The translations under genes were made by a program, and so were the position numbers. From Bdellovibrio sp. (GTDB taxonomy: Bacteria > Myxococcota > SpSt-1050), in NCBI GenBank assembly GCA_020725805.1, contig DYEF01000034.1:1-40816 (forward strand): a stretch of 40,816 nt of DNA. The letters run 5' to 3'. Numbering within the stretch: position 1 is the stretch's first letter; each line of letters begins with the position of its first letter. Under the pieces are notes generated by a model. That model was given only the letters and a program-made list of their open reading frames with translations. It was not told the DNA's origin and ran no database searches. Shown here one piece after another: positions 1 to 40,816 of this stretch.

Positions 1-52
1 ATCTACAATCTTCTTATCTTCCAAACCGACTCTCCACAAGAATCCATTTTTT

Positions 53-82
53 TATCAAATCAGACAATGACAATACTGTCAA
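53..82 (-). promoter_or_regulatory. Possible leftward promoter with overlapping palindromic operator
   Basis: Read leftward, a perfect TTGACA (-35) lies at 77-82. AT-rich -10 candidates sit 18-20 bases on, but none matches the consensus well. The -35 box is embedded in the palindrome TGACA-ATAC-TGTCA (68-81), the kind of dyad a dimeric repressor could use. No gene start for it lies inside the window, so the target would be further left. The -35 and dyad are seen directly; promoter function is inferred. Confidence 0.25.
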
Positions 83-203
83 CAAAAATGTGATTTAACT
101 CACTTTCCGAAGGCGGGGATATTCCCGCTCATAAACATCAAATTCCCGAATAAAAAACCGAAATAATTATTCTCCGTATGCCTCAGGCCGAAAGATTGAA
201 TGC

Positions 204-275
204 GTGCCAGATATTTTGTAACCCGTTGATATTATTAGCAAATATTATTCTCCCCCGCACGAATGTGCCAGATAC
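204..275 (+). repeat. Two copies of GTGCCAGATAY, REP-like motif
   Basis: GTGCCAGATAT occurs at 204-214 and GTGCCAGATAC at 265-275, in the same orientation 61 bases apart. They are close relatives of the GGTGYCAGGTAC motif found in two other gene-poor spots of this window (about 16.5 kb and 35.6 kb). Motifs of this kind commonly mark REP-like or RAYT-associated elements. No transposase is present here. Confidence 0.35.
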
Positions 276-320
276 AAATGATTAGATGACCCTATACCGG
301 CAGATTGACATAAACAGATG

Positions 321-2372
321 TCATTTCAATAATCTTTTGTATTTATCCCGGTAGAGAAGTTTCAGGATATCCGGCCTTATCGGCAGAAGAATGTTAGAAA
401 ATTTCTTGTTACTAAAATCCGCATAAGGACCATTCCAGTCAGTCTTGTCGAGCACAAATACAAAATAATATTCAGGGTCGATTGCAATATAATCCGGAAC
501 TGACGTGGTCTGCACCTTTACTTCCTTAATTTCGCTTATCTTATCGATATCCACTGAGGTAATCTTCTCACCCTGATTTGTCCCAATTCGTATCTCGAGA
601 CCCTTCAGACTCTGAATCCCTTTGGTCTTCTGTATTTTGAAGGAGAGTGTACCGCCTGAATAGACATAATCAGTAATTTTCAGTGTCGGACAGGGTGTCG
701 AATAGACCCACTCGTTGAAGAATTTCTCCCAGAAATAGTAATCCCCTGTATAATCAACAAGAAACTGTCTCAGATCTTCGGTCGTTGCGGTTTTATGTCT
801 GTACGCATCGAACCATTTGCTCAGAAAATCGTATCTCTCTTTCCCGAAGTCTCTCTCGAGCCTTAGCAGAATCATCTCCACAACAGACGAGCCATACTTA
901 TAAAACTGGTCGAGGACCTCATTAAAATAATTCATCATATCGTCTGAATCAGAGAATCTGAGCGGCACTCCATACTGAGAGTATTCCTCCGCAGCATAAC
1001 TGCGCCAGTAATATTTAATCTTCTCGGCCGTAAGAGAATCAGTTATAAGTGGTATTGCCTCATATATCGTGCTCCACTCTGTAAATCCCTCTGCAAGCCA
1101 GAAGTGTGGCCAATCTGCAAACATTAGATTATCCCCCCACCAGTGGTGAACAACCTCGTGCGCTGTTACATATTGAGCCTCTACGCTCTGTGCATTTATT
1201 ACATCAGAACCTATCCATATTATCGTGGTATGCTCCATTCCACCGCCAAACTGAGGGATATCTGCAAGCTGTAGAATCTTGCCAAGGTCATAACTACCTA
1301 TAATCTCCTCCATTCTGTCTATGGTCTTCACCGCTGAAGCAAATGCCTGTTTTGCCTTTGAGAGATTTGATTTTAGTGCCAGACCTTTGACATTTACTCC
1401 CGATTTTGAAATACCCGCATCAAATTCGGTATAATAATTACTTACAGCAAAACTCAGTGAATATAGAGGTATTGGAATAATATATTCAAATGTATAGACA
1501 TTATCACTTACACTCTTTGCACCGCCGATACTATAAGCCTTCCAGCTGCTGTCAGGTGTCCTGATTGTGAGATTAACCTCGTTTAGTACAATGTTATAAT
1601 CAAAGACAGAGGAAATATCATACCCTGATTGAGGGACAAATAGCCAGTAGTGAGTAAAATAAGGTTCTGTAAACGGACCAATTGCGGACTCCTGATAATT
1701 CAGCCTCCACCTCCTGAGTCCAAACAAGTCATCGTTTGAATTTACTGTAAATGTCAGTTTTGCAGAAACCATTTCTCCCTTTTTATACGGCGGGACACAT
1801 ATAGTAATCTTCGAACCGTCAAATACATATTCGCCTTCGACGCTGTTTACTGTGTGACCGTTTCCAAACAATGTTATCGTGTCACCGTCCGATTCTGCCT
1901 CAACCTTTATCTCCTCTTCTACATAATACTTTGAGGCCCTGTAATCCTTGAGGTCTACAGTAATAACCAGACCAAGACCTTTTGTATATACAACCTCTTT
2001 GTATGAACATTTATGAGTACCCGTATCCTCAACCGCATCTGCATCTGACACTCCGATATCCTCAACATCCGAAATATCTGTAAAGACCTCTGAGTCAGAC
2101 AAATCTGTGTCAAAGTAAATATCAGACGTAATATCTTCTGTAATTATATCCGGCGTTGCATCATTTACTAATTCACCACCTGAAATATCAAATACATCAA
2201 TTACTACATCAATTACGAGATTATCCTTTGTTTCTTCTATATCCTGAGCCGATACATCTGTAATATCCAAGGGCGGATTTTCATCTTCCGGAGTTGTTTC
2301 ACTACAACCTGCTAAATACAAAGAAAGAACTGCCGATAAAAACAAAGTAACGAAAAAGAATCTTTCTTTCAT
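321..2372 (-). CDS. M1-family (gluzincin) aminopeptidase lipoprotein
   Basis: This is a secreted, lipid-anchored zinc aminopeptidase of the M1 family, 683 aa, probably acting on peptides at the cell surface or in the periplasm. The signal peptide ends in lipobox LAGC (Cys23), followed by an Asp/Ser/Ile-rich linker to about residue 115. The zinc site is HEVVH (405-409) with the third ligand Glu428 in WLAEGF, giving the HExxH-18-E spacing of gluzincins. The exopeptidase motif GxMEN appears as GGMEH around Met379-Glu380. The downstream FYKYGSSVVEM segment carries the usual catalytic-tyrosine region, and a helical C-terminal part follows. Start: GAGGAG lies 6 bases upstream of the ATG. It appears monocistronic and lies downstream of the alpha/beta hydrolase gene on the same strand. 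The family call is firm; its substrate is unknown. Confidence 0.85.
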   Translation of the reverse strand: MKERFFFVTLFLSAVLSLYLAGCSETTPEDENPPLDITDVSAQDIEETKDNLVIDVVIDVFDISGGELVNDATPDIITEDITSDIYFDTDLSDSEVFTDISDVEDIGVSDADAVEDTGTHKCSYKEVVYTKGLGLVITVDLKDYRASKYYVEEEIKVEAESDGDTITLFGNGHTVNSVEGEYVFDGSKITICVPPYKKGEMVSAKLTFTVNSNDDLFGLRRWRLNYQESAIGPFTEPYFTHYWLFVPQSGYDISSVFDYNIVLNEVNLTIRTPDSSWKAYSIGGAKSVSDNVYTFEYIIPIPLYSLSFAVSNYYTEFDAGISKSGVNVKGLALKSNLSKAKQAFASAVKTIDRMEEIIGSYDLGKILQLADIPQFGGGMEHTTIIWIGSDVINAQSVEAQYVTAHEVVHHWWGDNLMFADWPHFWLAEGFTEWSTIYEAIPLITDSLTAEKIKYYWRSYAAEEYSQYGVPLRFSDSDDMMNYFNEVLDQFYKYGSSVVEMILLRLERDFGKERYDFLSKWFDAYRHKTATTEDLRQFLVDYTGDYYFWEKFFNEWVYSTPCPTLKITDYVYSGGTLSFKIQKTKGIQSLKGLEIRIGTNQGEKITSVDIDKISEIKEVKVQTTSVPDYIAIDPEYYFVFVLDKTDWNGPYADFSNKKFSNILLPIRPDILKLLYRDKYKRLLK

Positions 2373-2497
2373 ACAAATCTCCTCACCAGTAAACCCCTGT
2401 TTATATTACATTAAAAAGACAAGATAAACAGATTATCGCCTGATACTCCAAAAAAGATATTTTTGTCATACGTTGAGTCTTAACAACTAGTTACAAC

Positions 2498-3313
2498 CTA
2501 TTTCTCAAATAAAGTAGTCAGTATCTGCCTGATTTCCCTTCTGTACTCCGGATTATCTGTTATCCCGTTATGATATTCTCCCTTGAGCGTAATCAGCCTG
2601 TCTGAATCCTTAAATTCTTTCTGCAACTTCAGTGAAGAACCGTAGTAGACCACCTCATCCCTGTCGCCGTGAAATATTACGACAGGCATTTTGCATCTTT
2701 TTAGGTATTTATACGTCTCAAATCTGTATTTCAGAAGTGACTGAGGGATAAAAGGGAATATTCTCTTTGCTAGGTCTGTCAGACTATAATAAGGCGCCTG
2801 CAGAATCAGAAGTTTCGGGTTGTTATCTGATGCCAGTTTTGCAGCAGGTCCGGTACCAATCGAATACCCCAGCACAACTATTCTATCTTCCGGATACTCT
2901 TTCTTGATCTCATCATAGACTATCTGAATATCTTCGTAAAACAGTGCTTCGCTCTCTATCTCCCCTTCACTCTTCCCATAACCCCTGTAATCAGGGATAA
3001 ATATATCGAATCCGTTTTCAAGATATACATCTGCGACATACCCCCACGATGCAAGTGAACCAGCATTTCCGTGCAGATAGAATATCAGACCTTTCGGATT
3101 ATCCGTCTTAAAGAGAAGTCCGTGAATGCGGATTCCGTCCCTCATAGTAAAAAATCTCTCCTCAAATCTTGAGGCAAAACTGAATTTATAAGACTTATCG
3201 AGTTTTTCGGGGAAGAATATCAGTCTTTCCTGAAGCATATAGATACCTCCGCAGAAAATAATATATAACAAAACCAAGACTAAAAATATTTTGGCAGTGA
3301 GATATTTAAACAT
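2498..3313 (-). CDS. Membrane-anchored alpha/beta hydrolase (BEM46/ABHD-like serine hydrolase)
   Basis: 271 aa. One N-terminal hydrophobic segment (about residues 7-26) anchors an alpha/beta-hydrolase domain to the inner membrane. HGNAG (81-85) forms the oxyanion region, GYSIG (149-153) holds nucleophile Ser151, HGDRDEVV supplies Asp219 and EYHNG supplies His248. This spacing is typical of the BEM46/ABHD13/17-like group, whose members act as acyl or thioester hydrolases; the substrate here is unknown. The frame stays open to 3436, but the ATG at 3313 has GGAG 7 bases upstream and starts directly at the membrane anchor, so the longer start is rejected. It faces the divergent glycosidase gene across about 150 bases, which probably hold both promoters. 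Confidence 0.85.
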   Translation of the reverse strand: MFKYLTAKIFLVLVLLYIIFCGGIYMLQERLIFFPEKLDKSYKFSFASRFEERFFTMRDGIRIHGLLFKTDNPKGLIFYLHGNAGSLASWGYVADVYLENGFDIFIPDYRGYGKSEGEIESEALFYEDIQIVYDEIKKEYPEDRIVVLGYSIGTGPAAKLASDNNPKLLILQAPYYSLTDLAKRIFPFIPQSLLKYRFETYKYLKRCKMPVVIFHGDRDEVVYYGSSLKLQKEFKDSDRLITLKGEYHNGITDNPEYRREIRQILTTLFEK

Positions 3314-3463
3314 CTTATTACTCCAAGTAAAAAATATAGCAGCAATACTTGTAAAATACAATAACCCTTCTCCTGTGAATGATATCAAAAAATAATTTTC
3401 TAAATCTATAATATGGCGTCGTATTCTGTTTGCCAAACCTATTCACGGATATATAATAAGGAT

Positions 3464-5497
3464 ATGAAGGGATACATAATTTTTCTGGCAATAATTTCCT
3501 TAACGGCCACATTCAGTTGCTCCTCTGATTCAAAAGAGGGAGACTCCCAGAACGATATATCCGGCACCCTGTCAGAACTTCAGATAAAAGAGCAGGATAG
3601 CTGTGTATACCTGAAATGGGAATGTGTAAACTGTAAAACCAGCAACTTCGTAGTTACAAGAGATACGGGATACAAGAACAGACTTACGGAGAAGATATCA
3701 GTATCTGCCGATAAGACAGAATATCTCGACTGTAATATATTCAAAGGACTGACATATCGCTATACAGTTGCGTTCTCAGAAGATAACACGAAGAGACTCG
3801 AAGGTGAAATCAGGACAACACCAATAAGAGATTTCCGGATAATGACAGAGCCAGAGATATTTACCGGAAAAAGATTTGAGATTACGCCGGAATATAACCC
3901 CAAAGCATCAAATCCGTTCGATATGACTGAGCTGGATATAACTATGGAAGTCATAAAACCCGACGGAGAAAAAGAGGAAGTAAAAGGGTTTTTTATGACA
4001 GAGTATAAAATCGAAAAGGATGAGAACGGACGTGAGAGATTCATAAAGGGAGAAAACAAAATAAAAGTCAGATACATACCTGCTCAAAGCGGCACATATA
4101 TTGCAAAATTTTCGATAAAAGACGGCAATAATATCTTCTACTCCGGATACTACCCGTATGAAGTACAGAATCTCAAAACGAGAGAATTTGTGAGAATTAG
4201 TGAGAAGAATCCGATGTATTTTGCAACAGAGAACAAAGATTTCTTCATCCCTGTCGGATTCAATATAGGATGGGCAAGAAGCAGTGGCTTATTCGAATTT
4301 CAGCATTACATAGACAAGATGGCAGAGGCAAACGCAAATCTGTTCAGAATGTGGATGATTAAGTGGAGTAACGCAATAGAGTGGACAAAGGGGAACGGTA
4401 GCGGGGATTATAACGGACTGGTGTATTATGCACAGGATAATGCGGCGAGGATTGACAGCATACTCTCTTATGCAGAAGAAAAGGGAATCAAGGTGATGCT
4501 CACATTCGGCTCATATCTTGAATTTACTGAAGGCGGACACTGGAACGAGGGGGCGTGGAAGGAGAATCCCTACAACATAATCAATGGTGGTATGTGCAGC
4601 ACACCTGAGGAATTCTTTACAGATGAAAAGGCAAAGAGTGTTTATAAGAACCGATTGAAATACATAAGCGCAAGATGGGGGTATTCTGACTCGGTTTTTG
4701 CTTATGAATTTTTCAACGAGACCAATGCTCCTTATGAGTGGGTCTCGGAGATGTCAAACTATCTAAAGAGGATTGATTACGCAAGGCATCTGATATCGAC
4801 AACCTATGGAGATGACAAGGTCTTCTCTCTGAAAAATATCGATTTTACTATGACGCATCTGTATGGGAATCCACCTGAACTGATAAGGGATTATCCGAAG
4901 AGGGTAAACGAGATAACCCGTCAGTTTAAAGAAAAGTACAGAAAACCGTTTCTGCTTGCCGAATTTGGGCTCGACTGGTCGAAATCGGACTATGAATACG
5001 ATAAGGATGGTCTTGGAGTCAATTTTCACAACGGCATTTTTGCTGCCCTCTCCTCCGGTTCGGCTGGCACTGCAATGCTCTGGTGGTGGGATGATTACAT
5101 AGATAAACTCAATCTGTATTCAGTATTATCACGGGCTCAAAGAGTGGTGGACGAGTTCGGGGATTTTGAGAATGTTAGTGCTGTTCCCCCTGAAAATATC
5201 AGCTTTGACAGAGATAAACTGAATGTGTTCGGCATTGCCTCCAAGAAGAAGATGCTTCTGTGGATTCAGAATATTGAATCGAACTGGTATAATGAATACA
5301 ACAAGACAGAAATTCAGAGTGTAAGCGGAGATATCTTTGTAAATAACCTAAATATAAACTGTAATGCGATAATAAATGTTTTCAACCCGTGGGATGGTGA
5401 TTTAATCAATAACTTCACTGAAAATATAAACAATACCTTCTCTTATAACCTAAAAGACCTCAAAAGGGATATACTACTGATAATGAAGTGCATTTGA
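3464..5497 (+). CDS. Clan GH-A glycoside hydrolase lipoprotein with DUF5060-like N-terminal domain
   Basis: 677 aa. A secreted polysaccharide- or oligosaccharide-degrading enzyme of the (beta/alpha)8 clan GH-A (GH5-like). The signal peptide ends in a lipobox-like TFSC (Cys19). A fibronectin-III-like module follows, then a beta domain containing an NPFD segment that resembles DUF5060. In the barrel, Glu419 in FFNETN is the likely acid/base and Glu500 in LLAEFG the likely nucleophile; both stand in the usual clan GH-A context. WWWDDY after the nucleophile supports a sugar-binding cleft. The frame is open from 3413, but starting at 3464 places the signal peptide at the N-terminus; an AAGGA lies unusually close to this ATG, so the start is not certain. 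The gene ends at a strong hairpin. Specificity (beta-mannanase, glucanase or other) cannot be read from the sequence. Confidence 0.75.
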   Translation: MKGYIIFLAIISLTATFSCSSDSKEGDSQNDISGTLSELQIKEQDSCVYLKWECVNCKTSNFVVTRDTGYKNRLTEKISVSADKTEYLDCNIFKGLTYRYTVAFSEDNTKRLEGEIRTTPIRDFRIMTEPEIFTGKRFEITPEYNPKASNPFDMTELDITMEVIKPDGEKEEVKGFFMTEYKIEKDENGRERFIKGENKIKVRYIPAQSGTYIAKFSIKDGNNIFYSGYYPYEVQNLKTREFVRISEKNPMYFATENKDFFIPVGFNIGWARSSGLFEFQHYIDKMAEANANLFRMWMIKWSNAIEWTKGNGSGDYNGLVYYAQDNAARIDSILSYAEEKGIKVMLTFGSYLEFTEGGHWNEGAWKENPYNIINGGMCSTPEEFFTDEKAKSVYKNRLKYISARWGYSDSVFAYEFFNETNAPYEWVSEMSNYLKRIDYARHLISTTYGDDKVFSLKNIDFTMTHLYGNPPELIRDYPKRVNEITRQFKEKYRKPFLLAEFGLDWSKSDYEYDKDGLGVNFHNGIFAALSSGSAGTAMLWWWDDYIDKLNLYSVLSRAQRVVDEFGDFENVSAVPPENISFDRDKLNVFGIASKKKMLLWIQNIESNWYNEYNKTEIQSVSGDIFVNNLNINCNAIINVFNPWDGDLINNFTENINNTFSYNLKDLKRDILLIMKCI

Positions 5498-5520
5498 TCT
5501 TTCCATAGCAAATAAATAAA

Positions 5521-5555
5521 AAAGCCCGAAGATGAGTTGTTCACCCTCGGGCTTT
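5521..5555. terminator. Bidirectional rho-independent terminator
   Basis: A perfect 9-bp stem AAAGCCCGA (5521-5529) / TCGGGCTTT (5547-5555) encloses a 17-base loop. It sits between the convergent glycosidase gene (stop 5497) and the leftward operon (stop 5580). On the leftward strand the stem is followed by a run of T. On the rightward strand the T-tract is shorter, so it probably works better for the leftward operon but can serve both. Confidence 0.85.
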
Positions 5556-5579
5556 AAAAGGAATAAATGTGTTAATTAG

Positions 5580-6305
5580 TTAGGGTTGTTCTTCGTCATT
5601 TATCTGATTTTCCGGTAACAGCCACCAGTACTGCCAATAGAATCTCTCATCACCTTCACATACATATTCATCATTAACTTTTTTCATCTTGCTGAATATC
5701 TCCTTTAACTCAGAAACTGTAAATCCTGTCTTTCTCCGATGCATAGAAAAATACGCAAGTTCATATGGGCTCTCCTTATAAGGAATTATTGCATCGGCAC
5801 ATACATTATATCCGTTATAGACTGTCTCTACCTGCAGTTCTCTCTTTAGCGATTCGATATCGCATTTCCTTAAGTTAATTATATAAATCTGGTCTTTTGT
5901 GAGAGGAAACTTGGATTTTGCTTTGAGTTCTCCATTTTCAACCGTAGTCTCTACCTCTATTGTAACTTCATCAGGGGTCTCTCCCCAAACATTCTCACTT
6001 AGTTTTGCCTTTATAACAATTCCAAGGAAATAGTCTTTAATATATTCGCTATAAAGCTTATATACCTTCATATCAGAAATTTTATATACTCCTACTCCAT
6101 GAAACATAAGCTCGGGGTATTTCTTTCCATTAACCATATCACAAAGAGTCAGGCCTCTGTAGCAGGAGGGAAACTCGTTCTCAACAGGCCTGATATTGTC
6201 AATATCAATCGGAAAAATCTTTGGATCCCTTATAAATGATACCAATACAATACTTCTTAATGGTTGTATAAAATGTAATTGAATAAGGAAAGTGCATTTA
6301 AGCAC
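5580..6305 (-). CDS. Hypothetical protein, last gene of a secreted-protein operon
   Basis: 241 aa with no family I recognise. The start is GTG at 6305 with AAGGGA unusually close upstream, so the true start is uncertain. The first 25 residues are mildly hydrophobic but not a clean signal peptide, which may mean a degraded or mis-set N-terminus. The middle (residues about 70-150) alternates strand-forming residues with a YIINLR segment, similar in style to the KGSVVSI...YILFM part of the lipoprotein encoded at 6816-7748. I suspect distant relatedness but cannot prove it. The C-terminus is Trp/Tyr-rich. It lies 29 bases after the preceding gene and 25 bases before the bidirectional terminator, so it closes the operon. 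Confidence 0.5.
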   Translation of the reverse strand: MLKCTFLIQLHFIQPLRSIVLVSFIRDPKIFPIDIDNIRPVENEFPSCYRGLTLCDMVNGKKYPELMFHGVGVYKISDMKVYKLYSEYIKDYFLGIVIKAKLSENVWGETPDEVTIEVETTVENGELKAKSKFPLTKDQIYIINLRKCDIESLKRELQVETVYNGYNVCADAIIPYKESPYELAYFSMHRRKTGFTVSELKEIFSKMKKVNDEYVCEGDERFYWQYWWLLPENQINDEEQP

Positions 6306-6334
6306 TTCCCTTATAAATAAATTATTTATCCATT

Positions 6335-6814
6335 TTAGTCGTAGATTTCACTTCCACCATCGGTTATACTATCAGGAGCATCTGCAGAAGAACACTTCTG
6401 AAAACAATCATTCCATTCCTTTGTCGAATAACCCTGAATACAGCCACCAGATACACATTGTAATTGAATAGGATTCTTACACTCAGGCATATAAGGGCAG
6501 TGATCATAGCAATAAGTAGTATGACTATTAGTGCACTCCTCATTTCGCCATTGCTCGTAAGTTTCTGCATAATCCTTATTGACTGCCAGAAAATAATAGT
6601 GATATTTACAGCAATCATTTGGCACAGCAACGCAGTCTTCATCCTTGTTACATCTCCACATCTCGTTTGGACACCTCCTGCCACATATTGCACTCTCATC
6701 TTTGGGGCAGAAAGTGGTTATACATAATCCTGAATTCTCTTCTTTGCTTGAGCAATAGCTACTCAGAATCAGAACAAAGACAAAAAATAATGTTTCGAAA
6801 TATTTTTTTCTCAT
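6335..6814 (-). CDS. Small cysteine-rich lipoprotein
   Basis: 159 aa. The signal peptide ends in lipobox LSSYC (Cys21). The mature part is rich in cysteines, including WRCNKDEDC and a CC pair followed by a conserved-looking AVN segment. This layout resembles short secreted Cys-cluster proteins common in myxobacteria, probably held by disulfides. The function is unknown. The start ATG (6814) lies one base after the TGA of the upstream gene, and its ribosome site (AGAGG) is inside that gene's last codons, so the two are likely translationally coupled. Confidence 0.65.
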   Translation of the reverse strand: MRKKYFETLFFVFVLILSSYCSSKEENSGLCITTFCPKDESAICGRRCPNEMWRCNKDEDCVAVPNDCCKYHYYFLAVNKDYAETYEQWRNEECTNSHTTYCYDHCPYMPECKNPIQLQCVSGGCIQGYSTKEWNDCFQKCSSADAPDSITDGGSEIYD

Positions 6815-6815
6815 A

Positions 6816-7748
6816 TCAAAACCTCTGTGTAATACTATTTAATATAACACTTCCGCTCTTTACGCCCTTAGCCACGAATAAGTAGTCATAATCAGAACTA
6901 TAATCATTCTTCCAGTCGAGTCTAAGATAAAGGTAGTTGTCTATCTCAATAAATCTGTTAAAATCAATATGCCCATTACCATTGCTCTGAAATAATATAA
7001 TTGCATCTGCATCACTGTCTATCTTGGCTTTCACACTATCAGGAATATTATCTTTTATTATTATTTCACCTATGACAACTCCACTGTTTTTTATCTCGTC
7101 TTTTGGAAACTCATATTTCTTTACCACTACAACTGATTGATTATTAATTTTTTTAACAGCATCTTGAATAGATAACTCTATCTCTCCGATTCCCTTATTA
7201 CCAAAAACTTCGTGCTTCTTGCCGGCTTTCTGTGTGCTTTCAGAAATTCTGCCCTTCCCCATTCTCAGTGTTAAATAGTCACCTGCCTTTAATGACTCTC
7301 TCATAAATAATATATACTCTTCCTGCTCATATACAACATATTCTGGATTTTCACAACCAAGAACGTTTACTACCAGATTAACACTATCAGCCGGTTTTAC
7401 CTTTATTTTATCTATAGAATAATAGACATTTTTAATATTTATATTTGCTATCTTTGCACAACCTGGCTTCCCTGAGCTTCCGGGAAAAACATAATCTTTT
7501 ACATCTGTAATAGAAACAACGCTTCCTTTCACTATTAAATCCGAATTGGCAATATAGTAATACACGCCTCCTTCGGCAGGTAACATATATGCTCCCGAAT
7601 TATAGGGGTCATTATAAGTAAATGTTTTTGTTTGATTATTCTTATCTCCATATGAAGTAGTGTCTGATTTATTATCACAGCTAAAAGAAGTAAATCCCAT
7701 AAAAATAACAAGCATTAAAACTGATAAATTTAAAAAAGCATTTTTCAT
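6816..7748 (-). CDS. Lipoprotein of unknown function
   Basis: 310 aa. The signal peptide ends with FTSFSC as lipobox, followed by an Asp/Lys/Ser/Thr-rich spacer. The mature protein starts with a beta-rich domain (KGSVVSI, KPADSVNLVVNV, YILFMRESL) of the kind seen in secreted proteins that lack an assigned function, then a second beta-rich half (residues about 190-310). The frame extends to an ATG at 7769, but the codons in between spell AAAAGGAGG, an ideal ribosome site 6 bases before the ATG at 7748; that downstream ATG is therefore the start. It follows the metalloprotease gene by 17 bases. Its role may be to accompany or inhibit the protease, but that is only a contextual guess. Confidence 0.6.
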   Translation of the reverse strand: MKNAFLNLSVLMLVIFMGFTSFSCDNKSDTTSYGDKNNQTKTFTYNDPYNSGAYMLPAEGGVYYYIANSDLIVKGSVVSITDVKDYVFPGSSGKPGCAKIANINIKNVYYSIDKIKVKPADSVNLVVNVLGCENPEYVVYEQEEYILFMRESLKAGDYLTLRMGKGRISESTQKAGKKHEVFGNKGIGEIELSIQDAVKKINNQSVVVVKKYEFPKDEIKNSGVVIGEIIIKDNIPDSVKAKIDSDADAIILFQSNGNGHIDFNRFIEIDNYLYLRLDWKNDYSSDYDYLFVAKGVKSGSVILNSITQRF

Positions 7749-7765
7749 AATATACCTCCTTTTTT

Positions 7766-9283
7766 TCATTCATTAAACCCAGCGTGAATCTGAGCACCAT
7801 AATCGCTCATACCGGGTCCTGTTGGGCTTCGTGCGTTTAAAACTTCATTTGACCAGTTCCAATTATTATCCACAGTTAAAATATTTAGATATCTTGCATT
7901 ATCCATACCTGTATATATCATTTTAACAGAAGTTGAATAAACTGCAACTCCAATCTCAGTCCCAGTGGTGTAAATATGGCCAGGATTTGTCTGACAGGTC
8001 TCAAGTACAAAATTTCCATAAGAATTTATATATCCTCGGCAGAGTCTTATATTGTGTTTATCATTTACTGTAGGAAATGCGAGAAAACACTTTGATGGCC
8101 CGCCATTCCAATAATAACAATCTATACCCACAGGAACATCTGTCCATTCATTTAATGTTACTTCAGATGTCCAATTACCATTAACTGAATTAGATGTTCT
8201 TATCTTAATACGAGGAAAGTTTCCTTTTTCAATATATGCAAGTACCAATCTGTTTGATGATGGGTCATAGGCAAGAGATGGTTTTCTATATGTTATAGAG
8301 TCTGTTAGAAACTGATATGTATATCCTGTAGGGCAGTAATATTGACTAGTAGTAGGAACTATATTTCTTATTACTCTTATATGACTGCTATCATCATATG
8401 CTCTAAAAGCAATTGCAAAACCGTTTACATCTTTCGAAGATGATACTCCATCATAAGAATACTCATAAATACCATTAATATAAAATTTACATATATCTCC
8501 ATTTCTCTGCCACAAACCATCTGATCTTCTTCTTGCTTTATAACCAATCTGACTCGGTGCACCTTCTGTAGTAAGCAAATAAGCCATTAAGTCCCAGACA
8601 TACCCATCAATACTACCTGTTGCTATTGCCGGACTACCTCTGGTATTCCCAATATTGCTCCATGAATATGCTGATGATAGTCGCCAGTACAATGGCCAGT
8701 TGTCAACACCCTGTTTATACCATACACCTTCCTTATCATCCCTACGCGTAAATCTCTGATTCATATAACCATTTTCTGAATAGTTCATAACGGATTCTCC
8801 ATCTTCCGGGTTGTCATCAAGACCAAGGCAATGCCCAAATTCGTGTGTTAGTACTGACTGTAAATCATAAAACGAGCTTCCATCATCTGTCCAATTCTTA
8901 GGAGGATCACCTCTATATATGTATACGTCACAATTATCACTACCGGTAGGCCAGCAAGTATATGAAGCTATTCCTAGTATATTGCAGTCCCCATTATAAC
9001 AACCATTTACTCCATGTACTTCTGCATCATTACTATGAGGCTCCTCATAAAATTCTACTTTTGGAATTGCTGGAGCAAGTCTCCACCAAGAATAAATTGA
9101 ACACTTAACCATAGAGACCATACTTTCTGGTGTCTTCCCAAAATAGTTCTGAAAATCGCTTGTATGAATCTCAATCGTATAAACACTATTGTTCCACGGC
9201 TCAATACAAACTGTATCAAAAGCATATGCATCTATTGAATGAATAAAAAACACCAAACCAAAAATAAAAATAAACATTTTCAT
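7766..9283 (-). CDS. Secreted matrixin-like zinc metalloprotease
   Basis: 505 aa. A cleavable signal peptide (AYA-FD near residue 21) is followed by a metzincin-type catalytic domain. The zinc motif is HEFGHCLGLDD (147-157), which fits HExxHxxGxxD with Asp157 as third ligand, and SVMNYS around Met166 supplies the Met-turn. From about residue 190 to the end, the protein is rich in repeated beta-strand segments (Tyr/Trp/Asn-rich), probably a beta-propeller-like or lectin-like domain for substrate contact. AGGAGG 7 bases upstream fixes the start. It heads the leftward operon 9283-5580. The protease class is well supported; the substrate and the C-terminal fold are not. Confidence 0.8.
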   Translation of the reverse strand: MKMFIFIFGLVFFIHSIDAYAFDTVCIEPWNNSVYTIEIHTSDFQNYFGKTPESMVSMVKCSIYSWWRLAPAIPKVEFYEEPHSNDAEVHGVNGCYNGDCNILGIASYTCWPTGSDNCDVYIYRGDPPKNWTDDGSSFYDLQSVLTHEFGHCLGLDDNPEDGESVMNYSENGYMNQRFTRRDDKEGVWYKQGVDNWPLYWRLSSAYSWSNIGNTRGSPAIATGSIDGYVWDLMAYLLTTEGAPSQIGYKARRRSDGLWQRNGDICKFYINGIYEYSYDGVSSSKDVNGFAIAFRAYDDSSHIRVIRNIVPTTSQYYCPTGYTYQFLTDSITYRKPSLAYDPSSNRLVLAYIEKGNFPRIKIRTSNSVNGNWTSEVTLNEWTDVPVGIDCYYWNGGPSKCFLAFPTVNDKHNIRLCRGYINSYGNFVLETCQTNPGHIYTTGTEIGVAVYSTSVKMIYTGMDNARYLNILTVDNNWNWSNEVLNARSPTGPGMSDYGAQIHAGFNE

Positions 9284-9419
9284 TTCTCACCTCCTTTTTA
9301 AGCTGATAAATTAGGTAGACTTATAAAATTCTTGCACTCATTTCCCTCACCCCCTTTCGGTGTTATATTATTTGAATTCTTATTTCTTTTTCTGTTTTTC
9401 TTGAATTTGAATAGAATAC

Positions 9420-9442
9420 GAGAAGAGAAGAGAAGAGAAGAG
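9420..9442. repeat. Pentanucleotide microsatellite (GAGAA, about 4.6 copies)
   Basis: Four perfect GAGAA units (9420-9439) plus GAG lie in the 247-base spacer 9284-9530, about 140 bases before the start of the metalloprotease operon. The rest of the spacer is AT-rich and holds no gene. A slippage-prone 5-bp repeat at this distance could change promoter geometry, but no clear promoter is recognisable around it. Confidence 0.7.
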
Positions 9443-9530
9443 GTTTTAATTCTCAAAATTCCCATCTGTTACCCCAGATAACCGAATCTGGTCGTAATAT
9501 AACAAATCCGTTTTTGTTTGTCAAAAAAAT

Positions 9531-9948
9531 TTAATTATTAAAGCTCATCCTCTCCCTCTCTGTCTCTTTCCCGCCAATAAAGAGAATTATACTGAGTCCT
9601 TCCGATACGGATACTTCCTGATTCAGTAGACTTATCCTCTGTATCACTCCCGTATTATTAAATACCGCAAAATATTCGGAGTTGTTTTCAGACCAGTTGT
9701 GATAAAAGAGTTTATCCGAGATGCTTTCACTTACAATATTTTCAACAATATTCTTGGAAGGTATAAGTTCTGTCACCCACATCCTTTATTCCGCCATCCC
9801 CGACTTCAATATCTTCCGGCTCATAGACATCTGCTGACTGTTCTGTCTGCGAATCAACCGCCTCAGATATACCATTACCCGAAGTACAATACGAAAGGGT
9901 AATCAAAAACAGAAAAACAGAAAAAAACAGACTAAAACTCTTTTTCAT
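9531..9948 (-). pseudogene. Small lipoprotein gene split by a frameshift
   Basis: Two overlapping frames read as one protein. The first (9948 to 9742) begins with a lipoprotein signal ending LSYC and an acidic Asp/Glu/Val linker, then runs out at GDRTYTFQEYC. The second (9782 to 9531) has no ribosome site of its own and continues as a soluble domain of about 80 aa. The frames overlap around 9765-9785, where a GTGGGTGA tract could have gained one base. Restoring the frame gives a lipoprotein of about 138 aa. It may be a decayed gene or a sequencing or assembly error. No function is recognised. Confidence 0.55.
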
Positions 9949-10004
9949 CTGGCACCGTATTCACAGAGATAAAAACCACAAGAAGAAAACTCCGGTAAAT
10001 AAAA

Positions 10005-13000
10005 TTAAAGCGGTTTTCTCTCACAATAGCAGAGTGAGGGCTGACAGACAAAGCCATCCGGACAACCACCGCAGTCCTTCTTGCATACACACTGACACTT
10101 TTCAAGGTCAGCCTCGTGGGACTCGTCGCATTTTAATTCCTCTGCACTGCATTTACATACACAATTTACAGGGTCGGGTCTGTAACCGATGTTGCAGGAG
10201 AAGTTCTCGTCACAGTTGCAGGAGCAATCATCCGATTTACAGATAAAATACAGACTGCAGGCCCCGCCGCACTCGGACGGACAGACCCACTCGCAGGTAT
10301 TCTGATTGCAGACATAGTTGGGACCCGGTTTATTTCCGTCGCAAACGGGAGGACACTCGCATCTTCCGGTCTCCGTGTTGCAGACAAAAGGCTCCTTGCA
10401 CTCTCCGCAGTCCTTTAATGGCCTGTCCCTGTCGATCCAGTATCTGTAAGAGACCGCAATCCTTGAACCGGGCTTCTCCGGTCTGCAGTCACCAAAGAAG
10501 GATATTCTCTGAAATACCCCGTCATAATCAAATCCGTTTACAGGATGTCTCGGTGTCGGCTGAGGACATTTTGGCGGAGGCTCCTCCTGAACGACCTTAA
10601 TTGAGGCAGAAATTGGTGACTTTGAGAGTGAAATACCTGTTGCCGCTATAGCCGAATCAACTATCACCTGCATAGTGGCATCGATCGAGGCATTGTCTTT
10701 TATAAGCCCCTGAACACCGTTTGTCTGACTGACCAGAATATCATAGAGCGAAGGATTCTTGGTCTCACCACCGCAGTCATTAGTAGAACAAATAATTGCG
10801 TTGGCAATAAGACCGTCGATGTCCTTCCGTTTGGAGATTTCATCAAAAATAGCGGGCCAGGTCGGGAGGTTTTTGTCCCACCAAGGACCGTCATTTGCAT
10901 CTGACGGAGGATTGCCATTGACATATTCGCCTTCGCGGTTGCTCTGGTCTCCCGCATCAGAGAGGAAAATCACAACAACCTTGGCACCAAACCTAATCTT
11001 CTTTGGGTCGACAGACTCGCCTTTATTCGGAGTCGGAAGGAGCGGAGTTGAATTATTCTTTGGATTAAGAAGTGCATCGTATAACGACTCCACACCCTTC
11101 TCAGTCCCTGTACACTGCGCATCCCCGATACAGGTAGGGTCATTAAAATCACAGGGCTGCTTGAACCATGTCCTGAACTCGTCCAGATCCTTTGTAAATC
11201 CGAATACCTTACCGAAATTCTTTGTAAGTGTCGTGCTGTTCTTCAGGGTCTTCTGCCAGTATCCCGTCGATATAGCTGCAATCCTGAAGTCTACCTGTGA
11301 ATTCTTGAGTTTATCTACGAATGCCGTTGCGGCAACATTTACAGCCTTCTGATACGGAGACATCGAACAGGAGTCGTCAACCACCCAGATAAAATCGACC
11401 ATCGGATTCCCGCTTGTCCTTATATCACACTGGACACCCGTGGTATCTCCTCTCTGGGCAATTGCAGAGCCATTTGTAATATCACCTCTTAAGATCTCTG
11501 AGAGCGGGTCAGACGAAAATATATCGGAAGAGACGAGGGAACCAACAAGAATCGTCCTGTTATTATTCCTGCGGATTATTTCTATCTGAAGCTTCCAGTC
11601 CGTATCGTGGTTTGAGTTCTGCTCGATGCCGTCGGTAAACAATCCGCTTACATTATCACCGAAAAATGCCTTTGCAATCAGATTCAACCTGCCCTTCAGG
11701 TCGTCACCAGAGCCTTTGCCATAATCGTAATTTGCCAGAAGCGCCGGATATCCGTCCCAGGTAATAAAAGACTGAACAACCGGATTTGACAGACAATCTA
11801 TTCTCTGAAGATAACCAGAAGAAACCTTGCAGGGCGTATCACCGCGGATAATCTTCTCTTCCTCTATGACATCAGCCCCTTCGCTCTGTTTCTCAACAAT
11901 AAAACCACCGACATTCTTATCTTTGTGAACGAAAATGAATCCTTTCTCCTTACCGTTAACTATTAGTCTCGAGAGATTAATTTCGTTGGGAGGATTGTCT
12001 CTGTATTCATCTGTAAGCGCCAGAAGTGCATCTGCATCTATTATGTCAAAGAAGTTGATCTTTACGAGTTTCGATGTAGAGCAGGCCTCATTTACTGCAC
12101 CTGTTCCGTCAGAGTCGTCCTTAGGGTCAAGTTCACCTTCATCTACTCTGCCGTTCTGATTTGCATCCTCAGCCCCGTCCATAATACCGTCCCCGTCTGT
12201 ATCGGGGTTGAGAGGGTCGGTCGAGGTAGAAGGGTCATTATCACCCTTGAAATCCTTACAGTTTACCACATCCAGATTTACCGTCCGCCCTGCCTCAATT
12301 CCATCGGTGAGTCCATCCCCGTCTGTATCAGGATTGGTAGGGTCGGTTTCATTAATCTCGACTCTGCCATTCTTGTTTTTATCCTCCTCACCGTCCGCTA
12401 TCCCGTCACAGTCTGTGTCAATCCTTCGCGGGTCGGTCTCACCGATATTAACTGCACAGTCTGCATTCTTATCCTCAACTCCGTCTTTAAGACCATCGTT
12501 GTCCATATCCGGGTCGCTCGGGTCATAGCCACAGAGAATCTCTCTCTCATCGTCAATCCCGTCTCCGTCCGAATCGATATTCTTAATTAGCGGGTCAGTC
12601 TCACCGGGGTCCACAATAAAATTCTGATTTCGGTCCTCATTTCCGTCGGATATCCCGTCACCGTCCGTATCCGCTTTTGCCGGGTCAGTCTCGTCTCCGC
12701 CTGCATAATCAGGATTCCTGATATCCTTTATATCGACCCTGCCGTTGTGATTTCTGTCCTCTTTACCGTCATCGATACCATCTCCGTCTGTATCAGGATT
12801 GAGAGGGTCTGTCGAGGTAGAAGGGTCTGAGTCGGCTATGAAATTCTTACACAGATCCCTGTCGGCCGGCTCGGTTTTCGAAAGCTCCAGACCATCTAAA
12901 AGTCCATCCTTGTCTGTATCTATATCTGCAGCATCCGTCTCACCTTCATCCCTTTTTCCATTGTGGTTTTTATCTTCAACACCATCAGGTATTCCGTCGC

Positions 13001-13457
13001 AGTCCGAATCGACCGAGACAGGATTTGTAACGACTGATGGGTCGGCATCGCCCTTAAAGAATCTTTTGCAGAGTGGGTCAGGTGATTCAGTCCTTCCTGC
13101 CTCTACTCCGTCAGGGATCCCATCTCCGTCCGTGTCGGGGTTCATCGGGTCAGTCTTCCTGCCGCCCGGGTAGATAATCGAGAACTCCTCCAGATCAGAC
13201 AGCCCGTCACAGTCCGAATCTACTTTGCTATTATCCGGATTCTTCGGGTCCGCATCCCTGATTGTATAATCCATATCGATTATATCTTCAATCTCATCTC
13301 CCCCGTAATCCTTGTATCCGTAGTCTTTTGAGATAACATCCTGTGATGAAATATCCTCTGTATTTGCCACATCATTCGTCTGAACATTGTCGACAGAGTC
13401 CGAGCAGGAGAGAACAAGAAAAAGGGCAAGAACTGACAAATAAATTCTTCTGCTCAT
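10005..13457 (-). CDS. Lipoprotein with TSP3-like Ca-binding repeats, vWA domain and Cys-rich tail
   Basis: 1150 aa, surface or periplasmic. The lipobox is VLSC (Cys18). An acidic linker leads into about ten calcium-binding repeats of the DxDxDGxxD thrombospondin-3 type (about residues 55-450), many followed by an NxNGxxD-like segment. A von Willebrand A-like domain follows at about 685-930; DDSCSMS near residue 693 matches the MIDAS motif DxSxS, and FLSDAGDQ near residue 830 fits the second metal-binding loop. The last 150 residues are packed with cysteines in EGF-like groups. GGAGG lies 7 bases before the ATG at 13457; the frame is open to 13490 but only this start gives a clean signal peptide. 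The architecture suggests Ca-stiffened surface adhesion; the ligand is unknown. Confidence 0.8.
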   Translation of the reverse strand: MSRRIYLSVLALFLVLSCSDSVDNVQTNDVANTEDISSQDVISKDYGYKDYGGDEIEDIIDMDYTIRDADPKNPDNSKVDSDCDGLSDLEEFSIIYPGGRKTDPMNPDTDGDGIPDGVEAGRTESPDPLCKRFFKGDADPSVVTNPVSVDSDCDGIPDGVEDKNHNGKRDEGETDAADIDTDKDGLLDGLELSKTEPADRDLCKNFIADSDPSTSTDPLNPDTDGDGIDDGKEDRNHNGRVDIKDIRNPDYAGGDETDPAKADTDGDGISDGNEDRNQNFIVDPGETDPLIKNIDSDGDGIDDEREILCGYDPSDPDMDNDGLKDGVEDKNADCAVNIGETDPRRIDTDCDGIADGEEDKNKNGRVEINETDPTNPDTDGDGLTDGIEAGRTVNLDVVNCKDFKGDNDPSTSTDPLNPDTDGDGIMDGAEDANQNGRVDEGELDPKDDSDGTGAVNEACSTSKLVKINFFDIIDADALLALTDEYRDNPPNEINLSRLIVNGKEKGFIFVHKDKNVGGFIVEKQSEGADVIEEEKIIRGDTPCKVSSGYLQRIDCLSNPVVQSFITWDGYPALLANYDYGKGSGDDLKGRLNLIAKAFFGDNVSGLFTDGIEQNSNHDTDWKLQIEIIRRNNNRTILVGSLVSSDIFSSDPLSEILRGDITNGSAIAQRGDTTGVQCDIRTSGNPMVDFIWVVDDSCSMSPYQKAVNVAATAFVDKLKNSQVDFRIAAISTGYWQKTLKNSTTLTKNFGKVFGFTKDLDEFRTWFKQPCDFNDPTCIGDAQCTGTEKGVESLYDALLNPKNNSTPLLPTPNKGESVDPKKIRFGAKVVVIFLSDAGDQSNREGEYVNGNPPSDANDGPWWDKNLPTWPAIFDEISKRKDIDGLIANAIICSTNDCGGETKNPSLYDILVSQTNGVQGLIKDNASIDATMQVIVDSAIAATGISLSKSPISASIKVVQEEPPPKCPQPTPRHPVNGFDYDGVFQRISFFGDCRPEKPGSRIAVSYRYWIDRDRPLKDCGECKEPFVCNTETGRCECPPVCDGNKPGPNYVCNQNTCEWVCPSECGGACSLYFICKSDDCSCNCDENFSCNIGYRPDPVNCVCKCSAEELKCDESHEADLEKCQCVCKKDCGGCPDGFVCQPSLCYCERKPL

Positions 13458-13547
13458 ATATAACCTCCGTATATTCGGATATATTAGCAAAAAAACTGTT
13501 TATAGTAAATTTAATAAAAATATTTAATAACTTATAGGTGAGATATA

Positions 13548-16271
13548 TTGACACAAATAAGGCAGATTGATAAAATAACCTATATGAATAATATGGTTCT
13601 AATAAAGGAACACTCAGGAATTATCCTATCTTTAGTACATTTTTTAGCTTTGGGGGTATTGAGTTTTTACGGATGTTTAGAAGATAGAGAAACTATCTTA
13701 ATGAACAGCGAAGGAGATTACAAAATCTCTGAGCCAGAGGATATCTCTCTCGATTATGAGATAATAATTAATGAAAGAGAGGATACATTAGAGATAGATC
13801 GAGATACAACGAATGACATTGACGAGAATGCATCTTATGATGTGACTGATGAATATTCGGATATAAGCAATTCTCAACCTCGCTTTTCGGGACTCAGAAA
13901 TATTATTGGTATAAGTGATTCTTCGGTAATGCTCTTATGGGAGCCGGGAGAGGATGATAATACACCAGTCGATCAAATCAGGTATGAAATCTGTGTATCT
14001 ACAAAAGTCAATGAATGTATTAGAAATTTTAAGCCGTCGTATGTTGTGAATGGCGAGACATATAATTATATAATTGATGGCCTGTTAACCGATAAAGTAT
14101 ATTACTTTGTCGTAAAGGCTCGGGATTTGTCTGGTAATTTAGATTCAAATCTTATAGAGAAAAAGCGCAATTTCTTATCTAACGTAAAAATGGTATCAGC
14201 TGGAACGGCTCATACCTGTGCTTTATTAAAAGATGGGAGGATAAAATGTTGGGGGGATGGTTCTTTTGGAAAACTCGGTAATAACGAGTATAATAATCGG
14301 TCATTACCTGTTTCTGTTTACAACATTGATTCTGCTATATCTGTATCAGCTGGACACAATAACACTTGTGCGGTTTTAAAGGATGGAAAAGTGATGTGTT
14401 GGGGAAGTAATGAAGATTTCCAATTAGGAGATTATCAAAGATTCAGTTCTGATATTCCTATAGTTATTTCAAATCTCGATTCTGCTGTAGATATATCCGT
14501 TGGTTGGTTTCATATTTGTGCTTTGTTGTCAGGCGGAAGTGTAAAGTGTTGGGGAAATAACTATTTGGGACAATTGAGAGATGACACAATATTGGTTTCA
14601 AAAGAACCATTATATGTGCAAGGAATTGATGATGCAATATCTATCTCTGCCAGCTATGACCATACCTGTGCTGTAATAAGAAACGGGGAGGTTAAATGCT
14701 GGGGATTGAATATGTATGGTCAATTGGGAAATGGAAACTATATTGATTCACCTACACCTGTTTTGGTTTCTGGAATCAACTCTGCAATTAATACGTCGGT
14801 AAGTATGTATTTCTCTTGTGCACTCGACAAATATAAACAAATAAGTTGTTGGGGACTAAATCTGTACGGGCAATTAGGAGATATAATCTATAGTTCTGCT
14901 GAGCCGGTGAGAATAAAGGATATTAATACAGCAACATTCTTAGGCACAGGCATTGGTACTATTTGTGTTTTACTTGAGAACGGAACCATAAGCTGTTGGG
15001 GAACAAATTATAGTGGGGAATTGGGTAATGGAACAAATATTAACACTACCAACCCAACACCCGTTAATGGAATAAATAATGCTGTATCTATTACTACAGG
15101 AGAATCCCATAGCTGTGCTGTTCTGAATAATGGCAAAATTAAATGCTGGGGACAAAACGAATTCGGTGAACTGGGAAATGGCGGAAGTGGGAAGTCTTAT
15201 CTTCCAATCTCTGTATCAAAACTTAAGAATGTGGTTGAGTTGTCTTTAGGAAGTAACTACAGTTGTGCAGTTGCAAAGGACGGAACAGGTCTATGCTGGG
15301 GGTATAACTATTATGGTCAATTAGGAGATGGAACAAATGAAGATAGTAATGTGCCTGAAGTAATTAAAGGATTAGATTCAATAATATCTATTTCGGCTGG
15401 ACAAGAGCACACTTGTGCTGTTGAAAAGAGTAGAAAGGTAAAGTGTTGGGGGGATGGTTCGAACGGAGAGTTAGGTAATACTGATTATTTTATTACTAAC
15501 GTGCCGGTCACAGTAAATGAGATAGATGATGCTATTCAGGTTTCTGTTGGACTCTTTCATTCTTGTGCTTTATTGTCAGACGGAAGTGTAAAGTGTTGGG
15601 GGGCAAACTATTATGGTCAATTGGGAGATGGAACCAATAAGAGTTCTAAAACCCCTGTAAATGTGGTAGGTGTCAAGGAGGCTTCTTATATTGACTTGGG
15701 CTGGAACCACAGTTGTGCATTGTTGAAAAATGGCAAAGTAATGTGTTGGGGGATTAATGATGATGGAAACCTTGGTAATGGAGAAACAAAAAATTCTAAT
15801 ATCCCAGTCTATGTTTCTGTTATTGAAGAGGCTGTAGCTTTATCAGCAGGTCCCCTTTCTTCTTGTGCCATAATTAAAGATAGAAGTTTAAGATGTTGGG
15901 GAGAAGACTTATCAGGTGATAAAAGAGAAGAGAATTCTTATGTACCTGTTGTTATAAAAAACATAAATAATCCAATGAGCGTTTCGGTGGGATTTAACTT
16001 TGCCTGTGTAGTTGAACAGAGTGGCAGTGTAAAATGCTGGGGAATAAACAAATACGGGCAATTCGGTAATGACACCATTTTCAAAACAACAGAACCTGTA
16101 TTGATAAAAGGGATAAATACAGCGATCTCTGTAGCAGCGGGATATTCTCATATATGTATTGTATTATCAAACGGAGAAGTAAGATGCCTTGGCAGCAATT
16201 CAAGAGGAGAACTTGGAGGAGGATTTTCCGGTTATTTCAATCTACCTGTACCTGTATTGATTACCGAATAA
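13548..16271 (+). CDS. RCC1-repeat (double seven-blade propeller) lipoprotein with FN3 domain
   Basis: 907 aa. TTG at 13548 is the likely start because AGGTGAG lies 5 bases upstream; the later ATGs at 13584 and 13593 lack ribosome sites. The signal is lipoprotein-like (FYGC, Cys43, with a long n-region), then comes an acidic Asp/Glu linker and a fibronectin-III domain (about residues 106-205). Fourteen RCC1/BLIP-II-type repeats of about 50 aa fill the rest. Thirteen carry CAxxxxGxxxCWG-like cores and the last reads CLG. Each repeat has two cysteines. Fourteen blades would build two seven-bladed propellers. RCC1-like secreted proteins usually bind other proteins; the partner is unknown. The gene is divergent from the TSP3/vWA lipoprotein across 90 bases. 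Confidence 0.8.
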   Translation: MTQIRQIDKITYMNNMVLIKEHSGIILSLVHFLALGVLSFYGCLEDRETILMNSEGDYKISEPEDISLDYEIIINEREDTLEIDRDTTNDIDENASYDVTDEYSDISNSQPRFSGLRNIIGISDSSVMLLWEPGEDDNTPVDQIRYEICVSTKVNECIRNFKPSYVVNGETYNYIIDGLLTDKVYYFVVKARDLSGNLDSNLIEKKRNFLSNVKMVSAGTAHTCALLKDGRIKCWGDGSFGKLGNNEYNNRSLPVSVYNIDSAISVSAGHNNTCAVLKDGKVMCWGSNEDFQLGDYQRFSSDIPIVISNLDSAVDISVGWFHICALLSGGSVKCWGNNYLGQLRDDTILVSKEPLYVQGIDDAISISASYDHTCAVIRNGEVKCWGLNMYGQLGNGNYIDSPTPVLVSGINSAINTSVSMYFSCALDKYKQISCWGLNLYGQLGDIIYSSAEPVRIKDINTATFLGTGIGTICVLLENGTISCWGTNYSGELGNGTNINTTNPTPVNGINNAVSITTGESHSCAVLNNGKIKCWGQNEFGELGNGGSGKSYLPISVSKLKNVVELSLGSNYSCAVAKDGTGLCWGYNYYGQLGDGTNEDSNVPEVIKGLDSIISISAGQEHTCAVEKSRKVKCWGDGSNGELGNTDYFITNVPVTVNEIDDAIQVSVGLFHSCALLSDGSVKCWGANYYGQLGDGTNKSSKTPVNVVGVKEASYIDLGWNHSCALLKNGKVMCWGINDDGNLGNGETKNSNIPVYVSVIEEAVALSAGPLSSCAIIKDRSLRCWGEDLSGDKREENSYVPVVIKNINNPMSVSVGFNFACVVEQSGSVKCWGINKYGQFGNDTIFKTTEPVLIKGINTAISVAAGYSHICIVLSNGEVRCLGSNSRGELGGGFSGYFNLPVPVLITE
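14194..16268 (+). repeat. 14 tandem RCC1-coding repeats
   Basis: Fourteen units of about 150 bases, each encoding a blade that begins like VSAG, contains HTCALLKDG and CWG, and ends with a variable NxAIS segment. They are diverged at DNA level but aligned throughout. The last unit replaces Trp by Leu (CLG) and ends the gene. Confidence 0.8.
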
Positions 16272-16484
16272 ATTAGAATAGCAAAACCACAATCTGAACA
16301 AATAAGTAAGATACTTTATCTCCAATAAATGTAATATCACTATAAATGGCTTATGGGTATAATAATTCCTTTAGAGTGTGCTTTATAGGGTGTCTTTTAG
16401 TTTCATTGTAGATATAGGCAAAAACACCTCTTATGCGATTTCCCAAATAATATCAACAGGTTAGATTCATATCACAGTTAATTC

Positions 16485-16612
16485 ATACCTGACACCGTTG
16501 CTAACACCTTCGCTCTGCCTTAACTGTCGCTTCGATACATTTCATTACTCAGCGACCTTAGTAATATAAGATTGAGTAATTCATTTATATTAATTTATTT
16601 CTGCCTGACACC
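16485..16612 (-). repeat. REP-like element bounded by GGTGTCAGG motifs
   Basis: On the minus strand GGTGTCAGGCA (16602-16612) and GGTGTCAGGTAT (16485-16496) lie in the same orientation. Between them is a dyad GTCGCT (16526-16531) / AGCGAC (16551-16556). The motif matches the GGTGYCAGGTAC pair at 35589-35621. The layout suggests a non-autonomous palindromic element, perhaps of the REP/RAYT type; no transposase gene is nearby. Confidence 0.45.
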
Positions 16613-16863
16613 ACAGCTCTTATTTAACGGCTTGTAATTTACTTAAATATTTTCCACAAGAAATCAAATTTTTAAGTAGTATCAACGGATTAGCATCAAC
16701 TTCTCGACAATCTCTACCTGTACATAGCTCCTCTGATTTCTGTAATGAGGATGTTTATGAACAATCCAAAAAATGCCTTGATTATTTGAAAGAGAGGTAC
16801 ATCACTTCCCTTCCGGAATTCATTGCAAAAAAACTGATTTCGGAAATAACAACAACCCGTTAA
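16609..16863 (+). pseudogene. C-terminal gene remnant, family unknown
   Basis: An open frame of 84 codons runs from the edge of the REP-like element to a TAA at 16861-16863, just 5 bases from the convergent stop of the giant gene. It has no ATG. The last 40 residues look like a real helical C-terminus (DYLKERYITSLPEFIAKKL). It is probably the tail of a gene whose 5' part was lost at the repeat. No homologue is recognised. Confidence 0.35.
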
Positions 16864-16868
16864 ATCCC

Positions 16869-19800
16869 TTACTCCTCTATTATAAACTCAACTCTTCTGT
16901 TGGTCTCTCTGTTCTTCTTCGAGGTATTCGGCACGAGTGGTTTGTCGGGCCCGTAGCCTTTTGCCTCCAAAATCTCGGCCCTTATTCCTGCCTTTATCAG
17001 GTACTCTCTTACTGCATCTGCCCTGTCCTGAGAGAGCTTGATATTCTTCTCTCTCGAACCGAGGTCATCAGTGTGACCCTCGATCTTCACTTTCTTTATT
17101 TTTGGATTCCCGTTTATAACATCTGCAACCATATCAAGAATTATCTCTGAATTCTTATCGATCTTTGCAGAATTTAGTCCAAACTGAATCTTCTTTTTAA
17201 GCGTTATCTTGTTCTGTTCTACTACAATGAGAGTCTCCTTCGGCTTATCTTTCAAAACAAGTTCCACAGTCGCATCAGAATCCTGTACCACATCAGCAAC
17301 CTTTCCTACAGAGAGTTTGTCCGGGGCTTTTGCAACAACATACCATTTCCCTACATCCAGTTTAGATGTATATATACCTTCCGATGCCTTCTTTATCTCA
17401 ACCTGCTTATCCCCGCTTACTGCAATCACCTCAGCATCATTTATATTCTTTCTCTTTTCGTCGAGTACCTGAACGATAATAGACCCCTGAATAATCTTCT
17501 TTTTAAGTAATATATTCAGACTTGTGACTCCGCCTTTAGTCACCTGCACACTTGCCTTCTTTTCAAAATAACCTTCTCTGCTTACTATGAGGTTATATAG
17601 CCCCGCATTTATTTCAGGAGTTACAAATTCTCCGTTCTTCTTTGTGGCTATATCCGGAAGACCTGACTTCTCAACACTCACGATAGCATTACCCACTGGC
17701 TCCCTGCTATCCTCATCATAAACAACTCCTTTTATCTTACCTGTATTCACAACAGGTTTTGGAGGTTCCACTATTTTTGGTTTTTCTACAACCTTTTCAA
17801 CAACCTGCGGTTTTGACGGCTCCATCCTGTCAGTTGCAAAGAGAATTCCCAGCATCGCCCTTACGAGCGGAGAACCATAACCCGGCAGAATCCCTCCTCC
17901 GACACCTCCAACGATTCCTATTCCGTTGTGAAAGAAATATTTCGAAGAGAGGAGCCATTCGAGCGGATTTTGTTCCTCATACTGAAACGGATATACTGCG
18001 CTCGTGGCACCGGATAGGTCGAAACCAAGTATCAGCTCCTTCCCCTTAATCATTACAGGATAGGTAACACCCACATTGTAAATGATTTCATCGTCATATA
18101 TCTGGTAGAGCTTCTCCCCGAGCCTCGTCTTATCCCTGAATGTATAACCGAGATTGAGAGCGAGCATCATCTTAAACGGGAAGACCCTCGAGAGTGTAAA
18201 CCTCGGAGAGAATGCCACTCCCGATTCACCGAGCATATTTTTCTCATCGCCTGTCGGGAGAATAATTGCAGGTATAAAGCCAAACGAGACAGGATAAGTC
18301 TTCTTCCCAAATACCTTTTCTGTCTGTGAAAGAAATCTAAGTTTTGGAATCAGCCAAATATCCCCGAGTCCTCCCTGAGAAAGCTCTGTCCTTGCACCTT
18401 CATAAAGACCGCTCTTTCCGCTCTGAAAGAGTGCCATCGGAAGCACAAGCCCCGCCTCAAAATACGGAGCAAAAGAATAACTGGCAAAGAGGTCAGCATC
18501 CAGCCTGTAATCCACGAGGTCATCAACCTTATTGTGATTCTCATCTATAAAGACAAGCGGGCTCTTCACATAGAAGAGATAGAAGCCCATATTCAGATTA
18601 TTGCTCTCAGCAATCTCTCCTGCTTCTGTAATTATAACGCCTTTCGAATCAACAGTTGATATCAGACGGTTTGTATTTACCGTTTGTGCATAGAGCGGAA
18701 GTGATGCCATCAGGACCAGAAGCCAAAGAAACCTCCTGCTCTTTTTTCCGATGAACACAAAGAGTCCGAGTATGAATATGGTCAGTAACTCTGCCGGACT
18801 CTCCTCACTCTTCTCTGTCTCATCCATTACAGAGCACTGGCAGCCTCCTCCCATAACCCTGCCTATAAGCTCCGGCCTGCTACCGCCATCAATATTAATC
18901 ACACCAGTATCGGCACCTGTATCACCTGTCTGTGTTACATCAGAGATGATAATATCAACCGTTACATCCGAAATATCCTCTGCCACATCTGATGTTATAT
19001 CTGATACAGCATCTGAAACTGCATCCTCTACAACGTCTGTCTCCAAAGCATCCGTGATAATATCTGGCAGAGCATCGGATTCAGAGATATCACTGCCAGC
19101 ATCAGAAACCTCGACATCCTCTCCACCATCTGTCCCGCCGTCGGGCTGGATGCAGTCTGGTAGATTATCATCGGTCAATCCATTGCAGTCATTATCCTTT
19201 CCATCACATACCTCAGGGACAGGGTCAATAGCACCTATACACTCTCCTATCTTCCCTCCAACACAGGTTGAGATACCCATTCTGCATTCACCTACATTTG
19301 TGCCGCAGGGCACAGTAATATTTTCATCATATTCACCATTGCAGTTATTATCAAGACTGTCACAGACTTCACTATTTGGTGCAACCTCCCCAAGGCAATT
19401 ACCCCATACCCCGCTCTTACACACTCTAACTCCACTCTTACACTCACCTATATCAGAACCACATTTGGAGTATAGATTTTCATCAGTCTCTCCATCACAA
19501 TCATTATCTTTATTGTCACAAATCTCTGCTGTTGGATTTATTGCACCAGCACAAACACCCCACTGGCCATTAACACAGGTCTGAACCCCTTTCTGACATT
19601 CACCCTCATCTGTCCCGCAGGGCTGTGTCTCACCGTCGTTACAGGCACACCCTTCATCAATACTTCCGTTGCAATTATTATCTAACCCATCACCACAAAC
19701 CTCATCCTTTGGGTTAATTGCACCTATGCAATCACCCCAAACTCCGTCTTTACAGCTCTGCAATCCCATCTTGCAACTACCTATGTTAAGACCACACTCC

Positions 19801-22800
19801 TTTGTAAGGAATTCATCAACAAAGCCATCACAATCATTGTCTTTGCCATCACATACTTCCTCCTGAGGACCAACCTCATCCATACAATTTGTATATATCC
19901 CATTTATACACTTCCTGTATCCTGACTTGCACTCTCCAACGGATGTACCGCAAGGTACAGTAAGATTCTCATCTGCCTCTCCGTCACAGTCATTATCCTT
20001 GCCATCACACACCTCAGGAGTCGGTTTTGTCTCACCTATACAAGGTCCCCATTGACCATTAGAACAGACCTGAATGCCCTGTTTACACTCTCCTACATTT
20101 GTACCACAGAGTTGCGTGTTACCATTAATACACTCACAACCTTCATCAACCATTCCATCGCAATTGTTGTCAAGCCCATCACACACCTCAGGCTGAGGAC
20201 CAATCTCCCCGACACAGGCTCCCCATACCCCAAAATAGCAGGTCCTCAATCCCGTCCTACATATACCAATGTTTGAACCACAAACAATAGTTAACTCCTC
20301 ATCAACCAGACCATCACAATCATTATCCTTACCATCACAGCTCTCCTGAGTCGGATTCTTTCCTCCCAAACAATCTGTATATCTACCCGTTACACAATAA
20401 GAAATTCCCTGCATACACTCTCCAACCGAAGAACCACAACTCTGATATATATCTTCATCGGTCTCACCGTCGCAGTCGTTATCAAGTCCGTCACATAGTT
20501 CTACAGATGGTCCCTGCATATTCTCGCAGGCACTCCACTGTCCACCAATACAGGTCTGAACCCCTGCTTTGCATTCACCAACATTGGACCCACAAGCCCT
20601 CTGCTCACCATTTACGGAACAGGCGCATCCTCCATCTACATTATCTACTATACCATCACAGTCATTATCTTTTCCGTCACAGACCTCAGGTGATACTGGT
20701 ATTTCATTCTCACAGTTCCCCCAATCGCCGGCAACACAAGTCTGAAGTCCCATCTTACACTCACCAATATTAGAGCCACATACTTTTGTTAAAAACTCGT
20801 CGGTCTGTCCGTCACAATCGTTATCTTTTCCATCACATATCTCAACAGATGGTTTTACATCTCCACTGCAATTGCTCCACGACCCGTTAAAACATACCTG
20901 TGTTCCCATCTTACACTCACCTATTGCTGAACCACACTCTCTTGAAAGGGCTTCATCGATCTCACCGTCACAATCATTATCAAGCCCGTCACATATCTCA
21001 TTAGATGGGTCGACCTTACCTATACAGGTGGTCCACTGACCTGACGAACAGGTAGAAAATCCCTTTCTGCAGACACCAAGATTATAATCTCCACACTCAA
21101 CAACCAATCCCTCATCTGTTGAACCATCGCAGTCGTTATCTTCATTGTCACAGATCTCGGGCTCAGGATTTACCGCTCCATCACAGTTGCTCCAGCTACC
21201 ACCGGTACAGGTCTGCAAACCCTGTTTGCACTTTCCGATGTTCAAACCACATGCGCGGGTCTGTCCCGGAGTACAATCACAGCCTTCATCTGTAGTTCCG
21301 TTACAATTATTGTCAAGCCCGTCACACATCTCTGTCTGAGGTAATACACCACCTATACAACTCCCCCATATACCACCAGAACAACTCTGAGTACCTTCCT
21401 TACATTCACCTATGTTACTTGAACAGTTTCTTACAAGTGACTCATCTACGAATCCATCGCAGTCGTTGTCAAGTCCGTCACATATCTCTTCTGAGGGTTC
21501 AACAGCACCAGTGCAGGCTCCCCACTCTCCAGCATTGCACCTTTGATACCCGTATCTACAGACTCCTATATTCTTCCCGCACTCCTTTGTAAGGTCCTCG
21601 TCTGTCAATCCATCACAGTCATTGTCCTTGTTATCACATAGTTCTGCTACGGGCTCGATATTCCCAACACACTGACCCCACTGACCATTTTCACAGGTCT
21701 GTGTTCCAAACTTACACTCACCATTATTACTTGTTCCACAATTTCTCGTCTGACCATTAATACAATTACAGCCCTCATCTGTTGCATTATCACAGTCATT
21801 ATCCTTACCGTCACAGATCTCCTCCACCGGTTTGATCTCACCAATGCATTCCGGCGTATAAACACCGCTTATGCAATATCTGAAACCGCTTCTGCATTCA
21901 CCTATGTCTGAACCACACTTAATTGATAATTGCCCACCTGTATCTGCCTCATCGGTAGTCCCGTCACAATCGTTATCCTGTCCGTCGCATATCTCAGGCT
22001 GGGGCTCAATTGAACCTAAACATTGACCCCATTTACCATCGGAGCACCACTGGGTACCCTGACGGCAGGCGCCAATATTTATTCCACAGGACCTCTGCTG
22101 GCCGTCGATACAGGAACAACCCTCATCAGTAACTCCATTGCAGTTATTATCTTTTGTATCACAAACCTCAGTCACTGGCTGTATAGAGCCTGTACACTCT
22201 GATGAGTAAACTCCATCCGTACAGATTCTCTTACCTTTCCTGCATTCTCCAATATCAGTTCCACACTCCATATAAAGAGGTAACCCATCATCACCTTCAT
22301 CTACCTGACCATCACAATCATTGTCTTTATTGTCACATATTTCAACAACGGGACCAACCGAACCAACACATTCCCTCCACTGACCGTTTATACATTGCTG
22401 CGTACCCGCAACACACTCTCCTATATCTGTTCCACAGGGTCTGAAGAGCCCATTATCAATAATACCATCACAATCATTGTCAAGTCCGTCACAGACCTCC
22501 GGCTCAGGCCAGATTGCCCCACTACACGCACCCCAAACACCATTATCACAGACCTGCGTCCCCTGTTTGCAAATACCCATTGTATATCCGCAAGGCCTGC
22601 TTGTTCCAGTCTGACACTCACACCCTTCATCAATAGTCCCATCACAATTATTGTCAAGCCCGTCACATAATTCTGCTACGGGCTTAACCTCTCCAACACA
22701 ATCCCCCCAATTACCACCGACACAGGTCTGAATACCTGTCCGGCATTCACCAATACTCGAGCCACACACCCTTGTAAGTCCTTCATCAGCCTCTCCATCG

Positions 22801-25800
22801 CAGTCATTATCAAGCTCGTCACAGATCTCAGAACGTGGACCTATGGAACCTGTACAGGCCGACCAGATACCATTGGAGCAGACCTCAACACCCGTCTGGC
22901 ATTCTCCGATGTCTGTCCCGCAGACCCTTGAAAGCGATTCATCAATCTGACCGTTACAGTTGTTGTCAATATTATCACAAACCTCTGTAACTGGTTCGAT
23001 ATTGCCAATACAATTACCCCAGACTCCTGCAGTACAGTATTGAATACCATACCTGCAGGCACCAACGTTGGAACTACCACATTGCTGATAAAGTCCGTTA
23101 TCTGTCAATCCATCACAGTCGTTATCCTTATTATCACAAATTTCTACCACAGGATTTGTTGCACCGACGCAGGGGCCCCACTGTCCGTTCTCCTGACAGG
23201 TCTGTATTCCCTGCCTGCACTCGCCAATACCCGAGCCACAGGGTTGAGTATTCCCTGAAACGCAAGTACAACCTTCATCAGTCGTACCATCACAATTATT
23301 ATCTTTTCCGTCACACTTCTCTTCCGATGGTAAAATACCTCCTTCACAGAGCCCCCACGCACCTCCGACGCAGGTCTGTATTCCCTGACGGCATTCACCA
23401 ACATTAGAAGAACAGGTCCTTGTAAGCTCTTCATCAGTATGTCCATCGCAGTCGTTGTCAAGCCCGTCACATATCTCAAGCCCTGGATTAATGCCACCTG
23501 TACAATTACCCCAAACACCTTCCGAACAGGTCTGAATACCAAACTCACAAACACCTATATTCGTTCCACAATTTCTTGTCAGCTCTTCATCTGTCTGGCC
23601 ATCACAATCATTATCTTTGTTATCACAAATCTCTGCAACTGGATTAATACCACCTTCACAAGAACCCCAATTGCCATTCGTACAGGTCTGAGTACCATAC
23701 CTGCATTCACCTATATTGAGTCCACAGTTCCTTGTCTGACCATTTATACACGAGCAGCCTTCATCAACTGCATTATCGCAGTCATTATCAAGTCCATCAC
23801 AGATCTCTTCTGAGGGTTGAACTTCACCGACACACTGGGTCGTATATTGCCCGTTTATGCATATATATAATCCCTTCTTACACTCCCCGATATCAGAACC
23901 GCAAGGAATAGATAATTGCCCACCAGAATCTGCCTCATCTGTCGTTCCATCGCAGTCATTATCCTGCCCATCACAGATTTCCGATTGTGGATCTATCTTT
24001 CCATAACATTCTATTGACCAGTGATAATCGATGCAGAGTTTTACTCCAGGTCTGCAAACCCCAATGCTTGAACCCGGACATGGGAGTGTATCACCGGGTT
24101 TACACTCCACATTATCAGAACCATCGAGCCAGTTCGGAATTCCATCATCATCTATATCGGCCGTCAGTTCAAAGACATCGGGATTATTGTCTCCATCTGA
24201 ATCATAGTCTCTGAAATTAGCCGTCCCATCATTATCAGCATCCGGGTAGAGTGTATTGCAGACAGGATTTGTGCACAATGAAAAGTTCGGTAAATATTCA
24301 AGATTATCTGAGAGCGTATCATTGTCCGAATCCAGATCCCTGAAATCAGCAGTACCATCACCATCAATATCAACCGGGGACTGACCTGACTGAGATCTTC
24401 CGTATTCAACAGAGTCAGGAATACCATCATTATCCGAATCAGAATCGGCAAAATCCTTTACACCATCGTTGTCTCTGTCAGATACATCATAGGGATTGCA
24501 GTTCGTATAATTTTTACAGACTTCATAATAATCACTTATACCATCACTATCTGTATCACCCCCGTTTGGATTTGTTCCTATTGAAATCTCAATATTGTTT
24601 TTCAGTCCGTCCCCATCCAGATCACCATCTGGTCCATCATTATCATTTATATCGAGATAATTTGGTTTCCCATCGCTATCCAAATCACCTGTCCCTTCAA
24701 CTATATCAGGTTTGCTATCTCCATCGGAATCCGAATCTATATAATTGGGGAATCCGTCATTATCACAATCTGAGACAGATCCACCACATTGCCCATTTGA
24801 AGCAGAGTATTCTATGCTATCCAGAATCCCATCATTATCTCCATCTGTATCTCTAAAATCATACTGTCCATCCGCGTCAGAGTTCCTTGGTGGATAATTA
24901 TAAGCGCCTGACGGTAACCCGCTTTCCAGCAAATCTGATATCCCATCGTTATCAGAATCTGTATCAAGGAAGTCCCTGGTCCCATCACCATCGGTATCTA
25001 CCGGATTGGAGGGATTACAGGGGCCGGAGGTCGGGCATATTTCAAACCTGTCACCAATATGGTCACCATCAGTATCTGCATTATTTTTACTGGAGCCAGC
25101 CGCATCTTCTTCCGCATTTGTCAAACCATCATTATCGGCATCTGCAGATGGGCCATCCAGGTCGTTGGAGTCTCTGTAATTCGGTATTCCATCCCCATCC
25201 GAATCTCCTGTCCCTTCAAACTGGTCGGACTTTCCATCATTGTCAGAATCCCAGTCTTTATAATTGGGAATACCGTCTCCATCCGTATCAACATTCCCCT
25301 CTACAGAATCCAGAATTCCATCATTATCAGAATCTGTATCCCTGAAATCAGGAACAGTATCTCCATCTGTATCTTTTGGGGGCTCATTTATAAAAATATT
25401 TCCTTTCTCAACAGAATCAGGTAATCCATCATTATCAGAATCAGCATCTCTTGCATCTATTGTACCGTCCCCATCGGTATTAACCGGATTTAAAGGGTTG
25501 CAGAGTCCCACAGATGGACATACTTCATAATAATCATTTATTCCATCTCCATCTGTATCAGCATTATGAGTATCTGTAGTCGCATTCTGTTCGGCCTGAT
25601 TGGAGAGACCGTCATCATCAGGATCACCAAGAGGTCCATCCTTATCGTCCTCGTCCATATAATTTACTGCACCATCACCATCATTGTCATCAACTCCCTC
25701 AAGGTAATCTCCTTTACCATCTCCATCCGAATCCACATCCAGATGATTAGGAATTCCATCATTATCACAATCAGTAAGAGGTCCTGCGCACTGCCCAGAA

Positions 25801-27980
25801 GAGACATTATATTCAACACTATCCAGAATCTGGTCATTGTCAGAATCGTTATCCTGAAAATCGTATACTCCATCATAGTCTGAATCCAGAGGTGGCTGAT
25901 TGAGTACATTATTCCCCTTCTCAAAGATATCTGTCAGACCATCACCGTCTGAATCCTGATCAAGTGAATCAGGAGTTCCGTCATTGTCATGGTCGAATGG
26001 GTTTGAAGGATTTGCTCCCACCTCATAGCCATCCAGAATATTATCATTATCCGAATCCGGGTCATTCGGGTCCATACAGGCGACAATATCAGCAGAAGAA
26101 CAGTAACAAATACATCTCTCTCCCGGCGTTGTGCAATTGGCCGTCAGGACCCAGTTGTTACAGGCTGGTGTTCCGGAGGTTGCACCATTCGGCACGCCAT
26201 CATTATCAAGGTCACCGCAGGGTCCATCAAAATCATTTATATCAAGATAATTCGGATTACCATCACAATCTACATCACCTGTCCCTTCTAAAATATCACT
26301 TTTTTCATCCCCATCCGAATCTGTATCAGCAAAATTAGGTTTGCCGTCATTGTCACAGTCCCAGAGTGGTGCTCCCGAAACGCATTGGGCATTTGTAACA
26401 TTATATTCTATTGTATCAGAGATTCCATCTCCATCCGATTCAAGGTCCCTGTAATCCGGGGTTCCATCATTATCCGAATCAAACGGCAATGTTAAGAAAT
26501 CATCATCTCCCACTTCAACACTGTCTAAAACGGTGTCATTATCGGAATCTGTATCCAGATAATCAGGAGTACCATCTCCATCTGTATCCGTTGGAGGAAT
26601 ATTAAATCTACCTTCGTGAATATCACTTATATTATCTCCATCGGCATCAATATCAGGCATAGCCTTGAGCTGCAACTGGAAGTTGTCAAAGGCATCGCCA
26701 CCACCTGTCTGCACAACACAGGGCTTATCACACTGCACACGATATGCAGTATTTCTGTACCCTGCTGCGAGAAAATCAATATAACCATCTGCGTTCAATA
26801 CCTGAGGTGAAGGTGGTACGGTCCCGGTTCCAGAAACTCTTGTTATTGTAACAGTAGTATTGTCATACATAGCAAACAAAACTGCACCCAGATTCTGTGT
26901 CTGAAAGATTATATCAAGCCCGCCTTTATCCAGCTGCTGTGCAATATCATCTCCCATATATGCAATAGTTGTCCCTCCCTGAGTATCCCCGCACCATACC
27001 TTTATATTTTTATCCGATGTAATCCTGTAATTGCGTGTTGCACCTGCAACACCAAGATTGTTCCTGAAATAAATCTCATTTGCAGCAAGAGTTCTATAGC
27101 AGGGGTTATTACAACAGCCGTTTGCATCACAACCCGAACATGAGGCAATATTAAGATATTTTCCGGCACATATGTTATTATAATCAAAAATAGCAATATT
27201 CGTGTTGTTTTCAAACGAAAACGCAGCAATATCTCCGCCATTCGCAGCAAGTCTCATTACAGGGCAGTAGAATGTCTTACCTGTGTCCGTTCCATTCTCG
27301 GAGGGGTTCACGTCATAACCATCTACAGCTGACGCAACAATGGCAACATTTCCGACACTCCTGACCCATGTTACATCATGGAAACCTATAAATGCCCTTA
27401 CATCCCTGAACTCTCCCTGAGCAAGATTGAACTGGCCTCTTATATTTCCGCTCTCATCCATAATACAGACACCGCAGGTACAATTGGTCGCAGAGGTATT
27501 ACACTGGGCACCTGTCGTGGAGGCCTCGTATCCGATTGCCACATAGATTGTCTCGGTCCTTGTGGCATCCCCAACCGGTGCAAAGAAGAAGAACTCTTTT
27601 CCAACCCTTATCTTGGGGTCAATCGTTGAATAAAATACTGTCCCCGAGTTTTCGTGGGCAAAGAAGGCAGCTCCTCCTCCCATCTGAGCAACGATTGGAT
27701 ATTTATAAGAGCGAACCTTGTAATGTCCAACCGGTAAAGTGACAATTTTTAGCGAACTCCTGCCTATTAGAATTGGTCCCCAGTGAAAGGCTGGATTATC
27801 CAGCGACCAGACCTCTACATAGGTATTATCATAAATACCCGATAGATAAAGTCTGCCGCCGGTTGAACCGCCAAGAGGGTTATAGACATAAAAGAGATTT
27901 CCAGCAGCAAATACTGAATTTGATATCAGAGTGAATATACAAACTACAAGCAACAGTAAAAATCTTCTTTTTTCTTTCAT
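16869..27980 (-). CDS. Giant surface protein: TSP3/MopE-repeat passenger fused to OmpA-type outer-membrane domain
   Basis: 3703 aa. Signal peptide (SVFA-A near residue 25), then a beta-rich N-terminal domain (about 27-440), TSP3-like DxDxDGxxD repeats (443-1290), 30 MopE-like repeats (1291-2943) with core CDGxDNDCDGxxDE, and an acidic linker to about 3040. At 3044-3083 comes GGGCQCSV, a hydrophobic helix (AELLTIFILGLFVFIG) and KKSRR, closely resembling a MYXO-CTERM sorting signal. There is no stop: FLWLLVLMASLPLYAQ follows like a second signal peptide, then a predicted beta-barrel (about 3099-3330), a Pro/Lys/Val linker, two carboxypeptidase-regulatory-like beta domains and an OmpA C-terminal peptidoglycan-binding domain (3591-3703; GHTDD and LSQDRA). 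The ribosome site is AGGAGAG. The gene has its own 268-base leader. Domain calls are well supported; processing is inferred. Confidence 0.8.
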   Translation of the reverse strand: MKEKRRFLLLLVVCIFTLISNSVFAAGNLFYVYNPLGGSTGGRLYLSGIYDNTYVEVWSLDNPAFHWGPILIGRSSLKIVTLPVGHYKVRSYKYPIVAQMGGGAAFFAHENSGTVFYSTIDPKIRVGKEFFFFAPVGDATRTETIYVAIGYEASTTGAQCNTSATNCTCGVCIMDESGNIRGQFNLAQGEFRDVRAFIGFHDVTWVRSVGNVAIVASAVDGYDVNPSENGTDTGKTFYCPVMRLAANGGDIAAFSFENNTNIAIFDYNNICAGKYLNIASCSGCDANGCCNNPCYRTLAANEIYFRNNLGVAGATRNYRITSDKNIKVWCGDTQGGTTIAYMGDDIAQQLDKGGLDIIFQTQNLGAVLFAMYDNTTVTITRVSGTGTVPPSPQVLNADGYIDFLAAGYRNTAYRVQCDKPCVVQTGGGDAFDNFQLQLKAMPDIDADGDNISDIHEGRFNIPPTDTDGDGTPDYLDTDSDNDTVLDSVEVGDDDFLTLPFDSDNDGTPDYRDLESDGDGISDTIEYNVTNAQCVSGAPLWDCDNDGKPNFADTDSDGDEKSDILEGTGDVDCDGNPNYLDINDFDGPCGDLDNDGVPNGATSGTPACNNWVLTANCTTPGERCICYCSSADIVACMDPNDPDSDNDNILDGYEVGANPSNPFDHDNDGTPDSLDQDSDGDGLTDIFEKGNNVLNQPPLDSDYDGVYDFQDNDSDNDQILDSVEYNVSSGQCAGPLTDCDNDGIPNHLDVDSDGDGKGDYLEGVDDNDGDGAVNYMDEDDKDGPLGDPDDDGLSNQAEQNATTDTHNADTDGDGINDYYEVCPSVGLCNPLNPVNTDGDGTIDARDADSDNDGLPDSVEKGNIFINEPPKDTDGDTVPDFRDTDSDNDGILDSVEGNVDTDGDGIPNYKDWDSDNDGKSDQFEGTGDSDGDGIPNYRDSNDLDGPSADADNDGLTNAEEDAAGSSKNNADTDGDHIGDRFEICPTSGPCNPSNPVDTDGDGTRDFLDTDSDNDGISDLLESGLPSGAYNYPPRNSDADGQYDFRDTDGDNDGILDSIEYSASNGQCGGSVSDCDNDGFPNYIDSDSDGDSKPDIVEGTGDLDSDGKPNYLDINDNDGPDGDLDGDGLKNNIEISIGTNPNGGDTDSDGISDYYEVCKNYTNCNPYDVSDRDNDGVKDFADSDSDNDGIPDSVEYGRSQSGQSPVDIDGDGTADFRDLDSDNDTLSDNLEYLPNFSLCTNPVCNTLYPDADNDGTANFRDYDSDGDNNPDVFELTADIDDDGIPNWLDGSDNVECKPGDTLPCPGSSIGVCRPGVKLCIDYHWSIECYGKIDPQSEICDGQDNDCDGTTDEADSGGQLSIPCGSDIGECKKGLYICINGQYTTQCVGEVQPSEEICDGLDNDCDNAVDEGCSCINGQTRNCGLNIGECRYGTQTCTNGNWGSCEGGINPVAEICDNKDNDCDGQTDEELTRNCGTNIGVCEFGIQTCSEGVWGNCTGGINPGLEICDGLDNDCDGHTDEELTRTCSSNVGECRQGIQTCVGGAWGLCEGGILPSEEKCDGKDNNCDGTTDEGCTCVSGNTQPCGSGIGECRQGIQTCQENGQWGPCVGATNPVVEICDNKDNDCDGLTDNGLYQQCGSSNVGACRYGIQYCTAGVWGNCIGNIEPVTEVCDNIDNNCNGQIDESLSRVCGTDIGECQTGVEVCSNGIWSACTGSIGPRSEICDELDNDCDGEADEGLTRVCGSSIGECRTGIQTCVGGNWGDCVGEVKPVAELCDGLDNNCDGTIDEGCECQTGTSRPCGYTMGICKQGTQVCDNGVWGACSGAIWPEPEVCDGLDNDCDGIIDNGLFRPCGTDIGECVAGTQQCINGQWRECVGSVGPVVEICDNKDNDCDGQVDEGDDGLPLYMECGTDIGECRKGKRICTDGVYSSECTGSIQPVTEVCDTKDNNCNGVTDEGCSCIDGQQRSCGINIGACRQGTQWCSDGKWGQCLGSIEPQPEICDGQDNDCDGTTDEADTGGQLSIKCGSDIGECRSGFRYCISGVYTPECIGEIKPVEEICDGKDNDCDNATDEGCNCINGQTRNCGTSNNGECKFGTQTCENGQWGQCVGNIEPVAELCDNKDNDCDGLTDEDLTKECGKNIGVCRYGYQRCNAGEWGACTGAVEPSEEICDGLDNDCDGFVDESLVRNCSSNIGECKEGTQSCSGGIWGSCIGGVLPQTEMCDGLDNNCNGTTDEGCDCTPGQTRACGLNIGKCKQGLQTCTGGSWSNCDGAVNPEPEICDNEDNDCDGSTDEGLVVECGDYNLGVCRKGFSTCSSGQWTTCIGKVDPSNEICDGLDNDCDGEIDEALSRECGSAIGECKMGTQVCFNGSWSNCSGDVKPSVEICDGKDNDCDGQTDEFLTKVCGSNIGECKMGLQTCVAGDWGNCENEIPVSPEVCDGKDNDCDGIVDNVDGGCACSVNGEQRACGSNVGECKAGVQTCIGGQWSACENMQGPSVELCDGLDNDCDGETDEDIYQSCGSSVGECMQGISYCVTGRYTDCLGGKNPTQESCDGKDNDCDGLVDEELTIVCGSNIGICRTGLRTCYFGVWGACVGEIGPQPEVCDGLDNNCDGMVDEGCECINGNTQLCGTNVGECKQGIQVCSNGQWGPCIGETKPTPEVCDGKDNDCDGEADENLTVPCGTSVGECKSGYRKCINGIYTNCMDEVGPQEEVCDGKDNDCDGFVDEFLTKECGLNIGSCKMGLQSCKDGVWGDCIGAINPKDEVCGDGLDNNCNGSIDEGCACNDGETQPCGTDEGECQKGVQTCVNGQWGVCAGAINPTAEICDNKDNDCDGETDENLYSKCGSDIGECKSGVRVCKSGVWGNCLGEVAPNSEVCDSLDNNCNGEYDENITVPCGTNVGECRMGISTCVGGKIGECIGAIDPVPEVCDGKDNDCNGLTDDNLPDCIQPDGGTDGGEDVEVSDAGSDISESDALPDIITDALETDVVEDAVSDAVSDITSDVAEDISDVTVDIIISDVTQTGDTGADTGVINIDGGSRPELIGRVMGGGCQCSVMDETEKSEESPAELLTIFILGLFVFIGKKSRRFLWLLVLMASLPLYAQTVNTNRLISTVDSKGVIITEAGEIAESNNLNMGFYLFYVKSPLVFIDENHNKVDDLVDYRLDADLFASYSFAPYFEAGLVLPMALFQSGKSGLYEGARTELSQGGLGDIWLIPKLRFLSQTEKVFGKKTYPVSFGFIPAIILPTGDEKNMLGESGVAFSPRFTLSRVFPFKMMLALNLGYTFRDKTRLGEKLYQIYDDEIIYNVGVTYPVMIKGKELILGFDLSGATSAVYPFQYEEQNPLEWLLSSKYFFHNGIGIVGGVGGGILPGYGSPLVRAMLGILFATDRMEPSKPQVVEKVVEKPKIVEPPKPVVNTGKIKGVVYDEDSREPVGNAIVSVEKSGLPDIATKKNGEFVTPEINAGLYNLIVSREGYFEKKASVQVTKGGVTSLNILLKKKIIQGSIIVQVLDEKRKNINDAEVIAVSGDKQVEIKKASEGIYTSKLDVGKWYVVAKAPDKLSVGKVADVVQDSDATVELVLKDKPKETLIVVEQNKITLKKKIQFGLNSAKIDKNSEIILDMVADVINGNPKIKKVKIEGHTDDLGSREKNIKLSQDRADAVREYLIKAGIRAEILEAKGYGPDKPLVPNTSKKNRETNRRVEFIIEE
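18687..18842 (-). other. Internal MYXO-CTERM-like hairpin (Cys3047 to Ala3098)
   Basis: This segment codes for CQC, a 15-residue acidic stretch, a hydrophobic helix, KKSRR and a second hydrophobic helix ending LYA-Q. The Cys, helix and Arg order is that of MYXO-CTERM signals, which are normally the extreme C-terminus and are processed by the myxosortase pathway. The second helix looks like a signal peptide with a signal peptidase site at Ala3098. The AGG AGG codons of Arg3082-Arg3083 resemble a ribosome site, but the next in-frame ATG is about 22 bases away, so separate initiation seems unlikely. Confidence 0.6.
19152..24110 (-). repeat. 30 tandem MopE-like repeats (about 55 aa each)
   Basis: Each unit codes for a stretch such as CGxxIGECxxGxQxC, then GxWGxCxG and PxxEICDGxDNDCDGxxDE. 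I count 30 copies of the CDGxDNDCDG core. Roughly every fourth to fifth unit carries the variant end DEGCxC in place of DExLxxxCG. The core resembles the metal-binding motif found in MopE-related proteins and is rich in Asp/Asn ligands and cysteines. The DNA is diverged enough that simple recombination would not collapse it. Confidence 0.8.
24111..26654 (-). repeat. TSP3-like calcium-binding repeat array
   Basis: Codes for residues 443-1290 of the giant protein. Dozens of DxDxDGxxD units are separated by short segments, and every 150-170 residues a larger super-repeat recurs (xxPPxDxDGDxxPDFRDTDSDNDGILDS, a short spacer, then DLDGPxGDxDxDGL). About five super-repeats can be followed. Such arrays bind calcium and form stiff rods in surface proteins. 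Confidence 0.75.
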
Positions 27981-28103
27981 ATATGCTCTCCTAAGATAAT
28001 GGTTGTTTGGATAGTTTCATACCAAACACATATTACCAGCAAGTTTATCATTTAAATACAGGTTTGTCCATACAGTTATTCAAATAAATGCATAATAAAT
28101 GCC

Positions 28104-28154
28104 CGGACAATCAGCCTTTACGGGGAAGAGCTGTCCGTTTAGTCAAAACTCCCC
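28104..28154 (+). other. Mutually exclusive hairpins in the leader of the giant gene
   Basis: CGGACA (28104-28109) can pair with TGTCCG (28132-28137), and GGGGA (28122-28126) with TCCCC (28150-28154). The two stems overlap and exclude each other. The second is followed by five T on the + strand, a terminator-like layout, but no + strand gene ends here. On the minus strand they fall in the 268-base leader between the MocA-like gene and the giant gene. Function is unknown. Confidence 0.3.
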
Positions 28155-28248
28155 TTTTTATCTCATGATTATCCGATCTTATTCATATTTTTTGCAAAAA
28201 CAAACAAGAAGATAAAAATTATTATTAGCTAGAGGCACAATCAGGTAT

Positions 28249-28815
28249 TCAGAGCCTTTCCTCAAGGTCAGAAGCCTCATTTATATTGTATAAAACGGAC
28301 GGGCTGTTTACCGCCACTGTCTTGACATATGCGCCTTTAAGAATATGGTCGAGCCTTGAATTAATTACATCATAATCAGTCAATCTTCCTGCAAATTCAT
28401 AACTAAGGATTACAGGATGGCCCCTTCTTTTGCCAAAGACGGGAATAATAGCATCGAAGTTTAATTCAAACTCCGACAGCAACCTTTGAACGACCTCTCT
28501 TTCAAGAGGATAGACATCAACAGGAATAATCAGCACCCCTTCACAAGAATTTAGTGAATTTATCCCTTTTATAAGCGATGAAAACTGACCATCTTTATAC
28601 CTCTCATTTACAACCAATGACTCATTGTGCTCAAGCAACCTTCCTACCCTCTCTGCCTCTGCACCAATGACAATCTTAATCTCATAGATATTAAATGAAC
28701 TAAAAAACTCGTATTGAATATCAGCAAGATTCTTACCATTTACATTCAGGATAGCCTTTGGAATCCCTATTCTTCTCCCCTCTCCTGCTGCGAGTATGAT
28801 AGTAGAAAATCTCAC
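28249..28815 (-). CDS. MocA/MobA-like nucleotidyltransferase
   Basis: 188 aa, full length for the family. The N-terminal LAAGEGRRIGIPKA is the nucleotide-binding signature of MobA-like NTP transferases (molybdenum cofactor cytidylyl- or guanylyltransferases). IIPVDVYPL carries the metal-binding Asp, and GHPVIL matches the conserved GHP segment of the MocA group. It would attach CMP or GMP to the molybdopterin cofactor. Its start overlaps the upstream XdhC gene by 4 bases (ATGA), so the two are co-translated. No molybdenum hydroxylase is encoded in the window; the target enzyme must be elsewhere. An alternative is a related sugar- or purine-metabolism nucleotidyltransferase. Confidence 0.75.
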   Translation of the reverse strand: MRFSTIILAAGEGRRIGIPKAILNVNGKNLADIQYEFFSSFNIYEIKIVIGAEAERVGRLLEHNESLVVNERYKDGQFSSLIKGINSLNSCEGVLIIPVDVYPLEREVVQRLLSEFELNFDAIIPVFGKRRGHPVILSYEFAGRLTDYDVINSRLDHILKGAYVKTVAVNSPSVLYNINEASDLEERL

Positions 28816-29591
28816 TTTTTATCAGACCTCATCCTTATAAGCTCTGCCGCAATAGATACTGCAATCTCGTAGGGAGTCCTCGAACCGATCTCAAGTCCTA
28901 CCGGAACCCTTACTTTAGAAATCTCCTCCTCGCTAAAACCCTCCTTCTTTAGAAAACCGACGAGTTCGGCCTTCTTTCTCTTTGAGCCCAGAAGTCCTAA
29001 CGACCCAAAATTCTCTCTCAATAATTTTTTAACAACCAGAAAATCATATTCGTGATTGGGAGTCATAACAAGAATATCAGTATCGTGACTGACGGCAACA
29101 TATTTATCGAGCTCAGAATATTCAGCACATATTTTATCCGTCCCCTCAAATGCAGGCAGATCAAGTCTTTCATTGCGATTGTCAAAAACAGAAATACGGT
29201 AATTTAGTCTTTTGAGCACATCACAGACAGCCTCAGATACGTGCCCGGCTCCAAATATAACAACCCTTCTTCTAGAATAAAATCCCTCCAGAAATATTGA
29301 CATAGAACCACCACATACACCTTTCCCGCTCTCATTTAATTCAAAATGTAATACATACACCGATTCTTTCTTTTTTATCATACTATTTGCCTTCTCAATA
29401 GTATCAGATTCAACAATTCCGCCGCCGACAGTACCAAAAGACTCACCATCTGATGTAATTATCATTCTGGAACCAGCCTTCTGGGGAGATGACCCTTTGC
29501 TTTCAATAACAGTGCAGACAACAAATTCCTTCCCTTCATAAAATAGCCTTTGAGCTACCGAAATAAACTCCTCAAAATCTTTAAAATCCAT
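28812..29591 (-). CDS. XdhC/CoxI family molybdoenzyme maturation protein
   Basis: 259 aa. It has the two XdhC parts: an N-terminal domain with ESKGSSPQKAGSRM and GGGIVES, and a C-terminal Rossmann-type domain starting at VVIFGAGHVSEAV. The GLLGSKRKK and IGSRTPYEIAVSIAAEL segments are typical of the family. XdhC-type proteins bind and sulfurate the molybdenum cofactor and hand it to xanthine dehydrogenase-like enzymes. The ATG at 29591 has GAGG 5 bases upstream; the longer frame to 29690 encodes a stretch unlike the family and crosses a promoter candidate and tandem repeat, so it is rejected. It forms a two-gene operon with the MocA-like gene. Confidence 0.85.
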   Translation of the reverse strand: MDFKDFEEFISVAQRLFYEGKEFVVCTVIESKGSSPQKAGSRMIITSDGESFGTVGGGIVESDTIEKANSMIKKKESVYVLHFELNESGKGVCGGSMSIFLEGFYSRRRVVIFGAGHVSEAVCDVLKRLNYRISVFDNRNERLDLPAFEGTDKICAEYSELDKYVAVSHDTDILVMTPNHEYDFLVVKKLLRENFGSLGLLGSKRKKAELVGFLKKEGFSEEEISKVRVPVGLEIGSRTPYEIAVSIAAELIRMRSDKK

Positions 29592-29613
29592 ATATACCTC
29601 ACTCGGAACCTGC

Positions 29614-29642
29614 ACAATAGCAGAAAATATCACCACATTCAA
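29614..29642 (-). promoter_or_regulatory. Possible promoter of the XdhC/MocA-like operon
   Basis: On the minus strand, TTGAAT (29637-29642) and TATTGT (29614-29619) are separated by 17 bases and lie about 22 bases before the XdhC start. Both hexamers match the sigma-70 consensus at four of six positions. Spacing is ideal; strength is moderate. Confidence 0.35.
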
Positions 29643-29665
29643 GTCTGCGAAAGCGAAAGTACGAT

Positions 29666-29720
29666 ACAATCCACAATCAACAATCCACAAAATGAGTCCA
29701 CGATCCGCAGTCAGCGGTCC
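29666..29720 (+). repeat. Degenerate heptanucleotide tandem repeat
   Basis: Seven-base units of the type ACAATCC / ACAATCA / ACGATCC / GCAGTCA / GCGGTCC run in tandem, with one imperfect 13-base unit in the middle. They lie upstream of the XdhC gene, between two oppositely oriented promoters. The region has no gene. Such heptamer runs are a known form of intergenic satellite, but no role is evident here. Confidence 0.5.
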
Positions 29721-29846
29721 ATAGACCGTAGAAAGGATAGCGCTATATACAAAAGGATGAAGAACTGAAGTCCCAAAGCAAAGAGGACTGCACCTTTTAG
29801 GGTTATTCCTAAATATTTCGGGTATATTATTACATATATTTTAGGT

Positions 29847-29876
29847 TTGACAAACGGAGGCAAGTTATCATATTAT
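29847..29876 (+). promoter_or_regulatory. Sigma-70-type promoter of the FrzS-like gene
   Basis: A perfect TTGACA (29847-29852) is followed after 18 bases by TATTAT (29871-29876), five of six positions matching the -10 consensus. It lies 40 bases before the start codon of the FrzS-like gene, leaving a short leader with the ribosome site AAAGGA. Confidence 0.6.
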
Positions 29877-29916
29877 TTACCCACTTAATTTCTTGTTAAA
29901 AGAAAGGATAAATTTT

Positions 29917-31572
29917 ATGGCAGAGACAAAGCATATTACCTTGATTGAGGCCGAGAGAGATTTTGCAAACATATTAAAAAGCGAACTTACAAAAAAGGGA
30001 TTCGAGGTAGATATATTTCCGAACGGGGATGATGGCCTTGACTTTATTAAAAAAAATCAGACAGACCTGATCGTCCTCTGTGTAGAGCTCCCCGAGACAA
30101 GCGGCTACTCCATCTGTAACAAGCTGAAGAAAGACAACAAACTCAAATCCATACCACTAATTCTGATTTCAAGTGAGGCCACACCTGAGACTTTTGAACA
30201 ACATAAAAAGCTCAAGACCCACGCAGAGGAATATCTGATTAAACCATTCGAACCGAAGGAACTGATAGAACGTATCAAAAACCTCATAGGTCTTCCGGAC
30301 GCCGCCGGACAGGCAGAAGAGGAGATAGAGCTCTCACTCGACGATGTGGATATCAAGGAAGAGCCGCAGGAGCCGAAAGAAGAGGAAATCAATCTGTCTG
30401 AGGAAGACCTGAGCAATCTGGTTGTAGAAGAGGCACCTGCAGAAGAACACTCTGGCAAGTCAGAAAGCGATATCTTCAAAGACGACGACCTGAGCGCACT
30501 CGACAATGCCTTCGAAGACATAAAAGAGCCGGTTGCGAGTTCAGATGATGCCGCTCTTGATATCTCCATCGAGGACGAACTCAAAAAAGACGGAATTTCA
30601 GCAGATGATATTTCAATAGACTCAGGGACCTCCGATATTGATAAAGAACTCGAATCCCTCAAGGGAGACATAACCGATGTACCGCTCGAGGAAGAGGAGA
30701 AAAAGCCGGAGAAGGTAGTAATACCCAAAGGGAGAGAATCCGTTGACGACAAGCGGGTAAAGACTCTGGAAGAGGAGAATAAAAATCTTCTCTCTGAAAT
30801 CAATACACTCAAAAAGCAGATCGAAGAGCTCAGACAGACACAGAAATCAAAGGAATCCTCGGGTTCTGCAGCCACACAGGAACTCAACAACAGACTCAGA
30901 GAGAAGGAGAAGGAACTTCAGGAGGAGGTCTCAAAGAGACAGAAACTGGATTCACAGGTGACCGAACTGCTCACACAGATTGCATCCAAGCAGGAAGAGA
31001 TTCATAAGCTTCAGGAAGAGATGGAGAAAAAGGACAGGGAATCCGATGAGAGATTCGCCGGACTTATGGAACAGATCGCGACCCTTCAGAATGAGATAGA
31101 GTCTCACCGCAAAGATGCTCAGGAAACAAAAGGTAAGGCCGGAGAGCTCGAAAAACTCATCAGGACCAAAGATACCGTTATCAAAGAGCTGGAGATGAAG
31201 ATAAACGACCTTCAGAAACAGGTAAATGAGCTGGCCCCGTTCAAGTTCGAGGCAGAGGACCTCAAAAAGAGCATCTCCGACCTCAAGGAGAAGATGCTTC
31301 ATATGGAAGCCGACAAGAAGGCTCTCGAAGACGACCTCAACCAGATGAGGGATGACAAAGCTACTCTTGAAAGCGCCTTTGAGATGGAGAGAAATCAGTT
31401 CGCAGAGGAGAAAAAGACGCTTGAAGAAGAAAAACGTGCTCTCGAAGAGAAGGCGAATAAGCTGATGAACAAGCTCAGAATCGAGGAGAAGGTAAAAGAG
31501 AAGATCAAAAAGGCCGTAGAGATTGCATACCAGCTCCTCTCCGAAAAGAAGGAGCACGACTCACAGGTCTGA
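29917..31572 (+). CDS. FrzS-like polarity protein: pseudo-receiver plus long coiled coil
   Basis: 551 aa. Residues 5-118 form a receiver domain in which the phospho-acceptor Asp is Cys55 (LIVLCVELP); Lys109 (LIKPF) and Ser85 are kept. Segments such as GYSICNKLKKD and QHKKLKTHAEEY closely resemble Myxococcus xanthus FrzS, whose atypical receiver is also not phosphorylated in the normal way and which controls polar localisation and type IV pilus-based motility. An acidic low-complexity stretch (about 130-240) and a long heptad-rich coiled coil (about 270-550) follow. The ATG at 29917 has AAAGGA at normal spacing and is preferred over the in-frame ATG at 29893. A strong promoter precedes it. It is followed after 18 bases by the MBL gene. 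Confidence 0.8.
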   Translation: MAETKHITLIEAERDFANILKSELTKKGFEVDIFPNGDDGLDFIKKNQTDLIVLCVELPETSGYSICNKLKKDNKLKSIPLILISSEATPETFEQHKKLKTHAEEYLIKPFEPKELIERIKNLIGLPDAAGQAEEEIELSLDDVDIKEEPQEPKEEEINLSEEDLSNLVVEEAPAEEHSGKSESDIFKDDDLSALDNAFEDIKEPVASSDDAALDISIEDELKKDGISADDISIDSGTSDIDKELESLKGDITDVPLEEEEKKPEKVVIPKGRESVDDKRVKTLEEENKNLLSEINTLKKQIEELRQTQKSKESSGSAATQELNNRLREKEKELQEEVSKRQKLDSQVTELLTQIASKQEEIHKLQEEMEKKDRESDERFAGLMEQIATLQNEIESHRKDAQETKGKAGELEKLIRTKDTVIKELEMKINDLQKQVNELAPFKFEAEDLKKSISDLKEKMLHMEADKKALEDDLNQMRDDKATLESAFEMERNQFAEEKKTLEEEKRALEEKANKLMNKLRIEEKVKEKIKKAVEIAYQLLSEKKEHDSQV

Positions 31573-31590
31573 TTATTTTGAGGAGGGGAA

Positions 31591-32283
31591 ATGAAAAGAA
31601 TACCCGTCTTTCTTCTTCCTTTATTTATGCTCTTAACAACTGACATTTACGGAGGTGAAAAGATGGATATATCCTTTATTCACTGGCTCGGACACGATAC
31701 ATTCAGAATTGATGGTGAAAAGGTTATCTATACCGACCCGTTCAGGATAAAAGACGGGGCAAAGAAGGCAGATATTATTCTTATCACACACGAACACTTC
31801 GACCACTGCTCACCGGAAGATATAGATAGGATAAAAAAAGAGGAAACGGTTATCGTTGCAACCGAAGACTGCAAACCGAAGCTGAAAGGGAATATAAAGA
31901 CAGTCAAACCCGGAGATAAGATTACCATAGAAGGGATTGAAATTGAGGCAGTACCATCATATAATACAAATAAAAAATTTCACCCAAAGGCAAATAACTG
32001 GGTCGGGTACATATTTAAGGTTAAGGGTGTAAAAATCTATATTGCAGGAGATACAGACTATATCCCGGAGATGAAGAATTTTAAGACCGATATTGCTCTT
32101 CTTCCTGTATCCGGCACCTATGTAATGACAGCAGACGAGGCAATAAAAGCCGCACTTGATATCAAACCCAAGATTGCAATACCTATGCACTATGGTGAAA
32201 TCGTAGGGAGCGAGGCAGACGCAAAGAAATTCGCCGACGGCTTAAAAGGGAAGATAGAGGTAGTGGTGTTGAAGAGGGAATAA
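31591..32283 (+). CDS. Secreted metallo-beta-lactamase-fold hydrolase (UPF0173-like)
   Basis: 230 aa. An N-terminal hydrophobic segment (residues 5-19) acts as signal peptide or anchor. The metal-binding motif HEHFDH (67-72) is followed by His131, Asp154 (AGDTDY) and His200 (MHYGE), the usual MBL-fold metal ligands. The protein matches the small L-ascorbate-lactonase/UPF0173-like group rather than true beta-lactamases. The substrate is unknown. GAGGAGGGG at the proper distance fixes the start. It lies 18 bases after the FrzS-like gene and is probably co-transcribed with it, although functional coupling is not obvious. Confidence 0.8.
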   Translation: MKRIPVFLLPLFMLLTTDIYGGEKMDISFIHWLGHDTFRIDGEKVIYTDPFRIKDGAKKADIILITHEHFDHCSPEDIDRIKKEETVIVATEDCKPKLKGNIKTVKPGDKITIEGIEIEAVPSYNTNKKFHPKANNWVGYIFKVKGVKIYIAGDTDYIPEMKNFKTDIALLPVSGTYVMTADEAIKAALDIKPKIAIPMHYGEIVGSEADAKKFADGLKGKIEVVVLKRE

Positions 32284-32336
32284 AACCACATTTTCGCAAA
32301 AGCAATTTCCAGCATCAAATCAACTCTACTTACAAA

Positions 32337-32477
32337 CTATATGGGGTCTTTAATATAGTTTCTTAAAAGCAGCTTAAATAGTTTTCCGTGATTGGGATAA
32401 CGAAGGTGAAGGAGTTCATCTATAATAATCTCTTTCAATTTTTCTTTAGTCTGAGAAAGGTTTGTTTGAAGCTGGTT
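32337..32477 (-). pseudogene. Remnant of a SprT/YgjP-like zinc metallopeptidase C-terminus
   Basis: A 46-codon frame without start ends at TAG (32337). It contains IDELLHLRYPNHGKLF followed by LLLRNY. In SprT/YgjP-like peptidases the corresponding stretch is HELxHLxxxNHGxxF with the zinc His first; here that His is Asp. The N-terminal part is missing and a TGA closes the frame upstream. It is a non-functional fragment. Confidence 0.45.
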
Positions 32478-32541
32478 TCAGGATATAATTCAAAATTCAT
32501 CTCTCCTCCACTTCCCAATGTCCACCCTTGTCTGGACCGAT

Positions 32542-32789
32542 TCATTTGATTTTTCCTTCTTGCTTAAGTTTAGCAAGGTTATATTCCACACCGCGTCTTG
32601 TAAGCCCTGTTAGTTCTTGCAACTCCTTAATGGTAACAGTAGGATTTTCTCTGAGGATATTTAATATTTTCTCCACAGTTTTCTCCACAGTTTTCCGGGT
32701 AATTTTCTGTTCTATTGATGCCCAAACAGGTCTTTTGAATTTTATAGTAAAAAAACTTGTAAACTCAAATTCCGGCTTTGGTAACCAAA
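32542..32789 (-). pseudogene. Remnant of an AlbA/ATP-binding (AAA-4-like) regulator C-terminus with winged helix
   Basis: An 82-codon frame without start ends at TGA (32542). It contains LPKPEFEF and TIKFKRP, as seen at the end of the GHKL-like domain of AlbA_2/AAA-4 proteins. A winged helix-turn-helix follows: ENPTVTIKELQELTGLT, then RGVEYNLAKLKQEGKI. An in-frame TAG lies upstream and the N-terminal DNA-binding part is absent, so it is a truncated copy. A duplicated TVEKTVEK lies in the linker. Confidence 0.55.
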
Positions 32790-32834
32790 CCTATGTTTAT
32801 GGATTAATCTTGTTAATTATTAACCTATTCAACC

Positions 32835-35462
32835 TCACTTAAACTTCAGAATCAGGTTTGCTTCTGTACTTTTATCGGGCTTTACTTTCAGTAAAAGGAT
32901 ATTCCCATCTCTTTTGTAGTCAACCTTTAGACCTGAGACATCACTACTGACACTCAAAACCTCATATTTTCCGGGCAAATAAAAGTAAATTCTGTGCTCA
33001 AAACTGGTAGCCGGATTCAGAGATTGGGAAAGCCTTATTTTAAAACTAAGAATATTCTTCTTGCTATCGAAATCATACTTGCTTATCTCCTCCGCGCCCA
33101 TAAGGATATGCCTGTTTGTCCCTAAAATCTGCGGAAAATCAGTCTTTTTTCTTACCGCAAATATCATAGCCCTGTGCGGCGGGACTGTAATCTCGAATCT
33201 GTCCTTATAAATGCCATAGAACTTCTCATCCCAGAATTCATAGACGAGATATTCTGTATCAGACTCAAGACCAATATCACTGAACTTTATCTTAAACTCT
33301 CTCTCTTTATCCTCCATCTCAACGAATGGATTAACCGAAAGGTCCCTGTTTCTACCCCAGTTAAATAGCCCAAGGATAGTGTAATCCGGCAAAGCCGAAT
33401 TACTTACCCTTCCCACCCAAACTTCCGGAAACTCCCTCAGAAAGAGGTCGTAAGGTCTTGCATTAACCGGAAAAACAGGTAAGACCCTTCGCACTGAATC
33501 GATCCATTCAGGCTTCATCTCTGCAATCTTTTCACCTATCTTGACAATACCGCCGGTAATCCCGACAAAACTGATAAACGAGCGTGCCTCATCGAGGGTG
33601 AGGGCTTTATATTTCTCTTCGGGCATCTTTCTGAAGAATATCAGATCCGGATGATTTATCCAGACTCTCTGATTATAGTAATATCTTCTTGCAGCTGTTA
33701 CAATGGTCGGTTTTATCCCCTGATTCGCCATATCGTAGAGATTACTCGTCTTTCCATCCCAGACCGGCATATTATCGAGGGTGATTCTCACACTGTCTGC
33801 AATTCCTACCGACGGACCGGTGGCAGATACATTCAACAGGTGCACATCGCCTCCGATTGCCTCTCTTACAGCTGAAAGCCCTCTCTTGTATGCCTCAACA
33901 GGTGTAATGGTTTCATCCTTAAGAGAGCTTGCCGCCATTACCCAATAAGAAAAATCCAGTTTCACCCACCTAAACCCCCAATCCTTTATCCTTTTGAAAG
34001 TATTGTAAACAAAATCCACCGCCTCTTTCAAAGAGAAATCGAGTATCTGATACTCATTTGAGGCATACGGGAGTTTCGGGGCAAACCAGTCGGTATGATT
34101 TTTATATAACTCTGAACTCTTATACGCGGTGAGCCCTGCTATCCAGAGTCCGGGCTTCATCTCATAAGAGTAGATCCTGCTGTTGATATACTGAAATGAG
34201 TCGATTACTTTGCCATCTGCGTCGTGGTCAGGAAAACGGCTTTTATTTAAATACCAGTCTCCATTATCCACCATCCAGCCGTCGTCAATCTGAAACCAAT
34301 CCATCCCGAATTCCCGGAATTCATTCTTCATTACTTCGAGATTCGAAAGTATGAGCTCTTCATTTATTTCAGTCCCGTATCCTCCCGAACCACCCCCTCC
34401 GCTCCAGCTGTTCCATCCGTTGGGAACCCTGTATTTTCTGCCGGTAGCGGAATCAGTCTTCTCACTCCAGAGGACAATTTTATGATACCTCTTTATCTCT
34501 GATGCAAACTGCTCAAGGGCCTCCTGACAGGAATCACTCATCAGGTCGACATAAGCCACTTCTGATTCTGCACCTTTACCTTTTGTGACCTTCAGGCTTA
34601 TAGGTATATACGGACAATCGAGTGACAGGTATGTAAAACCTGTTCTCCCCTCTGAATCGCTCTTTGCAAAATCGCTCTCAAAGCTCAGATTTACCATAGG
34701 AATCGAACGCCCGTAGGTAATAAACCCCGAGAGAGCTACCCTCTTGCTTTTCAGATCAGTTACGCAGTTATTCCAGTTGGAGACCGAATTCCCCTCCATT
34801 TCAAATGGGAAGATGCTCCCCATTCCGTCACCCTTTACATCTCCGGGCAAAAGTCTTACATAGAAATCCAGAAAACCGTGTGAGCCGTTCTCCAGTATCC
34901 TGTGCTCCGGGGGATTATTACCAATAAAGAGTGCACCCCCTTTCTTTGACCTGAGTACTAGCGGGCGTAATTTTTTGATCTTTAATACATCTTCGCCCCT
35001 GTTTAGTGCCTGAATATAGAATTTCAGAAACCGGCCTGACCTCTCTATGTAAAAAATAATTCTCAGACCGATATTTAGGCTCTCCGAACTGCACAAAACA
35101 GATATCTTATACTCATCATCTTCACGAGCCACAGATTCGAGTATTCTGGTGAAGTCTTTATCGTTTGAACCAATTATACTCCCGTCTTCCAGAACGACTT
35201 CGGATACTGCGTTCTGAATTACACTCTTAGGCGTTTTTATACTGAAATATCCGCGGCGCTTGTCGAACTCAATCTGATAAAAATCATTTTCGACGATGAT
35301 ATTATCTTTCTGGTCATTTATCTTTACACCCTCAACAGTACCTGTATCAGAAAATCCAAAGTCAATGACATCCGGCAGATTTACCTGCTCTGATTTATAC
35401 TCCCGCTCTCCAAGACAAAAAGAGAGGAAAAATGCAAATATAATCGCAATTATCAGACGCAT
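32835..35462 (-). CDS. GH36-like alpha-galactosidase lipoprotein
   Basis: 875 aa. The signal is lipoprotein-like (FLSFC near residue 16). A beta-sandwich N-terminal domain (about 30-330) precedes a (beta/alpha)8 barrel. QIDDGW is the clan GH-D signature, Asp503 in VKLDFSYW is the likely nucleophile, and Asp563 in RITLDNMPVW the likely acid/base. Their 60-residue spacing matches Thermotoga GH36 alpha-galactosidase. A beta-rich C-terminal domain closes the protein. It should release terminal alpha-linked galactose or a similar sugar outside the cell. AAGGAG 8 bases upstream fixes the start. With the GH-A lipoprotein at 3464-5497 it points to extracellular polysaccharide use. Exact sugar specificity is uncertain. 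Confidence 0.85.
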   Translation of the reverse strand: MRLIIAIIFAFFLSFCLGEREYKSEQVNLPDVIDFGFSDTGTVEGVKINDQKDNIIVENDFYQIEFDKRRGYFSIKTPKSVIQNAVSEVVLEDGSIIGSNDKDFTRILESVAREDDEYKISVLCSSESLNIGLRIIFYIERSGRFLKFYIQALNRGEDVLKIKKLRPLVLRSKKGGALFIGNNPPEHRILENGSHGFLDFYVRLLPGDVKGDGMGSIFPFEMEGNSVSNWNNCVTDLKSKRVALSGFITYGRSIPMVNLSFESDFAKSDSEGRTGFTYLSLDCPYIPISLKVTKGKGAESEVAYVDLMSDSCQEALEQFASEIKRYHKIVLWSEKTDSATGRKYRVPNGWNSWSGGGGSGGYGTEINEELILSNLEVMKNEFREFGMDWFQIDDGWMVDNGDWYLNKSRFPDHDADGKVIDSFQYINSRIYSYEMKPGLWIAGLTAYKSSELYKNHTDWFAPKLPYASNEYQILDFSLKEAVDFVYNTFKRIKDWGFRWVKLDFSYWVMAASSLKDETITPVEAYKRGLSAVREAIGGDVHLLNVSATGPSVGIADSVRITLDNMPVWDGKTSNLYDMANQGIKPTIVTAARRYYYNQRVWINHPDLIFFRKMPEEKYKALTLDEARSFISFVGITGGIVKIGEKIAEMKPEWIDSVRRVLPVFPVNARPYDLFLREFPEVWVGRVSNSALPDYTILGLFNWGRNRDLSVNPFVEMEDKEREFKIKFSDIGLESDTEYLVYEFWDEKFYGIYKDRFEITVPPHRAMIFAVRKKTDFPQILGTNRHILMGAEEISKYDFDSKKNILSFKIRLSQSLNPATSFEHRIYFYLPGKYEVLSVSSDVSGLKVDYKRDGNILLLKVKPDKSTEANLILKFK

Positions 35463-35519
35463 TCGATTTACTCCTTGAAAGAGAGGATCAAAATTACATC
35501 TTTCGGCATAGAATATACT

Positions 35520-35546
35520 ATTATCCCTTTTCTATTGCGAATTCAA
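35520..35546 (-). promoter_or_regulatory. Possible promoter of the alpha-galactosidase gene
   Basis: On the minus strand TTGAAT (35541-35546) and GATAAT (35520-35525) lie 15 bases apart, about 57 bases before the start codon. The -10 matches five of six positions; the spacing is short, so confidence is low. Confidence 0.3.
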
Positions 35547-35588
35547 TCAGAATTCTAATAGATTTATATGCCTTAAGGATGTAAAAAG

Positions 35589-35621
35589 GGTGTCAGGTAC
35601 CTACAAAAAGGTGCCAGGTAC
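35589..35621 (+). repeat. Pair of GGTGYCAGGTAC motifs
   Basis: GGTGTCAGGTAC (35589-35600) and GGTGCCAGGTAC (35610-35621) lie in tandem, 21 bases start to start, in the spacer between the WYL regulator and the alpha-galactosidase gene. The same motif recurs at about 16.5 kb, and a variant at 0.2 kb. They fit dispersed REP-like elements. Confidence 0.5.
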
Positions 35622-35687
35622 AATTTCTCCAGAATTTCTCATACCACTTTTAAGCTACCAGATCCCTTTTAGACCTTGATTATATAT

Positions 35688-36734
35688 TTATATAAAGCCT
35701 TGGGGTTTGATTATTTTCACATCATTTCCAAATGATAATATCCACCTCTTTACCTCGTGAGTCAGATATGTACTAAACTTCATTCTGAGTCTGCCGTCTT
35801 CGAGTTCCTCAAAGCTCTGATTTTCAAACCACTTTCGCTCTCCAACCAGCCTTTTTAAGACGGTATCATTTTTAAAAATCAGTTCAAATCTCGTTTTGTG
35901 CTCTGCTGTCATTACACCGATATACTTATTGATGTGGTCTTCGGGATTAAAATTATCGTAATTATAGTGGAATTTTTTACCTGTATAGCCTGCTTTCTTT
36001 ATCCTGTCGACAGCAAAAGTCCTGATGGCTCTGTATCCCCTCTTAACTCCACTTCCAAGCAGGTACAATAATCCCTCAAAATAGATTACTGAGAGAGGCT
36101 TAACAAGAACCTGAATCGGTTTTTTATATCCCAGTCCAAAATATTCGAGTCTTAATACCTTTTTATTTATAATTCCGTCTATGACAGTTTGAAGAATTTT
36201 CGAATTACATTCTTTGGGGGCAAATCTGAAAAAGTAGAAGATCTTATCTATATTATCCAGTAAATCTTTGATATCACTTTTATATTTTAATGAATCCAGC
36301 AGGCTCTTATATATAATATCAGCTTCATTTTTCAGATTTTCTGCCTTAAACCTTTCAAAAAATCTCTCTGTCATATAGAAGACCAGCAACTTATTTAAAC
36401 TATCGATGGCTTGATTATTGGTTTTTATATTTCCGTTTTCATCTGATTCTGTAGAAGCCGTCCCGAGATACCAGTACTCCCCTCTTGTCTCATCCTTTGC
36501 CTTTATCAGATCCATCCTGCTTCCCAATTTCATCGATTCATCAGTTATAATCTCTCTGAGCTCCTTAAAGTAACCTCTTATCGTCCTTTCGGACAAATTA
36601 TGCTCTGTTCTGAGTTTGCTAACATATATTCTGTTTGCTCTGTCGGTAAAGAGATTAATGAGGATATTTGCAAATATCTTTGCCTTTGGTTCCGCTACTT
36701 TTTCTCTGAGTATCTTTGGTCTGTCAAAATTCAT
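35688..36734 (-). CDS. WYL-domain transcriptional regulator
   Basis: 348 aa. The N-terminal 90 residues form a helix-turn-helix region with the sequence NLSERTIRGYFKEL. A WYL domain (about 170-270) follows, with LRLEYFGLGYKK, PLSVIYFEGLLYLLG and the conserved RAIRTFAVDRI; a C-terminal WCX-type extension ends the protein (RWILSFGNDVKII). WYL domains bind nucleic acid or nucleotide ligands, and such regulators often control bacterial defence loci. The ATG at 36734 with GGGAG upstream is preferred over the in-frame ATG at 36779, which lies in a stretch without family resemblance. It is divergent from the four-gene operon, separated by 122 bases, and is its likely regulator. Confidence 0.8.
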   Translation of the reverse strand: MNFDRPKILREKVAEPKAKIFANILINLFTDRANRIYVSKLRTEHNLSERTIRGYFKELREIITDESMKLGSRMDLIKAKDETRGEYWYLGTASTESDENGNIKTNNQAIDSLNKLLVFYMTERFFERFKAENLKNEADIIYKSLLDSLKYKSDIKDLLDNIDKIFYFFRFAPKECNSKILQTVIDGIINKKVLRLEYFGLGYKKPIQVLVKPLSVIYFEGLLYLLGSGVKRGYRAIRTFAVDRIKKAGYTGKKFHYNYDNFNPEDHINKYIGVMTAEHKTRFELIFKNDTVLKRLVGERKWFENQSFEELEDGRLRMKFSTYLTHEVKRWILSFGNDVKIIKPQGFI

Positions 36735-36797
36735 CTCTCTCCCTCTGAAAAAACGGTCACAAATAAAAAAATCCGGCAAATTTTATGCAATCTTACC

Positions 36798-36835
36798 TGC
36801 TATATTGATAAGTGAAAACGGGAATATTTCTTCCC
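36798..36835 (+). promoter_or_regulatory. Extended -10 promoter and hairpin/operator before the AAA+ operon
   Basis: TGC-TATATT (36798-36806) is an extended -10 element with five of six consensus positions; no good -35 is visible. A perfect 5-bp dyad GGGAA (36820-36824) / TTCCC (36831-36835) lies at the predicted transcript start. It could be a 5' hairpin or a binding site for the divergent WYL regulator. Confidence 0.45.
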
Positions 36836-36856
36836 TTTGTTTGAAGGAGGTGTACT

Positions 36857-39019
36857 ATGAAAAAGAGAGAAAAGAAAGAAAAAAAGAGAGTGATTCAGAT
36901 GCCACAGAACGATATTCAACTTATGGAGTTTTTCAGAAGATACCTCAGATTTCTTGAAAGGGTCCGTGCAAACAATATAAATATTACCGGGAAATACGAC
37001 AGAATACTGACAAAGTACGAAAAAATTATATATGACATTCTGAATATCGGCTATGCTGCTAAGAACTCTCCTGTTCTTTACCTGATTCAGAAATTCAGAT
37101 TTAACACGGGCGAATTCAAGACATTTATGTATCTCTTATGCGAATTCGGAGAGAGGGAGGTCCAGTCAAGAGGAGATGAAGACGAAGAAGATTTTGAATT
37201 AGACGAAGATACAACTATACCTGCCCGGAGGATAATTGAGACATTCTATAACGACTCTGAGAATATCAGGACAGCCCTGTTTTCAGAAAAATCAAAACTG
37301 AGCAGGAAAGATATCATCAAAGTCAATATCAACATAAAACAGATTCCGTCAGGAGATTACAACGCCTCCGTAAGACTTAGTGACTCTATTCTGAAACACT
37401 TCAGGCTGACCGAATTTCCCGGCAGGGACAAAAACATAAAACTAATACGGCAGGAAGACATTAAGGAGCCGCTGACAGAAGACATTACTACCCTTCTCGA
37501 CAAATATATAAATCCTGAAACATCTACCCAGCTATATGATGCAATTAACCTGATACAGAGGACAAATAATCTTTTGCAGGAAAAAAAAGAGGTAGAATTC
37601 CCCGTTATCCTCCTTTACGGAAAGACTCAAAGAGAGATTCAGCTCGTTATATGGTCTTTAGCCAGACAATTAAAAAGGGATATACTTGAATACAGGCAAA
37701 AAAAAGACGTTGAAGAGGATTTCAGCTTTCTTGAAGAGTCTGATTTTGAGTCAGACCCGCATCTTGAAGAGTATCTCAGGACATCTTACCACGGAGATTA
37801 CATACTGAATATTCACATTAATACCCGCTCAGACCTCAAAAAGATAAACTACCTTTTCTCCAGATATCAGGAATCAAGAAAAAATCTGATTATTATAACG
37901 TCGCAAGACAGACTCAATATTGACGGATTTGGTATCGATAAGGTCAGATATTCCTACATACCGGTACAATTTAAGTTGCCCGATGAGGAGACCAGAAAGA
38001 GGCTCTGGATAAACAGGATACCTTCCAGATTCTATGACGGTACCGGTTACGAGGAATTTACAAAGAGATTCGGTAATTTCGGTCTCGAACATATAGAACT
38101 CACAGTCAAAAAGGCCTTGGAGAGAATGAACCTCGACGGCAAGAATGTAATCGAAGACGGATTTATTACAGATGCGGCAACAGACATAGAGAGGGCAATG
38201 GATTCATACTTTACCGAATCGGAAATATTCGAATCGAACATAGAAAACGACTCGGTTCTGCCGAAAGAAAAATTATCCGATGTAATACTGAACGCAGGAC
38301 TAGGACCGGAGATACAAAATATCATCAGAATAATCAGAAACAAAGACTCTTTCTACAAAGACGTCCTCGGCACCAGTCAGACCTACGGAAAGGGAATCAA
38401 GATTCTCTTCTTCGGACCTCCCGGGACAGGCAAGACTCTCACGGCAAGGGCAATCGCAGGAGAGGCTGGTATGCCATTTCTTGAATTAAACCTGAGTAAA
38501 CTGATGAATCCGCTCGTGGGTATGACCGAAAAGAAGATTGTTGAATACTTTAAGATGGCAAAGAGAGAGAATGCCGTCTTATTTATAGATGAATGCGATT
38601 CACTCATCCTGAGCAGAGAAAGGCTTAATCATAGCTGGGAGTTTTCGCATATAAATGTCCTGTTGAAACAGATAGAGGACTTTGACGGAATACTCATTAT
38701 GTCTACAAATTTTGAAGAGGTTCGGGATAAGGCAATAAACAGGAGGATGCACTTCTTTATAAAATTCGATATGCCCTGTTTTGAGAGCAGAAGAAGACTC
38801 CTTAACTATATAGTGCCAGAGAAGTACCACAACACATTTGACCTCGACAGAATATCGCGGATAGAATTTACAGGCGGAGACCTCAGAAATGTCTGGCTCA
38901 GAGTCGGTCAGAAGATATTCTGTGATAAGAACGTAGATACCGACGTCTTCATCGAAGAACTCAAGAGAGAGAGAGAAAAATACAACGAAGAGACCTGTAA
39001 CAAGAAATGTGGATTTTAG
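36857..39019 (+). CDS. Tandem AAA+ ATPase with degenerate first ATPase domain
   Basis: 720 aa. A Lys/Arg-rich N-terminus and a helical region (about 20-190) precede two AAA+ modules. The first (about 245-430) has lost the P-loop (LLYGKTQREI, Gly255-Lys256) and is probably inactive. The second (about 490-720) is complete: Walker A GPPGTGKT (520-527), Walker B LFIDECD (Asp578-Glu579), sensor-1 Asn618 and arginines Arg629/Arg630. Layout and N-terminal segments resemble the Cdc48-like ATPases with a helical N-domain found beside contractile injection systems, but no such genes are nearby. It likely works as a hexameric unfoldase or remodeller. AAGGAGG 6 bases upstream gives the start. It is first in an operon whose genes all overlap. 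Fold is firm; role is not. Confidence 0.8.
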   Translation: MKKREKKEKKRVIQMPQNDIQLMEFFRRYLRFLERVRANNINITGKYDRILTKYEKIIYDILNIGYAAKNSPVLYLIQKFRFNTGEFKTFMYLLCEFGEREVQSRGDEDEEDFELDEDTTIPARRIIETFYNDSENIRTALFSEKSKLSRKDIIKVNINIKQIPSGDYNASVRLSDSILKHFRLTEFPGRDKNIKLIRQEDIKEPLTEDITTLLDKYINPETSTQLYDAINLIQRTNNLLQEKKEVEFPVILLYGKTQREIQLVIWSLARQLKRDILEYRQKKDVEEDFSFLEESDFESDPHLEEYLRTSYHGDYILNIHINTRSDLKKINYLFSRYQESRKNLIIITSQDRLNIDGFGIDKVRYSYIPVQFKLPDEETRKRLWINRIPSRFYDGTGYEEFTKRFGNFGLEHIELTVKKALERMNLDGKNVIEDGFITDAATDIERAMDSYFTESEIFESNIENDSVLPKEKLSDVILNAGLGPEIQNIIRIIRNKDSFYKDVLGTSQTYGKGIKILFFGPPGTGKTLTARAIAGEAGMPFLELNLSKLMNPLVGMTEKKIVEYFKMAKRENAVLFIDECDSLILSRERLNHSWEFSHINVLLKQIEDFDGILIMSTNFEEVRDKAINRRMHFFIKFDMPCFESRRRLLNYIVPEKYHNTFDLDRISRIEFTGGDLRNVWLRVGQKIFCDKNVDTDVFIEELKREREKYNEETCNKKCGF

Positions 39020-39650
39020 AATAGGAGTCTCTGAATCCGCAATGAATCCGTCAGTAGTCAATAGATCCATTCAGTTTCTTAAACCAGAAATAAATAGGAT
39101 TTTGAATTTTGTCTGTGATTTTGTTGGAATGCCTTTGGATAAATTCAAAAAGAGAGTAAGAGTTAGGATTGTATCTTCCAATTCGGACAGGGAAGAGAGC
39201 TACTTTGATGAAGACACGAACGTCCTGAATATTAATCTGCAGGAGACCGGGTGGGACGGCTTCAATCCGGAATATAGTAAATACTGGCAGTATCTCGTAT
39301 TTCACGAAATCGGACATTTATTTGAAGAATATGTTGCAAAAGATGCAAAGTTCATTAAATTATTCGGAGATGTAAATAAGGATTATGACGAAGACAAAAT
39401 TTATCAGAATCTACCAAAAACCTTTTCAGAGAATTATGTATCCCGATATGCCACCAAACATCCCTCAGAAGACTGGGCTGAGACATTTGCAACGGCATTA
39501 ATTATCAGATATTTTAATGAAACAGACAAACTCAAGAGTCTTAAAACGAAAAATTTTTATAGCAAGATTAGATATGTATATTCAATTAAGGACATAATCA
39601 AAAGAAAGGGCAAAGACAAGGAGGTACAAAATGGAAAAAGACCTGATTGA
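39009..39650 (+). CDS. Zinc metallopeptidase (gluzincin-like)
   Basis: 213 aa, cytoplasmic (no signal peptide). HEIGH (99-103) followed by LFEEY is a classical HExxH zinc site. Downstream, HPSEDWAETFA (Glu158) offers the third ligand, as in the small zinc-binding peptidases of the Peptidase_Mx type. The annotated start is GTG at 39009, which overlaps the ATPase gene by 11 bases and lacks a strong ribosome site; ATG at 39042 is an alternative with AGGAG too far upstream. The protein probably cuts a specific partner, perhaps one fed by the neighbouring AAA+ ATPase. The protease call is good, the target unknown. Confidence 0.75.
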   Translation: MDFRIGVSESAMNPSVVNRSIQFLKPEINRILNFVCDFVGMPLDKFKKRVRVRIVSSNSDREESYFDEDTNVLNINLQETGWDGFNPEYSKYWQYLVFHEIGHLFEEYVAKDAKFIKLFGDVNKDYDEDKIYQNLPKTFSENYVSRYATKHPSEDWAETFATALIIRYFNETDKLKSLKTKNFYSKIRYVYSIKDIIKRKGKDKEVQNGKRPD

Positions 39651-40125
39651 GCAACTAAAATCCGAAAAGGCTCTATACGCCGAGTGCCCAAGTGGAGATA
39701 TTTTTCCTCTGCACAAGGCAATTATGTTTTATGTGGATGGTCCGGTTCCTGAAAACGTCAAAAAGATTATTGAAGAGAAGAAGAAAGAGCTGGAAGAGAA
39801 AAGGCTCGAACTGAAAAAGAAGAAAAAGAAGCTTCAGGAAAGGTCAGAAGTAGCAACAAGATCTACAAATCTTGGTAAGATTCTGGAGAAAGTTGCGCCG
39901 GCATTAAAAGGCTTTGAATTTGACAGGAAGGACTGCCGTGCACTTTTTGAGCCAATCGACTACATAGTCTTTAGTGGTCTCTCCACAAAAGAAGGGAATA
40001 TTGATTCCCTGTACTTTATCGATATCAAGACAGGTAATTCGAGGTTAAATGAACATCAGAGGCAGATAAAAGATGCCGTTGAGAGAGGAAAAATCGACTT
40101 TGACAACTATGGAGGCAAGCTATGA
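39631..40125 (+). CDS. Holliday-junction-resolvase-like endonuclease (PD-(D/E)xK), active-type paralogue
   Basis: 164 aa. A short N-terminal part (CPSG at 19-22) and a charged coiled coil (about 45-75) precede a nuclease domain of the Endonuc_Holl type. FEPIDYIVF provides Asp110, YFIDIKTG provides Asp131 and Lys133 (the D-x-K form of the PD-(D/E)xK core), and NEHQRQIKDAV supplies the conserved Gln/Arg after it. It should bind and cut structured or invading DNA, though family members are poorly characterised. AAGGAGG 6 bases upstream gives the start, which overlaps the peptidase gene by 20 bases. Its paralogue follows directly. Confidence 0.7.
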   Translation: MEKDLIEQLKSEKALYAECPSGDIFPLHKAIMFYVDGPVPENVKKIIEEKKKELEEKRLELKKKKKKLQERSEVATRSTNLGKILEKVAPALKGFEFDRKDCRALFEPIDYIVFSGLSTKEGNIDSLYFIDIKTGNSRLNEHQRQIKDAVERGKIDFDNYGGKL

Positions 40126-40634
40126 ATAAAGATATTTTACTGAATTTTCAGGAATTCCAGAAAATTCTCGTGATATGTCCCGTATGCGGCGAGATATACA
40201 GGCTGAGTGAACTAAAACTCTTCTATCAGGGGAAGGCAAAGCGAACCTGGCTTGATGAAATAAGAGATGAAGAGACAAGAATTGAACATTTAGAGGAGAA
40301 ACTGGAGGAAGAGAAGGAGAAAATAAAGGAGAAGGCACAGGAGAAGGCGAGAAGGGAGCTACCAAAATTACTTAAAAAGACCGTTCCGGTAATCTGTAAG
40401 CACGGTTATTACCCTCAGGATGTAAAAGCACTCTTTGACCCTGTTGACTTTGTAATATTTGACGGGATGAACTTAAAAGAAAAGGTTAAAAGGGTCGTAT
40501 TCTTCGACGGCCCACCGCAAAACAAAGTAAGAGAGCGGATTCAGAATACACTGAGAAGAGCAATAAAAGCTGGAAACTACGAATGGAGGACGGTAAAGAT
40601 AGATGAATTGGGGAGGATAGCAATCGATTTCTAA
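40122..40634 (+). CDS. Endonuc_Holl-like paralogue with lost catalytic lysine
   Basis: 170 aa, with the same layout as its neighbour: CPVCG (19-23, a zinc-like CxxC), a charged coiled coil (about 45-80) and a C-terminal nuclease-like domain. FDPVDFVIFDG keeps Asp109, but the segment equivalent to FIDIKTG reads FFDGPPQ: Asp129 is kept, while the catalytic Lys is replaced by Pro131. Cutting activity is therefore probably lost. It may form a heterodimer with the active paralogue or act as a DNA-binding sensor. ATGA overlap (4 bases) and GGAGG 6 bases before the ATG tie it to the operon. Confidence 0.7.
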   Translation: MNKDILLNFQEFQKILVICPVCGEIYRLSELKLFYQGKAKRTWLDEIRDEETRIEHLEEKLEEEKEKIKEKAQEKARRELPKLLKKTVPVICKHGYYPQDVKALFDPVDFVIFDGMNLKEKVKRVVFFDGPPQNKVRERIQNTLRRAIKAGNYEWRTVKIDELGRIAIDF

Positions 40635-40692
40635 TTAACTTGTTAGAAACAAATAAACTCAAATGTCCAAAAATTCATGTAACTGCAACGTC

Positions 40693-40730
40693 AAAATGTT
40701 ACATTTCTGCAAAATTAAAATGTTACATTT
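40693..40730. repeat. Two direct copies of the dyad AAATGTTACATTT
   Basis: AAAATGTTACATTT occurs at 40693-40706 and 40717-40730, 24 bases start to start. Each contains the near-perfect palindrome AAATGT-T-ACATTT. A partial inverted copy (ATGTAAC) lies just before, at 40677-40683. Multiple short repeats of this kind are found inside the ends of IS21-family elements, so an insertion sequence may begin at the right edge of the window; they could instead be operator sites. The remaining bases to 40816 hold no gene. Confidence 0.4.
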
Positions 40731-40816
40731 TTCGGCTTCATTGATTTTCATATAACTGCCTCACTATATTCTTTTACTATCCCTGATTTTGTTTTGCAAA
40801 GTCTTTTTCCTTTGTA

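Follow-up and report, generated by a model that had tools for sequence, protein, structure and literature searches.

A mobile WYL-associated cassette of a tandem AAA+ ATPase, a zinc peptidase and a PD-(D/E)XK nuclease pair in a Bdellovibrio sp. genome, with a possible role in anti-phage conflict

A cassette of five genes, in which a minus-strand WYL regulator faces four plus-strand genes for a tandem AAA+ ATPase, a cytoplasmic zinc peptidase, a PD-(D/E)XK nuclease (N1) and a paralogue of the latter (N2), was located at the right end of the contig and is a real conserved unit, the order of WYL, ATPase, peptidase and N1 being kept in two species at different sites. The cassette is new in composition and is tentatively read as a mobile conflict cassette, repressed by its WYL protein and most likely directed against phages; this reading starts from gene content and order, kept and lost catalytic residues, the presence of a block at two sites and purifying selection, all of which were shown. 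The window, i.e. the whole stretch of 40,816 nucleotides that was analysed, corresponds to the complete contig C29 of genome G000 (3.29 Mb, 97.9% complete). All five genes listed in a preliminary description were present as ORFs, and their families were assigned by Pfam; almost every detail of that description held.

The WYL regulator (35688-36734, minus strand) comprises an N-terminal HTH, a WYL domain and a WCX extension, which is the layout expected of a BrxR/CapW-type regulator. PF13280 (5e-11) and PF25583 (WCX, 3e-8) matched above cut-off, and HTH_Mga (2e-4) scored 21.9 bits, slightly under its cut-off of 23. The more likely start is ATG 36734, giving 348 aa, and the ORF could also open at TTG 36779; the spacing of 122 bases to the ATPase gene quoted in the preliminary description agrees with the ATG. 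The resulting divergent intergenic region (36735-36856, 122 nt) presumably holds the WYL-controlled promoter. Its final 17 nt upstream of the ATPase start (TTTGAAGGAGGTGTACT) were identical in the congeneric genome G001, and inverted repeats sought as an operator between the two genes were no better than those in shuffled sequences. Like BrxR and CapW, the regulator adjoins an operon that it presumably controls, whereas the genes beside it belong neither to BREX nor to CBASS. For BrxR homologues, a location by defence systems was reported in 48% of cases (PMC9122601), and the repression of CBASS by the WYL protein CapW is lifted by phage infection (PMC9122588).

The tandem AAA+ ATPase (36857-39019, plus strand, 720 aa) is composed of an N region, a degenerate D1 and an active D2. 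PF00004 matched residues 516-638 (1e-28), corresponding to D2, which carries canonical motifs (GPPGTGKT and LFIDECD). In D1, at about residues 245-450, Walker A and B were absent in three relatives (LLYGKTQREIQ, LFYGRPQREIE and ILYGEDEALAS); weak hhalign matches (E 0.0008-0.004) pointed to an AAA domain in correct register, and a collinear alignment (73-723) with other tandem AAA proteins was obtained. A double AAA+ ATPase with one dead domain, as described earlier, is thereby upheld, with the AAA identity of D1 taken from these weak profile matches. Judged by its motifs, D2 would be able to hydrolyse ATP, and D1 would have a structural role only. The AlphaFold model was confident in D2 alone, and the N-terminal half of the protein, searched against plasmids, gave no match.

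The zinc peptidase (39042-39650, plus strand, 202 aa) was assigned to PF15887 (1.5e-17; 64.3 bits, above cut-off; profile positions 92-183 of 236 matched), and both the HExxH motif and a downstream glutamate were present (HEIGH ... SEDWAETFA), these two stretches being invariant between the two species (G000 and G001). Its structure model had a mean pLDDT of 51, and a fold search with this model returned no significant match; the weak matches of the low-confidence model were minigluzincins, IrrE/PprI and CapP, all with E of at least 0.05. A sequence search of the PDB with the peptidase, N1 and N2 returned nothing.

N1 (39631-40125, plus strand) was identified as a PF10107 PD-(D/E)XK nuclease (4e-26, 92.3 bits), in which the catalytic D...D-x-K is present (FIDIKTG), with an N-terminal CP motif and a predicted coiled coil. 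N2 (40122-40634, plus strand) is a paralogue of N1 with 25% identity, scored 47.5 bits with PF10107 (2e-12; cut-off 23.8) and has an N-terminal CPVCG motif. At the catalytic site it reads FFDGPPQ, the lysine being changed to proline, and this lysine was kept in every other homologue aligned across that site. The alignment confirmed the earlier statement that the catalytic lysine is present in N1 and missing from N2, and by this substitution N2 is presumed to be an inactive PF10107 homologue. No AAA or peptidase partner was recognised in the genome context of the other PF10107 genes seen.

For the four plus-strand genes, overlaps of 11, 20 and 4 nt had been described. The 20-nt and 4-nt overlaps held, with good ribosome-binding sites at both (aaggaggt, ggagg), and the 11-nt overlap did not. 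The peptidase start is more likely ATG 39042 than GTG 39009, because homology to the congeneric protein begins after this ATG and because the congeneric ATG sits 37 nt beyond the ATPase stop; therefore, the ATPase/peptidase junction is likely a gap of approximately 22 nt.

The remaining genes flanking the cassette in the window were ordinary, a melibiase gene lying next to the cassette in G000; the preliminary description had suggested looking for a defence island, and the neighbourhood in the window is none. On the other side, the end part of a multi-copy, insertion-sequence-like repeat (40678-40816) cuts the contig about 43 nt past N2. Near-identical copies of this repeat were found on many G000 contigs, mostly at contig ends, a distribution that fits an insertion sequence. 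Between the melibiase and WYL genes, at 35589-35621, a REP-like repeat was observed (GGTGTCAGGTACC ... GGTGCCAGGTAC). Elsewhere in the window, positions 16869-27980 are occupied by one ORF (3703 aa); its start resembles a signal peptide, and its G+C content exceeds that of its surroundings.

Conservation was assessed against G001, the sole other genome of the genus available for comparison, in which the WYL, ATPase, peptidase and N1 genes occur in the same order and orientation as in G000. Identities between the two genomes were 54% for the ATPase, 55% for the peptidase and 65% for N1, the last value covering 103 aa, as the G001 contig ends inside N1, short of any N2 position. Differences at codon positions 1/2/3 amounted to 0.33/0.23/0.62 (ATPase), 0.32/0.23/0.60 (peptidase) and 0.27/0.16/0.63 (N1); third positions thus differ approximately 2-4 times more than first and second positions, from which it follows that the three genes are under purifying selection. 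Of the WYL gene, G001 has a shortened homologue (on L040) without the WCX end, which was lost where the gene meets its neighbour; a tblastn search for the remaining C-terminal part on that contig found none. As a separate observation, this gene (L040:4656-5804) reads on antisense across the neighbouring gene.

In G001, the cassette adjoins dehydrogenase and lipoprotein genes. At the G000 counterpart of this site (contig C56), the lipoprotein gene lies beside uvrA and the cassette is absent; the melibiase gene, searched in G001, gave no match. With the block present at the G001 site and its G000 counterpart empty, the unit was concluded to move as a block. A second WYL/AAA pair was detected in G000 on contig C9 (L007:2749-6969; 33-34% identity, 34% for the WYL protein), without peptidase or nuclease and beside two tRNA-Ser genes, tRNA genes of this kind being common integration sites. 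Two further features were noted at this locus, a cysteine-containing ORF of 55 aa (MSNKPTKKKLCVMCGSKK...) immediately upstream of the AAA gene and, between the WYL and AAA genes, copies similar to the REP-like repeat described above (GGTGCCAGGCA).

In a search of 195 genomes from the phylum, peptidase family members this similar were confined to G000 and G001 plus one distant match, and the N-terminal half of the ATPase to G000 (twice) and G001. Other phyla were covered via plasmids, phages and viral contigs together with one peptide-pattern scan of a genome collection. The full set was not found in the plasmid, phage and viral collections, where distant relatives of single parts were the only matches; no peptidase or nuclease was present in viral contigs, the ATPase matches there were for the most part phage AAA genes of one domain, with neither WYL nor peptidase, and the peptide-pattern scan yielded distant AAA proteins only. 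On present data, the full set is restricted to one genus. Conserved linkage, which had been proposed as a check, was thus found in one further species, at a different site, and so far not in distant taxa (195 genomes plus the plasmid, phage and viral searches), and the cassette is not yet a system recurring across distant taxa.

No described system fitted the cassette in PADLOC 2.0, which returned generic WYL and AAA matches and weak matches elsewhere, and no description of a system with this gene set was found in the open-access literature, in line with the earlier statement that none was known. IetAS also combines an AAA ATPase with a protease, and IetA was the best PADLOC match of the cassette ATPase (3e-37). 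However, the ATPase scored 104.8 bits with NF042959, far below the NCBIfam cut-off of 510, and the cassette differs in its tandem AAA architecture, its metallopeptidase (IetS being a subtilisin-like serine protease), its extra nucleases and its WYL regulator. IetAS was ruled out by this sub-threshold score and by the adjacent PF15887 peptidase, which had no PADLOC match; the IetA matches reflect the generic AAA domain. Activation of pro-nucleases by proteases is established for Hachiman (HamMAB), AVAST and Canu, and the study's authors regard additional enzyme classes of this type as possible (Tuck et al. 2025, PMC12799240). As in these systems, a protease and a nuclease are encoded with a sensor or motor, making the cassette a candidate for proteolytic control of a DNase. 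Those systems use trypsin-like or caspase proteases with nucleases of the MBL fold, whereas the cassette encodes an HExxH metallopeptidase and PD-(D/E)XK proteins, one of them dead; a described pair of the HamMAB/Avs/Canu type was ruled out, PF15887 and PF10107 standing in place of their families.

Associations of the regulator and of related ATPases were then taken from plasmids. With the cassette WYL protein as query, the seven closest plasmid WYL genes all adjoined defence or candidate-defence genes, namely CRISPR type I-MYXAN (twice) and type I-E (once), dynamin or GTPase loci (twice, one with DUF262), ThiF/multiubiquitin with a PDDEXK nuclease (once) and DUF3320 with PD-(D/E)XK (once). 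In a related tandem-AAA clade, surveyed through top-ranked matches and not as a random sample, 9 of 14 plasmid loci had a WYL gene next to the AAA gene or within its gene run (Desulfosarcina, Thiodictyon, Rhodoferax, Pantoea, Novosphingobium, Leisingera, Fuscovulum, Sphaerotilus and Sphingobium), the Sphaerotilus locus lying beside BREX-2 genes, and PD-(D/E)XK genes were near in about half of the 14. Eight further AAA loci scanned with the WYL profile contained none. The plasmid loci (Desulfosarcina BuS5, Pantoea, Sphingobium and others) resemble the cassette in an ATPase of about 640-780 aa and often in PD-(D/E)XK genes; they differ in a D1 Walker A that is present in most members, in other AAA and WYL clades and in having no such metallopeptidase. 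In the D2 tree, the cassette ATPase fell outside the WYL-linked plasmid clade, and in the WYL tree the partners were spread over several separate clades. Common descent was rejected on these two trees, so that the likeness is one of analogy only, and the WYL/tandem-AAA pairing therefore probably arose more than once. Such repeated pairing probably argues for a functional reason, as an analogy between modules and not as homology of systems.

A role in defence or DNA processing had been proposed in the preliminary description. The associations of WYL and tandem AAA genes point to defence, and distant linkage of the whole set is lacking so far; the links between cassette and defence are indirect, yet consistent. 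Against the defence reading count the restriction of the set to one genus and its absence from the plasmid, phage and viral collections, the ordinary flanks, the position of the ATPase outside the plasmid clade, the other PF10107 genes seen, which have no AAA or peptidase partner, and the C9 pair without peptidase or nuclease. If the cassette acts in conflict, the WYL regulator would, by comparison with BrxR and CapW, hold the divergent operon off and release it on an infection ligand or nucleic-acid signal. The AAA+ motor would recognise or remodel the trigger or a complex and present a substrate to the peptidase, which, coupled to the motor, might cut whatever protein restrains the nuclease, N2 being one candidate and N1's own N-terminal part the other. 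N2 would pair with N1 via their common N-terminal/coiled-coil part, as inhibitor or dock, and freed N1 could cut DNA, whereby phage replication would be stopped or the infected cell killed. This unlocking of a nuclease by the peptidase is rather doubtful taken on its own; its nearest worked-out precedent, by analogy, is the proteolytic nuclease unlocking of Hachiman, AVAST and Canu. The most specific version, in which a metallopeptidase driven by a half-dead tandem AAA+ protein releases a PD-(D/E)XK nuclease from its dead paralogue, as a new anti-phage type and one of several independently assembled WYL/tandem-AAA/nuclease modules, is distinctly doubtful.

The main rival to the conflict-cassette reading is a DNA-damage or stress unit, in which an IrrE/CapP-like peptidase would inactivate a repressor, perhaps the WYL protein, and the induced ATPase and nucleases would help to repair or process DNA. 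The peptidase's weak, non-significant fold matches fit such a unit about as well as the defence scheme; damage responses are under the control of WYL proteins such as PafBC and DriD (PMC9122601), and Holliday junction resolvases gave PF10107 its name. However, it is with the nucleases, and not with WYL, that the peptidase shares translational coupling; the cassette encodes no separate CapH-like HTH repressor and, being confined to one genus and mobile, differs from core repair genes. A damage-response unit is unlikely, though a serious alternative.

That the ATPase and peptidase serve protein quality control, as an AAA+ unfoldase whose metallopeptidase is a protein of its own, comparable to a split FtsH, with the nucleases as passengers, is improbable. 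D2 does group with the classical AAA proteins, among relatives of FtsH and Cdc48, and the two genes are neighbours in both species; but N1 is also conserved and under purifying selection, and its gene overlaps the peptidase gene by 20 nt, while WYL control and mobility would be odd for a housekeeping function.

A detached part of a contractile injection system, with the ATPase loading cargo as Pvc15 does, was judged very unlikely. The best plasmid matches of the ATPase were ATPases of Serratia contractile-injection loci, with which D2 shares a broad clade (0.90), and an N region, an ATPase-dead D1 and an active D2 are also the layout of Pvc15/Afp15 of extracellular contractile injection systems (PMC11495950 for the inactive D1 and active D2 of Pvc15). 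In contrast to these proteins, the cassette ATPase gave no match to the PF22977 winged helix, for which the Serratia protein scored 8e-17; genes for a tube, baseplate or spike were not recognised nearby, and the phage-sheath gene (PF04984) was absent from G000 (97.9% complete) and G001, control genomes being positive. An injection-system locus, named in the preliminary description as an outcome that would speak against its proposal, was rejected on this absence of a sheath gene. Chance neighbours without joint function, to which the C9 copy of WYL and AAA alone might point, are the least credible explanation, given the order kept at another site in a second species, the gene overlaps and the purifying selection.

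Should the conflict-cassette reading with its unlocking step be true, the proteolytic unlocking of nucleases known from bacterial immunity would gain a metallopeptidase and PD-(D/E)XK nucleases as further enzyme types, with the dead paralogue as the likely lock. The plasmid survey suggests repeated pairing of WYL with tandem AAA+ proteins, which makes this ATPase class a place to seek more defence systems.

On plasmids L076, L078-L080, L082 and L092-L095, WYL was seen beside tandem-AAA genes with varied partners, including PD-(D/E)XK nucleases, ADP-ribosylglycohydrolase, Sir2 and PLD with an SNF2 helicase; the pairing recurs as a module in two phyla, and no description of it was found. In Desulfosarcina, Pantoea and Rhodoferax (L076:9293-15302, L080:9400-15165 and L079:11362-15719, respectively), WYL and AAA are followed by a run of three genes, whose products are a hypothetical protein (about 400-470 aa), a protein of about 650 aa that is PLD-like or hypothetical, and a helicase of the SNF2 type. 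The Desulfosarcina helicase was weakly similar to PADLOC PDC-M27C, and the PLD protein there to ZacB.
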